This document shows positions 1-64,000 of a stretch of 64,000 nucleotides of DNA, in pieces. Position 1 is the first letter of the stretch. The number at the start of each line of letters is the position of its first letter. The position numbers and the translations under genes were made by a program. The notes beneath the pieces are model-generated. The model had not been told where the DNA came from. It did not search any database and was given only the letters and a program-made list of their open reading frames with translations. Source of the DNA: Melioribacteraceae bacterium (GTDB taxonomy: Bacteria > Bacteroidota > Ignavibacteria > Ignavibacteriales > Melioribacteraceae); assembly GCA_021739765.1 (NCBI GenBank), contig JAIPBD010000003.1, positions 186,001-250,000 of the forward strand, in the 5' to 3' direction.

Positions 1-1455
1 GCGGATTTCGATTGCGACATTAAAAAATGTAAATAACGCGAAAAGTATCGGCATCTGCAACAACATAGGCATACAGCCACCCATAGGTGAAACACCATAA
101 GTGCCGTATATTTTCATCTGTTCTTTCTGGAGCTTTTGAGGATCACCTTTGTATTTTTCTTTCAACTCGGTGATTTTCGGTTGAAGCATTTGCATTTTTT
201 TCATTGACTCATAACTTTTGTGAGTCAACGGATAAAGTGCAATTTTAATAATTATCGAGAATACGATAATCACAAACCCGTAATTGGGAATAAATCCATG
301 CAAAAAGATAAAAAGCGGGAGAAGAATATATTCCGAAATTGGGCGGATAATTAATTTTAGCCCGGGGAACCCTCCGAAATCGAAGATGGCCTCGTAATTG
401 TTTTCGTGACTAGTTAGGATATCGTATTGAATCGGTCCGATATAAAGATCAAACGTGTTTTTTTGAATCCTACTATCATTAAATGGGACCTTTAAACTAG
501 CTGAATAGTATTCACGATCACCAATTTGAGTATCCTGAGTTTTTACTCCTTCAAAATATGCGCCGCCTTCCGGACTCGCATTTTTCGGTGCAATAATTAC
601 CGCAAAATATTTGTTTCTAATCGAAACCCAATCAACTTTTCCATTAATGTCCTTTGTTACTTTTTCACCAACCGATGAAGCATCGATTACAACGGTTTCG
701 TCGCCGGAATATGCTATCGCATTCGAATAATTAGCTTCATCAACTGAATTTTCCTCAACAAAATTTAATCCTTCCGACCAAACAACATCATAACGATAAC
801 TACTTATCAGGTTATCAAGGTTTTCTAATTCTACATCAAACTTGGAATCGTATTTATTACCGTAGAAGGTGAAAATCTTTCTTATTACTCCACCATTACC
901 AACATCATACGAAAAGATAAAATTAAGAGAATCCGTTCCGCTCAATTCGTATTTGTACTTGGGTCGATTTAGATCAAAATTGAGTTCTGCAGTATTAACC
1001 AGTTGACCTTCTTTCGTAACAAAAAGCACATTTAGATCGCCACCGTTTTCGGTATTAACCAACTGAACATGTGTATTGTAAAAGTCATCTTCCGGATATT
1101 TTTTATGATACCAAGTTTCATACTCTTTAAGATATATTTTTCTAAATCGCGCGCCTTTAGTTGTTAGCTCAATCCTATACAAATCGGTATCAATAGTGAT
1201 GATTCTCGGCTTTTCTTCGGTTTCATCTTGGATCAGTAAATCTTTGTCCGCGACGGATTCCGCTAATTCTTTCAGATTCGTTTTCGGAAGCTCGCTTTCG
1301 GATTGGACTTTGGGGGAATCATTTTGAGATTCCTGAGTTACTTGATTTTGATCTGTTATCGGTGGTTGTTGATTGGGATCGGGCGCGTTAATATATAGCC
1401 AGGCTACTAAAATTACTCCGATTAATACAAATGCTATTGTCGTTTGCCTATCCAT
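1..1455 (-). CDS. yidC: Membrane protein insertase YidC (3' end outside window)
   Basis: YidC inserts and folds inner-membrane proteins, alone or with SecYEG. 485 codons are visible, running off the left edge with the frame open. The start is ATG at 1455, giving MDRQTTIAFVLIGVILVAWL, the usual first membrane segment, then a Gln/Glu/Ser-rich linker and the large periplasmic beta domain found in Gram-negative homologues (about residues 100-360). The conserved C-terminal insertase core begins near residue 385, with a membrane segment, a charged cytoplasmic hairpin containing SYESMKKMQMLQPKI, and SPMGGCMPMLLQMPILFALF. It lies 74 bp after rnpA in the common rpmH-rnpA-yidC order. The missing part should be the last two membrane helices, about 100 residues. 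The family assignment is secure. Confidence 0.95.
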   Translation of the reverse strand, partial: MDRQTTIAFVLIGVILVAWLYINAPDPNQQPPITDQNQVTQESQNDSPKVQSESELPKTNLKELAESVADKDLLIQDETEEKPRIITIDTDLYRIELTTKGARFRKIYLKEYETWYHKKYPEDDFYNTHVQLVNTENGGDLNVLFVTKEGQLVNTAELNFDLNRPKYKYELSGTDSLNFIFSYDVGNGGVIRKIFTFYGNKYDSKFDVELENLDNLISSYRYDVVWSEGLNFVEENSVDEANYSNAIAYSGDETVVIDASSVGEKVTKDINGKVDWVSIRNKYFAVIIAPKNASPEGGAYFEGVKTQDTQIGDREYYSASLKVPFNDSRIQKNTFDLYIGPIQYDILTSHENNYEAIFDFGGFPGLKLIIRPISEYILLPLFIFLHGFIPNYGFVIIVFSIIIKIALYPLTHKSYESMKKMQMLQPKITELKEKYKGDPQKLQKEQMKIYGTYGVSPMGGCMPMLLQMPILFALFTFFNVAIEIR

Positions 1456-1529
1456 GATACTTTTCCGTTTTCCTGACTGCTTAATTTTTCATTTATTTGA
1501 ATGGTTTTGTTTAGCAAATAATTCTTATG

Positions 1530-1952
1530 CTAACTTGTCTTACCATACTTGTTTACAATTTGATTCGTGATTTGGCGAATTAAATCAATCGCGTCCGGTT
1601 CTAAATTTTTCAATGCAATTTTTGGGTTTTTCTTTTGATTGATCGAATAAAGGGAAAACACAAGAAGGAGGAGAAGATTGTAATTTTGAGAACTTTGTTT
1701 CAACTCTAATTTGTTTTTTCTGTAAGATTCTTTTAATAATCTTCTTACTCTATTTCTCCAAACTGCTTTCCCGGACTTTCTATGAACAGCGAAAGCAGCC
1801 TTTACGCCGCTTTCTTCCGAATTTTCTTCGCAATAATAAGTTACTTTTAGATTACCTTGTTTTGAAATTAGGACTTTTCCGAAAGAATATACTTTCCGAA
1901 AATCATTTTTGCTTTTTATTCTCTCTTGTTTGGAAAGTCCAAATTTCTTCAA
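1530..1952 (-). CDS. rnpA: Ribonuclease P protein component
   Basis: This is the protein subunit of RNase P, which helps the catalytic RNA trim the 5' leader of precursor tRNAs. At 140 residues it is slightly longer than usual. It shows the family signature RNRVRRLLKESYR around residues 67-79, and basic residues throughout. The start is TTG at 1952: reading upstream in frame there is no ATG or GTG before a TGA at 1965-1967. The gene begins 5 bp after the rpmH stop codon, so translation is probably coupled to rpmH. The next gene is yidC, 74 bp on. The start codon is inferred; the product is clear. Confidence 0.93.
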   Translation of the reverse strand: MKKFGLSKQERIKSKNDFRKVYSFGKVLISKQGNLKVTYYCEENSEESGVKAAFAVHRKSGKAVWRNRVRRLLKESYRKNKLELKQSSQNYNLLLLLVFSLYSINQKKNPKIALKNLEPDAIDLIRQITNQIVNKYGKTS

Positions 1953-1957
1953 AACTA

Positions 1958-2101
<144 letters not shown>

Positions 2102-2528
2102 TTAAAATACCTTGTTTACATTTTTACACAGAATACAAAAATAAGGAGTTTTGGTAGTTTTTACAAGAGATTTGATTTAAGAAGTGATATCATTTTCAAA
2201 TAAAAAAAAGCGACAATGAAGACAGACCCAGCCGAAGATCGAATCCACACTGCCGCCGGCAACATGAAAATGAGAATAAGAAGTTTTATCTCGTTTATTG
2301 AATTAAGAAAAGCGACAGAGAATCAAGTCCAGCCGAGGTACTTAAAATCTCTGCCGCCAGAAATAAAACAAGTAAACAATATGTTTATGAACTAATTACT
2401 TTATATCTATTACAAGCGGTGTGCCAAAAGATTTGTTTTGTTTTTAAATCGAAATGCAAGATTTTTGAGACGAGTCTAAACCAGGATGATTCAATTTGAG
2501 ACACGAGATGTTAATGAGACAAGAAATC
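2102..2528. other. 427 bp gap upstream of rpmH
   Basis: No convincing gene is seen on either strand. The gap should contain the rpmH promoter near its left end. Its middle holds two related copies of a GC-richer 48-base unit (listed separately). The rest is AT-rich and without visible structure. I found no cluster of DnaA-box-like TTATCCACA sequences. Confidence 0.6.
2210..2358. repeat. Imperfect direct repeat, two copies about 102 bp apart
   Basis: Copy one spans 2210-2257 and copy two 2312-2358. Both begin GCGACA, share CCAGCCGA in the middle and end CTGCCGCC, with diverged bases between. Both are GC-richer than the AT-rich sequence around them, which suggests decayed copies of a dispersed element rather than chance. 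No open frame runs through both copies. Confidence 0.5.
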
Positions 2529-3947
2529 CTACCTCGTTAGCAGAACTACATTTTCGATATGATAAGTATGCGGAAACATATCCACCGGACGAATCTTTTC
2601 TATTTTGTAACCGGAATCGTTTAATAATCTGATATCGCGTGCTTGAGTTGCCGGATTACAGCTCACATAAACAATTTTCGGTGGATTTAAATTTATAATA
2701 TCTTGAATGGTGTTTTGATGCATTCCGCTTCTGGGCGGATCTGTAATTATAATATCCGGGTGTGGAATGTTCGCGTTGTTAATTATTTCCGCAAATCCTT
2801 TGTTCAAGTCGGATATAAAGAAGGAGGTATTGTCGATTTTGTTTAATGAATTATTAACACTTGCATCCTGAATTGCCGCCGCGACACTTTCAAAACCAAA
2901 AACTTGTTTTACATATTTTGAAATAAAAATAGAGATTGTTCCGGCGCCGCAGTATAAATCGTAAACGACATCCGTTGATTTAAGTTCGGCGAATTCGAGA
3001 ACTGTTTTATAAAGTGATTCCGCTTGTTGTGAGTTAGTTTGGAAGAAAGAATTCGGACTTATCCGAAATTGAAAATCGTCGATTTTATCGGTGATAAATC
3101 CATCACCGAAATATTTAATGTGATATTCTCCAAAAGCAACAGCTGCCTTTTTTGTATTGATGCTGTTCACAATCGTAGTTATCGATGGTTCTTTTTTGAG
3201 AAGTTCGTTCGTGTAAAGCGTAATCAGTTTCTCATCTTCGTAAGCGGTAACTAAATTAACCATTAAATCATCGGTAAAATAAGATTGGCGGATTACAAGA
3301 TTTCGCAAAAATCCTTCATGACTGAATGTTGAGTAAATAGAAGTTTCTTTCGTTTTGAAAAAATCTCGTGTAAAGTTTAGAATCCTATTCGAAATTTCCG
3401 ACTGCAGTAAACATTCTTCAATATTAATAACTTTTTCAAAAACTTTTGGTACATGAAGTCCAAGGGCAAATTTCTGATCGGAGATATCATTTTCGGTGTT
3501 TATTTCAGCAGCCGTCAACCATCTTTTTTCCGTAAAAGAAAATTCCATTTTATTTCGGTAAAAAAATGTCTTATCGGCAGGAACGATTGGTTCAACCGTT
3601 AAATCTTCAAATCCCCCGATCTTTCTAAGGGCATCAACAACTTGTTCTTGTTTATATAAAAGTTGTTGGCTGTATTCCAGATCTTGTGTTTTACATCCGC
3701 CGCAAACTCCAAAATAGTTGCAATCCGGTTTTTTTCGTAATGGTGAAGCTTCCAGAATTTCTAGTACGGTCGCTTCCGCGTACGATTTTTTCTTTCTGGC
3801 AATACGAACTTTTAATTTGTCGCCCGGATAACCGTGCGCAAATATTACAAACTTCTTATCACTGTTTTCGTCATCAATTCTTGCTACACCTTTGCCTTCG
3901 AAAGCGTAGTTTTCAATATCTATTTCTAAAATCGATCCTTTTTTCAT
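2529..3947 (-). CDS. rlmD: 23S rRNA (uracil-5-)-methyltransferase, RlmD/RumA type
   Basis: An S-adenosylmethionine-dependent enzyme that makes 5-methyluridine in 23S rRNA (U1939 in E. coli for RlmD). The 472 residues show an N-terminal TRAM RNA-binding domain (about 1-62), then a cysteine cluster C76-x5-C82-x2-C85 expected to hold a 4Fe-4S centre with a further Cys near 178. The Rossmann methyltransferase core starts with VYDLYCGAGTISIF, and the catalytic motifs are DPPRSGMH and VYVSCNPATQARD, the latter with the nucleophilic Cys. The start overlaps the stop of the upstream methyltransferase gene by 4 bp, so the two form an operon. Whether it acts on U1939 or U747, or both, cannot be told from sequence alone. 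Confidence 0.9.
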   Translation of the reverse strand: MKKGSILEIDIENYAFEGKGVARIDDENSDKKFVIFAHGYPGDKLKVRIARKKKSYAEATVLEILEASPLRKKPDCNYFGVCGGCKTQDLEYSQQLLYKQEQVVDALRKIGGFEDLTVEPIVPADKTFFYRNKMEFSFTEKRWLTAAEINTENDISDQKFALGLHVPKVFEKVINIEECLLQSEISNRILNFTRDFFKTKETSIYSTFSHEGFLRNLVIRQSYFTDDLMVNLVTAYEDEKLITLYTNELLKKEPSITTIVNSINTKKAAVAFGEYHIKYFGDGFITDKIDDFQFRISPNSFFQTNSQQAESLYKTVLEFAELKSTDVVYDLYCGAGTISIFISKYVKQVFGFESVAAAIQDASVNNSLNKIDNTSFFISDLNKGFAEIINNANIPHPDIIITDPPRSGMHQNTIQDIINLNPPKIVYVSCNPATQARDIRLLNDSGYKIEKIRPVDMFPHTYHIENVVLLTR

Positions 3948-4660
3948 ATCACCTTTTTCTTCATCAATAATGCGGTAAAACCAATATACTTTTCACCACC
4001 ATGTTTTAGGTACACATTTGTTTCGTGTTTTATTCTTTTGATCAGTTTTTTATTGTAACTTTTTTCTTTATCGGTCAAATTTTTAACGGAATTCTGCAGT
4101 AAATCCAAACTTTCCGAATAATATTTTTCCAATGTGTAATTCAATTGAATCTTATCAATGATTTCAAAATTCCTTGATTCGTAGAATTGTTCAAGATCTT
4201 TTGAAAATATTGCTTCAATATCAGCGTTGATCCAGAGATTTTCTATCACTGCCGGAACAGTTTCCCGAAGTTTTGTCATTTCACCGATGCAGATAAGTCC
4301 TTCATCAGTTAGAATCCGCCTAAACTCCTTCAAAATTTTATTTCTGTTTATCAACGAAACCGATCCTTGCGCAAAGATTAAATCGAGTTCTTGCTTTCCA
4401 AAATCTGTCACCTCAAAATCCATGATTTTCACTTTAACAGGAGAATCATCATCTATGATTAATTTTGCGTTCATCAGCGCATCATAATTTTCAACTACAA
4501 GAGTTACATCGGCATCGTATAATTTTGCCAAATCATCAGCTATGATTTCTGATGAGGCGCCAAAGACAGCGATTTTTTTCGGCGGCTCTACTATTTGTTT
4601 TTTCAACCAGGTAAGTTGTTTTTCTAAACCGGGAAGGATAATTTTATTTGCATTTTCCAT
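3944..4660 (-). CDS. Class I SAM-dependent methyltransferase, substrate unknown
   Basis: The 238-residue protein has a Rossmann-type methyltransferase layout: a glycine motif IAVFGASSEIIADDLAKLY at about 30-48, an acidic strand end (VTLVVENYDALMNAKLI), an adenine-pocket-like KVKIMDFEVTDFG and the strand LDLIFAQGSVSLI. The C-terminal third is helical and lysine-rich and ends FTALLMKKKVI. The glycine motif is weaker than in the classic GxGxG. It ends with a 4 bp overlap into the RlmD-type gene, so the two are co-translated and it may also act on RNA, though that is a guess. It may equally be a small-molecule enzyme. Confidence 0.7.
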   Translation of the reverse strand: MENANKIILPGLEKQLTWLKKQIVEPPKKIAVFGASSEIIADDLAKLYDADVTLVVENYDALMNAKLIIDDDSPVKVKIMDFEVTDFGKQELDLIFAQGSVSLINRNKILKEFRRILTDEGLICIGEMTKLRETVPAVIENLWINADIEAIFSKDLEQFYESRNFEIIDKIQLNYTLEKYYSESLDLLQNSVKNLTDKEKSYNKKLIKRIKHETNVYLKHGGEKYIGFTALLMKKKVI

Positions 4661-4790
4661 ATCGCAATTTATGAATTTAGTTGGTTTCGCAATGAAGAAT
4701 ATTGAAACAGCTTAGCATACTTCACATCAGGAAAAATTATTTATTGTTATCTTATCAATTATAAGTTTAATAATCATTTTAAGTTTTATT

Positions 4791-5756
4791 ATGAATAGTT
4801 TGTTTTCATCCAATTTTGTTAAATGGTTTGTCTACTTCTTTATGGTGGTGACTCTTTTAGTTTTGGTTTTATTTTTTATTTATGAAGATAAAATCACAAA
4901 TAAAATCGTTCATTCCGGAATTATACCTCCCGTCACAAATAATGCAACTCAATATGTAGTCGCTCCTAAAATTCCGGATGAAATGGAGTTTGCCGGTGAA
5001 AAAGTTCCGCTTGAATTATTAGATGTGAGAGAACGGCTCGATGCCGAATTGATTGCCGGTAATTACTGGCATTCTTATTCCATGCTTCTGATCAAACGTG
5101 CGAACAGATGGTTTCCGGTGATTGAACCGATTCTTAAAAAAAATGACGTCCCCGATGATATCAAATATTTATGCATGATTGAGAGCGGCTTAACCAACGC
5201 AGTTTCACCAAAAGGCGCGACCGGTTTTTGGCAATTTATGAAGCCTGCGGGAAAAGAGTACGGTCTCGAAATTAACGGAGAAGTAGACGAAAGGTATCAT
5301 GTTGAGAAAGCAACCGAAGCCGCATGTAAATATCTAAAAGATGCCAAATCAGAGTTTGGGTCATGGGCTGCGGCTGCGGCTGCATATAATTACGGATTTA
5401 ACGGTGTTCGAAGACAAATTGAAAGGCAAAAGGAAAAAAATTATTACAATTTAATTCTACCCGATGAAACCGAAAAGTATATGTTTAGAATTTTAGCCGC
5501 AAAAGAGGTTTACGAAAATCAAGAAAAGTATGGATTCAATATCGCGGACGAAGATTTATATCCCGAGTGGAACTGGAAAACAGTAAAAGTTACGGGAAAA
5601 ATAAATCATTGGACAGATTTTGCTAAAAAATATAACTTGAATTACCGGATTTTAAAAATATTCAATCCATGGTTAAGAGATCATAATTTGACAAATAAAT
5701 CCGGGAAAACTTATGAAATAAAAATCCCCGACGAGGAGAGTATTTATTTTAAATAA
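4791..5756 (+). CDS. Membrane-anchored lytic murein transglycosylase, SLT (GH23) family
   Basis: The enzyme should cleave the glycan strand of peptidoglycan to give 1,6-anhydro ends. There is one N-terminal membrane segment (about residues 13-31) that would place the rest in the periplasm. The SLT catalytic core lies at about 95-235: the likely catalytic Glu is E131 in LCMIESGLTNAVSPKGATGF, followed by the SLT motif GFWQFM and AAAAYNYGFNGVRRQI. The C-terminal 50 residues (TVKVTGKINHWTDFAKKYN...) look like a weak LysM-type wall-binding unit. It resembles MltD but is shorter (321 residues). It is convergent with the dGTPase-like gene and overlaps its 3' end by 8 bp. Confidence 0.88.
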   Translation: MNSLFSSNFVKWFVYFFMVVTLLVLVLFFIYEDKITNKIVHSGIIPPVTNNATQYVVAPKIPDEMEFAGEKVPLELLDVRERLDAELIAGNYWHSYSMLLIKRANRWFPVIEPILKKNDVPDDIKYLCMIESGLTNAVSPKGATGFWQFMKPAGKEYGLEINGEVDERYHVEKATEAACKYLKDAKSEFGSWAAAAAAYNYGFNGVRRQIERQKEKNYYNLILPDETEKYMFRILAAKEVYENQEKYGFNIADEDLYPEWNWKTVKVTGKINHWTDFAKKYNLNYRILKIFNPWLRDHNLTNKSGKTYEIKIPDEESIYFK

Positions 5757-7017
5757 GATCAGCTAACGAGCCAAAGTCGGGATCAAACAACCGTCGATAA
5801 GTTCTTACCGCATACCGGTCAGTCATTCCGGAAATAAAATCGCAAATCAACCGGATTTTCGTCACGTCATTTTCCTCCAGGATAATAACATCGTTTGAGA
5901 ACTCCGGAATCAGTTTATCATTTCCGTTATTACCCAAATAATTATTAACTAAAACTTCAAACAATTTTTTAATAATATGATCAGCCTTAAATTCCATTTG
6001 GTGAAGTTGCGGTGAGTTAAAAACCATATCGTATGAAAGTTGTTTATAGAATTGGGCACGTAGCATAATATCTTCATCTAATTCTATATTATATTTATAA
6101 CGATTTGTAAGAGCATCGGCGAAAGTCTCCCGACGGGAAATTTTACAAGCTCTGATGAACTGACCAATCTGTGAACCGAATTCCCTTTTATAAGTTCCAT
6201 CTTTGATCCATTCCATAGTCTGTTCGAGATATTCAATTTGCGTACTTTTAATTCGTCCGGCGTTTTCCTGACCCCAGTTATTAAGTTTGATAATATTAAT
6301 AAATCCGGCCTGGATACTATCAACTATATCGTTTACAGCATAAGCCGTATCATCGGCCCAATCCATTATTTGACATTCAACGCTGCGAAATGAATTTAAT
6401 TTGGCTGAAATGTTATTCGGTATCTCTTTTCCGTTAAAGACAAAACGAAGGTAGTTGGCTTGATAGTCATAAAGAAAATGATTTTTGGGATTTACAAATT
6501 GGTGGAACAACATCTTGTATTTCAGAACGCCATCGAGCAGGGATCTCGTTGGATTCATACCGCGTCTTTGGTTTTTAGCCCGGTAAAATGTTTCGGTTAG
6601 TAACCTTAAAGTTTGAGCATTTCCTTCAAATCCACCGTAAGGGTTCATTAATTTATTTAAAGTTCGTTCACCCGCATGCCCAAAAGGAGGATGACCTAAA
6701 TCGTGAGAAAGACAAACGGCTTCAACCAGATCGGGGTCTATATAAAAATCATCGGCGAATAAATCTTTGTACTCTGATTTTAAGTAGTTGCAAATTGCCC
6801 TTCCGATTTGCGCGACTTCAATTGTGTGTGTGAGACGCGTTCTGTAAAAGTCATATTCACCGGAAAGGAAAACTTGTGTTTTCCCTTGAAGTCTGCGTAA
6901 TTCAGATGAATATATTATTCTGTCCCGGTCAATCTGGAATGGAGTTCGGAAATCATCGGTACGTTTACTTTCGGTAAGCCTTTTAAGATCGAACTCAGTG
7001 TAAAATTTATTCTCCAT
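5749..7017 (-). CDS. dgt: dGTPase-like HD-domain deoxynucleotide triphosphohydrolase
   Basis: Family members hydrolyse dNTPs to deoxynucleoside plus triphosphate and help control nucleotide pools. The 422 residues show the HD metal site: H64 in TRLTHTIEVAQ, then H105-D106 in LSHDLGHPPFGHAGE, and a later Asp within DWADDTAYAVNDIVDSI. The N-terminal ELRRLQGKTQVF segment is also typical. The length fits the subgroup of shorter dGTPase-like proteins rather than the 505-residue E. coli enzyme, so the nucleotide preference is open. The start is ATG at 7017. The 3' end overlaps the transglycosylase gene on the other strand. Confidence 0.88.
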   Translation of the reverse strand: MENKFYTEFDLKRLTESKRTDDFRTPFQIDRDRIIYSSELRRLQGKTQVFLSGEYDFYRTRLTHTIEVAQIGRAICNYLKSEYKDLFADDFYIDPDLVEAVCLSHDLGHPPFGHAGERTLNKLMNPYGGFEGNAQTLRLLTETFYRAKNQRRGMNPTRSLLDGVLKYKMLFHQFVNPKNHFLYDYQANYLRFVFNGKEIPNNISAKLNSFRSVECQIMDWADDTAYAVNDIVDSIQAGFINIIKLNNWGQENAGRIKSTQIEYLEQTMEWIKDGTYKREFGSQIGQFIRACKISRRETFADALTNRYKYNIELDEDIMLRAQFYKQLSYDMVFNSPQLHQMEFKADHIIKKLFEVLVNNYLGNNGNDKLIPEFSNDVIILEENDVTKIRLICDFISGMTDRYAVRTYRRLFDPDFGSLADLI

Positions 7018-7097
7018 AAAACGATAGCTTTGTTTATGATACAGTAGTCAAATTTATTTATTAATTTCAATTATACCTAATAGTTAAGAATGCTCTA

Positions 7098-7760
7098 ATG
7101 ATTGATTCCGATATCGAAATTCCAGAAATGAAGGAACATATTTCACTCCGCCGGTCAGTATCAAATAAAATAATTGCCGGTGTTTGCGCCGGGATTGCCG
7201 ATTATCTGGAAATTAATCCTAATATCATCAGAGTGTTATTTGTCTTTCTCTTTCTTCTTGGTGGTTGGGGTTTAGTAGTTTATTTAGGTGCTGTTGTCGT
7301 TATTCCGGCAAGCAATTACGAAAAAGAAAAATCGGGAAGTGGCAAATGGCGAAAGAACATCATTTTAAAATTCGTAATCTCCGGATTTGTTTTAATTTTG
7401 CTGGTTTATTCAGCTCTGAATTATTTTTGGGTCCATAATTTTCTTGTCTTTTCTTATTTAACGCAAAGTCTTGTTTTTTCAATAATAATTATCGGTTTGG
7501 GAATATTCCTTATCAAATTTGAAAACAAAACAAAAACCTTTCCGAGCAGGAACCAAAATGAACTTCATAAATCTCAATCCGATATAATCTTAACAGGCGT
7601 TTGTGGCGGGCTCTCCGAATATCTGTTAATTGATAGTTCAATAACCAGAATAATTTGGCTGACTTTTACTTTTGCTACATTTGGGATCGGAGCAGTGGTT
7701 TATATTTTACTTAGTTATGTTATGAAAAAAATATCGGTGATTGTAATTGAAAAAGAATAG
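7098..7760 (+). CDS. Membrane protein with two PspC domains
   Basis: The 220 residues hold two PspC-type modules. The first is at about 15-75 (KIIAGVCAGIADYLEINPNI, then a hydrophobic helix) and the second at about 155-215 (IILTGVCGGLSEYLLIDSSI, then another hydrophobic helix). Two further membrane segments lie between them. PspC proteins sense envelope stress in the phage-shock response, but tandem-PspC proteins of this kind also occur alone. The 3' end overlaps the next gene by 14 bp, so the two are probably co-translated membrane partners. Confidence 0.85.
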   Translation: MIDSDIEIPEMKEHISLRRSVSNKIIAGVCAGIADYLEINPNIIRVLFVFLFLLGGWGLVVYLGAVVVIPASNYEKEKSGSGKWRKNIILKFVISGFVLILLVYSALNYFWVHNFLVFSYLTQSLVFSIIIIGLGIFLIKFENKTKTFPSRNQNELHKSQSDIILTGVCGGLSEYLLIDSSITRIIWLTFTFATFGIGAVVYILLSYVMKKISVIVIEKE

Positions 7761-8280
7761 TTATAAAATTTTAGGAATCATCTACATTTCTGTTGGAGTT
7801 TTAACAATAGCTGATTTTACGGGATTTATTAATTCGATCTTTTCCGACTATGCAGATTTAATGCTAATCATTTCCGGGTTATTAATCGCTTTCATTTCTT
7901 TTTCCTCCGGCTCGCGAATAACAATATTTATTGCCGCGGTTCTATTTATCTACGGAATTAAAAATTTCGTTGAAGCTGAATATGAAATATTAAACGGCTA
8001 TTCACTTGCAATTCCGACTATGATTTTTGCCTCCGCAACCGGATTCTTCTTGTTATTCCTCGAAAATACAAAAGCTAAAGCATTATTATTCGGAAGTGTG
8101 TGTTTATACATTTCTTTTTATCTCTTTATAGACAACTATAAAACACTCGAGAGTTTTCATGTGATGACCGCACTCTCGAATGAAATTATAAATTTGTGGC
8201 CGTTGTTATTTATACTGGTTGGAGTAAGTATTTTAACTCAAAATCGAGCTGAACTAACGGACTCTAAAATCCCCGATTAG
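7747..8280 (+). CDS. Polytopic membrane protein, partner of the PspC protein
   Basis: This 177-residue protein is almost wholly hydrophobic with about six predicted membrane segments and no catalytic motif. It starts with TTG at 7747, inside the end of the PspC gene, and reads TTG AAA AAG AAT AGT. The layout resembles the membrane parts of LiaF/DUF5668-type proteins that accompany PspC genes, but I cannot assign it firmly. The last 27 bp overlap the end of the convergent anti-sigma gene. Confidence 0.7.
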   Translation: MKKNSYKILGIIYISVGVLTIADFTGFINSIFSDYADLMLIISGLLIAFISFSSGSRITIFIAAVLFIYGIKNFVEAEYEILNGYSLAIPTMIFASATGFFLLFLENTKAKALLFGSVCLYISFYLFIDNYKTLESFHVMTALSNEIINLWPLLFILVGVSILTQNRAELTDSKIPD

Positions 8281-9411
8281 TACAGTTTTACCGGTTGGCG
8301 TTTCTGATCCGCCTTCCGGTTCGATTGTAATTCTGAAACCGTTTACATCTTGCGGCGGGATGTACGGGAAGTTTGAGAATTTTAGAAACTTACCTGTTGA
8401 GTTTGATTGAAATTTCAATAGAGAATAAAATCCACCGCGACTAACCATCCATAGTTGATAAATGGTTTTATTAGGCGACGGAAACAAACTTGTAGTTTTT
8501 AACAATCCTTCGCCTTCTTCAAATGCCAGCAATAATTTTCCGGTAGATTCTTCAAATTCAGTTCCACCATTTAAGTTTGCGAATTGGATATCCGAAAAAT
8601 TAAAGAATGTTATCAGCGCTCCGTGCTCATCAATAAATTCGGTTGATTTTCGGAGATCCGTTTTTAATTTGGCGACTTCAGTTCTATATTCTTCCAAATG
8701 ACTTTCGAAGCCGGTATAAATGAATAAAACTATCACCAAAATAATTATAGATGAAACGATCGTAATAATGAGATTATTTCTACTCCACGTAGTAAACCCG
8801 GGATCATGCGAATCTAAAATATCGCGAATGTTTGGAATCTCCGGTCCGGGTGAATCTGTCAATCGGGGAATATCCCTGTATGATTCAGATCTTCTTCTAC
8901 GAATTTCATCTTCATTGTCCATTTTCGTCTGAGCAACATCATCTTCATTCATAATGGTCTCAGCATAACGACTTTTATTTTCAATTTCAGGGGATGCGGC
9001 AACAGTCTCTTGTTTCTCAGACTCACCTAAAACTTCCTCTCGGGATGGAAGAAAATCTTTTCGATCCAATACTTCCGGCGATTCGGGTGTGGACGGTTTA
9101 ATTTTGGGTACGGATGGTTTGATCAACGGTTCTACAATTTCATCAATTTCACCGGTTAATCTTCTTGGATTGCTCGCCTTCTTCTGAAGTTTAATTAAAC
9201 TTTTGGCTACATCGTTTTTAAGATCCGGAGGAGGTGTTTCCATTTCCAAAATTGTAGGAATAAGCACCATCAAATTTTGAAGCTCGCCTAATTCCCCGTA
9301 TGGTAAACTTCCCTTTGATTCCAAATAATTTTTGAAATTTTGGTAGTTGGCTTTATCAATACAACCTGAAGCAAAGGCCGAAACCATCTCATGTATCGCT
9401 TGATCCGGCAT
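8254..9411 (-). CDS. Membrane-bound anti-sigma factor, RskA type
   Basis: Expected to hold the neighbouring ECF sigma factor at the membrane until a signal leads to its release. The 385 residues divide into a cytoplasmic N-terminal helical region (1-80), a long charged, Pro/Glu-rich linker (80-210), one membrane segment at about 213-234, and a periplasmic RskA-like domain with YQLWMVSRGGFYSLLKF and a C-terminal GETPTGK-like end. The family's zinc motif HxxxCxxC is not visible. The ATG abuts the sigma-factor stop codon directly (9411/9412), the usual sigma/anti-sigma coupling. The linker is unusually long. Confidence 0.85.
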   Translation of the reverse strand: MPDQAIHEMVSAFASGCIDKANYQNFKNYLESKGSLPYGELGELQNLMVLIPTILEMETPPPDLKNDVAKSLIKLQKKASNPRRLTGEIDEIVEPLIKPSVPKIKPSTPESPEVLDRKDFLPSREEVLGESEKQETVAASPEIENKSRYAETIMNEDDVAQTKMDNEDEIRRRRSESYRDIPRLTDSPGPEIPNIRDILDSHDPGFTTWSRNNLIITIVSSIIILVIVLFIYTGFESHLEEYRTEVAKLKTDLRKSTEFIDEHGALITFFNFSDIQFANLNGGTEFEESTGKLLLAFEEGEGLLKTTSLFPSPNKTIYQLWMVSRGGFYSLLKFQSNSTGKFLKFSNFPYIPPQDVNGFRITIEPEGGSETPTGKTVLIGDFRVR

Positions 9412-9999
9412 TTATGCCTCCGCCAATAAATTATCGCGAAGGGCGTGCAAAGCTGTCATTACTTTTGTTCTTAAAGTTTCTACGGGGAGAGAGAGCTTTT
9501 TCGAAATTTCATCAAGCGTAAACCCATCATAATAAGCAAGGTGAATTACATATTTCTGTGTATCGGTCAATTTTGCCAAAGCCTTTTCAATATTTAAACG
9601 AATTTCCATTGCTGTGGCAATATCAAGTGAATCCATTTTTTCGGAAAAAGTGGGAATAATGAAAAAATCTTCATATTCATCATCATAAGGTACTTGAGAA
9701 AATTCGTTATCCCGGCTTCTCCGCGCAATATCAACAGCCTTGTTTCGTGTTAGTTGGATAAGCCAAGCATATATATTCCCTTTGGCTGCGCTTGACTTTT
9801 CTGCTTTGCGCCAAATTATTGTGAATATTTCTATAAGAGTTTTGTTGGTTAGATCAATATCGCCGAGTATTTTTTTTACGAGCGTATAAATTAGCGGTGA
9901 ATATCGCTCATACAATTCTTCAAGAGCACGGGATTCTCGTGCCTTGACTTTTTCCATCAATTCAATATCGCTTAAATCGGAATACTTTCCCAAACTCAA
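9412..9999 (-). CDS. ECF-type RNA polymerase sigma factor (SigK-like)
   Basis: The 195-residue protein has sigma region 2 (about 25-95: ALEELYERYSPLIYTLVKKI, then AYAWLIQLTRNKAVDIARR-like -10 recognition helix region) and region 4 (about 135-190: LAKLTDTQKYVIHLAYYDGF, TLDEISKKLSLPVETLRTKV) with the -35 recognition helix-turn-helix. Region 3 is absent, as in all ECF factors. It is followed without a gap by its RskA-type anti-sigma gene. The regulon cannot be told from here. The upstream 190 bp up to the DUF134 gene are AT-rich and probably carry its promoter. Confidence 0.9.
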   Translation of the reverse strand: MSLGKYSDLSDIELMEKVKARESRALEELYERYSPLIYTLVKKILGDIDLTNKTLIEIFTIIWRKAEKSSAAKGNIYAWLIQLTRNKAVDIARRSRDNEFSQVPYDDEYEDFFIIPTFSEKMDSLDIATAMEIRLNIEKALAKLTDTQKYVIHLAYYDGFTLDEISKKLSLPVETLRTKVMTALHALRDNLLAEA

Positions 10000-10155
10000 C
10001 CTATGGTCACTTTTGTTTTTTTGTAAAAGTAAACTTACAAAGATTAAAAATCAATTCTAATGTCTTTTATTCATCGTAATTTAGTCTCATGCTCAAAAGA
10101 ATAATACAATTATTTGCAAATGTATTTTTGATATTATGATTAAATAAGTTATTTT

Positions 10156-10179
10156 TGTTGTGAGCATATGTTCATAACA
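10156..10179. promoter_or_regulatory. 24 bp near-perfect palindrome, operator candidate
   Basis: The left half TGTTGTGAGCAT and the right half ATGTTCATAACA are inverted copies with 10 of 12 pairs matching, centred on CATATG. The site ends 13 bp before the ATG of the DUF134 gene, so a bound protein could block its transcription or translation. The DUF134 product is itself a helix-turn-helix protein, so autoregulation is a reasonable inference. Confidence 0.6.
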
Positions 10180-10192
10180 AATTAAAAGATAG

Positions 10193-10468
10193 ATGCCGCG
10201 ACCAAAAAAGATGAGATGTTTACAATGTGACCCGCTAGCAGAGTATTTCAAACCGCGCGGAATTCCACTTGTAAACTTGGAGGAAGTGATTCTTGAGCTT
10301 GATGAGGTTGAGGCTGTTAATCTTGCCGACAAACTTGGATACAGCCATGAAGACGGGGCGAAAAAGATGGAAGTTTCTCGTGCTACTTTTGGAAGAATAT
10401 TAAAATCCGGCAGGAAAAAGATCGCTGAAGCAATTCTGGATGGGAAAGCAATTAGGCTCAACAAATGA
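10193..10468 (+). CDS. DUF134 family predicted DNA-binding regulator
   Basis: The 91-residue protein begins MPRPKKMRCLQCDPLAEYFK, the typical start of DUF134 proteins. The C-terminal half is a helix-turn-helix (YSHEDGAKKMEVSRATFGRI) with a basic tail (LKSGRKKIAEAI). C9 and C12 form a CxxC pair that might bind metal. Genes of this family often sit beside NifX/NifB-like cofactor-binding proteins, as here, with 15 bp to the next start. The palindrome just upstream is a likely operator. The precise signal and targets are unknown. Confidence 0.85.
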   Translation: MPRPKKMRCLQCDPLAEYFKPRGIPLVNLEEVILELDEVEAVNLADKLGYSHEDGAKKMEVSRATFGRILKSGRKKIAEAILDGKAIRLNK

Positions 10469-10483
10469 TAAAAAGGAAAGAAA

Positions 10484-10867
10484 ATGAAAATAGCAGTATC
10501 AACTGATGATTTTAAAAATGTTACGGGACACGTCGGCAGATGTGAAGGATTTTTGATTTTTGAGATTGAAAATGGAGAAATTAACGGAATCGAAAAACTT
10601 GGTAACATTTTCACAAATCACAGAAAAGGAAACCACCATGAAAATCATTCGCATGGAAACGGTGGTCACACACATTCCGAGTTAGCAGAAGCCCTAAGCG
10701 GTTGCGAAGTTTTGATAACCCACGGAGCCGGACCTCGTTTGGTCGATGATTTAACACAAAATGGCACACATGTTGTTTTTACCGATGAATTAGTTGCTGT
10801 AAAGGCTGCAATCAGTTATCAAAATGGCACATTAAATATTATCGAAAAATCGGTTTGTAAACACTAA
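10484..10867 (+). CDS. NifX/NifB-type dinitrogenase iron-molybdenum cofactor domain protein, His-rich
   Basis: The 127-residue protein has the small alpha/beta fold of the NifX/NafY/NifB C-terminal family (MKIAVSTDDFKNVTGHVGRC at the start, CEVLITHGAGPRLVDDLTQN in the middle, AVKAAISYQNGTL near the end). These domains carry iron-sulfur or Fe-Mo precursor clusters. Between residues 46 and 66 it has an insertion rich in His, Asn and Gly (NHRKGNHHENHSHGNGGHTH) that could bind metal. No nitrogenase genes are visible, so a nitrogen-fixation role is not implied. It follows the DUF134 gene by 15 bp with an AAGGAAAG Shine-Dalgarno and is probably co-regulated. Confidence 0.85.
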   Translation: MKIAVSTDDFKNVTGHVGRCEGFLIFEIENGEINGIEKLGNIFTNHRKGNHHENHSHGNGGHTHSELAEALSGCEVLITHGAGPRLVDDLTQNGTHVVFTDELVAVKAAISYQNGTLNIIEKSVCKH

Positions 10868-10962
10868 AACCCATATTCCAAATTTTCTCAATCACTGTTG
10901 GAAATTTTTCTTCTTATATTTCCAATCTTAATTTTTGCAATAATTGGATTTACCGGATAAAT

Positions 10963-13512
10963 ATGACTTCAATCGAGATTAGAAATCAGTTTTTTGAATT
11001 TTTTAGAGATAAAGGGCATAAAATAGTTCCAAGTTCGCCTGTTGTTCCATTCGACGACCCGACTTTACTTTTCGCTAATGCGGGGATGAATCAATTTAAA
11101 GATGTATTCCTTGGTCAAGGAAGTCGTGAATACAATCGAGCAGCCGATACTCAGAAATGTATTCGGGTCAGCGGAAAGCATAACGATCTTGAAGAGGTCG
11201 GGCACGATACTTATCACCATACTTTTTTTGAAATGTTGGGGAATTGGTCCTTCGGCGATTATTACAAAGAGGAAGCGATTGTTTGGGCCTGGGAATTATT
11301 GACCGATGTTTGGCAACTGCCGAAAGAGAGGCTATACGCAACCGTTTATCGAACAGATGATGAAGCCTTCGAAATCTGGAAAAATAAAACCGATATAAGT
11401 CAAGAAAATATTCTTCGATTTGACGAAAAAGATAATTTTTGGGAAATGGGTGACACCGGTCCATGCGGCCCTTGTTCAGAAATTCATATTAATATCGGGG
11501 ACGATTACAAAAATCCCAAATGGGTAAATGCGGGATCACCCGAATGCATAGAAATTTGGAATCTCGTTTTTATTCAATACAACAAAGATCAGGACGGCAA
11601 TCTAACAGAACTTCCAAGTAAACATGTTGATACCGGAATGGGTTTCGAGAGAATCTGTGCCGTTCTCCAAAATAAAAAATCCAATTACGATACAGATGTT
11701 TTTACTCCTATTCTAAATGCTATTGAAGAATTATCAGGAATCAGTTATTCGGAAAATAATATGATTCCGATGCGAGTTATCGCGGATCATGTTCGAACAC
11801 TTACTTTTGCGATTGCCGACGGCGCGGTGCCCGGAAACGATGGAAGGGGTTATGTCTTACGTAGAATTTTGAGACGTGCATCTCGCTACGGAAGGAAGCT
11901 AAATCTAAAAGATCCGTTCCTGTACAAGTTGGTTACCGTTGTGATTCAACACATGAAAAATGTATTCCCCGAGATCGAAGCAAACGAAAATAACATCAAA
12001 AAAATAATTTTAGGCGAAGAGGAAAGTTTTAACAAAACTCTGGACCGAGGATTAGAACTTTTTGATGAAATCGCTTTGGAAACCGAGAAAGCCGACAAAA
12101 AAATAATTGACGGTGCGGCCGTTTTTAAATTATACGATACATTCGGATTTCCTTTTGACCTTACAAGCGTGATGGCAAAAGAACGAGGACTAACGGTGGA
12201 TGAGCCGGGCTTCGAAAAATTAATGACCGAGCAAAAAGAAAGAGCAAGGAGTGCAACTAAATCCAAAATTGGCGGAATTAATGTAGTTGAACATTTAGCA
12301 AATAGTTCTGATTTAGCTGATACGGAATTTGTAGGATACGATTATAATAATTTTGAGTTCGATTCAAATCTATTGAGTTTAGGCGATGGTTATCTTTTTC
12401 TGGATAAGACACCTTTTTACGCCGAATCCGGTGGGCAAATCGGCGATACCGGAAGAATAATTGGAAGTGATGAGGAAATAATTATCACCGACACACAAAA
12501 AAGTGGTAATCTGTTCGCTCATAAATATGAAGGTGAATTCAAAACCAATCTTGGCGAGAAAATTAAAGCCGTTGTTGATATTTCGCGACGATGGGACATT
12601 ATGCGAAATCACACAGCAACACATTATCTCCATTCGGCATTGAGGGAAATTCTCGGCGAACATGTAAAACAATCGGGTTCTTATGTCGGCCCTGACCGAC
12701 TTCGATTTGATTTTGCGCATTTTCAGAAACTCTCCGTTGAAGAATTAATCGATATTGAAGCATTAATTAATGATAAGATCAGGGAGAATACTCCCCTACA
12801 TCATCATCGGAATATTCCGTTCGAAGAAGCAAAAAAAATGGGCGCTTTGATGTTTTTCGGCGATAAATACGGTGACAAAGTAAATGTTGTTCAATTTGGT
12901 GAATTTTCTAAAGAATTCTGTGGCGGAACACACGTTCAAAACAGCTCCGAAATCGGTTTGATTAAAATTGTTAGCGAAGGTTCTGTCGCCAGTGGAATTA
13001 GAAGAATTGAAGCAGTGACCGGAATCGGAATCCAAAAATATATTGATGAGCAAATTAAGAAAGTATTTCAAGCAGATGAAAAACTTGCCCGGCTTTCCGA
13101 AGAAAAGAAAAAACTTGAAAAGGAAATCGCCGGTCTTAAACTTCAAGACAAACTTGGTGGAATTGATGATATAATCAACTCGCCTGAAAAAGTCGGTGGA
13201 GTGAATGTTTACAAAGGTAAAGTCGATGTCTCGGGTATGGAAGAGTTAAAATCAATGGGCGACGAACTTAGGAATAAAATGAAATCCGGAGTTGGTTTAC
13301 TGGTTGCGGAAGTTGAGGAAAAAGTCCAAATGGTTTGTGTTGTTACCGATGACTTAATTAAAGATAAAAAACTGATCGCCGGAAAAATTGTAGGAGCGGC
13401 AGCAAAAATTGTCGGCGGCGGTGGCGGCGGACGACCTCATCTTGCAACAGCAGGCGGTAAAGATGTTTCGAAGATCGATGAGTTACTGGAAAAGTTTAGA
13501 GATTTGATCTGA
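10963..13512 (+). CDS. alaS: Alanine--tRNA ligase
   Basis: Charges tRNA-Ala and edits mischarged Ser and Gly. The 849 residues contain the class II catalytic core (motif 1 RNQFFEFFRDKGHKIVPSSP, motif 2 near FFEMLGNWSFGDYYK, motif 3 GRGYVLRRILRRASRYGR), the editing domain with zinc ligands HTATHYLHSALR and CGGTHVQN, a coiled coil at about 695-730 and a glycine-rich C-Ala domain (GGGGGGRPHLATAGG). The length is close to that of E. coli AlaS (876). It starts at ATG 10963, 95 bp after the NifX-like gene, and is probably a separate unit. Confidence 0.97.
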   Translation: MTSIEIRNQFFEFFRDKGHKIVPSSPVVPFDDPTLLFANAGMNQFKDVFLGQGSREYNRAADTQKCIRVSGKHNDLEEVGHDTYHHTFFEMLGNWSFGDYYKEEAIVWAWELLTDVWQLPKERLYATVYRTDDEAFEIWKNKTDISQENILRFDEKDNFWEMGDTGPCGPCSEIHINIGDDYKNPKWVNAGSPECIEIWNLVFIQYNKDQDGNLTELPSKHVDTGMGFERICAVLQNKKSNYDTDVFTPILNAIEELSGISYSENNMIPMRVIADHVRTLTFAIADGAVPGNDGRGYVLRRILRRASRYGRKLNLKDPFLYKLVTVVIQHMKNVFPEIEANENNIKKIILGEEESFNKTLDRGLELFDEIALETEKADKKIIDGAAVFKLYDTFGFPFDLTSVMAKERGLTVDEPGFEKLMTEQKERARSATKSKIGGINVVEHLANSSDLADTEFVGYDYNNFEFDSNLLSLGDGYLFLDKTPFYAESGGQIGDTGRIIGSDEEIIITDTQKSGNLFAHKYEGEFKTNLGEKIKAVVDISRRWDIMRNHTATHYLHSALREILGEHVKQSGSYVGPDRLRFDFAHFQKLSVEELIDIEALINDKIRENTPLHHHRNIPFEEAKKMGALMFFGDKYGDKVNVVQFGEFSKEFCGGTHVQNSSEIGLIKIVSEGSVASGIRRIEAVTGIGIQKYIDEQIKKVFQADEKLARLSEEKKKLEKEIAGLKLQDKLGGIDDIINSPEKVGGVNVYKGKVDVSGMEELKSMGDELRNKMKSGVGLLVAEVEEKVQMVCVVTDDLIKDKKLIAGKIVGAAAKIVGGGGGGRPHLATAGGKDVSKIDELLEKFRDLI

Positions 13513-13656
13513 TTAAATATCCAGGACTATCTTCAAGTTTCTCCTTAACTGATTTATCTGGTCGAGATTTAGTTTTCCGATTTTTGGTTTGAATCTGTGG
13601 TGATCAATTGATCTAATTTGATCAACGATTATTTCGCAATCTTTATCAAAAACACT
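13513..13656 (-). pseudogene. C-terminal remnant of a MazF/PemK family endoribonuclease toxin
   Basis: On the minus strand a frame closed by TAA at 13513-13515 reads EIIVDQIRSIDHHRF, then KPKIGKLNLDQINQLRR and NLKIVLDI. From memory of the family this matches the MazF/PemK C-terminus (VDQIRTIDKxR...IGKL...ALKIxLGL). Upstream the frame ends at a TAA at 13684-13686, overlapping the end of the dehydrogenase gene, so roughly the first 60 residues are missing. No antitoxin gene is next to it. I read it as a toxin gene cut down by a deletion that joined it to its neighbour. Confidence 0.6.
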
Positions 13657-13657
13657 T

Positions 13658-15022
13658 TCAGCGAATCCAAACAGTTTTAATATTTACGAATTCTTTAATT
13701 CCATAATCGGAAAGTTCTCTGCCATAACCCGATTTTTTAACTCCTCCAAACGGAAGCCGGGGATCAGATTTTACAAGTCCGTTAACGAATACAGAACCTG
13801 TTTCAATATGTTGAGCGAGTTTTTTCGCATTTGAAATGTTTTTCGTCCAAAGTGACGCACCCAATCCGAACTCAGAATCATTTGCCAGCGAAATCGCGTG
13901 CTCCTCATTTTCGGCTTCGATAATTGCAGCCACGGGACCGAATAGTTCTTCATCAAACGCGGGCATTCCTTTTTTCACATTCGATAAAACTGTTGCTTCG
14001 TAAAATGCTCCTTTTCGTTCGCAACGCTTTCCACCCAGCTCTAAACCGGCACCTTTTTCAATACTTTTTTTCACTTGGTCGTCCAATTCGAGCAATAAAT
14101 CCTCCCGGGCTAATGAACCTTGATTCGTGTTTGGATTTTTCGGATCTCCGCACTTATATTTTTTAATTTCCTCAACAAAAAGATTTGTGAATTTTGGAAG
14201 GACTTCTTTTTCAATAATAAATCTTTTTGCGGCGATACAGCTTTGTCCGTTGTTTAACATTCTTGCCGCCACAGCAACCTTTGCGGCATTTTCAATATCA
14301 GCGTCTTTTAAAACAATAAACGGGTCGCTTCCACCCAACTCCAAAACGGTCTTTTTTAATTCCAAACCACAAGTTTCCGCGACTTTTTTACCTGCCGGTT
14401 CACTTCCGGTTAAGGTCGCCGCTTTTACTAACGGATTTTTTAAGATGCGGTCCACTTTTGAAGAACCAATCAGCAACGCTTTGAATGCAAATTCGGGAAA
14501 TTCTGCCTTTTGAAAAACTTCTTCGATAGCCAACGCGCATTGAGGAACATTCGAGGCATGTTTAAGCAATCCGACATTTCCAGCCATCAATCCCGGAGCC
14601 GCAAACCGAAACACTTGCCAAAAGGGAAAATTCCAGGGCATGACAGCAAGAACTATTCCCAGAGGATCGAATTGCACATAACTTTCACTCCCATCAGATT
14701 CTTTGAGTTCGTTCTCCAGAATCGATTCAGCATTTTCCGCATAATAATCACAAACCCAAGCGCATTTTTCAACCTCGGAGATAGATTCTGAAATAATTTT
14801 CCCCATTTCCGTAGTAATTATTTCAGCGAATTTTAGTTTTTCAGTCCTTAATATTTCAGCGGCGCGTCGCATTAAAATCGCTCTGGAACTGAAATCGGTA
14901 AATCTCCATTCCAGAAATGTTTCATTTGATTTTTGAATTAATTCGTCAACTTGTTCGTTGGTCATCTCGTTAAAATTTCTAGCTATTTCACCGGTTGCAG
15001 GATTTAAAGATTGGATCGCCAT
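13658..15022 (-). CDS. NAD(P)-dependent succinate-semialdehyde dehydrogenase
   Basis: Aldehyde dehydrogenase superfamily; most like the enzymes that oxidise succinate semialdehyde to succinate (GABA or related degradation). It begins MAIQSLNPATGEI, has the cofactor-binding VMPWNFPFWQVFR, the general base Glu in VLELGGSDPFIVL, the catalytic Cys in NNGQSCIAAKRFI, and the C-terminal PFGGVKKSGYGRELS. I chose ATG at 15022 because AAGGTGA lies 5 bases before it; a GTG at 15031 in the same frame would add three residues. At 454 residues the length is normal. The substrate is inferred from similarity and could be a related aldehyde. Confidence 0.85.
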   Translation of the reverse strand: MAIQSLNPATGEIARNFNEMTNEQVDELIQKSNETFLEWRFTDFSSRAILMRRAAEILRTEKLKFAEIITTEMGKIISESISEVEKCAWVCDYYAENAESILENELKESDGSESYVQFDPLGIVLAVMPWNFPFWQVFRFAAPGLMAGNVGLLKHASNVPQCALAIEEVFQKAEFPEFAFKALLIGSSKVDRILKNPLVKAATLTGSEPAGKKVAETCGLELKKTVLELGGSDPFIVLKDADIENAAKVAVAARMLNNGQSCIAAKRFIIEKEVLPKFTNLFVEEIKKYKCGDPKNPNTNQGSLAREDLLLELDDQVKKSIEKGAGLELGGKRCERKGAFYEATVLSNVKKGMPAFDEELFGPVAAIIEAENEEHAISLANDSEFGLGASLWTKNISNAKKLAQHIETGSVFVNGLVKSDPRLPFGGVKKSGYGRELSDYGIKEFVNIKTVWIR

Positions 15023-15107
15023 TTTAGTCACCTTGAATTTCTTTGTTAATTATATTAACACTCACTAAAATAAGAAATGAGTTTCACAGTCAGAAAGGAA
15101 TGTTAAA

Positions 15108-15476
15108 TTGGCAAAAAATCAATACTTATTGATTTCCGGAATCGTCGGATTTTTAGCCGTTGCCCTGGGTGCATTTGGAGCACACGGTTTGAAAAACATA
15201 ATTGAAGCCAGCCTGTTGGAAACCTACAAAACCGGAATTCTTTACCACCTAATTCATTCTGCGATTTTGTTTGCTTTGGCTTTTAATCTAAACTCAAATG
15301 GATTTTTGAAAAAATCATTTTGGCTGATTTTAAGCGGAGTAGTATTGTTCTCGGGATCACTTTATCTCTATGCGCTAACACAAATAAAGATTTTGGTTTT
15401 AATTACTCCGATTGGCGGCGTAACACTTTTGGCAGGGTGGCTGCTAATAATAATTGCCGGAATGAAGAAATCCTAA
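15108..15476 (+). CDS. DUF423 family inner-membrane protein
   Basis: The 122 residues have four hydrophobic segments. The DUF423/YgdD signature is clear: GFLAVALGAFGAHGLKN at about 14-30 and TGILYHLIHSAILFALA at about 42-58. The start is TTG at 15108 with AAAGGA 8 bases upstream; no ATG or GTG is available in frame. It is divergent from the dehydrogenase gene. Members are widespread and of unknown biochemical role. Confidence 0.85.
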   Translation: MAKNQYLLISGIVGFLAVALGAFGAHGLKNIIEASLLETYKTGILYHLIHSAILFALAFNLNSNGFLKKSFWLILSGVVLFSGSLYLYALTQIKILVLITPIGGVTLLAGWLLIIIAGMKKS

Positions 15477-15649
15477 ACTTACTTGGTTGGTAGATGATAA
15501 GTTTTTGGTATTTCACACCAAGATTCAAATGCTTATTAATCTGTTTTCAATCACTCCACTTTACATTAACATTTAACTAATATTAATTTTAGCATCATAT
15601 TCAAAATGATTATATTGATTATAACAATAAACCAATTCCGGGAAATGAT

Positions 15650-16990
15650 ATGCCCCGAAAGTCCGCAAAAACATTCGTTTTAGACACAAATGTTATCCTT
15701 CATGACCCGTCGTGTATTCAACAATTTCAGGAAAACAATATTGTAATTCCGCTTGCGGTTTTAAGCGAGATCGACCAATTCAAACGCGGGAACCAGGTTA
15801 TTAATCTTAACGCGCGTGAATTTACCCGGACACTTGATTCCCTGACCGGTAACGCAATTTTTAACGGCGGAATTTCACTCGGGAAGGGAAAGGGGAAATT
15901 GAGAGTCGTAATTACAAAAGGACTGCATAAAGATATTCACGAAGCATTTAGAGAAGACACACCGGACCATCGAATATTAAGCGCAGCGTACGAACTTTAC
16001 AAAATCCCGAAATCAACCGGGAAGGTAATTCTTGTTACCAAAGATGTAAACTTAAGAATGAAGGCAAAAGCTGTCGGATTACTCGCTGAAGATTATACAA
16101 CCGACCGAATCAAAAATGTTGAAGAATTATATTCAGGAAAAGAGATTGTTGAAAATTTCGATGATAATATTCTTCAGAAATTATACACGGCCCCTTTCGA
16201 AGTCTCGGCTGATGAAGTATTTAGTTCAATCGAGTCCGAAAGAATATCAAACAAATATTATGTACTCAGAAACGAACATCGATCCGCGCTCGCTAATTAC
16301 AATCAAGATTTGGAGTTGATAAGACGTGTTGATAAAAACAACACTTATGGAATTACTCCGAGAAACGCGGAACAAACTTTCGCGGTTGATGCCCTGTGTA
16401 ATCCCGATATTCCTTTAGTTTCGCTCACCGGAAAAGCCGGAACCGGAAAAACGTTGCTTGCACTTGCGAGCGCTTTGCAAGTCAGGAAAAAATATCGACA
16501 AATTTATATCGCCAGACCAATTGTGCCGTTGAGCAACAAAGATATCGGTTATCTCCCGGGCGATATTGAAAACAAACTTGGTCCTTACATGCAGCCATTA
16601 TGGGATAACCTTAAAGTAATTCAAGATCAATTCAAAGAATCCGACAAGAATCATCAAACAATTCAAACGATGTTAAAGGATGAAAAACTTGTCGTTGAAC
16701 CTTTAAGTTATATTCGCGGAAGGAGTTTGCAAAGAATATTTTTTATCGTTGATGAAGCTCAAAACCTAACGCCACACGAGGTTAAAACAATTATTACCCG
16801 CGCCGGTGAAGGTGCTAAAATTGTTTTGACGGGCGATATATACCAAATCGACCATCCTTACCTCGATTCTCAATCAAACGGACTTTCATATTTGATAGAT
16901 CATTTTATGGGTCAAAAACTTTATGCGCACATAAACCTCGAAAAAGGCGAACGATCCGAATTAGCGGAATTGGCGAGTAATTTGTTGTAG
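15650..16990 (+). CDS. PIN domain - PhoH family ATPase
   Basis: Two joined parts: an N-terminal PIN-type nuclease domain (about 5-145, starting FVLDTNVILHDPSC with its acidic residues) and a C-terminal PhoH ATPase (about 240-446). The latter has Walker A LTGKAGTGKTLLALASAL, Walker B FFIVDEAQNLTPHE and the sensor-like VLTGDIYQIDHPYLD. Related PIN-PhoH proteins unwind and cut RNA in vitro. The 446-residue length fits the family. It is tail-to-tail with the next gene with no bases between the stops (16990/16991). Confidence 0.92.
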   Translation: MPRKSAKTFVLDTNVILHDPSCIQQFQENNIVIPLAVLSEIDQFKRGNQVINLNAREFTRTLDSLTGNAIFNGGISLGKGKGKLRVVITKGLHKDIHEAFREDTPDHRILSAAYELYKIPKSTGKVILVTKDVNLRMKAKAVGLLAEDYTTDRIKNVEELYSGKEIVENFDDNILQKLYTAPFEVSADEVFSSIESERISNKYYVLRNEHRSALANYNQDLELIRRVDKNNTYGITPRNAEQTFAVDALCNPDIPLVSLTGKAGTGKTLLALASALQVRKKYRQIYIARPIVPLSNKDIGYLPGDIENKLGPYMQPLWDNLKVIQDQFKESDKNHQTIQTMLKDEKLVVEPLSYIRGRSLQRIFFIVDEAQNLTPHEVKTIITRAGEGAKIVLTGDIYQIDHPYLDSQSNGLSYLIDHFMGQKLYAHINLEKGERSELAELASNLL

Positions 16991-17743
16991 TTATTCAGAA
17001 GGTTCCTTCTTCTCCTCAACAACCTTCGGTAATTTTACAGTTGGTGGGTCCCATCCGACAATCGATCCCGATTTGATTTTTGAAAGATATGGAGAAAGCG
17101 TCGCTCCCGGCAGTGTACGTGAGTTTGATTCGATTTCAATCGGGCCCATTCCGGTTCCCGCGCCTATCATGCAATTATCGCCGATAGTTATTAAACCGTA
17201 TCGAAACTTCCCCGATCCTTCATAAGCATGAACCGTAAATTGTGTGAATGCGCCGAGAACACAATTTTTCCCGATAAAAATCAATTCGGGTCTAAAATGA
17301 TCGAGCCAGACAAGCTGCATTATTTCCGTTCCGTAACCGACATGAATTCCCATCCAGCGGTAAAGTTTGTTTTTTAACGGCACACCTTTCATTAAAAAAG
17401 ATAACGCGACTTGGAATGTTGTGAGTGATCGTCTTCCAAACGGTAAATTAAGTACACGCCAATTTATTGAGTTCTTTTCTTCGGGAGAACCGAGTCCACT
17501 GAAAGTATAATGTCTACGGATTGGTGTTAAGTATTTTTCTAAATTTACTTTTCCTTCGGCAGTTTTGGGATTAAGTTCATTAACATTTGTGCCTTTGCCA
17601 CCGGAAGTTTTACTTACAAAGATATCTCTGCCTTTTTTAGTTCCGAGTTTTATAGCTCGTTCAATTATCTCAATTGTTACTAATTTAATTGTTTCTTCGG
17701 GAGTTAATCCGGCATACTTTTTCACAATCTTTCCTTTTATCAA
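16991..17743 (-). CDS. Left-handed beta-helix (hexapeptide) acyltransferase-like protein
   Basis: The 250-residue protein has a helical N-terminal half, and from about residue 145 a short hexapeptide-repeat region (ELIFIGKNCVLGAFTQFTVH, LITIGDNCMIGAGTGMGPIE, then TLPGATLSPYLSKIKSGSIV). This is the shape of trimeric acyl- or acetyltransferases acting on sugars or amino acids. The repeat count is low and the catalytic His is not obvious. The N-terminal part (PEETIKLVTIEIIERAIKLG) matches nothing I know. It stands alone, convergent with the PhoH gene. Confidence 0.65.
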   Translation of the reverse strand: MIKGKIVKKYAGLTPEETIKLVTIEIIERAIKLGTKKGRDIFVSKTSGGKGTNVNELNPKTAEGKVNLEKYLTPIRRHYTFSGLGSPEEKNSINWRVLNLPFGRRSLTTFQVALSFLMKGVPLKNKLYRWMGIHVGYGTEIMQLVWLDHFRPELIFIGKNCVLGAFTQFTVHAYEGSGKFRYGLITIGDNCMIGAGTGMGPIEIESNSRTLPGATLSPYLSKIKSGSIVGWDPPTVKLPKVVEEKKEPSE

Positions 17744-17892
17744 TGGATGCGTTAAAGATAGTGAATTGAGTTATTTTTCACTCATAAGAATTATGGAATC
17801 GGAAGAAATGTATAGCGTTGATTTGAAAGGAAACTTTTTCAACATCAATTAAATGGATACGGAATCAATCCCGGTTACTAATTAAAATTTTT

Positions 17893-18663
17893 TCAATATT
17901 CGAATCGTAACCCAAAATCGTTATTATTAAAATCGACGCATGGTACACGCAGAACTTTATTGTCATAATTTGTTTTTATGAACGCAAAACCATTTACCGG
18001 ATTGGATAAAATTTTAGGAATATCTTCGTCGCTAAATTCAACAGTGTGAACCGAATTGTTATAACTATCTGTCAGACTCATTACATGCGTAAAATTTGCT
18101 CGAACGTAGCTCGGTGTTAACTCTGAAGAATTCGCCCAATTGTAAGATGAAGAAACTTCATAAACTTCGCAATCGAGTGTTGAACTACCGTTGAAATCCC
18201 GGAAATAATATCCTCGAAGTTGATTAACCCGATCAAAATTATTTCCAATTCTTCCGGATTCGGGATGGTATTGGATTAAAAAAACACTATCACTAACCGG
18301 ATTATAGTTTATTTCGTCAAGTATTCCGTATGTAATACTAAAATCGTGAACGAGATTACCATCGCTTGGATTTAAGTTTGGCGATGTGTAAGAGTTAACC
18401 AAATATGATTGGCTTGAGAAATTGACCTGATAATTAACGGAGGATAATTCAGTGAAGGAATAATTTCCTTCTGAATCTGTTACGGTGAATTGATTCTGAT
18501 TACTCGAAACAACTATCAAGCGTAAATCCGCGTTCGCAGCCGGTGTTCCATCAATAAAAGTAACTCGCCCGGAAATTGTTAAATTATTTGATTCAGTCGG
18601 AGAATCGTCTCCGCATCCTATAAACACAACCAATAACAAAAAAAATGATATTACTTTTAACAA
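17893..18663 (-). CDS. Lipoprotein with carboxypeptidase-regulatory-like domain
   Basis: A type II signal peptide is clear: MLKVISFFLLLVVFIGC with lipidation at Cys17. Residues about 28-95 form a CarboxypepD_reg-type beta sandwich (LTISGRVTFIDGTPAANADL, then TDSEGNYSFTELSS). The rest of the 256 residues shows no known domain and holds beta-prone, Asn/Ser/Tyr-rich sequence. It is probably a surface or periplasmic lipoprotein. No operon partner is evident; the phosphatase gene upstream is 139 bp away on the same strand. Confidence 0.75.
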   Translation of the reverse strand: MLKVISFFLLLVVFIGCGDDSPTESNNLTISGRVTFIDGTPAANADLRLIVVSSNQNQFTVTDSEGNYSFTELSSVNYQVNFSSQSYLVNSYTSPNLNPSDGNLVHDFSITYGILDEINYNPVSDSVFLIQYHPESGRIGNNFDRVNQLRGYYFRDFNGSSTLDCEVYEVSSSYNWANSSELTPSYVRANFTHVMSLTDSYNNSVHTVEFSDEDIPKILSNPVNGFAFIKTNYDNKVLRVPCVDFNNNDFGLRFEY

Positions 18664-18802
18664 AATGAGATCTCCAATCCTAACTTAACACCGACTAATA
18701 AAAATTTAATTTAACGGTAAACAAGTTTACAAATAAACTAAGTGATAATTTTTTACAACATGCACATTTATTACAGAAACATGATGATTTTTAGAATAAT
18801 GG

Positions 18803-20116
18803 TTAACGAATATTGATTCCAAAAAGGGTTTTATACATAGCTCTATAGATTTTGGTATTATCAAAACTTCCCGAAACCATTTCTTCATTCAAACCTTCAG
18901 CTTTAACTATAACCGCGCCATAGCAATCATCATATGAATTCCAAACAAAGTGAAATGGCAAAATGTTTCCGTTTCTATCCGGTTTTGAAAAATAGGGCTT
19001 TGAAACCGCGCCAAACTGCCCGTCAACCGGAGCACCATTTCTATCGTTCTCCGGTGTAAGATCACCATCTTTATAATCGATATAATCATTACCGATCATA
19101 TCCAGCCCTCCGGCTTCACTATCCGCAGCAACAATTAATAATGTATTTGGGTTTTTCTTCATAAATTTTTGAACGACACCAATACTCAGGTCAGATCTTT
19201 TTACCGCTTCCATTACTCCTGCAGCGTTGTTATTGTTAGCGAAATTATCAGTCGCTTCTTCTTCAACAACAAGGAAGAATTTTTTATCTCCATACGAAAG
19301 AATTTCAATAGTTTTTTCCATCATCTGATCCAAGCTTGGCGAATAATCCCAATACAAGGGAAGATTTTTTTCTACCAATATTTCTTCTTCTTTTGCGTTA
19401 AATGTATGATTTTCGGCGAAGACACCGAATAATTTTTCGGTTGATTGTGGCACCTGGGATAATTCATCCTTTGTATAAACGATTGTATATCCATTATCCT
19501 GTAACCATGATATCAAATTTAGACCATCGGTACGTTTACCCAATCCGTACCTCCCTTCAACTCCTTCGGGCAACAACCATTCTTCACCGCCGGAAAGAAT
19601 TACATCAACGCCCGATTGAGCTACGTCTTTTGCGATATCTTCATACATGCTCCTTTTTTCCCGGCTTGAAACAAATACCGCCGTCCCCGGTTCTATAATA
19701 TTACCGGAATTAATCAATCCGGTTTTCATTCCGGCATCCATGGCTTCTTGCATAATACTTCTATTTTTACCTGAAGCGGCGGTAATTTCTTTACCGTTAA
19801 TTAATCCAAATGCGCCATAATCGGCTTTAACGCCGTATGCGTGAATTGTTGCGCCGGCATTCGAAGAAGTTGTCAGGCTATTCAGAATATGACTTCGATA
19901 CAAACCGGTATGCGGCATTCTATCCCAATTCGACTCCCCATCGGGTCCATAATTTAGAATTCTATTTGCGTGCCACGTAGTTAATCCGCTTCCATCAGGA
20001 TGAAGAAATATCACATTTCCGGTTTTTTGATTTATGTCTTCTGGAACCGGTTTTGTACAACCAATAATTACAAGATTGATAAGTAAAACAGAAAGAAACA
20101 ATTTTAAATTTTGCAT
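18803..20116 (-). CDS. Alkaline phosphatase family lipoprotein, divergent active site
   Basis: Phosphomonoesterase-like protein of the PhoA superfamily, exported and lipid-anchored (signal ending LVIIGC, Cys20). Family landmarks: Asp41 in FLHPDGSG, a nucleophile region TTSSNAGATIHAYGVK with Ser at about 85, VEEEATDNFANNNNAAG at about 284-300 and LLIVAADSEAGG at about 326-337. Compared with E. coli PhoA, several metal-binding His appear replaced (331 to Asn294, 370 to Ser333, and no His near 412). The length of 437 fits. It may be a distinct subfamily with altered metals or substrates; activity as a classical phosphatase is not certain. Confidence 0.75.
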   Translation of the reverse strand: MQNLKLFLSVLLINLVIIGCTKPVPEDINQKTGNVIFLHPDGSGLTTWHANRILNYGPDGESNWDRMPHTGLYRSHILNSLTTSSNAGATIHAYGVKADYGAFGLINGKEITAASGKNRSIMQEAMDAGMKTGLINSGNIIEPGTAVFVSSREKRSMYEDIAKDVAQSGVDVILSGGEEWLLPEGVEGRYGLGKRTDGLNLISWLQDNGYTIVYTKDELSQVPQSTEKLFGVFAENHTFNAKEEEILVEKNLPLYWDYSPSLDQMMEKTIEILSYGDKKFFLVVEEEATDNFANNNNAAGVMEAVKRSDLSIGVVQKFMKKNPNTLLIVAADSEAGGLDMIGNDYIDYKDGDLTPENDRNGAPVDGQFGAVSKPYFSKPDRNGNILPFHFVWNSYDDCYGAVIVKAEGLNEEMVSGSFDNTKIYRAMYKTLFGINIR

Positions 20117-20318
20117 CGAATCACCTAAATAAATTGAACGATTAAATTATCCAAAAAATGGGTTACAAGTATAGTCATTACTTTAATAAAGTGTTAATTT
20201 TTGGATAACATTGGCAACTTTAACAGTAAGTAACTCGTCAAAAAGTTTTGCCGAATCTGATTCTTAAATTTTGACTATGTTTTGCACCCAAACCTTCAAA
20301 AAAATAAAGGATTTACAC

Positions 20319-21476
20319 ATGAAGAAGATCTTTTTACTAATTATTCTGTCGGTCGGAATGCTTTCGGCGCAGAATTCGAACCTTCTACGATTTCCAAGCA
20401 TTAACAATGACGGCAGCAAAATAGCCTTTTCTTTTCAGGGCGATATCTGGACTGTTCCGGTATCCGGTGGAAAAGCCGTAAGGTTAACAATTCACGAAGC
20501 CTATGAAAGCAGCCCCAAATGGAATAATTCAGGAGACAAAATTGCCTTTTCCGGAAGTCGATTCGGTAACAATGATGTTTTTGTTGTATCTGCTGATGGC
20601 GGAATTCCGACAAGGTTAACCTATAACTCCGCAAATGACGCGGTTGCCGGTTGGACCGCAAAAGACGAAGTAATTTTCACAACAAACCGGTCATTTGTAC
20701 AAATTGAATGGGATTCTGAGATTCATACAATTCCGGCAGGCGGCGGAACTTCTAAACGGATATTAAATGCAGTCGGTGATATGCCGGCCATTTCTCCAAA
20801 CGGGAAGTTAATTGCATTTGTGATGGGCTCTTGCAGAATTTCAAGAGAAACTTACGAAGGTCCCGCAAACAGAGAAATTTGGATTTGGAATTCCGAAACC
20901 GACGAATATCATAAAATTACAGATTACAACGGAAATGACATTTTCCCACAATGGGCGAGTGATACTAAAATTTATTTTTTAAGTCCGAAAAGTGGACGAT
21001 ACAACATCTACACCATTGATATTGCTGCCAACGGCGCGAAAAGTTCCGAACCAACCCCGATTACAAACTATGATGATGACGGTATTCGATATCTCACACT
21101 AAGCCTTGACGGCTCTACAGCGGTATTTGAAAAAGGAACTGATATTTATTTGATGAATACATCGGATAATAATGTTGAAAGGGTTGATATCGAAATCGCG
21201 GCTGATTATAAATTCGACCCGTATGAAAGAAAAACTTATTCAAGTTCCGCAACCGATTATGCGGTTTCCCCGAACGGCGAATACTCGGCGCTTGAAATAC
21301 ATGGCGAAATATATGTTAAAGAAAATGATAAAGATAAAAGCCGAACAGTGAATGTAAGCAAACACTCTTTCAGGGATCAACAACCGCTGTGGCTTAATGA
21401 TTCAACATTAATTTTCACTTCCGATAGAAATGGTCAATATGATTTTTATCTCGTAAAGTCCGCGGACGATTCGTAG
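20319..21476 (+). CDS. Tricorn-type peptidase, N-terminal beta-propeller part
   Basis: It starts MKKIFLLIILSVGMLSAQNS, a signal peptide with cleavage probably after SAQ. The following 360 residues are WD40-like/TolB-type propeller blades with repeated motifs such as FPSINNDGSKIAFSFQGDIW, SPKWNNSGDKIAFSGSR and SPNGKLIAFVMG. In intact tricorn-like proteases this propeller guides substrates to the peptidase core. This fragment ends at TAG 21474-21476 after KSADDS, within a blade, so alone it would be an incomplete propeller. An ATG at 20274 gives a longer reading with no signal peptide and is less likely. Confidence 0.75.
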   Translation: MKKIFLLIILSVGMLSAQNSNLLRFPSINNDGSKIAFSFQGDIWTVPVSGGKAVRLTIHEAYESSPKWNNSGDKIAFSGSRFGNNDVFVVSADGGIPTRLTYNSANDAVAGWTAKDEVIFTTNRSFVQIEWDSEIHTIPAGGGTSKRILNAVGDMPAISPNGKLIAFVMGSCRISRETYEGPANREIWIWNSETDEYHKITDYNGNDIFPQWASDTKIYFLSPKSGRYNIYTIDIAANGAKSSEPTPITNYDDDGIRYLTLSLDGSTAVFEKGTDIYLMNTSDNNVERVDIEIAADYKFDPYERKTYSSSATDYAVSPNGEYSALEIHGEIYVKENDKDKSRTVNVSKHSFRDQQPLWLNDSTLIFTSDRNGQYDFYLVKSADDS

Positions 21477-21572
21477 CCGAACATTTTCAAATCACTTAAA
21501 CATGAAACCGTTCGTTTAACAAATACCGAACTTGACGAATTTGATCCGGTTATTTCACCCGATGGTAAAAAA

Positions 21573-23528
21573 TTGGCTTATAGAATAGGACGAGGAAAAC
21601 TTGTAGTTGTTGATATTGATGAAGAAGGCAAATTTTCCAACGAAAAAGTTCTTCGGGACGGTTGGGATATTCCTGGTTGGGTCAGATGGAGTCCCGATAG
21701 CCGCTGGCTTACTTATGCTTATGCTGATCTTAATTTTAACAATGAAATTTATATTCACGCTGCCGATAACTCTAAAGAACCTGTTAATATCAGTATGCAT
21801 CCACGTTCGGAAAACTTCCCCTTTTGGAGCAAAGATGGTTCAAAATTGGGATTTGTTTCGGAAAGGAATAATGGGGATGAAGATATTTGGTTTGTTTGGT
21901 TAAATAAAAAGGATTGGCAAAAAACTAAAGAAGATTGGGATGAAGGCGACGAGGATGAAGACAAACCAAAAGATAAAAAGAAAAAAGACGATGACGAAGA
22001 TGAGAAGAAAGAGGAGACTGTTGAGCCTATTGTAATTGACTTTGAAGATATTCACGAAAGAATTACACAAGTTACTTCTCTTCCGGGGGGCGAAAATAAT
22101 CTTATTATCTCGGATGATGGCGAGTTTTTCTATTTTACCGCCGGTTCACCTACTACAAAGGGAAATGATATTTACAAAATTAAATGGGATGGAAAAGATA
22201 TTGAAACTGTTACATCAGGCGGAGTAAATGCCTCTAATCTTAAACTTTCTCCTGATGGTAAACATATCTATTATCTGAAATCCGGTGGAAATTTTGCTCG
22301 CCTCGATATTGATGGCGGCAAATCTGAAACTCTCTCTTTTTCCGCGAATCTGAAAATTGATTTCGCTAAAGAACTCGACCAAATATTTGAAGAAGCATGG
22401 CGGACTCTCCGCGATGGTTTTTATGATCCGAATTTTCATGGCAAGGATTGGGATCAACTGAAGAAAAAATATAAACCGTGGTGTTTGTCAGCTTCAACAA
22501 AAATCGATTTTAACTATATGTTTAACACAATGCTTGGTGAGTTAAACGCCAGCCATATGGGAATCTATGGTTCCGACCGCGCGGAAACTCAAACAGAGAA
22601 GGTGGGTTTGCTCGGAATCGAGATTGAACCTGTTTCGAATGGTATAAAAATCAAAAGAGTAGTTCCCGATACTCCGGCCGATCGTGAAGCAAGCAAGCTG
22701 ATGGAAGGAGATGTTATTAAATCCGTTAACGGAGAAAATCTTGGTACCGGAATTAATTTCTATTCCAAATTTATTAATACTACAGATGAAAAAGTTTTGC
22801 TTGTGGTTGAAGCAAAAGACGGAAAGGAACGGGAAGTAATTATTCGTCCGGCAAGCTCAATCAGTAACCAGCTTTATGATGAATGGGTGGATGACCGAAG
22901 AGAGTTAACTAATAAATATTCGAACGGTAAATTGGGATACCTTCACATCGAAGCAATGGGCTGGTCGAGTTTCGAAAGATTTGAAACTGAACTTGCCGCA
23001 GCCGGATATGGTAAAGAAGGCATTGTGATTGATGTGAGATATAATGGCGGTGGTTGGACAACCGATTATTTGATGGCAGTCCTAAATGTAAAACAACATG
23101 CGTACACCGTTCCAAGAGGGGCAACGGATAATCTCGAAAAGAATCATAAAAAATTCCGGGAGACATATCCATTTGCCGAAAGATTACCATTTTATCCGTG
23201 GACAAAACCATCTATAGCAATTTGTAACGCAAACTCTTATTCTAATGCTGAGATATTTTCTCACGCTTATAAAACTTTAGATATCGGAACACTCGTAGGA
23301 ATTCCAACCTTTGGAGCGGTAATTTCAACCGGAGGACAGAGATTAATTGACGGCTCATTGGTTCGATTACCTTTCAGAGCCTGGTATGTTAAAGCCACAG
23401 ACGAAAATATGGAATGGGGACCGGCTGTTCCCGATATTATTGTTGAAAACTCCCCGGACGCAAAAGTTAAGGGAATAGATGAGCAGTTAAAAACCGCTGT
23501 GGATGAATTGATGAAAACTATTAACTAA
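21573..23528 (+). CDS. Tricorn-type peptidase, C-terminal propeller, PDZ and S41 protease part
   Basis: The first usable start after the stop is TTG at 21573, but no good ribosome site precedes it. The part holds the remaining propeller blades (ISPDGK, VRWSPDSRWLTYAYAD, FPFWSKDGSKLGFVSE), a very acidic/basic low-complexity insert at about 128-150 (DEDEDKPKDKKKKDDDEDEK), more propeller, the C1-like region, a PDZ domain (VGLLGIEIEPVSNGIKIKRV) and the S41 core. The catalytic Ser is probably in NANSYSNAEIFSHAYK, with GIVIDVRYNGGGW before it. Known tricorn proteases release short peptides from oligopeptides; this one should act in the periplasm. Confidence 0.8.
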   Translation: MAYRIGRGKLVVVDIDEEGKFSNEKVLRDGWDIPGWVRWSPDSRWLTYAYADLNFNNEIYIHAADNSKEPVNISMHPRSENFPFWSKDGSKLGFVSERNNGDEDIWFVWLNKKDWQKTKEDWDEGDEDEDKPKDKKKKDDDEDEKKEETVEPIVIDFEDIHERITQVTSLPGGENNLIISDDGEFFYFTAGSPTTKGNDIYKIKWDGKDIETVTSGGVNASNLKLSPDGKHIYYLKSGGNFARLDIDGGKSETLSFSANLKIDFAKELDQIFEEAWRTLRDGFYDPNFHGKDWDQLKKKYKPWCLSASTKIDFNYMFNTMLGELNASHMGIYGSDRAETQTEKVGLLGIEIEPVSNGIKIKRVVPDTPADREASKLMEGDVIKSVNGENLGTGINFYSKFINTTDEKVLLVVEAKDGKEREVIIRPASSISNQLYDEWVDDRRELTNKYSNGKLGYLHIEAMGWSSFERFETELAAAGYGKEGIVIDVRYNGGGWTTDYLMAVLNVKQHAYTVPRGATDNLEKNHKKFRETYPFAERLPFYPWTKPSIAICNANSYSNAEIFSHAYKTLDIGTLVGIPTFGAVISTGGQRLIDGSLVRLPFRAWYVKATDENMEWGPAVPDIIVENSPDAKVKGIDEQLKTAVDELMKTIN

Positions 23529-23571
23529 ATCCAGAGGGACTGTTAAATACATCCAAAATTAATTGATGAAT

Positions 23572-23697
23572 TAAGAGGTTGTCTCAAATAAATCTTTCTT
23601 TATTATACTGAATTCGATTCGGTGTCTTATTTTAGATTTAATTTCAGGTTGGAGATTTCGAATAAAGTCAGGCAGTTAGATCCGAGACAACCTCTTA
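23572..23697. mobile_element. Candidate 126 bp MITE with 14 bp perfect terminal inverted repeats
   Basis: TAAGAGGTTGTCTC at 23572-23585 is the exact inverted copy of GAGACAACCTCTTA at 23684-23697. The 98 bp between them are AT-rich and non-coding. The ends resemble those of DNA transposons with GAGGTTGTCTC-type termini. The unit sits between two genes on the plus strand. The long loop argues against a simple terminator. No transposase is in the window. Confidence 0.6.
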
Positions 23698-23749
23698 TCA
23701 CTTTTGTTAATAACATGTTTTTTGAAAGCACTAAACTAAATTTTAATTG

Positions 23750-26700
23750 ATGAAAAAAATTATAAAACAAAATATCGGATTTACGGCCTTGGTACTATTT
23801 TGTTTTTTTTATTCAATTGAAATCCAATCCCAGAAAAATGATGATATTCGTTTTGAGCATTTTACCATTGAAAACGGGCTTCCCGATAATACGATAAATT
23901 CAATATATCAGGATTCTTTTGGTTTTTTGTGGATCGCAACAAATGGCGGTTTGGCAAAATATGACGGATATGACTTTCATACTTTTAAACCGGATTCCGA
24001 AAATCCCGCAAGTTTAAGCGACCGTAGGGTAAATGTAGTTTATGAGGATAAAAGGGGTAACCTTTGGGTTGGAACGAGAAATGGACTAAATAAATTCAAC
24101 CGCAATTCAGAATCATTCGAAAAATTTTACAACAATCTTGATGATTCAACATCTCTCAGTAATAATTGGATTACTTCATTAATCGAATCAAGAGTCGATT
24201 CAACCGGTTTATGGATTGGTACTTACGGCGGCGGTATAAACAGATTGGACTATCAAAGCAATAATTTCGAAAGGTTTACTACCGATTCCAATTCGGTTAA
24301 CACGATCGTTTCAAATTACGTTACTTCTATAATCGAAGAATTTAATATCCCCGGCACATTTTGGATTGCTACATCACCGCCGGGTTCCGGTTTTGCCGAG
24401 GGTGGAATCTCTTTGCTTGATTTAAGAACGGGCGAGTTTTACGGGTTTGATAAAGATTCCGACAACGCTCTTCCAAATTTGCACATTAATTCGTTATATC
24501 AAGATTCTGATGGATTCTTTTGGGCGGCAACTGATTCCGGTTTAACTATGTACGATCCGTTGCAAAACAAACTTATGGAATATCAAAAAGGAGAAAACGA
24601 ACTAATAAGTGAAAAATTAACTTCTGTTTATGAAGATAGAGTTAATAAAATTTGGATCGGTTCTGAAAAAGGATTGAGCTCCTTTGATAAAAGTAAATCA
24701 GAATTTAAATTTTATATATATCGGGATGGTGATAATAATTCAATAATAAGCAATGAAATCAATTGCGTTTTTGAAGATCGAACCGGAACACTATGGTGTG
24801 GAACCAACAATGGATTGGATAAATTAAACCGTTCCATCAGAAATTTCCCCCATATTTATTATGATCCAACAAAAGAAAATACACTCAGCAATAATACTGT
24901 CTATTCAATTTTGGAAGGGAGTGACGGGATTTTATGGGTTGGAACAAGACAAGGACTTAACCGTTTTGATCGGGAAAGCGGAGAAATTATTAAGTTGTTT
25001 TCAAACCCAAAACAGACAAATACTCTATCCAACAATTTGATTTACTCCATTTATGAAGCACCGAGCGATCCTAAATCTATCTGGGTTGGAACAGCAAGGG
25101 GATTAAATAGAATTGAAAAGGAAACGGGACGCATAACTCAATTCTTACCCGATAATAATAATCCGGATTCCAGCATTAGCGGAAGAAGAATTATTACTCA
25201 GTTCGAAGACAGCCGCCGTAATTTTTGGATTGGAACTCTCGGTGGAGGCCTAAATAATTACGATTTTGAAACCGGACTTTTCTCCCACGTCGTGCACGAT
25301 CCGCTTGATCCGAATTCAATTAGCAGCAACCAAATTTCGGCGATTCATGAAACCGAAATTGAGCAGTCTATTCTTTGGGTTGGCACATGGGGGAATGGAT
25401 TGAACCGTTACGACCCGAATAACGGTCGCGCGAGAAGGTTCAGTATAACTTTCGGCGATTCTTCAATTTCGGAATATTTTGTTGTGGAAATATTGGAAGA
25501 TTCGGATAACCGATTGTGGGTTGGAACGCTCAATTACGGACTACTTATTTTCAATCGCGAAACCCAAACTCTTGAAAAGTATTTTGATATCTCCGATGGT
25601 TTACCGCATAAAAGCGTACACGGATTAATTGAAGATAACGATGGATTTTTGTGGATCAGTACAGAAAACGGACTATCGAAACTTAACCCATCTACCAAAG
25701 AATATATAAATTATGACGAATCCGATGGTCTGCAATCAAACTATTTTATTCAAAAATCCGCATTCAAAAGTAAACAGGGCGAAATATTTTTTGGCGGTGA
25801 AAATGGTTTTAATGCATTCTTCCCAGAAAGAGTTAATAATCCGTTTGAACCTAATGTTATAATCACTGAATTCAAATTGTTTAATAAGCCGATTAAAGCG
25901 GGTCCGGGTTCACCGTTAAAAACCCATATTGCTCTAACAAATGAAATCGAATTGGATTATGATGAGAATGATATTTCATTCGATTTTGTTGGACTTCATT
26001 TCAATCGCCCGGAAAGAAACAGGTACGCTTATAAATTAGAAAATTATGAAGATCAATGGCGTGATGTTGAAGGATTACGAACAGCGGTTTATACTAATCT
26101 GGCTCCCGGAAAATATGTCTTCCGAGTCAGGGCTTCAAATAGTGACGGCGTTTGGAATGAGGAAGGTGCTTCACTTGTCATTTATATCAACAGCCCAATT
26201 TGGGAAAGATGGTATGCCTTTGTTTTCTATTTTATTTCGGTTGGCGGATTCGGTTTCGGTGTAAAACAGTTAATCGTAGAGAGGGAATCACAGAAAAGCA
26301 GAATTACAGAAGCGCAATTACGACTCGCGGCTATGGAATCCGATGCGCGTGCAATTCAAGCAGAAAACAACAGAAAAAGTCATGAACTTGAAGAAGGAAG
26401 AAAACTTCAGCTTTCATTGTTGCCAAAAAACGTTCCGAAAATTGAAGGTTTATCAATAGGCGCAAAATTGATAACAGCAACCGAAGTTGGTGGTGATTAT
26501 TACGATTTTCATATCGAAAAAGATGGAACAGTTAACATCGTAGTTGGAGATGCAACCGGTCATGGTTTAAAGGCGGGAAATATGGTATCAATTACAAAAG
26601 CTCTGTTTTGTGCCGATGCCGCGAATTTAAGCCCCGGCGAATTCCTTAATAAATCCGGAAAAGCAATTAAACGAATGAACTTATGGAATCTTTACATGGC

Positions 26701-27094
26701 TTTAACATTTGTTCGAATAATTGAAAATCGCCTCATCGTTTCATGCGCGGGAATGCCCCCAATCCTTATTTATAGGGCTGAAACCAATTCTATCGAAACA
26801 ATTATACATAAAGTTCCTCCACTCGGATCATTTGATGAAATAAAATACCGGAATCAAAAAACGGTTCTTAACAACGGCGATGTAGTATTATTGTTAACCG
26901 ACGGATTGCCGGAAACCTTCAACGAAGCTGAAAAGCTGCTCGGCTTTGAAAAAATAGAAGAATGTTTCGCGAAAAATCACAAATTATCGCCAATCGAAAT
27001 TATTGATGAACTCATAACTTTAGGAAACCTGTGGAGTAATTATGCTCCGTTACGCGATGATGTTACTTTTATGGTAATTAAGAAAAACAGTTAG
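23750..27094 (+). CDS. Regulator-propeller sensor with Y_Y_Y domain and SpoIIE-type PP2C phosphatase
   Basis: A transmembrane signalling protein of 1,114 residues. After a signal peptide come about 14 regulator-propeller repeats forming two seven-blade propellers, each like DSFGFLWIATNGGLAKYDG or GSDGILWVGTRQGLNRFDR. A Y_Y_Y domain follows (RYAYKLENYEDQWRDVEG, then APGKYVFRVRASNSDG), then a membrane helix at about 818-838, a coiled coil, and a SpoIIE/PP2C serine phosphatase (about 886-1110: RKLQLSLLPKNVP, EVGGDYYDF, VVGDATGHGLKAG, ALTFVRI, LLLTDGLPE). An extracellular ligand, perhaps a glycan, should control an anti-sigma-antagonist partner-switch, though no partner is seen nearby. ATG at 23750 is preferred to a TTG one codon earlier. 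Confidence 0.92.
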   Translation: MKKIIKQNIGFTALVLFCFFYSIEIQSQKNDDIRFEHFTIENGLPDNTINSIYQDSFGFLWIATNGGLAKYDGYDFHTFKPDSENPASLSDRRVNVVYEDKRGNLWVGTRNGLNKFNRNSESFEKFYNNLDDSTSLSNNWITSLIESRVDSTGLWIGTYGGGINRLDYQSNNFERFTTDSNSVNTIVSNYVTSIIEEFNIPGTFWIATSPPGSGFAEGGISLLDLRTGEFYGFDKDSDNALPNLHINSLYQDSDGFFWAATDSGLTMYDPLQNKLMEYQKGENELISEKLTSVYEDRVNKIWIGSEKGLSSFDKSKSEFKFYIYRDGDNNSIISNEINCVFEDRTGTLWCGTNNGLDKLNRSIRNFPHIYYDPTKENTLSNNTVYSILEGSDGILWVGTRQGLNRFDRESGEIIKLFSNPKQTNTLSNNLIYSIYEAPSDPKSIWVGTARGLNRIEKETGRITQFLPDNNNPDSSISGRRIITQFEDSRRNFWIGTLGGGLNNYDFETGLFSHVVHDPLDPNSISSNQISAIHETEIEQSILWVGTWGNGLNRYDPNNGRARRFSITFGDSSISEYFVVEILEDSDNRLWVGTLNYGLLIFNRETQTLEKYFDISDGLPHKSVHGLIEDNDGFLWISTENGLSKLNPSTKEYINYDESDGLQSNYFIQKSAFKSKQGEIFFGGENGFNAFFPERVNNPFEPNVIITEFKLFNKPIKAGPGSPLKTHIALTNEIELDYDENDISFDFVGLHFNRPERNRYAYKLENYEDQWRDVEGLRTAVYTNLAPGKYVFRVRASNSDGVWNEEGASLVIYINSPIWERWYAFVFYFISVGGFGFGVKQLIVERESQKSRITEAQLRLAAMESDARAIQAENNRKSHELEEGRKLQLSLLPKNVPKIEGLSIGAKLITATEVGGDYYDFHIEKDGTVNIVVGDATGHGLKAGNMVSITKALFCADAANLSPGEFLNKSGKAIKRMNLWNLYMALTFVRIIENRLIVSCAGMPPILIYRAETNSIETIIHKVPPLGSFDEIKYRNQKTVLNNGDVVLLLTDGLPETFNEAEKLLGFEKIEECFAKNHKLSPIEIIDELITLGNLWSNYAPLRDDVTFMVIKKNS

Positions 27095-27200
27095 TTTTTA
27101 GAAAAGTGAAGGGTATTGTATAGAAAATTTTTGAAAAAATTTCTTTAGAGAAAAAAGCGGTTTTGTAGTTTCCAATCAAATTATGATTGAACCAAATTTC

Positions 27201-27515
27201 CTAATCTACTTTACTGACAGCAACATCGTAAATTAAGTTGTAATGGCTTCCTTTTGGTGCTTCGCTAACTAAATCCATGAATTTATTATATGCATCCACA
27301 GGTATTTTTTTAATTGCACGTCTATGAGATTCAATCGAGTCCCACCTTTCGATTAAGAGAAATTTGTTTGATGATTCTGTTTCCATATAAAGATTGCATG
27401 AATCACAACCTTTTGAAGAAATTAAAATCGGCATTATTGATTGCTCAACAAATGCCTTAAATTCTTCATTTTTGCCAACCTTTGCGATTGCTTGCCCGAT
27501 ATACTTTACACTCAT
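27201..27515 (-). CDS. Antibiotic biosynthesis monooxygenase (ABM) domain protein
   Basis: The 104 residues form one ABM-type dimeric alpha/beta barrel: VKYIGQAIAKVGKNEEFKAF, then SSKGCDSCNLYMETES and KFLLIERWDSIESHRRAIK. Family members are small quinol oxygenases or of unknown function. The start ATG at 27515 has GGAG (AGGAGGCTCCC) upstream. It is a single gene on the minus strand, facing the sensor gene. Confidence 0.8.
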   Translation of the reverse strand: MSVKYIGQAIAKVGKNEEFKAFVEQSIMPILISSKGCDSCNLYMETESSNKFLLIERWDSIESHRRAIKKIPVDAYNKFMDLVSEAPKGSHYNLIYDVAVSKVD

Positions 27516-27621
27516 GGGAGCCTCCTTGTGTTTGAGGATTTAGTAATGGTTGTTAATATAAAAAAACAAATGATATAATTCGACCATTTAATCTTTTGAT
27601 AATATTGAAACACTCCCCCCT

Positions 27622-27663
27622 AAAAAATATTGGTTAGAGCAAATTGCCCTAACCGATATTTTT
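27622..27663 (-). terminator. Rho-independent terminator after the M3 peptidase gene
   Basis: A hairpin with arms AATATTGGTTAGAGC and GCCCTAACCGATATT, loop AAATT and one mismatch pair, flanked by A-runs on the left and T-runs on the right. Read on the minus strand it lies 36 bp past the peptidase stop and ends in TTTTTTA. Confidence 0.8.
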
Positions 27664-27698
27664 AAATATACGACTAATAACTAATCAGAATCAACTGT

Positions 27699-29798
27699 TC
27701 AGTTCAATCCTCTTCTTTTTAGCAATGGTTCAATTTCAGGCTCGGCGCCTCTAAATTTCTTGTATAATTCCATTGCATCGTCTGTACCGCCTGATGAGAG
27801 AATATACTTTCTGTATTTTGACGCCAATTCGGGATTTAATACGTCTCCAGATTGAACGAATGCGTTGAAAGCATCGGCATCTAAAACTTCCGACCAGATA
27901 TAGCTATAATAACCAGCGGAATATCCTCCTGAGAAAATATGGTTAAAATACGTAGTTCTGTAGCGCGGAAATATTTCGTCGATTAAACCAATTTTTGTCA
28001 TTGATGCTTTTTCAAATTCAGCGGCATTTTTTTCCGTTGGGTCCGATAAAGTGTGCCAATCAAGATCCAGGTACGATGCCGCAAGATATTCAACCGTTGC
28101 GAATCCTTGGTTAAACTGACTCGCATTCTGAATCTTTTTGATTAAATCGGCCGGAATCACTTCTCCGGTTTCGTAATGTTTTGCGTAGTTTTTCAACACA
28201 TCAGGATGCATTGCCCAATTTTCCATTACTTGAGAGGGAAATTCAACAAAATCTCTGGGTGTTTCTGTTGCCGCTAATGATTCATAAGTGCAATCGGAAA
28301 GCAAACCATGAAGCGCGTGCCCAAATTCGTGGAAAAGAGTAAGCACTTCATCCAAACTTAGCAATGCGGGTTTATTGCCGGTTGGTTTAGAAAAATTACC
28401 CACATTGTAGATAATCGGAGTTATCATTTTTCCATCAACTTTATGTTGTCGCCGGAATTCATCCATCCACGCACCTGCTCTTTTACTGGCACGAGGGAAA
28501 TAGTCTGTGTACAAAATTCCGATGTGCGAGCCATCCTCTTCCTTCACCTCAAAAACCTTAACATCAGGATGATATTTTTGAATATCAGTTCTCTCAACAA
28601 ATTGTATTCCCCATAAATCTGTCGCTAAACCAAAAACTCCTTCGATTGCATTCTCAACGGAAAAATATGGGCGAAGTTCATCTTCATCCAAATCATATTT
28701 AGCTTTTTTTACTTTTTCGGAATAGTACCACCAATCCCATGATTCAAGCTCGAAGTCATTGCCTTCCGCGTAAATCATTTTCTGCATTTCTTCTCTCTCG
28801 GATTTGGCTCTTTCTAACGCCGGATCCCAAAGTTTATTGAGTAGTTCGTAAACATTTTCCGGTTCACCTGCCATATTTTCTTCAAGAACAAAATGGGCAA
28901 AAGTTTTGTATCCCAAAAGATTTGCTTTTTTAACTCGAAGCGCCGCTAATTTTGAAGCGTTTTTATTGTTGTCAAGTTCATTTCCGTTGTTACCTTTCAT
29001 AACATAAGCGGTGTAGATTTTTTCGCGTAAGTCTCGGTTTTCAGAATAAGTGATAAATGGTAACATACTTGGCTTTGATATGGTGAACAACCAAGAGTCT
29101 TCATATCCGGCCTCTTTGGCGGCTTCGGCAGCGGATGAAACAACTCCATCGGGTAAACCGGCCAGATCAGCCTGATCGGTTATAACAAGTTCAAAACGGT
29201 TATTCTCTTTGAGAACATTTTCGCCAAATTGAACCTTTAAAAGAGATATTTCATCATTTATCTTTCTGAATTTATCCTTGTCGGCATCCGATAAATTTGC
29301 TCCTCCCCGAACAAACTTTTTATAGTAGTGATCGAGCAAACGGGCTTGTTCGGTATTAAGATTCTCAGATTCACGATTTTCATAAACAGATTTTACTCTT
29401 TGAAATAATCCCGGATTAAGATTTATGTCATCTTTATGACCGGAAAGCATGGGCGTAACTTCTTTATTAATCTCCTGCATTTTTTCCGTACTCATCGATT
29501 CGTTCATCGCTGAGAAAACTTTGTTTACCCGTTTTAGCAATTCACCGCTGTTATCCAAAGCGACAACTGTGTTTTCAAATGTCGGTTCGGCTTCATTTTC
29601 AACAATAGTTTTAATCTCTTCCTTGTGTTTTTGCAGGGCTACTTTAAACGCCGGTATATAGTGTGATTCATTTATCAAATTAAAAGGTGGTGTTTGAAAC
29701 GGCGTATCCCATTTGGCGAGCAGGGGATTTTCAACTTCTTTACTGCAGCCCGAAAAGAGCAAAGCTCCCGAAAAAATTAACATAAAAAACCTCTTCAT
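27699..29798 (-). CDS. M3 family zinc metallopeptidase lipoprotein (peptidyl-dipeptidase Dcp-like)
   Basis: An exported, lipid-anchored oligopeptidase. I chose ATG at 29798 because it has GAGGAA 8 bases upstream and gives MKRFFMLIFSGALLFSGC, a lipoprotein signal; an upstream in-frame ATG at 29822 lacks these. The 699 residues follow the M3A family (Dcp, oligopeptidase A, neurolysin): helical N-terminal domain, then the zinc motif LFHEFGHALHGLLSD with a third ligand Glu in the helix beyond (TPRDFVEFPSQVMENW). It ends FRGAEPEIEPLLKRRGL, typical of Dcp. It should trim short peptides in the periplasm. Confidence 0.9.
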   Translation of the reverse strand: MKRFFMLIFSGALLFSGCSKEVENPLLAKWDTPFQTPPFNLINESHYIPAFKVALQKHKEEIKTIVENEAEPTFENTVVALDNSGELLKRVNKVFSAMNESMSTEKMQEINKEVTPMLSGHKDDINLNPGLFQRVKSVYENRESENLNTEQARLLDHYYKKFVRGGANLSDADKDKFRKINDEISLLKVQFGENVLKENNRFELVITDQADLAGLPDGVVSSAAEAAKEAGYEDSWLFTISKPSMLPFITYSENRDLREKIYTAYVMKGNNGNELDNNKNASKLAALRVKKANLLGYKTFAHFVLEENMAGEPENVYELLNKLWDPALERAKSEREEMQKMIYAEGNDFELESWDWWYYSEKVKKAKYDLDEDELRPYFSVENAIEGVFGLATDLWGIQFVERTDIQKYHPDVKVFEVKEEDGSHIGILYTDYFPRASKRAGAWMDEFRRQHKVDGKMITPIIYNVGNFSKPTGNKPALLSLDEVLTLFHEFGHALHGLLSDCTYESLAATETPRDFVEFPSQVMENWAMHPDVLKNYAKHYETGEVIPADLIKKIQNASQFNQGFATVEYLAASYLDLDWHTLSDPTEKNAAEFEKASMTKIGLIDEIFPRYRTTYFNHIFSGGYSAGYYSYIWSEVLDADAFNAFVQSGDVLNPELASKYRKYILSSGGTDDAMELYKKFRGAEPEIEPLLKRRGLN

Positions 29799-30009
29799 TC
29801 TAAATTCCTCATACTGATTCATTGATCATTAATTATGAAATAAAATTATGAAAAGTTCTGAGAAGTTGCGGAAAGAATTATTTTAAAATTAGGTGGTTGT
29901 TAATTTTTGTATGATGATCGCAAATCGGGAATTTATCCGGATTATTTTTCAGATACTTTTGATTTTATCTTATTTTGAAAATTTTTAGTCAAGGACATAT
30001 TTGCACAAC

Positions 30010-31926
30010 CTATCTTGACAAAGAATTTCTCGCCCTCTCTAAATTGGCAGCAGCTCCTTTATGATCCGGATTTAAACGCAACGCTTCAATAAATTTTTGT
30101 TCTGCGCCTGTAATATTTCCCCTAATCGCCATGAGAATACCAAGATTGTTGTTCGCATCCGCATGTGTCGGATCCAATATTATTGCTTTGTTATAAGCTT
30201 CTTCCGCTGATTTATACTTTTGGAGTTTTTGTAAAACCAGTCCAAGATCGTAGTGAGCTTCACTACTTTCAGGTGCTAAATTAATCGCTCTCTCAAGCTC
30301 TTTTTTAGCATCAAAAGTTCGACCCATTTCAGAAAGAAGTGTACCCAAACCGCGCCGTATTTCCGGATTCCAAGGCGCAAGACTTACGGCTTCCTGATAA
30401 TGCATTAACGCTTCTTCAAGATTACCGGAATTTTTAGCAAGAATTCCTTTTTGAAAATGAGCTTCGCCATCATCCGGAATTGAAGATAACGCAAGATTCG
30501 CTAAACGTTCCGCTTCATCAAATTTCCCGGCCCAGGATAAAACTTTTGACAGATTTTTAAGCGCGGTGGCGTGTTCCCGGTCATCCACATTTTTCATGAT
30601 GTTTTTACTTACCTCGTCGACAACCGAAGCATTAAATTCATGATAAATGGAAAGGACTCCCATTTTTTGCAGCTCTTTCAATATTTCTTTTGCAAGCAAG
30701 CTGTTCCCTTCAATTGTAGGATGAACATGATCTAGGAACAGCTCATCACCCGGAATACCATCAGGTGATTTTTCATGTACAATTCTCACAAAATCTACAA
30801 CTCCAAAATCTGTTGATGAAGCGACATCTTTTACAATTTCATGAATTGGTGTCAATGCTCTTAGCGGGCAGATATCTTCATCGCGTGCGGCGATGAAATG
30901 ATATTTCGCTTCCTCGAATTCTTCAACACCCAACAATGAATGAGCGCGCAAGTATAATAATTCAGCATCCCGATTAGCGATTTCAACAGCTTTTTTGGAT
31001 AATTTTGCAGCTTTTTCATGCTTTTTCTTTTCCAACAAATTGTTGATTTCTTGCTTTATCAGTTCAAGCTCCTTCTCTTCATGGCTGCTTAATTCAGAAT
31101 CGGGTTCACTTTTAAATGGGGAAAAATCCGCGATATTTGAAGCAGGAGTTACAAAAATTAACTTTGATTCAGAATCTTCCGCAATATCCGCCATTTCGTT
31201 TAGACTGCTTCGAAAATGATCGAGCACTACTTCCTTCATTTGATCGTCCCTTTCGTAATCTTTGGGACCAACCGAACGATCCAAAATAGTATTTACTTCT
31301 GTCGAAAGAATATCACTTCGTATATTTGCGACATCAGACATCAAACTGTACAGTCGTAGTCGGGAGGCAAGAGAGGCAAGATTTCTTACAAATTTTGGTG
31401 TGTTCAGGATTTTTTCATACGTCCTTCTTTCCAAAAATTCATTGTGACCGGAATAGACGATGAACAAATCGGGCTCATATTCTGCGAGTTCTTCCATTAA
31501 TCTTGCAACCCGATAACTCGCGTAACTTATTCCACCCGCGTTAATTACTTCCCATTTTCTGGAAGGATCAGCCTTTTTGAGAAACTCTCTGAGCCAACCG
31601 CAAAAAGAAGTTTTATCATTGTATGGTCGTCCATAAGTTGTTGATCCTCCGACGCAAAATATACGGGTTACACCTTCGGCTTTTTTTGCCGGGAAACGCT
31701 GAAAATTAAACCATCGCAGCTTATTCGATGCGGTTTCGTAATATTCCGCTCCATTTTGCGCGGAATTTTTAACAAACAAATCCGAATAACCTGAAAAACC
31801 AACGTATGGATCGGTCCGCTCGTGTAAAGGTACCACTCCAAAAATCGATAGTGCCAACTCAATTAAGACGAAAAAACTTAGGGTTATAACTAAACCAAAA
31901 AAAATCTTTTTCAATAAATCGATCAT
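30010..31926 (-). CDS. SGNH-hydrolase-like membrane protein with C-terminal TPR repeats
   Basis: The N-terminus has one membrane anchor (about 8-30). Residues 85-400 have SGNH/GDSL features: block I with Ser95 in FCVGGSTTYGRP, a Gly block in VINAGGISYASYR, the Asn block YSGHNEFLE, and LDHVHPTIEGN with the Asp-x-x-His pair. The C-terminal 200 residues are four or five TPR repeats (DGEAHFQKGILAKNSGNLEEA, SSEAHYDLGLVLQKLQKYKSA, HADANNNLGILMAIRGN). The substrate is unknown; SGNH proteins of this type often remove or add acyl groups on carbohydrates. The TPRs suggest a complex. It is monocistronic. Confidence 0.8.
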   Translation of the reverse strand: MIDLLKKIFFGLVITLSFFVLIELALSIFGVVPLHERTDPYVGFSGYSDLFVKNSAQNGAEYYETASNKLRWFNFQRFPAKKAEGVTRIFCVGGSTTYGRPYNDKTSFCGWLREFLKKADPSRKWEVINAGGISYASYRVARLMEELAEYEPDLFIVYSGHNEFLERRTYEKILNTPKFVRNLASLASRLRLYSLMSDVANIRSDILSTEVNTILDRSVGPKDYERDDQMKEVVLDHFRSSLNEMADIAEDSESKLIFVTPASNIADFSPFKSEPDSELSSHEEKELELIKQEINNLLEKKKHEKAAKLSKKAVEIANRDAELLYLRAHSLLGVEEFEEAKYHFIAARDEDICPLRALTPIHEIVKDVASSTDFGVVDFVRIVHEKSPDGIPGDELFLDHVHPTIEGNSLLAKEILKELQKMGVLSIYHEFNASVVDEVSKNIMKNVDDREHATALKNLSKVLSWAGKFDEAERLANLALSSIPDDGEAHFQKGILAKNSGNLEEALMHYQEAVSLAPWNPEIRRGLGTLLSEMGRTFDAKKELERAINLAPESSEAHYDLGLVLQKLQKYKSAEEAYNKAIILDPTHADANNNLGILMAIRGNITGAEQKFIEALRLNPDHKGAAANLERARNSLSR

Positions 31927-32409
31927 TTGTCAGATCCTCTGCAGAAACCACACAACTTTCTGCATTCATTTTCTGTCAATTGCCGTCAAAAAAGTATAAT
32001 CTCAACAACAAAATAAAAAGCTATGCCAAAAAATAGCAAAATCTCATGAATCGAATCAACGAACCCGCTAAGTAATTGATGATAATTTGCATTGGGAGAA
32101 TTATGATTTATCTCAACCGAATTGTTTTTGATGAAAAGGAATCCGATTAGAACCAATCTGCAAATTATTCATTTCGATTTGAGGCAAGAGCTTGAACCGA
32201 TGGAATTTATGTTTGTTCAGACTTTGCCCACTTTGTCTCCATTGTTTTTTATCCCTAAAAAACTTTGAAGATAATCCGGAGGTTTGCACCGCTTCCGAAA
32301 TTTGTTTCGGCTCAATTACCAATTCGGATTCTGCCATTGCAAATCCCTTTAAGAAATCCTACTTCAATAGCTCTCTGCGAAACGAATTTATTCTACAAAA
32401 ATTGAAAAT
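31927..32409. other. 483 bp gap between SGNH-TPR and transketolase genes
   Basis: Apart from the doubtful small reading frame at 32113-32337 on the minus strand, nothing is seen. No hairpins with U-tracts and no repeats stand out. Confidence 0.5.
32113..32337 (-). CDS. Doubtful small hypothetical protein
   Basis: A 74-residue frame beginning MAESELVIEPKQISEAV with AAAGGGA 7 bases before the ATG, which is the best ribosome site in the gap. The composition is Gln/Lys/Phe-rich and I recognise no domain. It follows the transketolase gene by 72 bp on the same strand. It could be real or a decayed remnant. Confidence 0.3.
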   Translation of the reverse strand: MAESELVIEPKQISEAVQTSGLSSKFFRDKKQWRQSGQSLNKHKFHRFKLLPQIEMNNLQIGSNRIPFHQKQFG

Positions 32410-34380
32410 TTATTGCGGCGCGTCCGCTGTATATTTATCCTTTATTCTTGCGTCTTCGTCGATATTCGTTTTCCCCGATATTCTTCTTGCCAGCGATTTC
32501 CCATCCAATTTGTGAAATTCCAATACCTCCCAGGGTGTTCCGCATTCAGGATATTCATCCAGGCCGAGTATTTTAAAATTTTGTGCTTTGTATATTTTGT
32601 TCGATACGAGTGAATCTAAAATCCTGTCTCCCAAACCACCAACGATAGAATGATCTTCAAGCACAATAATGCTTTCAATTCCTTCAACTACAGAAGCGAG
32701 CCATTCCGAATCAATTTTGTTCAACCAAGGCATATTTACAATCTTCAAACTAAAATCAACAGCATCCAAATATTTGTGAGCGAGTAAAGCCTCATGTAAC
32801 ATTACCGGTCCGTACGCAAAAAGAACCGCATCGGTACCCGTTTTCAAAACCGTGCCTTTTCCGATCTCAAACTTGTAATCAGCCGGTAAATTAATTTTTT
32901 CGGGTGACGGGCCTATCACCAAACGAAGCATTCCGTTTTCGGTGCATTTGTTGACGAGGTAATTGGTGGCAGCGGTGGTTTCTTCAGCATTACACGGTTG
33001 AATGATTGTGACATTGGGAAGCGCTCCAAAAAGGGAGATATCCCGAACAGATTGATGAGATTTCCCCGGTCCGGCTGGAATCATTCCGGCAAAGTGACAA
33101 GTGTAAATGATTTTTGTTTTTTCGCCGGCGTTGTTGTAGATCTGTTCGTTTGCTCTGGCGGCAAGGAAACTCGCAAAAGTATTAACAACTGGAATCATTC
33201 CCATTCTAGCCAATCCGCCAGCCATAGAAACCATATCTTGTTCCGCAATTCCGTTTTCGATGAAACGATCGGGATAGGTGTATTCAAAATTTCGAAGTTT
33301 ACAATCCGCTGAAAGATCGCCATCCATAACAACGAGCTTGTTATTTGTTTTAGCGATTTCAACCAAAGCCGCTCCGTAAGCATCGGTTACAAATTCTTTT
33401 TCTTCCTTTGATGATACTTTCCCCGGTATCTTGTTAACAGGAATTTCAATATTCCCGACTTGCAATTCGGATGCTAATGAATTAATAGAATCGGTCAATT
33501 CGGAAAGTCCTTTCATATAGGCTTCATCATTCGGCGCGCCGGAATGCCATTTGTAGTAGGTTTTCCCCGACACAGTCTCCACTTCCGGTTTTTCCATAAA
33601 TGAAACACCCTTCCCTTTTATTGTATCGGCGATTATCATTTTGGGTTTGTCAGTTACAGATTTCAAATCGGTGAAAGCTTTTTGGAGAGCGTTGTAATCG
33701 TGACCATTGATTCGCGTAACATGCCAACCGAAAGCTTCTACTTTTTTAACTACATCTTCGATATTGTTAACATCCTCAACTAACATATCAGTTTGATATT
33801 TGTTGTGATCCATGATCGCAGTTACACAATTAACTTTTTGATGAGCTGTGGCTTGAAGTGATTCATAAATTTGTCCTTCTTGAAATTCTCCATCACCCGT
33901 CAGAACATAAACATGTCCGCCAAACTTTTGATGATGTTTAGCCCAGGCCATTCCTTTCGCTTTCGAGATTCCCATCCCAAGCGAACCTGTTGAAGCTTCG
34001 ATTCCAGCTTGTCGAACTTCGGGGTGACCATCAACTCCACCGAGTCTTCTCAAACCGAGAAGTTTTTCCCCGGGCAAAATTCCCAATCCGTAAAAAAGTG
34101 AATAAAGCCCTGGAACATCATGTCCTTTTGATGAAAAATAAATATCCCGATCGGGTGAATCTAATCCGATTTGCAGAACATTTAATTCATTCAAGTAAAG
34201 ATATGTTACAATATCTGTAGCACTTAAGCTGGAGCCGAGGTGCCCGGAACCCGCTTTTTTGACGGCAACTAATGTGTTAAAACGTGTCATATCGGCAAAT
34301 AATTTCATTTTTCCCGACCATTCAGCATCCGATGCTAAAACTTTATCAAACTCCGATTTCTTAATCAAACTGTAACTCAT
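32410..34380 (-). CDS. tkt: Transketolase
   Basis: Thiamine-diphosphate enzyme of the pentose phosphate pathway that moves two-carbon units between sugar phosphates. The 656-residue single chain holds all three domains: the TPP-binding N-terminal part (AVKKAGSGHLGSSLSATDIV, LTGDGEFQEGQIYESLQATA), the pyrimidine domain (FIENGIAEQDMVSMAGGLAR, with the catalytic Glu) and the C-terminal domain (VLEDHSIVGGLGDRI). The start is ATG at 34380 with GGAG upstream. It is a single gene. Confidence 0.95.
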   Translation of the reverse strand: MSYSLIKKSEFDKVLASDAEWSGKMKLFADMTRFNTLVAVKKAGSGHLGSSLSATDIVTYLYLNELNVLQIGLDSPDRDIYFSSKGHDVPGLYSLFYGLGILPGEKLLGLRRLGGVDGHPEVRQAGIEASTGSLGMGISKAKGMAWAKHHQKFGGHVYVLTGDGEFQEGQIYESLQATAHQKVNCVTAIMDHNKYQTDMLVEDVNNIEDVVKKVEAFGWHVTRINGHDYNALQKAFTDLKSVTDKPKMIIADTIKGKGVSFMEKPEVETVSGKTYYKWHSGAPNDEAYMKGLSELTDSINSLASELQVGNIEIPVNKIPGKVSSKEEKEFVTDAYGAALVEIAKTNNKLVVMDGDLSADCKLRNFEYTYPDRFIENGIAEQDMVSMAGGLARMGMIPVVNTFASFLAARANEQIYNNAGEKTKIIYTCHFAGMIPAGPGKSHQSVRDISLFGALPNVTIIQPCNAEETTAATNYLVNKCTENGMLRLVIGPSPEKINLPADYKFEIGKGTVLKTGTDAVLFAYGPVMLHEALLAHKYLDAVDFSLKIVNMPWLNKIDSEWLASVVEGIESIIVLEDHSIVGGLGDRILDSLVSNKIYKAQNFKILGLDEYPECGTPWEVLEFHKLDGKSLARRISGKTNIDEDARIKDKYTADAPQ

Positions 34381-34561
34381 TCACGAACTCCGAAAAATTA
34401 TTCTAAAAATAAACTATTAATTTAGCGCTAATGAATGATCAATCAAAAGAAGGCTGTTTTAAGAAAGTGTTATGTAATTGTAAAATGAATTGTGCTCGGT
34501 TATAATGGAAGACAAAAAGTATGGGATTAAAATCGATTTAAGAGAAGAACTTAATTGCGGG

Positions 34562-34622
34562 AATTTTTGACTGCAGTGGAAAATATTAGCTATAATTTTT
34601 GACTATAGTGGAAAATTTTAGC
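34562..34622. repeat. Two tandem 29-base repeats before the DUF4143 ATPase gene
   Basis: Copy one is 34562-34590 and copy two 34594-34622, with a 3-base spacer and a period of 32. Both read AATTTTTGACTNNAGTGGAA and continue AAATNTTAGC; they differ at three positions. The second copy ends 27 bp before the ATG at 34650. Position and tandem spacing suggest a control region. A related 17-base copy is at 44904-44920. Confidence 0.65.
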
Positions 34623-34649
34623 ATTTTGTGCAAAAATGAATTTAAATTG

Positions 34650-35819
34650 ATGAAAGAACGCTATTTAACTCAAAATATCAAAGACGATTTAGAATCAAAA
34701 ATGGTATTTGTCGGTGGTGCGCGGCAAGTAGGTAAAACTACTCTCGCGAAGGAAATTTTAACAATTTCGGAACCCAACTCTACTTATTACAATTGGGATT
34801 ACGCGCCCGACCGAAAAAGAATAATAAACAATGAACTTCCGGGAGAGGATGGATTAATAATTTTTGACGAAATCCATAAATACAAAAAATGGAAAACTAC
34901 GATCAAAGGAATATTTGATGTCCATAAAAACAAATATAAAATTGCCATAACCGGAAGCGCCAGAATGAATATTTTCCGAAAGGGAGGCGATTCACTTCAA
35001 GGCAGATATCATTATTACACACTCCATCCGTTTTCGGTACCAGAAGCTGAATTGAGTAAAAGTGACATTGAACCTTTTGATGACCCCATTTATTCTTCAA
35101 GAATAAGTACAGATAGTTTTAATTCCTTATTCAAATTTGGCGGCTTTCCGGAGATGTTTATTAAACAGAATGAAACCGGTTTAAGACGTTGGCACAATGA
35201 AAAGTTGGAAAGACTTTTCAGAGAAGACATTAGAGACGTAGAAAATATTCGCGATATAAGCAGTATGAAATTGTTGGGTGATTTACTTCCCTCAAAAGCG
35301 GGAAGTCAACTTTCTATCAACGCCATTAGAGAAGACCTTCAAGTCAGTCATAAAGCTGTTTCAGACTGGCTGGATATTATGGAAAGATTCTATTACCATT
35401 TTCGTATATACCCGTTTCACTCGAATACGATACGTTCGCTGAAAAAGGAGTCTAAGCTTTATCTTACCGATTGGTCCGAACTAAATGAAGAGAGCATTAG
35501 ATTTGAAAATTTGATAGCTTGCCACCTACTCAAGTTCGTTGAGTATTTGGTAAACGCAAAAGGATATAAGGCCGAGTTAAATTACCTGCGAAACGTAGAT
35601 AAAAAGGAGGTTGATTTCCTTATTAGTGTAGACAAAAAACCTTGGTTTGCGGTTGACGCAAAACTAACTGAAACATCCATTTCATCACAAATTAAATATT
35701 TTCAAAAACGACTTAAAATTCCTTTTATTTACCAAGTAATTAAGAAACAGGGCGTAGATGTGCTGAAGGAATCAGTTAGAGTTATTTCCGCCGATAAATT
35801 TTTAACAAACTTTGTATAG
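34650..35819 (+). CDS. AAA ATPase with DUF4143 domain
   Basis: The 389-residue protein has an N-terminal AAA_14-type P-loop ATPase (Walker A VGGARQVGKTTLAKEI, Walker B GLIIFDEIHKYKKW) and a C-terminal DUF4143 region (LAGSQLSINAIREDL-like winged helix and KKEVDFLISVDKKPWFAVDA, which resembles a nuclease-type E/D-x-K core: VDF and DAK). Such ATPases are common in Bacteroidota and archaea, often in many copies, and their role is unknown. ATG at 34650 is preferred; an upstream ATG-like frame start at 34599 lies inside the repeat pair. The gene ends 12 bp before alr. Confidence 0.85.
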   Translation: MKERYLTQNIKDDLESKMVFVGGARQVGKTTLAKEILTISEPNSTYYNWDYAPDRKRIINNELPGEDGLIIFDEIHKYKKWKTTIKGIFDVHKNKYKIAITGSARMNIFRKGGDSLQGRYHYYTLHPFSVPEAELSKSDIEPFDDPIYSSRISTDSFNSLFKFGGFPEMFIKQNETGLRRWHNEKLERLFREDIRDVENIRDISSMKLLGDLLPSKAGSQLSINAIREDLQVSHKAVSDWLDIMERFYYHFRIYPFHSNTIRSLKKESKLYLTDWSELNEESIRFENLIACHLLKFVEYLVNAKGYKAELNYLRNVDKKEVDFLISVDKKPWFAVDAKLTETSISSQIKYFQKRLKIPFIYQVIKKQGVDVLKESVRVISADKFLTNFV

Positions 35820-35831
35820 TAGATTCAATAT

Positions 35832-36980
35832 ATGTCTCAAATAAATCAATCGATAATTAGTGAAGAAGAAATAATTCGACCAACCCATGTTGAAGTGGAT
35901 TTACGAGTTTTACGGGAGAATTTTGCTTCGATCAAAAAACGGGTTTCACCTTCAAAATTGATGATTGTTTTAAAAGCAAACGCTTACGGGCATGGACTGG
36001 TCGAGATTGCCAAATTGTTAGAGACGCTGGATGTTGATTATCTCAGCGTAGCTTTTCTTGAAGAAGGAATTCTGCTCCGGAAAAATGGAATCATAAAACC
36101 CATTCTTGTTTTGGGCGGATTATGGGGAAATCAAGTTCCGCTTTTCTTGAAATATGATTTAACAATTACCGCTTCATCAATTGAGAAACTGAATCAAATC
36201 AACGATGTTTCGGAATCGATGAACAAAAAAGCGCTTGTTCATCTAAAAATTGATACGGGAATGGAACGAATTGGAGTTCATTATTACAGCGCGGAAAACT
36301 TTCTCGAACATTCTCTAAAATTAAATAATATTAAAATCGAAGGAATTTATTCTCATTTCGCGAATGCCGATTCTACTGATTTAACGCACACAGAACTTCA
36401 ATTAGAAAGATTTAATGAAGTTCTGACATTCTATCAAAAACGATCTCTTCCCGCACCAATTCGCCATATTTCAAACTCCGGGGCAATACTACAACTGCCC
36501 GAAGCAAATTTGGATATGGTTCGTCCGGGATTGCTCTTTTACGGTATTTATCCTACAACTGAGCTGCCAAAAACGGTGGTTGTAAATCCGGCATTAACCT
36601 GGAAATCGCTTGTTGTGTTTTTTAAGGTGATAAAGCCCAAGCATCCTGTGGGTTATGGGTTGAGATGGGAAACCGACAAAAACACAAGGGCCGTAACAAT
36701 TCCTGTGGGTTACGGTGATGGATACATGCGTGGAATGTCCGGAAATGCAGAAGTAATAATTCGTGGTGAACGATTTCCGGTAATCGGTACAATTTCGATG
36801 GATCAAATTATTGCAAATATTAAAGATAAAACTGCGTATAACGGAGATGAAGTGATTTTACTCGGCAAATCCGGGGAAACAATTATTAGAGCGGAAGAGC
36901 TCGCAAAATGGGCAGGAACAATTCCATATGAAATTTTGACAAATATAAATACCAGAGTACCAAGAATTTACATCCGTTAA
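35832..36980 (+). CDS. alr: Alanine racemase
   Basis: Pyridoxal-phosphate enzyme that makes D-alanine for peptidoglycan. The 382 residues show the TIM barrel with the PLP lysine at K48 in VLKANAYGHGLVEI, HLKIDTGMERIGVH, and the C-terminal domain with VGYGDGYMRGMSG (catalytic Tyr from the partner chain) and IGTISMDQI. It starts 12 bp after the ATPase gene with no good Shine-Dalgarno; the two may be co-transcribed. No cell-wall neighbour is visible. Confidence 0.94.
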   Translation: MSQINQSIISEEEIIRPTHVEVDLRVLRENFASIKKRVSPSKLMIVLKANAYGHGLVEIAKLLETLDVDYLSVAFLEEGILLRKNGIIKPILVLGGLWGNQVPLFLKYDLTITASSIEKLNQINDVSESMNKKALVHLKIDTGMERIGVHYYSAENFLEHSLKLNNIKIEGIYSHFANADSTDLTHTELQLERFNEVLTFYQKRSLPAPIRHISNSGAILQLPEANLDMVRPGLLFYGIYPTTELPKTVVVNPALTWKSLVVFFKVIKPKHPVGYGLRWETDKNTRAVTIPVGYGDGYMRGMSGNAEVIIRGERFPVIGTISMDQIIANIKDKTAYNGDEVILLGKSGETIIRAEELAKWAGTIPYEILTNINTRVPRIYIR

Positions 36981-37055
36981 TTCCTCAATTGTAATTATAA
37001 GTTTATTTCGTAATTTTTCACCTCGGTCGAATTTTATGTAAAAAGGAATCTCATA

Positions 37056-39488
37056 ATGAAAATATATCTCGTCACTTTATTAACTTTTCTGTTATATATA
37101 AATCCAACCGCTCAGGAACAACAAAAGGATATTCTTAGTGATACTCAGCAATTCCAAGGATTTTTCAATTTCCATTACAGTGAAAGCGAAGGTAAAATTT
37201 ATCTGGAAGTCGATAAACTCGATTATGAATTCCTTTATGTAAATTCACTCCCAAATGGAATTGGTTCGAACGATATTGGATTAGATCGCGGTCAGTTGGG
37301 AAACCAAAGAATAGTTAAATTCGAAAAACATGGATCCAAACTTTTATTAATCGAACCTAATTATACTTACAGAGCAAGTTCCGAAAATCCATCCGAGCGC
37401 AAAGCGGTTGAGCAATCTTTTGCAAAGTCGGTTATCTGGGGATTCGAAATTCTGCAAACTAACGACAACAAGTTTGTTATTGATTTCACAGATTTTCTAA
37501 TGCATGACGGGAAAAATGTCTCCGGCGTTTTAAAAAGATCCAATCAAGGGAATTATTCAATTGATAAATCAAAATCAGCGATTTATTTAGAGAACTGCAA
37601 AAACTTTCCGAAGAATTCTGAATTCGAAGTAATTCTAACTTTTACCGGAGAACCAAAGGGTGGCTGGATTCGGAGCGTCACTCCAACTCCAACAAATATT
37701 ACAGTTCATCAAAGACATTCATTTGTAATGCTCCCGGATGATAACTACACACCAAGAAAGTTTGATTCCCGTGCCGGTTATTTTCCATTAACCTTTTATG
37801 ATTATTCAACTCCCATTTCAGAATCAACCGAGATCAAATATATTTATCGCCATCGCTTAAAAAAACAAAATCCCTCCGCCGAAAAAAGTGAAGCTGTTAA
37901 TCCAATTATTTATTACGTCGATAACGGAGTTCCCGAGCCTGTGCTTTCCGCTTTGATTGAAGGAGCAACCTGGTGGAATCAAGCTTTTGAAGCGGCAGGT
38001 TTTATTAACGCGTTTCAAGTAAAAGTTTTACCCGAAGGCGCCGATCCGATGGATGTTCGATACAATGTTATTCAATGGGTTCACAGATCAACCCGTGGAT
38101 GGTCGTATGGCGGATCGGTTGCTGATCCGAGAACGGGCGAAGTAATCAAAGGCCATATTTCACTTGGCTCGCTTCGAGTCAGACAAGATTATTTAATCGC
38201 GCAAGGTCTACTTGCCGCATATAAAAGTGGAGAAAACATTCCTTCAGAATTAGAAGAAATGGCGCTGGCGAGAATCCGACAACTTTCGGCGCATGAAGTT
38301 GGTCATGCTTTAGGACTTGCGCACAACTTCGCGGCAAGCGCAAAAAATAGAGCCTCGGTTATGGACTATCCGCATCCTTTTGTTGAGTTGAAAGAAAATG
38401 GAGAAATGGATTTTTCAAAGGCGTACGATACTGGAATTGGAGATTGGGATAAAATCGCAATTCGATACGGGTACTCTGAATTTAATTCTGATGAAGAAGC
38501 AGAACTTCAAAAAATTATAGACGATTATATCGAAAACGATTTTGTATTTATAACAGATTATGACGCACGGGCAACCGGCGGCGCTCATCCATTTGCCCAC
38601 CTTTGGGATAACGGAACATCTCCCATTGAAGAGCTTCAACGAATTCTTAAATTAAGAAAATTCGCTCTCGAAAATTTTTCGGCTGATAATATTCCTGATA
38701 ACGAGCCATACTCCAAATTAGAAGATATGCTTGTACCGCTTTATTATTCATTTCGTTATCAAGCCGAAGCAGTCGTAAAATTAGTGGGTGGATTGGACTA
38801 TAGATATGCTTACAAAAATGACGGTCAGTTAATTCAGAAGTACGTGGAACCAAAAATTCAATCGGATGCTTTAAAATCACTTTTAAAAACCGTTTCAACC
38901 GAACAACTTATTATTCCAAAACATATTCTTGATTTGTTACCGCCCCGATCATTCGGCAATTATAGAAATAACGAATCCTTCGATTCAAACACCGGTGTAA
39001 CGTTTGATCCGATTACTGCCGCTGTGAGTGTTTCCGATTTTGTTTTCCCGCTTATATTAAATCCGGAGCGCGCTTCTCGATTAGTGGTGCAGAACGCTCT
39101 CGATAATTCCAATCCTTCTCTCGAATCAGTAATTGAGTCGGTTTTTGCGTCTTCAATAAAATCAAAAGGGAAAGAAGGATTAGCCCGTCAGATTCAAAGT
39201 GGAATTGATGAGTCGGTTATCAACTCATTGATGTTACTGGCGAATGACAATAAAACTCTCGCATCGGTTCGAGAAATTTCGTTTGGGAAATTGAATGAAA
39301 TAAAAAACTGGATGGAAAACGAACTAAAAACTCTCAAAGTTTATGAGCAAAAAAATCATTTTTCCTATTTAATTAATAGAATTGAATCTTATTTAGACGA
39401 CCCGGGCGAGTATCAAATTCAATTAGAATCAGAATTACCCCCTGGTTCACCAATTGGTTCTGAACAAAAATGTTATTTTGGATATTAA
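37056..39488 (+). CDS. Secreted zinc-dependent metalloprotease (DUF5117/DUF4953-type met-zincin)
   Basis: The 810-residue protein has a signal peptide (MKIYLVTLLTFLLYINPTAQ), an N-terminal DUF5118/DUF5117 region, and the zinc site HEVGHALGLAHNFAAS at about 413-428 followed by the met-turn candidate RASVMDYPHPFV. The C-terminal DUF4953 region is helical. Such proteins are abundant in Bacteroidota and considered exported proteases; substrates are unknown. The start ATG at 37056 has AAAAGGAAT upstream. Confidence 0.88.
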   Translation: MKIYLVTLLTFLLYINPTAQEQQKDILSDTQQFQGFFNFHYSESEGKIYLEVDKLDYEFLYVNSLPNGIGSNDIGLDRGQLGNQRIVKFEKHGSKLLLIEPNYTYRASSENPSERKAVEQSFAKSVIWGFEILQTNDNKFVIDFTDFLMHDGKNVSGVLKRSNQGNYSIDKSKSAIYLENCKNFPKNSEFEVILTFTGEPKGGWIRSVTPTPTNITVHQRHSFVMLPDDNYTPRKFDSRAGYFPLTFYDYSTPISESTEIKYIYRHRLKKQNPSAEKSEAVNPIIYYVDNGVPEPVLSALIEGATWWNQAFEAAGFINAFQVKVLPEGADPMDVRYNVIQWVHRSTRGWSYGGSVADPRTGEVIKGHISLGSLRVRQDYLIAQGLLAAYKSGENIPSELEEMALARIRQLSAHEVGHALGLAHNFAASAKNRASVMDYPHPFVELKENGEMDFSKAYDTGIGDWDKIAIRYGYSEFNSDEEAELQKIIDDYIENDFVFITDYDARATGGAHPFAHLWDNGTSPIEELQRILKLRKFALENFSADNIPDNEPYSKLEDMLVPLYYSFRYQAEAVVKLVGGLDYRYAYKNDGQLIQKYVEPKIQSDALKSLLKTVSTEQLIIPKHILDLLPPRSFGNYRNNESFDSNTGVTFDPITAAVSVSDFVFPLILNPERASRLVVQNALDNSNPSLESVIESVFASSIKSKGKEGLARQIQSGIDESVINSLMLLANDNKTLASVREISFGKLNEIKNWMENELKTLKVYEQKNHFSYLINRIESYLDDPGEYQIQLESELPPGSPIGSEQKCYFGY

Positions 39489-39542
39489 CTCTTTTGTTCG
39501 TTAATTAAGAGATAGCAATTGTTATAATATTGGAAATTCATA

Positions 39543-40016
39543 TTGTCGCATAAAAATACTATTCAAAGATTTGAATCCGGATGGCGGGAATGGGTCGCAC
39601 TCCCCGAATTAAAAATCCCTTCGATCAAGGTTAAGTTGGATACAGGTGCACGAACTTCATCACTTCATACATTTGATTTAGAAACATTTGAAGTACGAGG
39701 CCAACTTCGTGTTAAGTTTGGCGTACATCCGATTCAGCGTTCCACAAAAGCGGAAATATTCTGTACCGCAGATGTTATTGATACCAGGATAGTAAAAAAT
39801 TCCGGCGGCCATTTAGAAGAAAGATACGTGATCAAAACACCGATCATTTTTGGTGAACATCAATGGCCCATTGAAATTACCTTATCAAATCGAGAAGATA
39901 TGAAGTTTCGTATGTTACTCGGAAGAGAAGCTATGAGAAAACGTGTGAGTATTATACCGGATAAATCCTATTTAACCGGAAGGAAACTGGCGAAACATTA
40001 TCATTTAATGGGATAA
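39543..40016 (+). CDS. Retropepsin-like ATP-dependent zinc protease homologue (RimK-associated)
   Basis: The 157 residues match the PF05618-type family often encoded beside RimK: REWVALPELKIPSIKVKLDT, then GARTSSLHTFDLE with the aspartyl-protease-like DTGA (D33), and the late FRMLLGREAMRKR. The fold is retropepsin-like and monomers would dimerise. The start is TTG at 39543 with GGAAA upstream. It precedes rimK by 6 bp and the AstE-like gene follows, so the three probably work together, perhaps on glutamate-tagged peptides. Confidence 0.85.
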   Translation: MSHKNTIQRFESGWREWVALPELKIPSIKVKLDTGARTSSLHTFDLETFEVRGQLRVKFGVHPIQRSTKAEIFCTADVIDTRIVKNSGGHLEERYVIKTPIIFGEHQWPIEITLSNREDMKFRMLLGREAMRKRVSIIPDKSYLTGRKLAKHYHLMG

Positions 40017-40022
40017 CAAGAA

Positions 40023-40928
40023 ATGAAAATTGGAATATTATCAAGAAAACCCGAGCTTTATTCAACAAGACGGTTAGCGGAGGCTTGTGAGGAAAAAGGA
40101 CATGAAGTAAAAATTATAGATACGCTTCGGTGCTATATGAATATAACTTCTCATAATCCTGAAGTTCATTACAAAGGACAAAAATTAGAGGGATTTGATG
40201 CAATCATCCCACGAATTGGTGCCTCGATAACATTTTACGGAACGGCTGTCGTTCGACAATTTGAGATGATGGGAGTTTACAGTTTAAATGAATCTGTTGC
40301 TATTACCCGGTCAAGAGATAAATTACGGAGTTTACAACTGTTAGCGCGAAAAGGTGTCGGCGGAGCGGTGACAGGATTTGCCCACTCCACCCAGTATACC
40401 GAAGATTTAATAAAAATGGTTGGCGGCGCTCCGTTAATTGTAAAATTACTTGAAGGAACTCAAGGTATCGGTGTAATTCTTGCGGAAACCGATAAAGCGG
40501 CGGAGAGTGTAATCGAAGCTTTCCGAGGATTAAAAGCGAATATTCTTGTTCAGGAATATATAAAAGAAGCCGGCGGCGCTGATATTCGGTGCTTCGTGGT
40601 CGGTGATAAAGTTGTAGCTTCAATGATGCGAAAAGCTAAAGAAGGTGAATTTCGTTCAAATTTACACAGAGGTGGAACAGGCTCAATTATTAAAATTACA
40701 CCGGAAGAAAGATCAACCGCTGTTCGGGCCGCGAGAATTATGGGACTAAATCTCGCCGGAGTTGATATTCTGAGATCGAACCACGGACCGGTTGTTATGG
40801 AAGTTAATTCTTCTCCCGGACTGGAAGGGATTGAAAAATCAACCGGAAAAGATGTTGCAGGAATGGTAGTCGATTATATTCAGAAAAACGCAAGAGACGG
40901 CAAAACCCAAACGCGAGGCAAAGGTTAA
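40023..40928 (+). CDS. rimK: RimK-family ATP-grasp alpha-L-glutamate ligase
   Basis: An ATP-grasp enzyme that forms amide bonds; in E. coli RimK adds glutamates to the C-terminus of ribosomal protein S6. The 301 residues start [20 protein letters not shown] and have the family N-terminal domain ([20 protein letters not shown]), P-loop-like [11 protein letters not shown], and the metal site [20 protein letters not shown]. It sits between the retropepsin-like and AstE-like genes (6 and 2 bp gaps), an order known in several phyla. Whether S6 is the target here is unknown. Confidence 0.92.
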
Positions 40929-40930
40929 TT

Positions 40931-41947
40931 TTGATCAGAAAATCTATTATTATCGGCGGTGTTGAAATTCGACCCGGCGAAAGAAAAACTTTTGATATCG
41001 CTGTTGCCAGACTTTATACACATACCGACATGACAATTCCGATAACCGTAATTCATGGAGTTGAAGAAGGTCCCACGCTTTTTATCTGCGCCGCAATTCA
41101 TGGTGATGAAATTCAAGGTGTGGAAATAATCCGCAGATTACTGAAACTTGAAAACTTAAAAAATATAAAAGGCACCTTAATTGCTATTCCGGTCGTAAAT
41201 GTTTTTGGATTTATAAACCAAACACGTTACTCCCCCGATCGAAGGGATCTTAACAGATTCTTCCCGGGCACCGATTCAGGTTCGCTTACTTCCCAATTAG
41301 CAAAACTTTTTATGGAAGAAATTATTGAGAAGTGTACTCATGGAATCGATCTTCACACCGGATCAAATCACAGAACCAACCTCCCGCAAATTAGAGCTTA
41401 TCTCGACGATCCCGAAACCGAAAAACTGGCTAAAGCATTCGGCGCTCCGGTTATTCTCGACGCCAACTTATTAGGAGGTTCGTTAAGGCAGGCTGTAAAA
41501 GATATTGGAATTCCAGTACTGTTATATGAAGCGGGCGAAGTTCTTCGATTCGACGAAGTTTCGATTCAAGCAGGCATAAACGGTATTCTTGCGGTTATGA
41601 GTGAAATTAAAATGATGCAATTAGATCAGCATACAGAATCTACGATTACACCCCTAATTGCGCATTCAAGCACCTGGGTTCGCGCGCCAATCAGCGGCAT
41701 TCTAAGAAATAAAATTGAACTCGGACAATCTGTATCTGAAAATGAAATTTTAGGCGTAGTTTCGGATCCGTTCGGTGATGATGAGGAAAATGTAATCGCC
41801 GGCGCTTCCGGAATAATTATCGGACAATTAAAATTACCGCTGGTTTATAAAGGTGATGCGGTTTTTCATATCGCTAAATTCGATAGCAAGTCGGCGGCTA
41901 AAAATACTATCGAAGCATTCAGACAAGAGTTTGAGCCGGAAACTTAG
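40931..41947 (+). CDS. Succinylglutamate desuccinylase/aspartoacylase (AstE/AspA) family zinc hydrolase
   Basis: The 338 residues carry the zinc-carboxypeptidase-like site: H57-x-x-E60 in FICAAIHGDEIQG and a third ligand in HGIDLHTGSNH. The C-terminal 90 residues (VRAPISGILRNKIELGQSVS) are a barrel-like lid. It starts with TTG at 40931, 2 bp after the rimK stop, so it is probably co-translated. The family cleaves acyl-amino-acid bonds; with rimK it might remove or recycle glutamate tags (inference). Confidence 0.88.
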   Translation: MIRKSIIIGGVEIRPGERKTFDIAVARLYTHTDMTIPITVIHGVEEGPTLFICAAIHGDEIQGVEIIRRLLKLENLKNIKGTLIAIPVVNVFGFINQTRYSPDRRDLNRFFPGTDSGSLTSQLAKLFMEEIIEKCTHGIDLHTGSNHRTNLPQIRAYLDDPETEKLAKAFGAPVILDANLLGGSLRQAVKDIGIPVLLYEAGEVLRFDEVSIQAGINGILAVMSEIKMMQLDQHTESTITPLIAHSSTWVRAPISGILRNKIELGQSVSENEILGVVSDPFGDDEENVIAGASGIIIGQLKLPLVYKGDAVFHIAKFDSKSAAKNTIEAFRQEFEPET

Positions 41948-42041
41948 AAGGTTTCCCGATTTTTGGCCGAAAACATCTGCGTTTTACAAACGTCAAAAAA
42001 AGTTGTAATATATTTTCCAAACACAATAAAAAGGAGTAAAG

Positions 42042-43403
42042 ATGAGGAGATTTATTTTTCTACCCGCTTTTCTGCTTTCAATTTTCTTAATCAGTTGTAG
42101 TCAACAAGATGAAGGATATACAGTTCCGGTTGATTATTATAAGCTGGATAACGGATTGAAAGTTATTCTTTCAGAAGACCACACCGCACCAACAGTTACA
42201 ATCGCGGTTTACTATAACATCGGTTTTCGGATTGAACCAAAGGATAGAACAGGGTTCGCACATTTGTTCGAACACATGATGTTCCAGGGATCGGAAAATC
42301 TTGGCAAAATGGAATTTATCCGTTTGGTTCAGGAAAACGGAGGTACCTTAAACGGTTCCACAAGGTTTGATTTCACAAATTACTTTGAGATTGTCCCAGC
42401 TCATAAATTGGAAACTATGTTGTGGGCCGAAGCAGATAGGATGAAAGGACTTGCAATAACCCAAGAAAATCTTACAAATCAACAGGGTGTTGTTAAAAAC
42501 GAAGTTAAAGTTAATGTTCTAAACCAACCATACGGTGGTTTCCCTTGGTTGGATATGCCGCAATACGCAAACGAAAACTGGTACAACGCTCACAATTTTT
42601 ACGGTGATTTGGAAGACCTTGATGCCGCGACATTGGAAGATGTTCAATCATTTTTCGAAACTTTTTACGCACCAAATAACGCTGCTTTAGCTATCGTCGG
42701 GGATTTTGATTCGAAGGAAGCTAAAGAATTTGTTCAAAAATATTTTGGTGATTTACCTTCATCAACTATTCCCACGCCTGCTGATATTAGTGAACCGCGA
42801 CAAGAAAAAGAAAAATTCGCCAGCAAAGATGATGCTCTTGCAACCAGGCCCGCTTTGGCGTTTGCTTATCATATGCCCGAAAGAAACACACCGGAATTTT
42901 ACGCGATGGGTATAATTGATCAAATTTTATTGCAAGGAAATGATAGCAGACTTTATCAAAAATTAGTGCAAGAAAAAGAAGTTACCGGAAATGTTGGCGG
43001 CGGAATTAACCTGCTCGGCAACATGTTTAATTACAACGGTCCAATGATCTGGATGGCTTCGGTTTTTCATGATAACGATGTTTCCTCCGAAAAAATTATG
43101 GAATATGTTGATGAAGTAATGGCCGATTTGGCCGCAAACCCATTGGATGAAGCAACTATGGAAAGAGCTCGTGTAAAAATTCGATCATCATTTTATGATA
43201 CTGTAAGTCAATTTTTTGGATTCGGAAGAGCGGATCTGTTGGCATCCTTTGCTTTGTTTGATGATAATCCTGCCCGGATTAATGATATCGAAAAAGAGTT
43301 CAAAAAAGTAACTCCTGAGCTGATCCAAAAAACGGCGCAAGAATATTTACGTAACACAAACAGAACTATTCTTACGGTTAACCCAACCGGTCAAGGTTCT
43401 TAA
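42042..43403 (+). CDS. M16 family zinc peptidase lipoprotein (catalytic partner)
   Basis: The 453 residues begin with a lipoprotein signal ending FLISC (Cys19). The inverted zinc motif HLFEHMMFQGSENL (HxxEH) is present, with a downstream Glu in the NEVKVNVL region, so it should be active. The second M16 domain-like half ends with VTPELIQKTAQEYLRN. M16 peptidases work as pairs of an active and an inactive unit; the next gene, 11 bp on, is the inactive mate. The complex should degrade peptides in the periplasm. Confidence 0.9.
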   Translation: MRRFIFLPAFLLSIFLISCSQQDEGYTVPVDYYKLDNGLKVILSEDHTAPTVTIAVYYNIGFRIEPKDRTGFAHLFEHMMFQGSENLGKMEFIRLVQENGGTLNGSTRFDFTNYFEIVPAHKLETMLWAEADRMKGLAITQENLTNQQGVVKNEVKVNVLNQPYGGFPWLDMPQYANENWYNAHNFYGDLEDLDAATLEDVQSFFETFYAPNNAALAIVGDFDSKEAKEFVQKYFGDLPSSTIPTPADISEPRQEKEKFASKDDALATRPALAFAYHMPERNTPEFYAMGIIDQILLQGNDSRLYQKLVQEKEVTGNVGGGINLLGNMFNYNGPMIWMASVFHDNDVSSEKIMEYVDEVMADLAANPLDEATMERARVKIRSSFYDTVSQFFGFGRADLLASFALFDDNPARINDIEKEFKKVTPELIQKTAQEYLRNTNRTILTVNPTGQGS

Positions 43404-43414
43404 GGAGGTAAAAA

Positions 43415-44806
43415 ATGAAAAGACTAAAAATAAAATCGATTTTGTTTGTAGCGCTGTTTTGTTCAACATTATTATTTGCACAAAAAGAAACACCACCGCC
43501 GGGTGGCGAACCAAAGGATTTTAAACTTCCCGCAAAAGAAACATATACGCTTTCTAATGGAATGGAAGTAATAAAAGTGCATTATGGATCCGTTCCAAAA
43601 GTATCGGTTCGTTTAGTGATGCGCGTGGGGAACTTAAACGAAGCCGAAAATGAAACGTGGCTCTCGGATATAACAGCGGATTTATTTAGCGAAGGTTCGG
43701 AAAATTATTCAGCCGAAGAAATTGCTCAAAAAGCCGCAAGCATGGGCGGCGAAGTGAATGTTTCGACCGGAATGGATCAAACTACAATTAACGGCGATGT
43801 ACTTAAAGAGTTTGCGCCGGATTTAATTGGATTAATATCAGAAATGGTCCAAAAACCAATCTTTGAAGTCGACGCAATCGAACGATTGAAGAAGAATTAT
43901 TCGCGAAATATGAGTATTCAAAAAAGCAGTGCACAAAATACCGCGATGGAAAAATTCCGCCAATCTCTTTATCCCGATCATCCATACGGAAGAATTTATC
44001 CGACTCAAGAAATGATCGATAGTTATGATCAAGCAAAAGTGAAAGAATATTACGATAAAAACTTCGGCGCAAAAAGATCACAACTATATATTGTTGGAGT
44101 TTTTGATGACTCCGCTGTGGATGAAGCAATCAAGAATCATTTTTCCGGATGGAAGGAAGGGAATGATCCTTTGATTCTTATTCCCGAAAACGAACCGCAA
44201 AAATCAGTACAGCTTTATGATCGACCCGACGCTCCGCAATCCACACTTTATTTGGGATTACCGGTTGTTGATCCGTCGCATCCGGATTACATCAAACTTT
44301 CCGTTACTAACACTTTACTTGGCGGAAGTTTTGGCTCAAGAATAACAAGCAATATCAGGGAAGACAAAGGATACACTTACTCACCGAGAAGTCAGATTTC
44401 TTCAAGATATCGTGACTCATATTTCGTTCAGATCGCTGATGTTACTACGGATGTAACCGCAGACGCAATGAAGGAAATTTTCTACGAGATTGAAAAACTC
44501 CAAAACGAAAAACCACTGCAAGAAGAACTTGAAGGAATTCAAAATTACATAGCCGGAATATTTGTCCTGCAAAACTCTTCACGAGGTGGAATTACTAATC
44601 AATTGGCATACACTAAAATGCACGGTTTGAGTGAAGATTACCTCGAGTCTTATGTTAAAAAAATCTATGCGATTACTCCCGATGACATTTCCGAAATGAC
44701 CAAAAAGTATATTCGTCCGGAAGATATGACGATGGTTATTGTCGGCGACGAGAAAAAAGTAAAAAATACTCTTTCAACATTTGGGAATATTGAAGTAAAA
44801 GAATAA
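43415..44806 (+). CDS. M16 family peptidase-like protein, inactive partner
   Basis: The 463 residues start with a signal peptide (MKRLKIKSILFVALFCSTLLFAQ). The fold is M16 (YTLSNGMEVIKVHYGSVPKV, then GGSFGSRITSNIREDKGYTY) but the HxxEH motif is missing: at its place the sequence reads WLSDITADLFSEGSENYS. This is the pattern of the non-catalytic subunit. A GGAGG site precedes the ATG. A strong terminator follows at 44831. Confidence 0.9.
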   Translation: MKRLKIKSILFVALFCSTLLFAQKETPPPGGEPKDFKLPAKETYTLSNGMEVIKVHYGSVPKVSVRLVMRVGNLNEAENETWLSDITADLFSEGSENYSAEEIAQKAASMGGEVNVSTGMDQTTINGDVLKEFAPDLIGLISEMVQKPIFEVDAIERLKKNYSRNMSIQKSSAQNTAMEKFRQSLYPDHPYGRIYPTQEMIDSYDQAKVKEYYDKNFGAKRSQLYIVGVFDDSAVDEAIKNHFSGWKEGNDPLILIPENEPQKSVQLYDRPDAPQSTLYLGLPVVDPSHPDYIKLSVTNTLLGGSFGSRITSNIREDKGYTYSPRSQISSRYRDSYFVQIADVTTDVTADAMKEIFYEIEKLQNEKPLQEELEGIQNYIAGIFVLQNSSRGGITNQLAYTKMHGLSEDYLESYVKKIYAITPDDISEMTKKYIRPEDMTMVIVGDEKKVKNTLSTFGNIEVKE

Positions 44807-44830
44807 TTCCGGAGTTTAAGACTTTTATCA

Positions 44831-44862
44831 AAAGCCGGGAACGATTTCCCGGCTTTTTTGTT
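44831..44862 (+). terminator. Rho-independent terminator after the M16 pair
   Basis: Perfect 11 bp arms AAAGCCGGGAA and TTCCCGGCTTT with a 4-base loop (CGAT), followed by TTTG TTTT. It starts 25 bp after the stop of the second M16 gene. Confidence 0.92.
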
Positions 44863-44903
44863 TTAAATCACATCATTCGCGGTTATAGATCACAAAACAG
44901 AAC

Positions 44904-44920
44904 AATTTTTGATTATAGTG
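44904..44920. repeat. Isolated third copy of the ATPase-upstream motif
   Basis: AATTTTTGATTATAGTG differs at one position from the first 17 bases of the second tandem repeat at 34594. Here no DUF4143 gene follows; the next gene downstream is the convergent GCS2-type ligase. It may be all that is left of a lost ATPase gene. Confidence 0.45.
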
Positions 44921-44989
44921 ACAACTATCATTTCCCTTGCGCGTCATAAATACTATAATGCGAACGAGTTAAACAAAAAGGTAGCAGAG

Positions 44990-45119
44990 ATTTGAAAAAT
45001 GAATGGGTGCATATTTCTCGTCTGTAACCTCCTTTTGAACAGCGGCTTCAGCCGCTGTTTTTAGTTTAAAGCCTAATCCATGAGACAATACAAATTGTGC
45101 CACAGATTATCAATCTGTG
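44990..45119. repeat. Palindrome-rich REP-like element
   Basis: A TGAATGGGTGCAT block at about 44999-45011, then a 10 bp perfect inverted repeat AACAGCGGCT/AGCCGCTGTT (45038-45059, loop TC), and a second inverted repeat CACAGATT/AATCTGTG (45101-45119). Together with 44807-44989 this fills the 327 bp gap without genes. The composition of short GC hairpins between genes is that of REP or transposase-linked dispersed elements. No transposase is close. Confidence 0.5.
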
Positions 45120-45133
45120 CTAAACTAAACCGG

Positions 45134-46366
45134 TCAGACTCTAAACATTTCATTTTTTGCCAGGCAATCAGCCAATTCAAAATATACCGCATTTAGATTC
45201 TTTGGTGAAAAATCATTTTTTACGGCTCTGATAATTCTGGATGAAAGCGTTCCATTCTTGATTATTGCTTGAATTACTTCCGCATGAGGGGTTTTACTGA
45301 AATCTTTTAATTCTTCAAAAATGTATTGAAGCAGATCTTTAGCGGAAATTTTCTGACTTCCTTCAAGTCCAAATAAACCGAGATAGTTTTTATTAGTTAT
45401 AATAGAACTTTCCGCTACTTTGATTACATTAAATAAAATTCTTGCAAGTTCATCTTCGTCTGCAGCTTTTAATTCATCTAATGGCCGCCATTCTTCATTA
45501 ATAAATTTTTTGAGAAGTTCAGTTACGAATGCCGCAATCGATATATCGACTTTTGGCGATTCCTGAATATCCAATGTTCTGATTTCAATTGTTTTTCGTT
45601 GGAAACGGGCGATCGCTCCTCGCGAATTTAACCATTCATGCCGAAGCAATTTATCCGTATCGAATTTTTCGATATTCGAATAAATCCATTCTAAAATTTC
45701 CTCTTTGTAATCTTCCCGAGTAAATACTCTTTCGGGAATTATTGAACCGGTGATCGAAGGAATTCGTGATTGGTTTTTACGATAAAATTCGAGTCTGACA
45801 TCACGTGAGCCGGAAAATTTACCATCGATAATTGGAGAACTTGCCGCAAGAGCGGGTAAAATCGGTAATACAGCTCTAATTGCCGCGTGTAGATTGCCGA
45901 ATTCTTCATCACCTTTGTATGGCAAATTAATATGGGTACTTTGAAGATTTGACCAACCATGACCTTTACAATTGAAAATTTTATCGTATGCTTCGTAAAC
46001 AGCGCTATTATGATGAGGCCAAATTTTTGTTTCCTTTAAAGGATCCATTGTGGGATGGACGGCGCTTGGAAGCAGAATTGCGTTGTGACTTTCTAATAGT
46101 TTATTTAACTCTTTCACAACCCTGTGAAAAGAATCATCAAGATTATTTAACGATAATGCAGGTCCATTCGTTTTTAACTCGATTACGTGGAGGACTATTT
46201 CATTCGAAATCTCAATGTCGCCAAATTCAGCATCCGATTTATATTCGCCCGTAACGGATTTAATAATTTCATCCGAAATGGGCTTAACTTTTAGATTATC
46301 TTTGTCAACAATCATGTATTCCAATTCAATACCGAAACGTTCGAATAAATGAATTGATTCACTCAT
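45134..46366 (-). CDS. GCS2-type glutamate-cysteine ligase family carboxylate-amine ligase
   Basis: The 410 residues show the GCS2 fold: FGIELEYMIVD at the N-terminus, DIEISNEIVLHVIELKTNGP, WSNLQSTHINLPYKG, and IARFQRKTIEIRTLDIQE. Proteins of this group couple a carboxylate to an amine using ATP. In glutathione synthesis the product is gamma-glutamylcysteine; in ATP-grasp-linked operons like this the substrates are unknown. The ATG overlaps the end of the ATP-grasp gene by 4 bp. It is the last gene of a three-gene operon. Not a standard gshA neighbour set, as no glutathione synthetase is adjacent. Confidence 0.85.
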   Translation of the reverse strand: MSESIHLFERFGIELEYMIVDKDNLKVKPISDEIIKSVTGEYKSDAEFGDIEISNEIVLHVIELKTNGPALSLNNLDDSFHRVVKELNKLLESHNAILLPSAVHPTMDPLKETKIWPHHNSAVYEAYDKIFNCKGHGWSNLQSTHINLPYKGDEEFGNLHAAIRAVLPILPALAASSPIIDGKFSGSRDVRLEFYRKNQSRIPSITGSIIPERVFTREDYKEEILEWIYSNIEKFDTDKLLRHEWLNSRGAIARFQRKTIEIRTLDIQESPKVDISIAAFVTELLKKFINEEWRPLDELKAADEDELARILFNVIKVAESSIITNKNYLGLFGLEGSQKISAKDLLQYIFEELKDFSKTPHAEVIQAIIKNGTLSSRIIRAVKNDFSPKNLNAVYFELADCLAKNEMFRV

Positions 46367-47835
46367 AAATTAATCTCCTTTCTAAGTCGCATTGTTTCAA
46401 GTCTATCATAAAAAACTTTCATTATACTCATGTATATATCCATTTTCCCGATTTTATCTTCAACACCATATTCAATAGATGGGTTGTCGTTAATCTCTAT
46501 TACAAAAATTTCCTTGCCCGATTGTTTAATATCAACTCCATATAATCCGTCACCGATTAAATTGGTTGCTTTCAAAGCAGTTTTAATAATTTTCTCCGGA
46601 ACATCCTTTAAATCAAGTGTTTCATAGTTGCCGGTGTTATCGTCACCATTGGCTTTCCAATTATAAATCTGCCAGTGGTTTTTCGCCATAAAGTATTTAC
46701 ACGCGTAAATAGGTTGACGGTTAATAATTCCGATTCTCCAATCAAAATCGGAATACTTAAATTCTTGTGCAATAACTAAATCAGAAATATCAAATAATCT
46801 TTCAAGTTCGTCGTTTAGTTCTGTTTTGTTTTCAACTTTTATAACCCCTTGTGAAAAAGAACTATCCGGTTGTTTCAGCACTATTGGAAATTTGAGTTGT
46901 GTTTCAATTTGAGCCTTATTTTCTCTGCTTGCTACAACTGTATTAACTGTGGGAACCTTTGCTTTCGCCAATATTTCAGCAAGATAAACCTTGTTTGAAC
47001 ATTTTACAATCGAACGCGGATCATCGATTACGAAAAGCCCTTCAGCAAATGCTCTTCTGGCAAACCGGTATGTGTGATGATTTACGGAAGTTGTTTCACG
47101 GATAAATAAAGCATCGAATTCCGGTATCCTGTTAAAATCATTTTTTGTTATCAGTTCAGCCCTTATGTTATTTTCTTCCGCCGCTTTTATAAATTGTTTT
47201 ATTGCTTTTGGATCGGAAGGAGCTTCTTTTTCATCAGGATTGACCAGAATCGCCAAATCATATCTTGTGCGTGATACTTTTGCCGAATGAATTCTTTGCT
47301 TGGAAAAATATTCCACGGCAAATTTTTCTACATAAGGCAAATGTGGCTTCGGTATTTCATTTACGGGAATTGGCGAAATATTTTGAACCATCCATTTTTT
47401 ATTAAACACAAACACCGCACGAATAAGAGGAGCTTGAAATAATGATCCCAATTGCTGCGCAAGACTATCATACTGCGATGAAAGGTTTTTCCCAAAATAA
47501 ATGCTTAAAACAAACTTCTCGGATTTTATTTTTTTTAGTTCTTTTTGAATTAATTGATCAATATCCTCGGAGATTATTTTAACAATTGTTTGCGATTTTA
47601 AATCCTGAATTGTAGAAACATTTGGAAATACACGATGCCCCCTCGCTTCGGCCAAAAGTGATACATAATAACCAGTTGATTGATATCTGTACGAACGGCA
47701 GAGATTAAAAATTCTGTAGCTTTTGGAATCGGTTAAATTGTGATTCATCAAATAACTTTTTGCGGCTATTAATTCAACTCCATCGATATTAAAATTCCAG
47801 TCCTTAGGATTATTTACAACAACTAACGTTTTCAT
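46363..47835 (-). CDS. RimK-type ATP-grasp ligase with extra N-terminal domain (RLAN type)
   Basis: The 490 residues divide into an N-terminal domain (about 1-200: MKTLVVVNNPKDWNFNIDGV, YRIFNLCRSYRYQSTGYYVS, ARGHRVFPN) as seen in long RimK relatives, and a C-terminal ATP-grasp (about 205-480: FDALFIRETTSVNHHTYRFA, KFPIVLKQPDSSFSQGVIKV, QEFKYSDFDWRIGIINRQPI, YGVDIKQSGKEIFVIEINDN). It should activate a carboxylate as acyl-phosphate and attach an amine or amino acid. Both ends overlap neighbours by 4 bp. It is distinct from the shorter rimK at 40023. Confidence 0.88.
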   Translation of the reverse strand: MKTLVVVNNPKDWNFNIDGVELIAAKSYLMNHNLTDSKSYRIFNLCRSYRYQSTGYYVSLLAEARGHRVFPNVSTIQDLKSQTIVKIISEDIDQLIQKELKKIKSEKFVLSIYFGKNLSSQYDSLAQQLGSLFQAPLIRAVFVFNKKWMVQNISPIPVNEIPKPHLPYVEKFAVEYFSKQRIHSAKVSRTRYDLAILVNPDEKEAPSDPKAIKQFIKAAEENNIRAELITKNDFNRIPEFDALFIRETTSVNHHTYRFARRAFAEGLFVIDDPRSIVKCSNKVYLAEILAKAKVPTVNTVVASRENKAQIETQLKFPIVLKQPDSSFSQGVIKVENKTELNDELERLFDISDLVIAQEFKYSDFDWRIGIINRQPIYACKYFMAKNHWQIYNWKANGDDNTGNYETLDLKDVPEKIIKTALKATNLIGDGLYGVDIKQSGKEIFVIEINDNPSIEYGVEDKIGKMDIYMSIMKVFYDRLETMRLRKEINL

Positions 47836-48542
47836 TTATTTTTATCTCGAGGTGTAATTAATAAAAGATTACTATCATAAGTATTTATACTCAACATTAT
47901 AGAATTTAATAATCTTCCAATATCTACGTAATAGTATTTTTCTCCGGAGATCGGATTCTCTTTGTATGGATCAGAAACTGAAACCACCCTTTTCTCTTTA
48001 TCAAATGACGATAGCAATACAAAGTGTCCTGTATTATATCCTTTTGTATCATGATAAACTGCTTGATCTTCCTCATTTGTAAATTCGCGGCTGCAGTTAT
48101 AAAGATAAGTCGCGCTTAATCCCGTTAAAATTGGAATCCCTTTATTAAAAAATTTCATTAATAATTTTGGATTAAGATCAACCGATTTAATTTTCCCGCC
48201 GAGACGCAGAAACTCAATGTATTCAAGCGAAGCCGCACGAAGTTTTGAGCTTTTTTTGTACTTCAATTGTTCTTTTAATTTTGCCGAAATGTTTACCTCT
48301 CCTGAAAACCATGTCGGATCAAATACGGTCAGATTGTAAGTGTATATTGTTGCGTCATATCCTTGCTTAAGTGCATGATTTGCCAGCATAACCGACAAAG
48401 TTCCGCCGGTTTCCAAACTGCCGACTTCATGAATAATTTTGTCGATATCGACCGGTTCGCCATAATAGTTGTAAACCGCGTGAAGGCAAGTCGGGCCGCA
48501 CGTAATATCGTTAGGTTGTTGTAGTATTTTGATCGAATTCAT
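47832..48542 (-). CDS. C39-like papain-fold cysteine peptidase
   Basis: The 236 residues carry a C39-type layout: Gln9 and catalytic Cys15 in ILQQPNDITCGPTCLHAVYN, His173 in TGHFVLLSSF and Asp191 in VSVSDPYKE. There is no signal peptide or transporter domain, so it is cytoplasmic, unlike bacteriocin-exporter C39 domains. It is first in the operon with the ATP-grasp and GCS2-like genes and overlaps the ATP-grasp gene by 4 bp. It may process a precursor before ligation, or act as a transferase or hydrolase on the product; the sequence alone does not tell. Confidence 0.82.
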   Translation of the reverse strand: MNSIKILQQPNDITCGPTCLHAVYNYYGEPVDIDKIIHEVGSLETGGTLSVMLANHALKQGYDATIYTYNLTVFDPTWFSGEVNISAKLKEQLKYKKSSKLRAASLEYIEFLRLGGKIKSVDLNPKLLMKFFNKGIPILTGLSATYLYNCSREFTNEEDQAVYHDTKGYNTGHFVLLSSFDKEKRVVSVSDPYKENPISGEKYYYVDIGRLLNSIMLSINTYDSNLLLITPRDKNK

Positions 48543-48679
48543 AGAAAAGTTGTACTCAATTAATTCGCAGAAAATTAAATTGATTTGACGTCACAACAAA
48601 GAAAAATCTATAAAAATTAATTTGGGAATTAATTTTTCCTCAAATATATTTACCGCCATCAATAATGGGGGTTGTCGCA

Positions 48680-48895
48680 ATGTCAGAGGATCTCTACCTT
48701 TCTTACAAATTCCGGAACCGAAAAACCGGTGAAATTTCAAAGGGATTTGTTCATATCCCAAACGTTGAAAATCATGCGATTGGGCTTAAGGATAAATTTA
48801 ACATTCATGATTTTAAAATAATCGAACGCAATTTTTCTAAAAAGGAAGATTATGATGAATGGCGCAGGATGAACAGAAAAACAGTCGGCGTTTAG
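48680..48895 (+). CDS. Small charged protein, divergent from the amide-ligase operon
   Basis: A 71-residue protein (MSEDLYLSYKFRNRKTGEIS at the start, NFSKKEDYDEWRRMNRK near the end) with many Lys, Glu, Asp and Arg. I chose ATG at 48680 because GGGGG lies 8 bases before it; an in-frame ATG at 48665 has no such site. I recognise no family. It shares a 137 bp promoter region with the peptidase-first operon on the other strand. It may be unrelated, or a substrate or partner of those enzymes. Confidence 0.6.
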   Translation: MSEDLYLSYKFRNRKTGEISKGFVHIPNVENHAIGLKDKFNIHDFKIIERNFSKKEDYDEWRRMNRKTVGV

Positions 48896-48947
48896 TAATT
48901 ATTTTCATCTTAATTCAATAAATACAACCGGTTGCTTTTAGCCACCC

Positions 48948-49826
48948 CTAAACAATCGGAGCGTTTTTTCTTTGTGCCCATTCGGTCCATGAACCATCAT
49001 AAACTGACTTTGGGTTATCCATAATAATTTCCGCGGCGAGAAGATTTATACAAGCTGTTAACCCCGAACCGCAGCTAAAAACCAACTCGCGATTTTTCAA
49101 ATCATGTTGTTGGAAAATGGTTTTTAATTCATCTTTAGATTTAAACTTCCCGTTTTCCAAAAGACTTTCGAACGGAATATTGATCGAATTTGGGATATGA
49201 CCACTTTTTACCCACTCCCTCGGTTCCGGCGCCGTTCCGTTAAATCGACCGTTTGAACGCGCGTCAATAATTATCGATTTTTGTGATTCTAAATTCATCT
49301 TTACAAAATCAAAATCTTTAACATCTTTAGAATGATATTGTGATATAAAATTTCCCTCAGTGTAATTGCCGGTTTGAATCGGTTCGGTTTCAAATCCCAA
49401 CTTTACCCAAGCGGGAAGGCCGCCATCGAGAACTTTCACATTTATATGACCCATAACTTTGAACATCCACCAGACCCTTGGGCTCGAATAAATTCCAAGG
49501 TTGTCGTAAACTACAATTTCGCTCGTGTTATTAATACCCAGTTTTCTTGCCTCCTTTTCAAAGTCGGTCGGAGTTGGGAGCATGTGAGGAAGAGTAGTTT
49601 TGGGATCACTGAATTTATTGTCGAGATCAAAGTACCGCGCTTTTTTGATCTGTATCTCCGAAAATTCTGTGTCTAAACCGGACACATTACTTTTCGGACT
49701 TGTGTCCAGAACCACAAGATTAGCATTGTTTAAGTTCTCATTAAGCCAATTTGGGGATACAACCGTTTGTGTTTTCAATTCATTTCCATGTTTGTTTTTC
49801 GGATTCGAGTTAAAATTATTCAGCAA
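48948..49826 (-). CDS. Two-domain sulfurtransferase (rhodanese/3-mercaptopyruvate type)
   Basis: The 292 residues hold two rhodanese domains. The first (about 18-150) has VVLDTSPKSN and HINVKVLDGGLPAWVKLGF but no active Cys; the second (about 165-290) ends with the active-site loop FSCGSGLTACIN. CGSGLTAC is closer to the mercaptopyruvate-type loop (CGSGVTAC) than to the classical CRKGVTA of rhodanese. The protein is cytoplasmic. Its start overlaps the end of the upstream DUF1801 gene by 7 bp. Confidence 0.88.
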   Translation of the reverse strand: MLNNFNSNPKNKHGNELKTQTVVSPNWLNENLNNANLVVLDTSPKSNVSGLDTEFSEIQIKKARYFDLDNKFSDPKTTLPHMLPTPTDFEKEARKLGINNTSEIVVYDNLGIYSSPRVWWMFKVMGHINVKVLDGGLPAWVKLGFETEPIQTGNYTEGNFISQYHSKDVKDFDFVKMNLESQKSIIIDARSNGRFNGTAPEPREWVKSGHIPNSINIPFESLLENGKFKSKDELKTIFQQHDLKNRELVFSCGSGLTACINLLAAEIIMDNPKSVYDGSWTEWAQRKNAPIV

Positions 49827-50182
49827 ATTTTAGCTGACGATTTAAAGGATTCTTTAAATAGATCTGTGAGCAGATCGTAATCAATTTTTGAAGGATTCGG
49901 AAAACGGATACATCCCTTTCCGTGATTTATTCCTTTTAATCGATCCTTATTATTCAGCATCACTTCATGCTTTAAAATGTAGATGCAAATGTTTTGTTTC
50001 TGACTGGCAAAGGCAACTTCAACATCATTTTTGCGTTTATAGGATGGCATTTTATAAACCATACTCTCTTCATATCCGGGAAGATTTTGAACGCATAACT
50101 CCCTTATTCTATTTAGGGCATCTAACCTTTCTGCCGGAACATTCAATAAGTATTCGTCAACTGATTTTGCTTCACTCTTCAT
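49820..50182 (-). CDS. DUF1801/YdhG family protein
   Basis: About 120 residues of the DUF1801 (YdhG, iron-chaperone-like) fold: SVDEYLLNVPAERLDALNRI, YEESMVYKMPSYKRKNDVEV, ICIYILKHEV and GKGCIRFPNPSKIDYDLLTD. I chose ATG at 50182; a TTG at 50203 would add seven residues. The role is not established, though the family has been tied to iron handling and small-molecule binding. It overlaps the sulfurtransferase start by 7 bp and follows the VOC gene, so the three form an operon. Confidence 0.75.
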   Translation of the reverse strand: MKSEAKSVDEYLLNVPAERLDALNRIRELCVQNLPGYEESMVYKMPSYKRKNDVEVAFASQKQNICIYILKHEVMLNNKDRLKGINHGKGCIRFPNPSKIDYDLLTDLFKESFKSSAKIC

Positions 50183-50221
50183 TTTTACTCTGTTCTTCTG
50201 CAAACGGATTTTCAGCCAAAT

Positions 50222-50770
50222 CTACTTTGTTCTTCCGCCTACTATCTTGTTGTATTCTTCATCGATCGGTTCCCACAATTCAATTTTATTACCCTCGACA
50301 TCAATAATATGAACAAATTTGCCATAGTCGTAAGATTCAATTTCATCCGTAAATTCAACTCCTTCGGCTTTTAGCTGCTGCACAAGAGCTTCGAGATTCT
50401 CGACCCGGTAGTTGATCATAAAATCTTTTTGAGATGGCGCAAAGTATTTGGTTGATTCCGAAAAAGGACTCCATTGTGTGAATCCATATTTCGAAGAATC
50501 ATCTCCCTGCCGCCATTCGAAGTTCGTTCCGTATTGATCCGTATCAAATCCAAGATGAGTTTTATACCAATCCTTAACTTTTTGAGGATCTTTACATTTA
50601 AAGAATACACCGCCGATTCCGGTAACTTTTTTCATTTTTATCTCACTATTTGAGTGGTTTGAAATAATTGTGTTCGAGGCAAAACCTAATCCGAATGCAA
50701 TCCAGAGAGCCAACGTACCAATAAGCACCTTGTTGGTTTTTCCTGATAAAATCCTTGATTTAAAATTCAT
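50222..50770 (-). CDS. VOC-fold (glyoxalase-like) protein with N-terminal membrane segment
   Basis: A glyoxalase/dioxygenase-fold domain lies at about 46-172: MKKVTGIGGVFFKCKDPQKV, FEWRQGDDSSKYGFTQWSPF, and VHIIDVEGNKIELWEPIDEE. Before it are 45 residues with a hydrophobic stretch (KVLIGTLALWIAFGLGFASN) that would anchor the domain outside the inner membrane. Most homologues start at the Met of MKKVTGIGG, which is also an ATG here (50635), so the true start is not settled. The metal ligands are not certain. It is the first gene of the VOC-DUF1801-rhodanese group. Confidence 0.75.
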   Translation of the reverse strand: MNFKSRILSGKTNKVLIGTLALWIAFGLGFASNTIISNHSNSEIKMKKVTGIGGVFFKCKDPQKVKDWYKTHLGFDTDQYGTNFEWRQGDDSSKYGFTQWSPFSESTKYFAPSQKDFMINYRVENLEALVQQLKAEGVEFTDEIESYDYGKFVHIIDVEGNKIELWEPIDEEYNKIVGGRTK

Positions 50771-50973
50771 TTGTTGTCCTTAAATATTTTAGAAAAACAA
50801 AACAATCATTATTAGGACTGAATATCGATTTATTCTGTAAAGTTATCGGAAAATAAACAATGCGATGGGAATGATGCAAGGTATTAGTGAAGAAATACGT
50901 TAAGTCCAAAACGCTTCTTTTGACTGGAATAGCTCTCTGACAAAAACAAAAAAGAAAGAGGAGTCTTGATTTT

Positions 50974-51753
50974 CTACAAATAAATCTCACCTTTCATATA
51001 AAGAATCGCGGTTCCTGAAAGTTTTACCCTATCGCCCAAATCTTCGCAGATAATTTCACCGCCTCTTTTTGATGCTTGAAAAGCTTTAAGTTTCTTTTTT
51101 CCCAATTTATCAGACCAATAAGGAGTTAGAATTGTGTGAGCGAAACCGGTAACCGGGTCTTCATCAATTCCGGCACTCGGGATAAAAAATCTTGAAACAC
51201 AATCGTAATTTTCGCCTTGTGCGGTGATAATTAATCCATGCGAATGAATTGATTTTAATAATCGTACATCCGGCTTTATTCTCCGCACTTCTGTTTCGCT
51301 GCCTAATAAAGCGAGGTAGGATTTGTTGTAATATACTTCGAGCGGTTCGGCTCCGAGGGCTTTTATTAATTCGTCGGGTGTCTCAACTTTCTCCGGTTTG
51401 TTGGATGGAAAGTTTAGGGTTATTAAATCTCCGTCTCGTGTAACAATTAATTCACCGCTTTTTGAATCGAATCGAATTTGGTTTGAATCTTTTTCTAAAT
51501 AATTAAATATTACAAATGATGATGCTAAAGTCGCGTGTCCGCATAAGGGAATTTCAACGGTGGGAGTCATCCACCGGATTGAATACCGGTCATTCTTTTT
51601 CACAAAAAATGCGGTTTCGGATAAATTATTTTCCGCCGCGATGTTGAGTAATGTTTGGTCGTCAAGCCATTCTTCGAGCGGAACGACTGCCGCCGGATTT
51701 CCGGCAAAGAGTTTATTAGTGAACGCATCAACTTGGTACAAGTCTAATTTCAT
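50974..51753 (-). CDS. PhzF family isomerase-like protein
   Basis: The 259 residues match the PhzF/diaminopimelate-epimerase fold: LDLYQVDAFTNKLFAGNPAA, the catalytic Glu region AAENNLSETAFF, LCGHATLASSFVI, and the C-terminal SRFFIPSAGIDEDPVTGFAH with the FFIPSAGIDEDPVTG motif. Members isomerise diverse metabolites and only a few make phenazine; there are no other phenazine genes here. The ATG overlaps the end of the esterase gene by 4 bp, so the two are co-translated. Confidence 0.88.
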   Translation of the reverse strand: MKLDLYQVDAFTNKLFAGNPAAVVPLEEWLDDQTLLNIAAENNLSETAFFVKKNDRYSIRWMTPTVEIPLCGHATLASSFVIFNYLEKDSNQIRFDSKSGELIVTRDGDLITLNFPSNKPEKVETPDELIKALGAEPLEVYYNKSYLALLGSETEVRRIKPDVRLLKSIHSHGLIITAQGENYDCVSRFFIPSAGIDEDPVTGFAHTILTPYWSDKLGKKKLKAFQASKRGGEIICEDLGDRVKLSGTAILYMKGEIYL

Positions 51754-52901
51754 TTGTTACCGCCAAACATAAGTTTCAAAAAATTTGGGATTCTTTGAGC
51801 CCAAGCAATTTCATTATGCTGAGCTTCCTTATCAAAAACTACGAACAAATCATTTCCTTCTTCAAACCCTTTTTGTTTTAATAATGAAACCATTTCTTCA
51901 ATCCCGGGTTGAAGTTTAGCTTCCAGACCGACGCCTCCATTATCAATGTAAATCAACAAATCTTTTTTATCGTCATTATAGTTTGCTACATCAAAAACAT
52001 AATCAAACGAACCGATTTTAAATGCGGGCGAAAAACATCCTCCTTTCGAAAAAATTCCATCATATTCCCAAAGGAGCATAAATGAAATAAGGCCTCCCAT
52101 CGAAGAACCGGCAACGGCGGTATTTTCCCGATCTTTTTTTGTTCGATAATTTTCATCAATGAATGGTTTTAATTCATTCACAAGAAAATCCATATAAAGC
52201 GAACCGAAGTATCCGGGGCTGTATTCTTCCGTTCTATCTGAAGTGCTGTTAATTCCAACGATTATAAAAGGTTCGATAGAATTGTTTCTGATTAAACTAT
52301 CGGCACTTTCATCAACTGCCCAATCAACTCCGAGTGTGGATGTTGCAGGATCAACAATATTTTGACCGTCATGCATATAAAGAACCGGATAAAAATTAGC
52401 TGTATTTTCCTCATAACCGGGCGGGAGCCAGACTAATACGTCTCGTGCTTGTAACCCCGGATAGGTGAAATTCCTGTGATACTCGACCAATCCGGTTATC
52501 TGTCCGTGGATAGTTTTCGTTTCCGCATCACGCCAATAACTTATTGAATGATAAATAGTTGTATCACTAATTACGTTTAGTGAATGGTTTTGAGGTATGC
52601 TCTTGGAGTTGTCCAGCGCTTCGTTGCTCCAATCGCCCAATGTAAATTTGTACTCCAACAAACTTCCTTTAGGGAAGGAGAATGTTTTAGTCCACGATTC
52701 GTTATCAAGTCTTTCAAATTCAACTAATCCGGCATTCCAATTTCCGAATAGTGAATCATTACCGCTGATATAAAGAACGGCGGAATCTTGTATACCGGGA
52801 GTTGCAACTACAAACTTTACCGAGAAATATTCTTGGGCAAGTATCTGATTTGAAAAGAGAAACACCCCCAAATAAATAAAAATAAATTTTAGATTTTTCA
52901 T
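51750..52901 (-). CDS. Secreted esterase with starch-binding-like (CBM20) N-terminal domain
   Basis: I chose ATG at 52901, with GGGA 6 bases upstream and a signal peptide MKNLKFIFIYLGVFLFSNQI. Residues about 24-120 have a CBM20-like fold (VKFVVATPGIQDSAVLYISG, FGNWNAGLVEFERL, ESWTKTFSFPKGSLLEYKFT). The rest is an Esterase-D/Fes-type alpha/beta hydrolase with RDVLVWLPPGYEENT, YMHDGQNIVDP, the nucleophile in VAGSSMGGLISFMLL, and His in EAQHNEIAWAQRI. The length is 383 residues. It might act on acylated polysaccharides. A longer in-frame start at 53087 gives no signal peptide. Confidence 0.85.
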   Translation of the reverse strand: MKNLKFIFIYLGVFLFSNQILAQEYFSVKFVVATPGIQDSAVLYISGNDSLFGNWNAGLVEFERLDNESWTKTFSFPKGSLLEYKFTLGDWSNEALDNSKSIPQNHSLNVISDTTIYHSISYWRDAETKTIHGQITGLVEYHRNFTYPGLQARDVLVWLPPGYEENTANFYPVLYMHDGQNIVDPATSTLGVDWAVDESADSLIRNNSIEPFIIVGINSTSDRTEEYSPGYFGSLYMDFLVNELKPFIDENYRTKKDRENTAVAGSSMGGLISFMLLWEYDGIFSKGGCFSPAFKIGSFDYVFDVANYNDDKKDLLIYIDNGGVGLEAKLQPGIEEMVSLLKQKGFEEGNDLFVVFDKEAQHNEIAWAQRIPNFLKLMFGGNK

Positions 52902-53019
52902 TTTATTCCCAACATTTTGATGGCAAGATAAGAAAGAAACGTTTTTAAGTTTTGCTCTTCTTAATGAAGATTTCCCTCTGTTTGTTAAGGTCTTTATCAT
53001 TTCGGAACACGGCGGGGAG

Positions 53020-53235
53020 TTAAATTTTCTTTGAAATCCTGGAAAATTTACCTTCACCCGTTTTTTGTACGGTGATAATATTACCAACCATGCAGATAAA
53101 AAATACGGGGGCTATTTGACCGAAATATTCCGTTTCATCGAGCACTAACATCGAAAGTGTAATGGCAATCATCCAAAGAACAAATGTTACCATAACCGGA
53201 ATTGTTAAATACGATTGAAATTTCTTTTTATTCAT
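53020..53235 (-). CDS. Small two-helix membrane protein, hypothetical
   Basis: The 71 residues start MNKKKFQSYLTIPVMVTFVL, with two hydrophobic stretches (LTIPVMVTFVLWMIAITLSM and FGQIAPVFFICMVGNIIT) and a Lys-rich tail. No good ribosome site precedes the ATG. I recognise no family. The gene lies 118 bp before the esterase on the same strand. Confidence 0.5.
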   Translation of the reverse strand: MNKKKFQSYLTIPVMVTFVLWMIAITLSMLVLDETEYFGQIAPVFFICMVGNIITVQKTGEGKFSRISKKI

Positions 53236-53380
53236 AATATTAATTGAATGAAGTTTGTTGAAAAATTTATTGTCACTTTTGCGAACTTTTCTTTCGAATA
53301 AACTTGTTTATATTAAGGTGTTCTACAGATGCAAAAACAATTTTCGATTGAAATCATAACTTATAAAAAAGAGGTGATAA

Positions 53381-54277
53381 ATGAATATTAATAGAAGAAG
53401 TTTTCTTAAAACGGGAGCAATAACCGGAGCGGGAATAATGTTTGGCGGAAATAAACTTCTGGCAAGTTTGATTCAGGAGAGTTCAAATTTTAGAGTTGTT
53501 CGTGGAAACGTAGGTGTATATTCCGAACGTGGAGGTACAATCGGATGGTACCTTTCTGATGACGCTGTTGTTGTTGTAGATTCTCAATTTCCGGACACCG
53601 CTGCGAATATGATTGTAGAACTAAAAAAGAAAACCTCCGGCAAAATCGATGTTTTGTTTAACACTCATCATCATGGTGATCATACATCCGGGAATTTTTA
53701 TTTGAAGGATTTTACAAAATCTATTGTCGCTTCGGAAGATGCGCTCAGGTTGCAAAAGGCAAATTACGGCAGCGGAGAAAACGCCGCCAAACAAGCATAC
53801 GCGGACGCAACGTTCAAAGAATCGTGGAAATTAAATATTGGCGACGAAACAATTTCGGCAAGACATTTAAAAGCCGCTCACACCGGGGGCGATGCTGTAC
53901 TCCATTTTGAAAAAACAAATGTTGCCCACATGGGCGATTTGGTATTTAATGGAGTTTTTCCCTATATCGATATTGATAATGGTGAATGTAATATTCCGGG
54001 CTGGATTGTAAATCTCGAGCAACATCTGAATTATTTCGATAATGACACGATGTTTATTTTCGGGCATGGCAAGTCAATTACCGGATCAAAAAAAGAGTTA
54101 AATAACATGAAGGTATATTTCGAATCAATTTTGGATTTTGTTAGTAAACAACGCGCCGCCGGAAAATCTGACGAGGAGATTGCAAATTCGGAATCAATTC
54201 CGGGATATGAAGATATGATGGAAGCCTGGCCCGGAGCAAGGAAGATGAATCTCGAAGGAGCGTTGAGGTTTTTATAA
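53381..54277 (+). CDS. Tat-exported MBL-fold metallohydrolase
   Basis: The 298 residues start with a twin-arginine signal (NRRSFLKTGAITGAGIMFGG). The metallo-beta-lactamase fold is shown by VVVVDSQFPDTA, the zinc motif FNTHHHGDHTSGN, HLKAAHTGGDAVLHF, NVAHMGDLVFNGVFP, and the last ligand in FIFGHGKSITGSKK. Such proteins hydrolyse lactones, phosphoesters or sulfur compounds in the periplasm; the substrate is unknown. An AGGTG site precedes ATG at 53381. It is a single gene. Confidence 0.9.
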   Translation: MNINRRSFLKTGAITGAGIMFGGNKLLASLIQESSNFRVVRGNVGVYSERGGTIGWYLSDDAVVVVDSQFPDTAANMIVELKKKTSGKIDVLFNTHHHGDHTSGNFYLKDFTKSIVASEDALRLQKANYGSGENAAKQAYADATFKESWKLNIGDETISARHLKAAHTGGDAVLHFEKTNVAHMGDLVFNGVFPYIDIDNGECNIPGWIVNLEQHLNYFDNDTMFIFGHGKSITGSKKELNNMKVYFESILDFVSKQRAAGKSDEEIANSESIPGYEDMMEAWPGARKMNLEGALRFL

Positions 54278-54676
54278 ATTAGTCTATAAAATGTTAGATG
54301 CTGAAACATACCTATCGCTATGCAGGTGAGTTCAGCCTGACAAAGGTAAAAAAGAATCGGCATCCTGTTCTCATTTCGGGATCTTATTGGGGAAAAGGCG
54401 AAAAACGATTAATTGATTTGCTGAATTGAAACTGCCTGACGTGCGCGTTGCCGAACTCAAAAATTCCGTGCATTGAGCTTGTCGAAATGCACTGAATTAA
54501 TGATTATTTTGACTTCGACAAGCTCAGTCAACTGTAATTTCTACTAACAATTAGTTATGCAACACGCTGTGACGGCAGTCAAATTCAGCATGACAAATGG
54601 AACAATGTGAAATGTTGATGCGATCCAAAAGGATTCTATTACAGATCTATTTTCAATATCCGGCAACTTTAATTCA
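54278..54676. repeat. 399 bp gap with REP-like inverted repeat and a repeated 16-mer
   Basis: GAGCTTGTCGAA at 54475-54486 and TTCGACAAGCTC at 54514-54525 are exact inverted copies, 27 bp apart. In addition TTCAGCCTGACAAAGG at 54331 and TTCAGCATGACAAATGG at 54584 are close copies. A short frame at about 54340-54429 (HPVLISGSYWGKGEKRLIDL) looks coding-like but cannot be assigned. The whole gap seems to be layered, decayed dispersed repeats with no gene. Confidence 0.5.
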
Positions 54677-55837
54677 TTATTTCAGCACTAACATTTTTCG
54701 AACTGCGGAATGCAAACCCACTCTCAATTTATAGAAATAAACCCCGCTGGATAAATCGGATGCGTCAAAATCAACTTCATAATTACCGGGGTATTTCATT
54801 TCGTTTACTAAAGTTGCCACCTCAATTCCCAAAGCGCTGTAAATCCTTAATACAACAAACTCTAATTGATTAATGACTGTGGGAATCGAATATTTGATAG
54901 TGGTTGTCGGATTAAACGGATTAGGATAATTCTGCGAAAGCGAAAATTCTTCGGGTTTGCTGGTCATATTAATTGATGTAATTTCAAGCGGTTTAAAATC
55001 AATCAACTCGATTGTAAAATATTTGTTGCAATTTATATCCGTTCTTTCGCTAATAAATCCGGTAGCAGAAACCGAATCGCCAAACCAAGGGGAATAGCCA
55101 TACCAATCGAACTGATCAGAATACCAGCGATTGTTTTTTAGTAAAACATAATTAGTATCTCTACAATTAATTGCTGAGACTATACCGGGTAAACACGGAA
55201 TTGTAGTGCACGGATTGCCGATTGGATTATATTCGGCATTTATTTTCACCGTATCGAATGGTTCTGTGATTAAAACCCAATCCAAAACTTCACCTTCAGT
55301 CACTTCTGAAAATGCGACTATACCAACATCCGGCGCAAAAATTGTATTAGCTTGTCCGGCGTCAAAACAATTTTTTTCGAGGTGCGTAAACTTATAACAG
55401 TTTTCAAAACTTCGAATATTTGTTTGGACTGAATCATTCCGGGAAACAAGCATTATTTCCTTCGACCAGATACATTGATTAAATCCCATCGAATCAGTTT
55501 TGGGCAATTCCCATTTCTCGAATTCCTCAGTTGTAAAATCGAACAATACGTGCGAGGTCGAATCCCTCAAATCGAGCAAAAGAATATTATCTGTTTGGGG
55601 CGAAAGCCAGAAGTGGGAGTAATTTGGGTGAGTTGCTTTAAGGTTCGGATAGTACTTGTAGTAAAAATTCCCGTTTACCGTCATTGTATCGGTAAAAGCA
55701 GAGTACAATAAAATCGGCCAATTTTCGGCTTGATAGACGAGAGTATCACCGAGTGTGATTGGTAAATATCTGTTGCAGTTCGGTTGTGCAAACGTTGAAA
55801 GAAACGATAAAAAAATAATTGTGATAAAAGATTTCAT
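54677..55837 (-). CDS. Secreted protein with type IX secretion sorting domain
   Basis: The 386 residues start with a signal peptide (MKSFITIIFLSFLSTFAQ; ATG at 55837, preceded by GGCGG). The body holds beta-rich repeats with no known domain and several cysteines. The last 90 residues form a type IX sorting domain: EFSLSQNYPNPFNPTTTIKY, then LRIYSALGIEVATLVNE and SSGVYFYKLRVGLHSAVRKM. Proteins with this end are exported by the PorU-type system and often anchored or released. The window shows no T9SS machinery genes. Confidence 0.85.
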   Translation of the reverse strand: MKSFITIIFLSFLSTFAQPNCNRYLPITLGDTLVYQAENWPILLYSAFTDTMTVNGNFYYKYYPNLKATHPNYSHFWLSPQTDNILLLDLRDSTSHVLFDFTTEEFEKWELPKTDSMGFNQCIWSKEIMLVSRNDSVQTNIRSFENCYKFTHLEKNCFDAGQANTIFAPDVGIVAFSEVTEGEVLDWVLITEPFDTVKINAEYNPIGNPCTTIPCLPGIVSAINCRDTNYVLLKNNRWYSDQFDWYGYSPWFGDSVSATGFISERTDINCNKYFTIELIDFKPLEITSINMTSKPEEFSLSQNYPNPFNPTTTIKYSIPTVINQLEFVVLRIYSALGIEVATLVNEMKYPGNYEVDFDASDLSSGVYFYKLRVGLHSAVRKMLVLK

Positions 55838-55945
55838 AATTACCGCCATTTTTTGTTAAAAAACAATCGGTAAAATTGATTTCATTTCATCTTATGATAA
55901 AATGAAAAAGAGGAAAATCGAAATATCAAAACATTTATTACAATT

Positions 55946-56455
55946 TCACCAATTGCCGGCGTAATCGAGAGTTTCACCGGAAATATGTTTCAAGTAAAAA
56001 AACTTTACTCCGGTAATTTGTCGGATGTGTAAATAGTCATGAGCAAGCCAATTCGACAAAAACAACTTACCGCTCATTTTTCCGAATTTGGGATGATTAT
56101 AAAATTGTGCTAAATCCGGATTCTTAAGAGATTTTAACCATTGAATCGAATCTTCTCGTTCAGTCAAAAATTCATTTAGTTTTATATCAAAGTCTTGTTC
56201 GAAATAGTTTCGTTTTTCTACCCAACCTACTGGATCAATCGATGGAAGGACTTTATCAGGAGTGTTCAAAACATGATTTAAGCGTGCTCGAAAATCTTCT
56301 TTCTCTTCATCACATAAATGACAGACAATTTCGAGCAGACTCCACTTTTCCGGTGAGGATTTCCATTTAATTAAATCAGCCGGTACATCTCTTAAAAGTG
56401 AAGAGAAAGAATTTTTGTTTTTCTCAAGCTCTGTGGCTAAAAGTTTAAAATCCAT
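55946..56455 (-). CDS. DinB family protein
   Basis: The 169 residues match the DinB_2 four-helix fold: WSLLEIVCHLCDEEKEDFRA with the first metal His, and a later NWLAHDYLHIRQITG with HxxxH. Members bind metal and include thiol-dependent transferases; most have no known role. The ATG at 56455 is 15 bp after the end of the GH16 gene, so both are probably co-transcribed. Confidence 0.82.
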   Translation of the reverse strand: MDFKLLATELEKNKNSFSSLLRDVPADLIKWKSSPEKWSLLEIVCHLCDEEKEDFRARLNHVLNTPDKVLPSIDPVGWVEKRNYFEQDFDIKLNEFLTEREDSIQWLKSLKNPDLAQFYNHPKFGKMSGKLFLSNWLAHDYLHIRQITGVKFFYLKHISGETLDYAGNW

Positions 56456-56470
56456 AATTGCTCTGATAGA

Positions 56471-57295
56471 TTATTCTGTGCTGGCGTAAATCCTCACATA
56501 ATCGATTTCCATTTTTTGAGGAAACGATTCATCCTGAATTCCTTGAATACCACCCCATGCACCGCCGATAGCGATGTTAAGAATTAAGTGAAATTCCTGA
56601 TCAAATGGCCATTCGCCTTCGGTTTTATTTTCGTTATAAAATGTGTAATAATTATTGTCGTCAAGATAGAATTCGATTCGATCGGCGAACCAGTCAATCC
56701 GATAAACATGAAACTCATCAAAAGGATCATCAACAACAATTTGTCCGCTTTTTTGTGTACCGATTTTATGATTATAAAGCGCTGTGTGAACACTTCCGTG
56801 GACTACTTTCGGATCCCATCCAACATGTTCCATTATATCAATTTCTCCACTTGATGGCCAACCACCATAAACCCAATCGGTAGGAAGCATCCAAATCGCC
56901 GGCCAAGTTCCCACGGCTCGTGGAATTTTTGCCCGGACTTCAATCCTTCCGTATAACCAATCGCCTTTCCCTGCTGTTACAAGTCGCGCTGAAGTGTACT
57001 GATTGCCGGAATATTCCTCTTTGATGGCAGTAATTGTAAGAATACCATTCTCAACTTTTGCGTTTTCAATTCTTTCTCTGGTGTAATATTGTTCCTCATC
57101 GTTTCCCCAGCCACTTCCACCTTCGTCATAACCCCATTTATCAGGATCAGGCAAGCCGCTATAATTAAATTCGTCGCTGAATACCAAACTCCCGGGCGCG
57201 GCCGGTTCATCAACAAATGGATTGGAGGCATCTTCTTCCGAACAGCCGTTAAATAATAAGACAAATAGAAATGATATGATTAGTAGACGTGGCAT
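56471..57295 (-). CDS. GH16 family beta-glucanase lipoprotein
   Basis: The 274 residues start with a lipoprotein signal (MPRLLIISFLFVLLFNGC; ATG at 57295 with AAGGGAA upstream). The fold is the GH16 jelly roll: LVFSDEFNYSGLPDPDKWGY, RLVTAGKGDWLYGRIEVRAK, and the catalytic motif WPSSGEIDIMEHVGWD with the two catalytic Glu and Asp between. The end HLILNIAIGGAWGG and DYVRIYA is typical. It should cut beta-1,3/1,4-glucans or laminarin at the cell surface. It is expressed with DinB on the minus strand. Confidence 0.9.
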   Translation of the reverse strand: MPRLLIISFLFVLLFNGCSEEDASNPFVDEPAAPGSLVFSDEFNYSGLPDPDKWGYDEGGSGWGNDEEQYYTRERIENAKVENGILTITAIKEEYSGNQYTSARLVTAGKGDWLYGRIEVRAKIPRAVGTWPAIWMLPTDWVYGGWPSSGEIDIMEHVGWDPKVVHGSVHTALYNHKIGTQKSGQIVVDDPFDEFHVYRIDWFADRIEFYLDDNNYYTFYNENKTEGEWPFDQEFHLILNIAIGGAWGGIQGIQDESFPQKMEIDYVRIYASTE

Positions 57296-57665
57296 TAACA
57301 AATTCCCTTTCTTGATTAACCATTGAAATGAACAATTTCTATACCACAAAAGAAAGTGCATTCCGAGTATATTTTCGCTTTAGAACTATAAAGATGAGTA
57401 AATTTTTATCAATTTTATAATTTTTCAAAAATTTGATTATACCTTTGATAAATAAGAGAACACCTCCCTTTTGCTGGTGACGTTGGCGTGCATGGGAACT
57501 GCAAAGGGGATAACGAGTCTAATTAATGAATTGGGATTTAGATGACATAAAAAAATCGTTTTGCTTTCTCTCTTTCAAATATTGGTTTCGTTCAGTCATG
57601 ATTTTAATAGAATCCACACACTAAAAAGTGCAAGTATCGGAAATTACTTTTCTGAATTCACCTAA
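57296..57665. other. 370 bp gap left of the alpha/beta-hydrolase remnant
   Basis: AT-rich sequence without an intact frame. The part after about 57570 may be an unrecognisable upstream section of the same decayed hydrolase gene. The promoter of the GH16 gene should be near 57300-57350. No repeat or RNA gene is evident. Confidence 0.4.
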
Positions 57666-57967
57666 TACATTTTCAACATTCTTGGCGGCAGTCCGTATTT
57701 GTGACGGATAAAATCCTTTTATCATGATTTGTTCGAATCAAAAATTGATGAAGTAAATAATTCCCTGCAGAAATTATTTATTTCCGTTGGCGAAAATGAA
57801 TTAGAAGAAGAATACAAAAAATGGTTGGGGAATTTGTCGGTAAATTAGAGGAAAAACTAAATCCAAATACCAGACTCATGTATAAAATAATACCGGATGG
57901 AACACATTTCCTTAATCACCCGATCGCGATGGTTTTTGGATTGGGATGGTCGTTTAAAAACGATTGA
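57666..57967 (+). pseudogene. Decayed alpha/beta-hydrolase (esterase) C-terminal remnant
   Basis: One frame reads YIFNILGGSPYL, a TGA at 57702-57704 in the place of a Trp, then RIKSFYHDLFESK and LQKLFISVGENELEEEYKK. In a second frame, joined at the A-run 57816-57821, it continues MVGEFVGKLEEKLNP, LMYKIIPDGTHFLNHP and AMVFGLGWSFKND, then a TGA at 57965-57967. From memory this is the C-terminal third of the COG2819-type esterases (GGSPSLWW, LFISVG, GETHFSVLPFAL). At least one stop and one frameshift make it a pseudogene. Confidence 0.7.
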
Positions 57968-57980
57968 AATCAAATTCTTT

Positions 57981-58649
57981 TTACTTCCTTTTTCGTTTCC
58001 GCATTCTCTCCATATATGGAATCGCGTCGGGAGTTTTACAACCGGTTTCTCCGTGATCTACTTCAACTTTTCCGATTTGCGTTGCCGCCGAAACCGCAAT
58101 CTGATGAAGTTTTTCACGACTCCCGCCAATCGTGATTAAAGCATTATTCATTGAGTATCTGGTCCGGTTTGGTGCCAGATGAATTTTTTCTTGAATAATC
58201 CGAATCTGCTCTTCAAAAAAAGAATCATCAACATCGGATTTCATCGCGATCGTGCATAAAATATTATACGCGGCTGTCGATATCCATTCGTCTTTCGATT
58301 TTGACCATTTTTTAAATTTTTCAATTGCAAATTTCGATTTTGCTGCAACTCCCGAAAACGCGTCGGTTATGACATAATTTCCCAACTCTTTGACCATTGA
58401 ATCCAATTCGTTTGATTTAATTTGATCTGAATCGATTATCATCGTTGCAAGAACTTTAGCGTCGTGAATTCCCGTCTGCCAAAGCTGCTTGCCGAGTTCA
58501 TGATTGGATTTTATTTTTTTTACAATCTTTCCGAGATTGGCATAACTTACCCCGAACATTTCGTCCTTTACACCATGTTTGCCGTAGACCTTTTTATTTT
58601 GATCAGTGCCGTAACTTGCTAATTCGTTTAAGGTTTCTTCGAGTGACAT
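57981..58649 (-). CDS. AlkD-like DNA alkylation repair protein
   Basis: The 222 residues match the DNA alkylation repair family (HEAT-like helical repeats): GVKDEMFGVSYANLGKIVKK, LGKQLWQTGIHDAKVLATMI, WISTAAYNILCTIA and RYSMNNALITIGGS. AlkD removes bulky alkylated bases without flipping them. The C-terminus ends in a Lys/Arg-rich tail (MERMRKRKRK). It is third in an operon after the nitrilase and DUF4287 genes, with a 15 bp gap. Confidence 0.85.
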   Translation of the reverse strand: MSLEETLNELASYGTDQNKKVYGKHGVKDEMFGVSYANLGKIVKKIKSNHELGKQLWQTGIHDAKVLATMIIDSDQIKSNELDSMVKELGNYVITDAFSGVAAKSKFAIEKFKKWSKSKDEWISTAAYNILCTIAMKSDVDDSFFEEQIRIIQEKIHLAPNRTRYSMNNALITIGGSREKLHQIAVSAATQIGKVEVDHGETGCKTPDAIPYMERMRKRKRK

Positions 58650-58664
58650 AAATTCCTCGCCGCT

Positions 58665-59228
58665 TTATGATTCGTTGTAAGCCGATTTTAGCCAGCCGAT
58701 TAATTCTTTATCAACTTGTTTGGCATCTGTAACTCTTACCCGGTGTGAAACCATTGAGTTAAAACTCCCGGATTTTTCCAATCTGTCGGTCGGTTCAACA
58801 GCTTTTAAGTTTATTCCGACATCAACTCTTTCTTTTGTAGATGGTTGGATTATCGCGAATTGTTTTTTCCTCCGCAAACTTACGTAAGCTTTTTTCGGAG
58901 CTATTTCAACATCTTTTCCGAACTTTTGGATTTCGTTTTGCAGTTTATCATAAATCGGTTTTAGTTGTTCCTTCCCTTTTGAGTATTGATCCGTAATAAG
59001 ATCCTCTTGATTTTCGACCGATCCGGCATCGGCGGATCGAAATTTGAGAGCGATATAATTAGCGAATCCATGCGTAAAACCATGATCTTGTTTTAAGTAA
59101 TCCACGATTTGTTTATGCTTCTCCAATTTTGATTTTTCAACAATTTTGAACCATTCATCTATTTTTTTGCCGAATTTTTCTTCGATGCTGGATATCATTT
59201 TTAGATCAGCTTCGTTGTAGTTTGCCAT
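58665..59228 (-). CDS. DUF4287 and DUF5655 domain protein
   Basis: The start is ATG at 59228 with GAGGT upstream; a TTG at 59243 would add five residues. The N-terminal half (about 5-75) is DUF4287-like (EKFGKKIDEWFKIVEKSKLE, DYLKQDHGFTHGFANYIALK) and the C-terminal half (about 90-185) is DUF5655-like (LKPIYDKLQNEIQKFG, YVSLRRKKQFAIIQPSTKE). Both domains have no known function; DUF5655 proteins may bind nucleic acid. It sits between the nitrilase and AlkD-like genes. Confidence 0.75.
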   Translation of the reverse strand: MANYNEADLKMISSIEEKFGKKIDEWFKIVEKSKLEKHKQIVDYLKQDHGFTHGFANYIALKFRSADAGSVENQEDLITDQYSKGKEQLKPIYDKLQNEIQKFGKDVEIAPKKAYVSLRRKKQFAIIQPSTKERVDVGINLKAVEPTDRLEKSGSFNSMVSHRVRVTDAKQVDKELIGWLKSAYNES

Positions 59229-59235
59229 TTTTACC

Positions 59236-60174
59236 TCATTCAATTAATTCAATTGTCGATTGTCTTTTTCGATTTACGCTAAGTTTTGTTACGTCGGGAC
59301 GAGAATAATGCCCTGCCGCGTCAAAATTTTGTCTTTCTTCAAAAACCTTTTGAATATCTAACTCGGCGGTAATTAATTTTTCTTCGTTTATAATCGGCTC
59401 TACTATCCAATTTCCATCCGGTCCGGCAATACACGATCCGCCATTTGCCAAATATTCATTGCTATTTTTAATAATTTCATCGGAATAAGGGATATCGGAG
59501 TTTATCATTTCTTTTTTAAAAACCGAAGAGGCGGAAATAACAAACGATCGTGACTCGAGCGCAATAAACCGGGTTATATCTTTGGTGTTGTGAATACTTC
59601 CGGGCCAAATCGCGACGTGCAAATTTTCACCCAAAGCGTAAAGAGATGAACGCACAAGCGGCATCCAATTCTCCCAACAGTTCAACGCTCCAACCGTAAA
59701 CTCGTTCAGCGTATGAACTTGCAATCCGTGACCGTCACCAATTGACCAAGTCAGCCGTTCATCATAAGTCGGCATAAGTTTTCGGTGAACGGAAAGAATC
59801 TCGCCGGTTTTATCGAAATAAACCCGTGAGGCGTAAAGACTATGTCCGCCTCTATCGAGAGGGCGTTCAATAATTCCCAGTATAACCGCAATTTGATTTT
59901 CTTTCGCTGCTTGGCTGACTTGTACTAAATCATTCTTTTCAATGCAGACCGATTGTCTTAAATAATACGCGAACAATTCTTTTTGCTTCGAAGAATTAAA
60001 TTCGGCGCCTCCGGTTCTTTCAGTCCAAAATGGATAACCGGGCACAAACGCTTCGGAGAAAGCAATAAGTTTGCAATTCTGCTTTCCGGCTTCAGAAATA
60101 TAATCGTTTACTTTATTAAGAGTTTCGGTCTTGTTTAACCATACGGGGGAAATCTGCGCGATGGAGACTTTCAA
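59236..60174 (-). CDS. Nitrilase/carbon-nitrogen hydrolase
   Basis: The 312 residues have the full catalytic set of the nitrilase family: Glu41 in LIAFSEAFVPGYPFW, Lys in SVHRKLMPTYDERL, and the Cys in VGALNCWENWMPLVRSSLYA. The NCWENWMP loop is closer to true nitrilases and cyanide hydratases than to amidases. It should hydrolyse a nitrile to the acid plus ammonia, in the cytosol. It is first in the nitrilase-DUF4287-AlkD operon; the link is not obvious. Confidence 0.88.
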   Translation of the reverse strand: MKVSIAQISPVWLNKTETLNKVNDYISEAGKQNCKLIAFSEAFVPGYPFWTERTGGAEFNSSKQKELFAYYLRQSVCIEKNDLVQVSQAAKENQIAVILGIIERPLDRGGHSLYASRVYFDKTGEILSVHRKLMPTYDERLTWSIGDGHGLQVHTLNEFTVGALNCWENWMPLVRSSLYALGENLHVAIWPGSIHNTKDITRFIALESRSFVISASSVFKKEMINSDIPYSDEIIKNSNEYLANGGSCIAGPDGNWIVEPIINEEKLITAELDIQKVFEERQNFDAAGHYSRPDVTKLSVNRKRQSTIELIE

Positions 60175-60400
60175 TTGTTTTTCCGATCATTTTTTGATGA
60201 AGAGTTTTTCGTGAAAATAGCAAAGATTATTCAAAGAAACAGCGAGAATTATGCCTCAGCGAAAGTGATTTCTGCGGAAAGTCTTTTTTTTAAAATCGAG
60301 ATCAACGTCCACCAATCCGCCGGGAAATTTATCACTTCGCCCTAAATGGATTTATAAGTCTTGTTTGATTATCTTTTAATATCTACTAAAATTATTCTCA

Positions 60401-62320
60401 ATGCATTACAAAGCGCAAACTCTAATTATAGTTTTCTTCATTCAATTTCTCGTTTTCCCGCAAGAAAAGGGAAACGGTTCCCGCCTTTCCGAATTGACTT
60501 ACCTCTATTCGGTTGTACATAAAGATTCCCTGTTAAAGGGTGAGCAATTTGCTTTGGACGCTTTTAAAGAAGCCTTAAAATTAAACGATTTGGAAAATTC
60601 GGCGAAATCATCGCTTTATCTTGGAAGGGTTGAAATCCAAAAAGGGGATTTGGATTCCGCGGTTACGCTGTTAAACAAAGCGCTTGAATTCAGTCTGCAA
60701 CTAAACGATTTGTTATTAGAGGCAAAATGTAATGCTTATCTCGGTGAAACATATTTTAGGAAAAATAATTTTGAAGAAGCCAAAGCACATTTGCTCATCA
60801 GTAAAAAATTACTCCCGGTAATTAATGACAACTACACAAGACTCCATGTTCATTTAAATTTGGCGAGCACATACAATCGACTTGGCGACAGGAAAAATGC
60901 TCTTGACGAAGCTTTCGAAGCCGAGAAAAACGGCTCTGCTTCAGCTTCATATTTATCCAATACTTATAATTTAATTTCAATTATTTATAATGATGTAGGC
61001 GACCAGCGAAAATCGGTGGATTATCTGATAAAATCACTCAAACTGAGTGAAACAATCGGGGATTGGAAAAGCACATCGAAAAATTTAATAAATCTCGCGG
61101 GGCACTTTTTAGATTTTGGGGCTTTGGAAAAATCAGAGCAATATTTTCAAAAAGCAATTGAAATATATAAAACCCATAACGATTTGCACGGAATGGGATA
61201 TGCTTTGATGAATTTCGGCGGGAATTATTTTCGTCGTGGAGAATTCGGAAAGGCTTTAAATATTTATAGAGAGGCTTTGGAAAGTTTCCACAAAATTAAT
61301 GATGAACGCTATCTCGCTTTTACTTATAACAACATCGGTGAGGCTTATCTAAACTTAGATGAATATGACTCCGCGTTTGTAAATGTTAATAAAGCACTTA
61401 TCTATGGAAAAAATTCGGATAACAAAATAGCGTTGGGATGTTCGTACCACTCTTTGGGAAAAATTGCTCAACAGAACAAAAACTACAACGATGCCATAAA
61501 AAATTTCGAATTGAGTTTGGAACGGGAATATATTGGAACGACAGAAGAGAATTATTTACAGCTCGCGAATGTCTATGAAATACTCGGAGAAAATGAAAAA
61601 GCCTTAAAATATATTAAACTTAGAACGGCAATTCGCGATTCAATATTTAATGAGGAAACCCAAAAACTTGTAATTGACTCGGGAATAAAGTTTGAGACTG
61701 AAGCAACAGAGAAGGAATTGGATTCGGCGAAAAGTGAAAAAATACTTCTCGAGAATAAATTCAATACATCTAAAAATGTAACCTTCTTTTTGGTGGTTTT
61801 CGGATTTGTTTTAATCGGATCGGTAACGTTTTATTATAGAAACAGAACAATCGGGTTTATCCAAAAAATAGGTTTGATTTCGGGACAAGGCGATAAAAGA
61901 AGATTAAAGAAAATAGTTCATCTGCTCGAAGATCAAGAAAATAGCGGAAACGGTAAAGATAGAATTGATGAAAAAACCAAAAGTGAATTGCTCCAAAAGT
62001 TGAATAAATTGATGGAAAATGAGAAACTTTTCACGAATCCGGAGATGAGTCTTTCCGAGATTGCCAAAATTTTGGAAACGAACACATCTTATATTTCACA
62101 CATTGTCAATCAAGAATACAACCTGAATTTCAGCAATTATATAAATAGATTCAGAATTCAAGAAGCAAAAAGAATTATCCAAACTGATCTTAATCATATC
62201 TATACATTCGAAGGAATCGCAAAAGATTCAGGCTTCAAGTCGAAATCCGCTTTTAACAACGCATTTAAAAAATTCTGCGGCAAAACTCCTTCAGAATTTT
62301 ATGCCGAATTTCACTCATAA
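60401..62320 (+). CDS. Membrane-bound TPR regulator with C-terminal AraC-type DNA-binding domain
   Basis: The 639 residues start with a signal peptide (MHYKAQTLIIVFFIQFLVFP), then about eight TPR repeats in the periplasm (residues 30-410; e.g. ALMNFGGNYFRRGEFGKALN and AFTYNNIGEAYLNLDEYDSA). After a coiled coil comes a membrane helix at about 456-475, and then a cytoplasmic AraC-family helix-turn-helix (about 530-637: MSLSEIAKILETNTSYISHI and YTFEGIAKDSGFKSKSAFNN). It should bind DNA while anchored in the membrane, like other one-component regulators of Bacteroidota. The next gene is 123 bp away. Confidence 0.9.
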   Translation: MHYKAQTLIIVFFIQFLVFPQEKGNGSRLSELTYLYSVVHKDSLLKGEQFALDAFKEALKLNDLENSAKSSLYLGRVEIQKGDLDSAVTLLNKALEFSLQLNDLLLEAKCNAYLGETYFRKNNFEEAKAHLLISKKLLPVINDNYTRLHVHLNLASTYNRLGDRKNALDEAFEAEKNGSASASYLSNTYNLISIIYNDVGDQRKSVDYLIKSLKLSETIGDWKSTSKNLINLAGHFLDFGALEKSEQYFQKAIEIYKTHNDLHGMGYALMNFGGNYFRRGEFGKALNIYREALESFHKINDERYLAFTYNNIGEAYLNLDEYDSAFVNVNKALIYGKNSDNKIALGCSYHSLGKIAQQNKNYNDAIKNFELSLEREYIGTTEENYLQLANVYEILGENEKALKYIKLRTAIRDSIFNEETQKLVIDSGIKFETEATEKELDSAKSEKILLENKFNTSKNVTFFLVVFGFVLIGSVTFYYRNRTIGFIQKIGLISGQGDKRRLKKIVHLLEDQENSGNGKDRIDEKTKSELLQKLNKLMENEKLFTNPEMSLSEIAKILETNTSYISHIVNQEYNLNFSNYINRFRIQEAKRIIQTDLNHIYTFEGIAKDSGFKSKSAFNNAFKKFCGKTPSEFYAEFHS

Positions 62321-62443
62321 ACCAAACCCTATTTCACCAACCCGTTCTGATTTATAAATCAATCCTATAAACGTTTGTTTTGGGCTCTTTTAGTCGTTTT
62401 ATTGCATTCAGCGATCGCAAAATAAATTATTTCGGAGATTAAA

Positions 62444-63052
62444 ATGAGAAGAAGATTTCAACTATTAGTCAATTTAGTATTCCTTTTTACGATTCTTTCT
62501 TGCGGAAACGAGAGCTCGGAATTGGCTGAAAGCAAACTTTTGGGTGCTATTCCGAGAATTGCAGATGAATACACACGGAAGACTGCAACACTCGAAAAGG
62601 AAAAACAAAACGCGACGGATATCGATGAATTGGTAGAATTTTCAAATGAACTTGAACTGATGGAAAATGAGGCGAAATCAAAAATTGAGCAGGCGAAAGG
62701 AAGTTTAAATTTACCGATTGAAGTGCCTTTTGAAGTGAAATCTGACATTGAAGATTACAGTGTGGTGGGCTTACAAATTTTCGATGTTCGATTTAATGAT
62801 GTCGAGATTCATGCAAAAATTAAATCCAATGTTACAAGGGAGCATATCTTCGGATATCTGCAAGCAGCGGACGGCAACGGGAAAGTTTTACCTGTCGAAA
62901 AGAACTGGATCGTTCTGGCAGCCGGCAACTGGAGAGACCTTAAAGTTGGCGAAGAGGCTGTAATCAAAGGTTATTATCGTGGAATTCAAAAGTTGGCGGA
63001 AGCCGAAAAGTTCATTTTTAAGTCGCGTGAAGAATGGGAAAAAGACAACTAA
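62444..63052 (+). CDS. Lipoprotein of unknown function
   Basis: The 202 residues begin with a lipoprotein signal (MRRRFQLLVNLVFLFTILSC, Cys20). Residues 30-85 are a charged helix with coiled-coil character (EYTRKTATLEKEKQNATDID). The C-terminal half is beta-rich (VVGLQIFDVRFNDVEIHAKI and VGEEAVIKGYYRGIQKLAEA) without a known domain. It is followed 28 bp on by the zinc-finger membrane protein, probably in the same unit. Confidence 0.7.
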   Translation: MRRRFQLLVNLVFLFTILSCGNESSELAESKLLGAIPRIADEYTRKTATLEKEKQNATDIDELVEFSNELELMENEAKSKIEQAKGSLNLPIEVPFEVKSDIEDYSVVGLQIFDVRFNDVEIHAKIKSNVTREHIFGYLQAADGNGKVLPVEKNWIVLAAGNWRDLKVGEEAVIKGYYRGIQKLAEAEKFIFKSREEWEKDN

Positions 63053-63080
63053 CCAAATTCAAAATTAAAGGAGTTACAAA

Positions 63081-63551
63081 ATGAAATGTGCTAATCATCC
63101 CGAATCAGATGCTGTTGGAACATGTGTCGATTGTGGTAAAGGACTTTGTTCAGAGTGTTTAAATCAATATGAATTTCCAATTTGCGACAGCTGTAATTCA
63201 GTTAGAGCCGACGGCGAAAAAAAGGAACTGACAAAAAATATCGCGTTAACGGTTCTCTTTTTTGCTATCGGTTTTTATTTCGCGAACAGTTCCGCCGGAA
63301 GTTTTCAGCTTGTCGGAGGAATTGTAATCGGTTATCTGTTTGCCGGAATTCCTTGGGGATGGAGTTTTTTGAATAAAATTACACCAAGTATATTCCTATT
63401 TCTTCCATTAATAGGCTGGGTAATTTATTTCTTTATTAAGGGAATTTTATCGTTCTTTATCGGGTTTATTGCACTACCGATAAAACTATTTCAAATTTAT
63501 CGGGATAGTCAAAGATTAAAGGGAGTTTCACAATCGGTTAACATTGGTTAA
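63081..63551 (+). CDS. Membrane protein with N-terminal B-box-like zinc finger
   Basis: The first 45 residues are a Cys/His-rich metal-binding module (CANHPESDAVGTCVDCGKGL, CSECLNQYEFPICDSC) like those on many small bacterial membrane proteins. The remaining 110 residues have three or four hydrophobic segments. The function is unknown. It starts at ATG 63081 with AAAGGAG upstream. Confidence 0.8.
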   Translation: MKCANHPESDAVGTCVDCGKGLCSECLNQYEFPICDSCNSVRADGEKKELTKNIALTVLFFAIGFYFANSSAGSFQLVGGIVIGYLFAGIPWGWSFLNKITPSIFLFLPLIGWVIYFFIKGILSFFIGFIALPIKLFQIYRDSQRLKGVSQSVNIG

Positions 63552-63568
63552 TCCAATTGTGATAATGG

Positions 63569-63612
63569 AGCCCGGTTTGGGAAAGTGCCGGGCTTCCTAA
63601 TTTTTATGTTTT
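63569..63612 (+). terminator. Rho-independent terminator
   Basis: Arms AGCCCGG (63569-63575) and CCGGGCT (63588-63594) with a 12-base loop, then TCCTAATTTTTATGTTTT. It closes the unit ending at 63551. The U-tract begins a few bases late, so it may be of moderate strength. Confidence 0.7.
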
Positions 63613-63773
63613 AATCTGTGGAAATAATAAAGATTCATAAAGCTAAAAAGAGTATAACTTAACGAAAACCAAAACTCCCAATCAAAAAATCTTACAGTCG
63701 CGTGCCCTACGAACCAAATCACACTGAAAATTGAAAACACAAAACTTATCACCAACATCAATTGATTATTCAT
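63597..63773 (-). CDS. Small membrane protein of 58 residues
   Basis: A short frame with AAGGA 5 bases before its ATG at 63773 and a TAG at 63597-63599. It encodes MNNQLMLVISFVFSIFSVIW, a second hydrophobic stretch (WFSLSYTLFSFMNLYYF), and a basic tail HRLKHKN. Its start overlaps the end of the upstream gene by 8 bp, suggesting translational coupling. The function is unknown. Confidence 0.7.
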   Translation of the reverse strand: MNNQLMLVISFVFSIFSVIWFVGHATVRFFDWEFWFSLSYTLFSFMNLYYFHRLKHKN

Positions 63774-64000
63774 TTTTCCTTACCTGAGTAATTTTCCAAT
63801 TCGTCGAAAAAGTTTTCCCACGGTCTGTTGAACTTTGAGCAAACCACGAAAATTTATCTTTTTCAATATCATAAAAAGTGAAATAACTGAAAGAAGGTTT
63901 AGAGTTATCCGAATTAAAAAAAGTTAGAATGATTTTATCGCCTTCTTTACGCCCGCCAAAATACAGCATTGAGTTAAATCTGTTGGTCAGGTACAGGCAC
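63766..64000 (-). CDS. Hypothetical protein, start outside window
   Basis: The frame is open from the right edge to the TAA at 63766-63768, with at least 77 residues. An internal ATG at 63969 is probably not the start, as the frame continues upstream as CLYLTNRFNS. The part seen (IILTFFNSDNSKPSFSYFTF, KFSWFAQSSTDRGKTFSTNW) resembles the C-terminal WxxxxSxDxGKTW...W part of DUF1579-like exported proteins. It is followed, with an overlap, by the 58-residue membrane protein. Confidence 0.65.
   Translation of the reverse strand, partial: CLYLTNRFNSMLYFGGRKEGDKIILTFFNSDNSKPSFSYFTFYDIEKDKFSWFAQSSTDRGKTFSTNWKITQVRKNE

Follow-up and report, generated by a model that had tools for sequence, protein, structure and literature searches.

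What does a bacterium make with two amide-bond-forming ligases and a cysteine hydrolase encoded as a single unit? The question is raised by three genes from a Melioribacteraceae bacterium, found in a 64,000-nucleotide stretch of contig JAIPBD010000003.1 that is referred to here as the window. They encode a C39-like papain-fold cysteine hydrolase or transferase (47832..48542, minus strand, 236 aa), a RLAN plus RimK-type ATP-grasp ligase (46363..47835, minus strand, 490 aa) and a GCS2-fold carboxylate-amine ligase, predicted to be a gamma-glutamyl ligase (45134..46366, minus strand, 410 aa). The original prediction described three minus-strand genes joined by 4-base overlaps, and the exact coordinates were re-found, with ATGA at both junctions (47832..47835 between the C39 and RLAN genes and 46363..46366 between the RLAN and GCS2 genes, both on the minus strand). 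The longest open run in the window is 490 codons; 500 mononucleotide shuffles gave a maximum of 166. The order C39-RLAN-GCS2 is shared by relatives from at least five phylum-level groups, which removes the worry that it might be missing from them; a fourth gene, for an FGase, frequently accompanies it. The operon is a predicted, uncharacterised kind of amidoligase system. Amidoligase systems, including sets of a GNAT-DUF3335 protein with a RLAN-ATP-grasp, were reportedly predicted by Iyer in 2009.

The two ligases

The ATP-grasp ligase consists of a RLAN domain (residues 25-166; 47338..47763, minus strand; PF14401, 9e-48) followed by a RimK-type ATP-grasp domain with its catalytic residues present (residues 280-471; 46423..46998, minus strand; RimK PF08443, 5.5e-13). 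The extra N-terminal stretch ahead of the ATP-grasp, first put at about 200 residues, comes to ~190, of which Pfam models 142. The key residues of the ATP-grasp are K282, K321, D365-W-R367, H387-W-Q-I390, D435, E447 and N449, the last three of which align with residues of RimK. The partner ligase is a GCS2 family member (PF04107, 2e-26). Both ligases give confident predicted structures of the expected fold, and the catalytic residues of both are intact, as the original prediction of active ligases would have it, being invariant in alignments of 39 and 40 sequences. RLAN and GCS2 each occur as a sole copy in the source genome (profile search, E <= 0.001). No study on RLAN function was found among the matches listed from the open-licence literature.

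Partners of the RLAN-ATP-grasp

The new result is the partner pattern of the RLAN-ATP-grasp. The GNAT-DUF3335 systems have the same RLAN-ATP-grasp and a homologous C39 domain, but the window type has GCS2, often with FGase, in place of the GNAT. RLAN is carried by 44 of 395 genomes sampled from the window's phylum, by 72 of 398 from that of Legionella, by 14 of 297 from that of Desulfoprunum and by 32 of 198 from that of the Leptospiraceae, the phylum of each sample being deduced from an identified record at its centre. In 160 loci from these four phylum samples, searched with GNAT and DUF3335 models that were built from the same loci and are hence tuned to them, GCS2 lies within 5 kb of RLAN in 55, GNAT in 94, both in none and neither in 11. 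An amine-acylating neighbour of one kind or the other is therefore present within 5 kb in 149 of the 160; in the window the GCS2 gene overlaps that of RLAN. The GNAT may be fused, adjacent or part of a GNAT-C39 protein, and its share varies from 11/41 loci in the window's phylum (41 of 44 RLAN places included; G239, G360 and G370 left out) to 72/75 in the Legionella phylum and 11/44 in the two further phyla. The two G1047 pieces were treated as one locus, and the G407 and G404 places were not re-retrieved. A GNAT seldom lies near RLAN by chance: of the 72 GNAT-bearing loci in the Legionella phylum, just 4 have two. Neither partner was found in 2 of the 75 loci of that phylum (the stretch of L242 begins at a contig start).

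Two of the phylum samples (44 loci) were examined after the partner prediction had been written down. They gave 24 loci with GCS2, 11 with GNAT, none with both and 9 with neither, so the prediction held only in part. Three of the nine partnerless genomes have an operon-type GCS2 elsewhere (506-511 bits); the other six have no GCS2 anywhere, one of these loci (L318) lying at a contig end and five being unexplained. Operon-type GCS2 was missing from all six GNAT-type genomes that were searched whole. The same split is seen in a query-biased set of 68 loci outside the 160 (47 GCS2, 21 GNAT, 0 both), which overlaps the samples in that L074 and L221 are one genome.

The exclusivity may reflect one GNAT-to-GCS2 switch inherited many times, not 160 independent events, as the GNAT/GCS2 label changes twice on a quick tree (182 of 188 sequences long enough, 88 kept without near-copies, one long branch flagged) and the fit is slightly better when the GCS2 rows are all grouped (AU p 0.707). 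Across 182 relatives, with partners of either type, conservation of the ATP-grasp active-site residues is 97% or higher, so the reaction is probably the same in each.

The C39-like enzyme and the FGase

The 236-aa protein matches Peptidase_C39_2 (Pfam, 8e-11) and has no obvious signal peptide by eye. It consists of the domain alone, with no ABC transporter fusion, unlike the C39 peptidases that process bacteriocins. Its catalytic set is Gln9, Cys15, His173 and Asp191; the last three stand where they were first placed and do not vary in any of the 35 aligned relatives. All four columns are kept in 60/60 operon C39 proteins, which fits the papain-like clan CA set, and the DUF3335 forms have Gln, Cys and His in 57/57, with no Asp column reaching 93%. 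The C39 of GCS2-type operons is homologous to the GNAT-fused C39 (hhalign probability 97.3%, E 2.4e-11). A C39 domain is found near GCS2 in 51 of 55 loci and fused to GNAT in 58 of 94. As it accompanies both partner types in homologous forms, C39 would belong to a step that the two have in common. The 36 of 94 GNAT loci with no C39 nearby count against the capped-peptide reading set out below.

The fourth gene of many relatives encodes an enzyme of the N-formylglutamate amidohydrolase family (FGase), which is found beside GCS2 in 41/55 loci and beside GNAT in 0/94. All four genes of the set C39-RLAN-GCS2-FGase are present in 37 of the 55 sampled GCS2 loci. The window is not of this four-gene kind: where its same-family relatives L105-L108 have the FGase gene there is a gap (44807..45133, no strand) without an ORF of at least 80 aa in the ORF list, and an FGase match is absent from the entire source genome (E <= 0.001), as it is genome-wide in nine other genomes. 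Within the gap, 3' of the GCS2 gene, lies a terminator-like palindrome (45037..45060, no strand), a consensus match only, scored on the plus strand; the window holds four such palindromes against 2.9 expected from shuffles. The link between FGase and GCS2 is not strict, since the GNAT-type genome G412, one of two searched whole, has an FGase of the same subfamily away from the locus, beside a Crp-like gene.

C39 was not found genome-wide in G226, G198, G355 and G403, which were picked for having no adjacent C39, and RLAN-GCS2 stands with neither hydrolase in G420 and G421. Each hydrolase is missing from whole genomes, so neither is essential everywhere, and their loss from some lineages that keep the ligases makes them look like processing or turnover enzymes. 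This revises the original prediction, in which the peptidase would trim, transfer or remove the product. Fibrobacter genomes often have the operon in two parts, one with the ligases and one with C39 and FGase; among 5 searched genomes with both hydrolases, the two genes are adjacent in 3, and in two of these three they share a 4-bp overlap. Four of five Fibrobacter FGase matches crossed one stop codon, the open frames themselves being 218-239 aa.

The proposed product and its rivals

We infer that the product of the operon is a small N-capped peptide of non-ribosomal origin, which the hydrolase processes or recycles, a reading to which we give an even chance of being right. It is favoured by the intact catalytic residues and confident models of both ligases, by the exchange between GCS2 and GNAT, both of which acylate amines, also in the samples examined after the prediction, by the occurrence of FGase beside GCS2 but not GNAT, by the homologous C39 forms and conserved ATP-grasp active site of the two types, and by the Fibrobacter split between ligases and hydrolases. 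The original picture of two successive ATP-driven ligations and a cysteine hydrolase agrees with the folds and is amended as follows. FGase is often the fourth gene, and other relatives carry GNAT in the place of GCS2; this exchange points to N-capping over a generic second peptide bond. Against the capped-peptide reading, 20 of 115 GNAT domains are without the usual acetyl-CoA motif, as defined by our own pattern; the partnerless loci, the FGase of G412 and the genomes without C39 or FGase also count against it.

On this capped-peptide reading, GCS2 would activate the side-chain carboxylate of glutamate as an acyl phosphate at the expense of ATP and couple it to X, an amine or amino acid, through the amino group of X. 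The RLAN-ATP-grasp would likewise use ATP to convert a carboxylate to an acyl phosphate, which would then acylate a second unit, Y, at its amino group. The product would be gamma-Glu-X-Y, and either ligation could come first. In related systems, where GNAT replaces GCS2, the same core product would receive an acetyl cap. The C39-like enzyme would act through an acyl-Cys intermediate on the bond made by the ATP-grasp, by hydrolysis or transfer, and FGase, beside GCS2-type loci, would remove the glutamyl cap; the source genome has no FGase.

A precedent is offered by Ngg of the NAGGN pathway. Ngg combines a GNAT with an ATP-grasp. It makes N-acetylglutaminylglutamine by acetylating a glutamine and linking another to it, and a peptidase is encoded in the same operon (PMC8070244). 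On the best reading, by comparison with this pathway, the cap would be gamma-glutamyl in the window and acetyl in the GNAT relatives, whose parts follow the logic of that pathway (Ngg, AsnO and an aminopeptidase). The window differs from the NAGGN pathway in having the RLAN subfamily of ATP-grasp, GCS2 and not GNAT, and C39 and not an aminopeptidase. A GNAT domain is not found in its enzyme at E 0.1, and the Ngg model TIGR03103 is absent among the matches listed (25 of 42 families). The split relative L144 scores far from the TIGR03103 cut-off of 569, with 38.1 for its GNAT-C39 protein and 19.7 for its ATP-grasp.

The four positions that separate the partner types (89, 111, 117 and 165, by our own criterion) all lie within RLAN and the catalytic half is unchanged, which suggests that RLAN may recognise the cap or the enzyme that makes it. 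RLAN-ATP-grasp operons might then form a widespread class making N-capped short peptides with an exchangeable acetyl (GNAT) or gamma-glutamyl (GCS2) cap, a tentative proposal with the balance of probability against it. If true, this would be a third general cytoplasmic capped-peptide family beside glutathione and NAGGN. Exchange of caps would imply the same core molecule, capped with acetyl in one organism and with glutamyl in another, and should the capped-peptide reading hold, many bacteria would share an unrecognised metabolite.

The strongest rival, itself unlikely, is modification of a protein or peptide tag, in which the ligases would, like RimK, add a glutamyl and another unit to an end or a side chain of a protein and C39 would trim the tag or its precursor. 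The nearest folds to the ATP-grasp, in a neighbour list that spans residues 189-485 only, are ArgX, LysX and RimK, whose substrates are protein S6 or the carrier LysW. The GCS2 fold is common to PafA/Dop, at lower Z, the C39 fold is papain-like, and one GNAT-C39 protein has a GNAT that comes close to the protein N-acetyltransferase RimI (76.7 against a cut-off of 86.4). The window ligase differs from RimK, LysX and ArgX in its RLAN domain and conserved HWQI, its operon is without a carrier-protein gene, and its scores are below the cut-offs (TIGR00768, 76.7 of 143.4; NF007764, 20.3 of 331).

A glutathione-like thiol is improbable. Here, GCS2 would make gamma-Glu-Cys, the ATP-grasp would add a third residue and C39 would act like phytochelatin synthase. 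Glutathione synthesis, by a GCS2-type ligase and GshB, does have two folds in common with the operon, but the window proteins fall below the listed GshA, EgtA, YbdK and GshB cut-offs. None of 12 listed glutamate-cysteine ligase/YbdK families is matched over its cut-off by the window GCS2, the best being TIGR02050 (52.8 of 176.4 bits), and identity with the YbdK carboxylate-amine ligases is 14%. Phytochelatin synthase (PF05023) has no match in the operon at E 0.1. In the source genome no TIGR01380 match for a true GshB exceeds the cut-off, the best (65.1 of 299 bits) being at the window's RimK. Plain glutathione synthesis was set aside, since GshB is over its cut-off in 4/4 searched operon-bearing Legionellaceae genomes and a second route would be redundant. 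Least probable is a graspetide-like ribosomal peptide, its leader cut by C39, cross-linked or extended by the ATP-grasp and capped at the new N-terminus by GCS2 or GNAT: such systems do employ C39 peptidases as well as ATP-grasps and a GNAT-C39 fusion exists, but this C39 has no transporter fusion and a crude search of the 3087 small ORFs lying up to 700 bases from the operons gave, as its eight largest families listed, low-complexity or single-lineage ones.

Searches beyond the capped-peptide reading added little. A tight functional link to a RimK cluster 3 kb away was considered and set aside; RimK next to RLAN is Pfam-confirmed in two GNAT-type loci. Rfam gave no matches at gathering in 11 operon loci and, in the window, three below the gathering score (E 0.17-0.47); neither gave a hint of a riboswitch. 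The PADLOC models of anti-phage defence gave no families for four proteins at E 0.001. A plasmid search gave 24 records, and in 6 of the 15 listed the match falls on a named feature.

The operon and its hydrolases

The three minus-strand genes (45134..48542) lie exactly where the original prediction placed them, a C39-like hydrolase (47832-48542), an RLAN-ATP-grasp (46363-47835; RLAN, PF14401, is N-terminal to the ATP-grasp) and a GCS2-fold ligase (45134-46366), with an ATGA overlap at both junctions. Pfam assigns the proteins to Peptidase_C39_2, RLAN plus RimK ATP-grasp and GCS2, respectively, and RLAN and GCS2 each have one match in the 4.5 Mb genome (E <= 0.001), both from the operon. Their catalytic residues are intact and are invariant in alignments of 35 (C39), 39 (RLAN-ATP-grasp) and 40 (GCS2) sequences. 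Upstream of C39, in the gap to the divergent neighbour, is a small open frame of ~70 codons (48686-48898, plus strand).

Of 395 genomes searched from the window's phylum, 44 contain RLAN. With the ATP-grasp as query, 68 loci were recovered from genome contigs. The commonest GCS2-type order, which includes the same-family loci L105-L108, runs C39, RLAN-ATP-grasp, GCS2, followed by an enzyme of the N-formylglutamate amidohydrolase family (FGase, PF05013); all four genes lie within 5 kb at 37 of the 55 GCS2 loci in four phylum samples. The operon in the window has the first three genes only, with no FGase match in the whole genome. Nor was FGase found genome-wide in nine further three-gene genomes, by a search that recovered the positive control, G070. 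C39 had no match in four genomes with RLAN, GCS2 and FGase (Jejuia and three of one family). Six Fibrobacter genomes, each with RLAN-GCS2 alone at one place, carry C39 elsewhere in all six and FGase in five, the two being adjacent in three of these five (L153-L155) and apart in two. At L039 and L097, also in Fibrobacter, all four genes stand together. As C39 or FGase is absent or relocated in several genomes, the operon looks like a retained ligase pair plus a hydrolase pair, either member of which may drop out.

GCS2 and GNAT as alternative partners

At L144, a distant locus in the window's phylum, and on Azospirillum and Tistrella plasmids, the ATP-grasp adjoins a GNAT fused to the C39-like domain DUF3335, an assignment for which Pfam was run on L144 alone. 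For this reason the Legionella phylum was sampled: 398 genomes supplied 75 RLAN places, all of which were taken. A GNAT lies nearby in 72 of them (50 GNAT-C39, 19 GNAT alone and 3 additionally with a fused GNAT); one, in Legionella, has GCS2, C39 and FGase, and two have neither partner. The 41 loci of the window's phylum divide into 30 with GCS2 and 11 with GNAT, and no locus in either sample has both. A prediction on the partners was written down before two further phyla, those of Desulfoprunum and Leptospiraceae, were sampled; their 44 loci comprise 24 with GCS2, 11 with GNAT, none with both and 9 with neither. Whole-genome searches of these nine found operon-type GCS2 elsewhere in three (506-511 bits) and not in the other six; the locus of one of these six is truncated at a contig end. 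Among the loci of the Leptospiraceae-phylum sample with no partner nearby are L294, L303 and L306 (C39-RLAN), with GCS2 elsewhere in the genome, and L302, L304, L305, L307 and L310 (RLAN alone), in whose genomes GCS2 was not found. Operon-type GCS2 was likewise absent from all six GNAT-type genomes searched whole. Over the four samples (n = 160), 55 loci have GCS2, 94 GNAT, 11 neither and none both.

FGase lies near 41 of the 55 GCS2 loci versus none of the 94 GNAT loci, and a C39 domain is found near 51 and in 58 of these, respectively. An FGase of the operon's subfamily occurs elsewhere, beside a Crp-like gene, in one of two GNAT-type genomes searched (G412, the genome of L145).

The 160 loci are not independent. 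The GCS2/GNAT label changes twice on a quick tree of 88 rows, and grouping all GCS2 rows gives a tree of marginally better fit (AU p 0.707). The exchange may thus have been a single event, since maintained across wide divergence and spread. Among loci of the GCS2 type, sequence identities of GCS2 rise and fall with those of the ATP-grasp (Spearman 0.55, n = 30), as do those of C39 (0.43, n = 25), with 0 of 999 permutations as high in either case; FGase tracks more weakly (0.30, n = 19; 13 of 999 as high).

Proposed product and enzyme roles

GNAT and GCS2 both acylate an amino group, GNAT from acetyl-CoA and GCS2 via ATP activation of a carboxylate. Active-site residues of the ATP-grasp are at least 97% conserved across 182 sequences of both partner types. 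The exchange of one acylating enzyme for the other beside this conserved active site suggests that both types make the same core product and differ in its N-cap, gamma-glutamyl or acetyl. Only positions 89, 111, 117 and 165, all in the RLAN domain, separate the types by the criterion used, a separation confounded by phylogeny, near-copies and the lower conservation of RLAN. C39 of the operon, a homologue of DUF3335, occurs with both caps and so would act on the bond formed by the ATP-grasp. FGase would act on the glutamyl part, since at the level of loci it is found beside GCS2 only; G412 counts against this assignment.

Plain glutathione was set aside as the product: the operon in the window reaches no cut-off among the glutamate-cysteine ligase models listed, and GshB above cut-off is also present in all four operon-bearing Legionellaceae genomes searched. 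A gamma-glutamyl compound related to glutathione is a possible product. The nearest characterised analogue is Ngg of the N-acetylglutaminylglutamine (NAGGN) osmolyte pathway, an enzyme that attaches an acetyl group to one glutamine and links this to another (PMC8070244). We place the operon in a class of systems that is predicted but uncharacterised, because no published study of it was among the matches listed from the paper-library literature and a 2023 paper (PMC10318531) cites Iyer and colleagues (2009), on amidoligases, for GNAT-DUF3335 fusions.

Other neighbours and solitary genes

A classical RimK operon (39543-41947, plus strand) lies 3 kb from the three-gene operon and encodes a RimB-type Zn_protease, RimK (478.8 against NF007764, above the cut-off of 331) and an AstE/aspartoacylase-like enzyme. 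Zn_protease-RimK fusions adjoin GNAT-RLAN genes in L060 and L075 as well. A DUF155 (RMND1/Sif2-type) gene, identified by Pfam in 3 of 19 loci, lies near RLAN in these 19, of both partner types (L134, L137, L139, L085, L088, L038 and 13 of the Legionella phylum), in several of them immediately preceding C39 or following RLAN. A DUF2817 gene, identified by Pfam in one of 14 loci, adjoins GNAT-C39/RLAN pairs in these 14 of the Legionella phylum (e.g. L232:7782-8915), on the opposite strand in 13; this neighbourhood is possibly lineage synteny only. The plasmid pZYPA1927 of Pseudomonas aeruginosa (L167) carries an RLAN-ATP-grasp on its own: the stretch retrieved around it showed neither GNAT nor GCS2 nor C39. 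RLAN-type ATP-grasps, some apparently without the RLAN domain, occur on five putatively viral IMG/VR contigs (L162-L166). Upstream of the RLAN-GCS2 pair of L100 are a cyanophycin-synthetase-like ligase and an isoaspartyl-peptidase-like gene (L100:462-4218), both recognized by eye.
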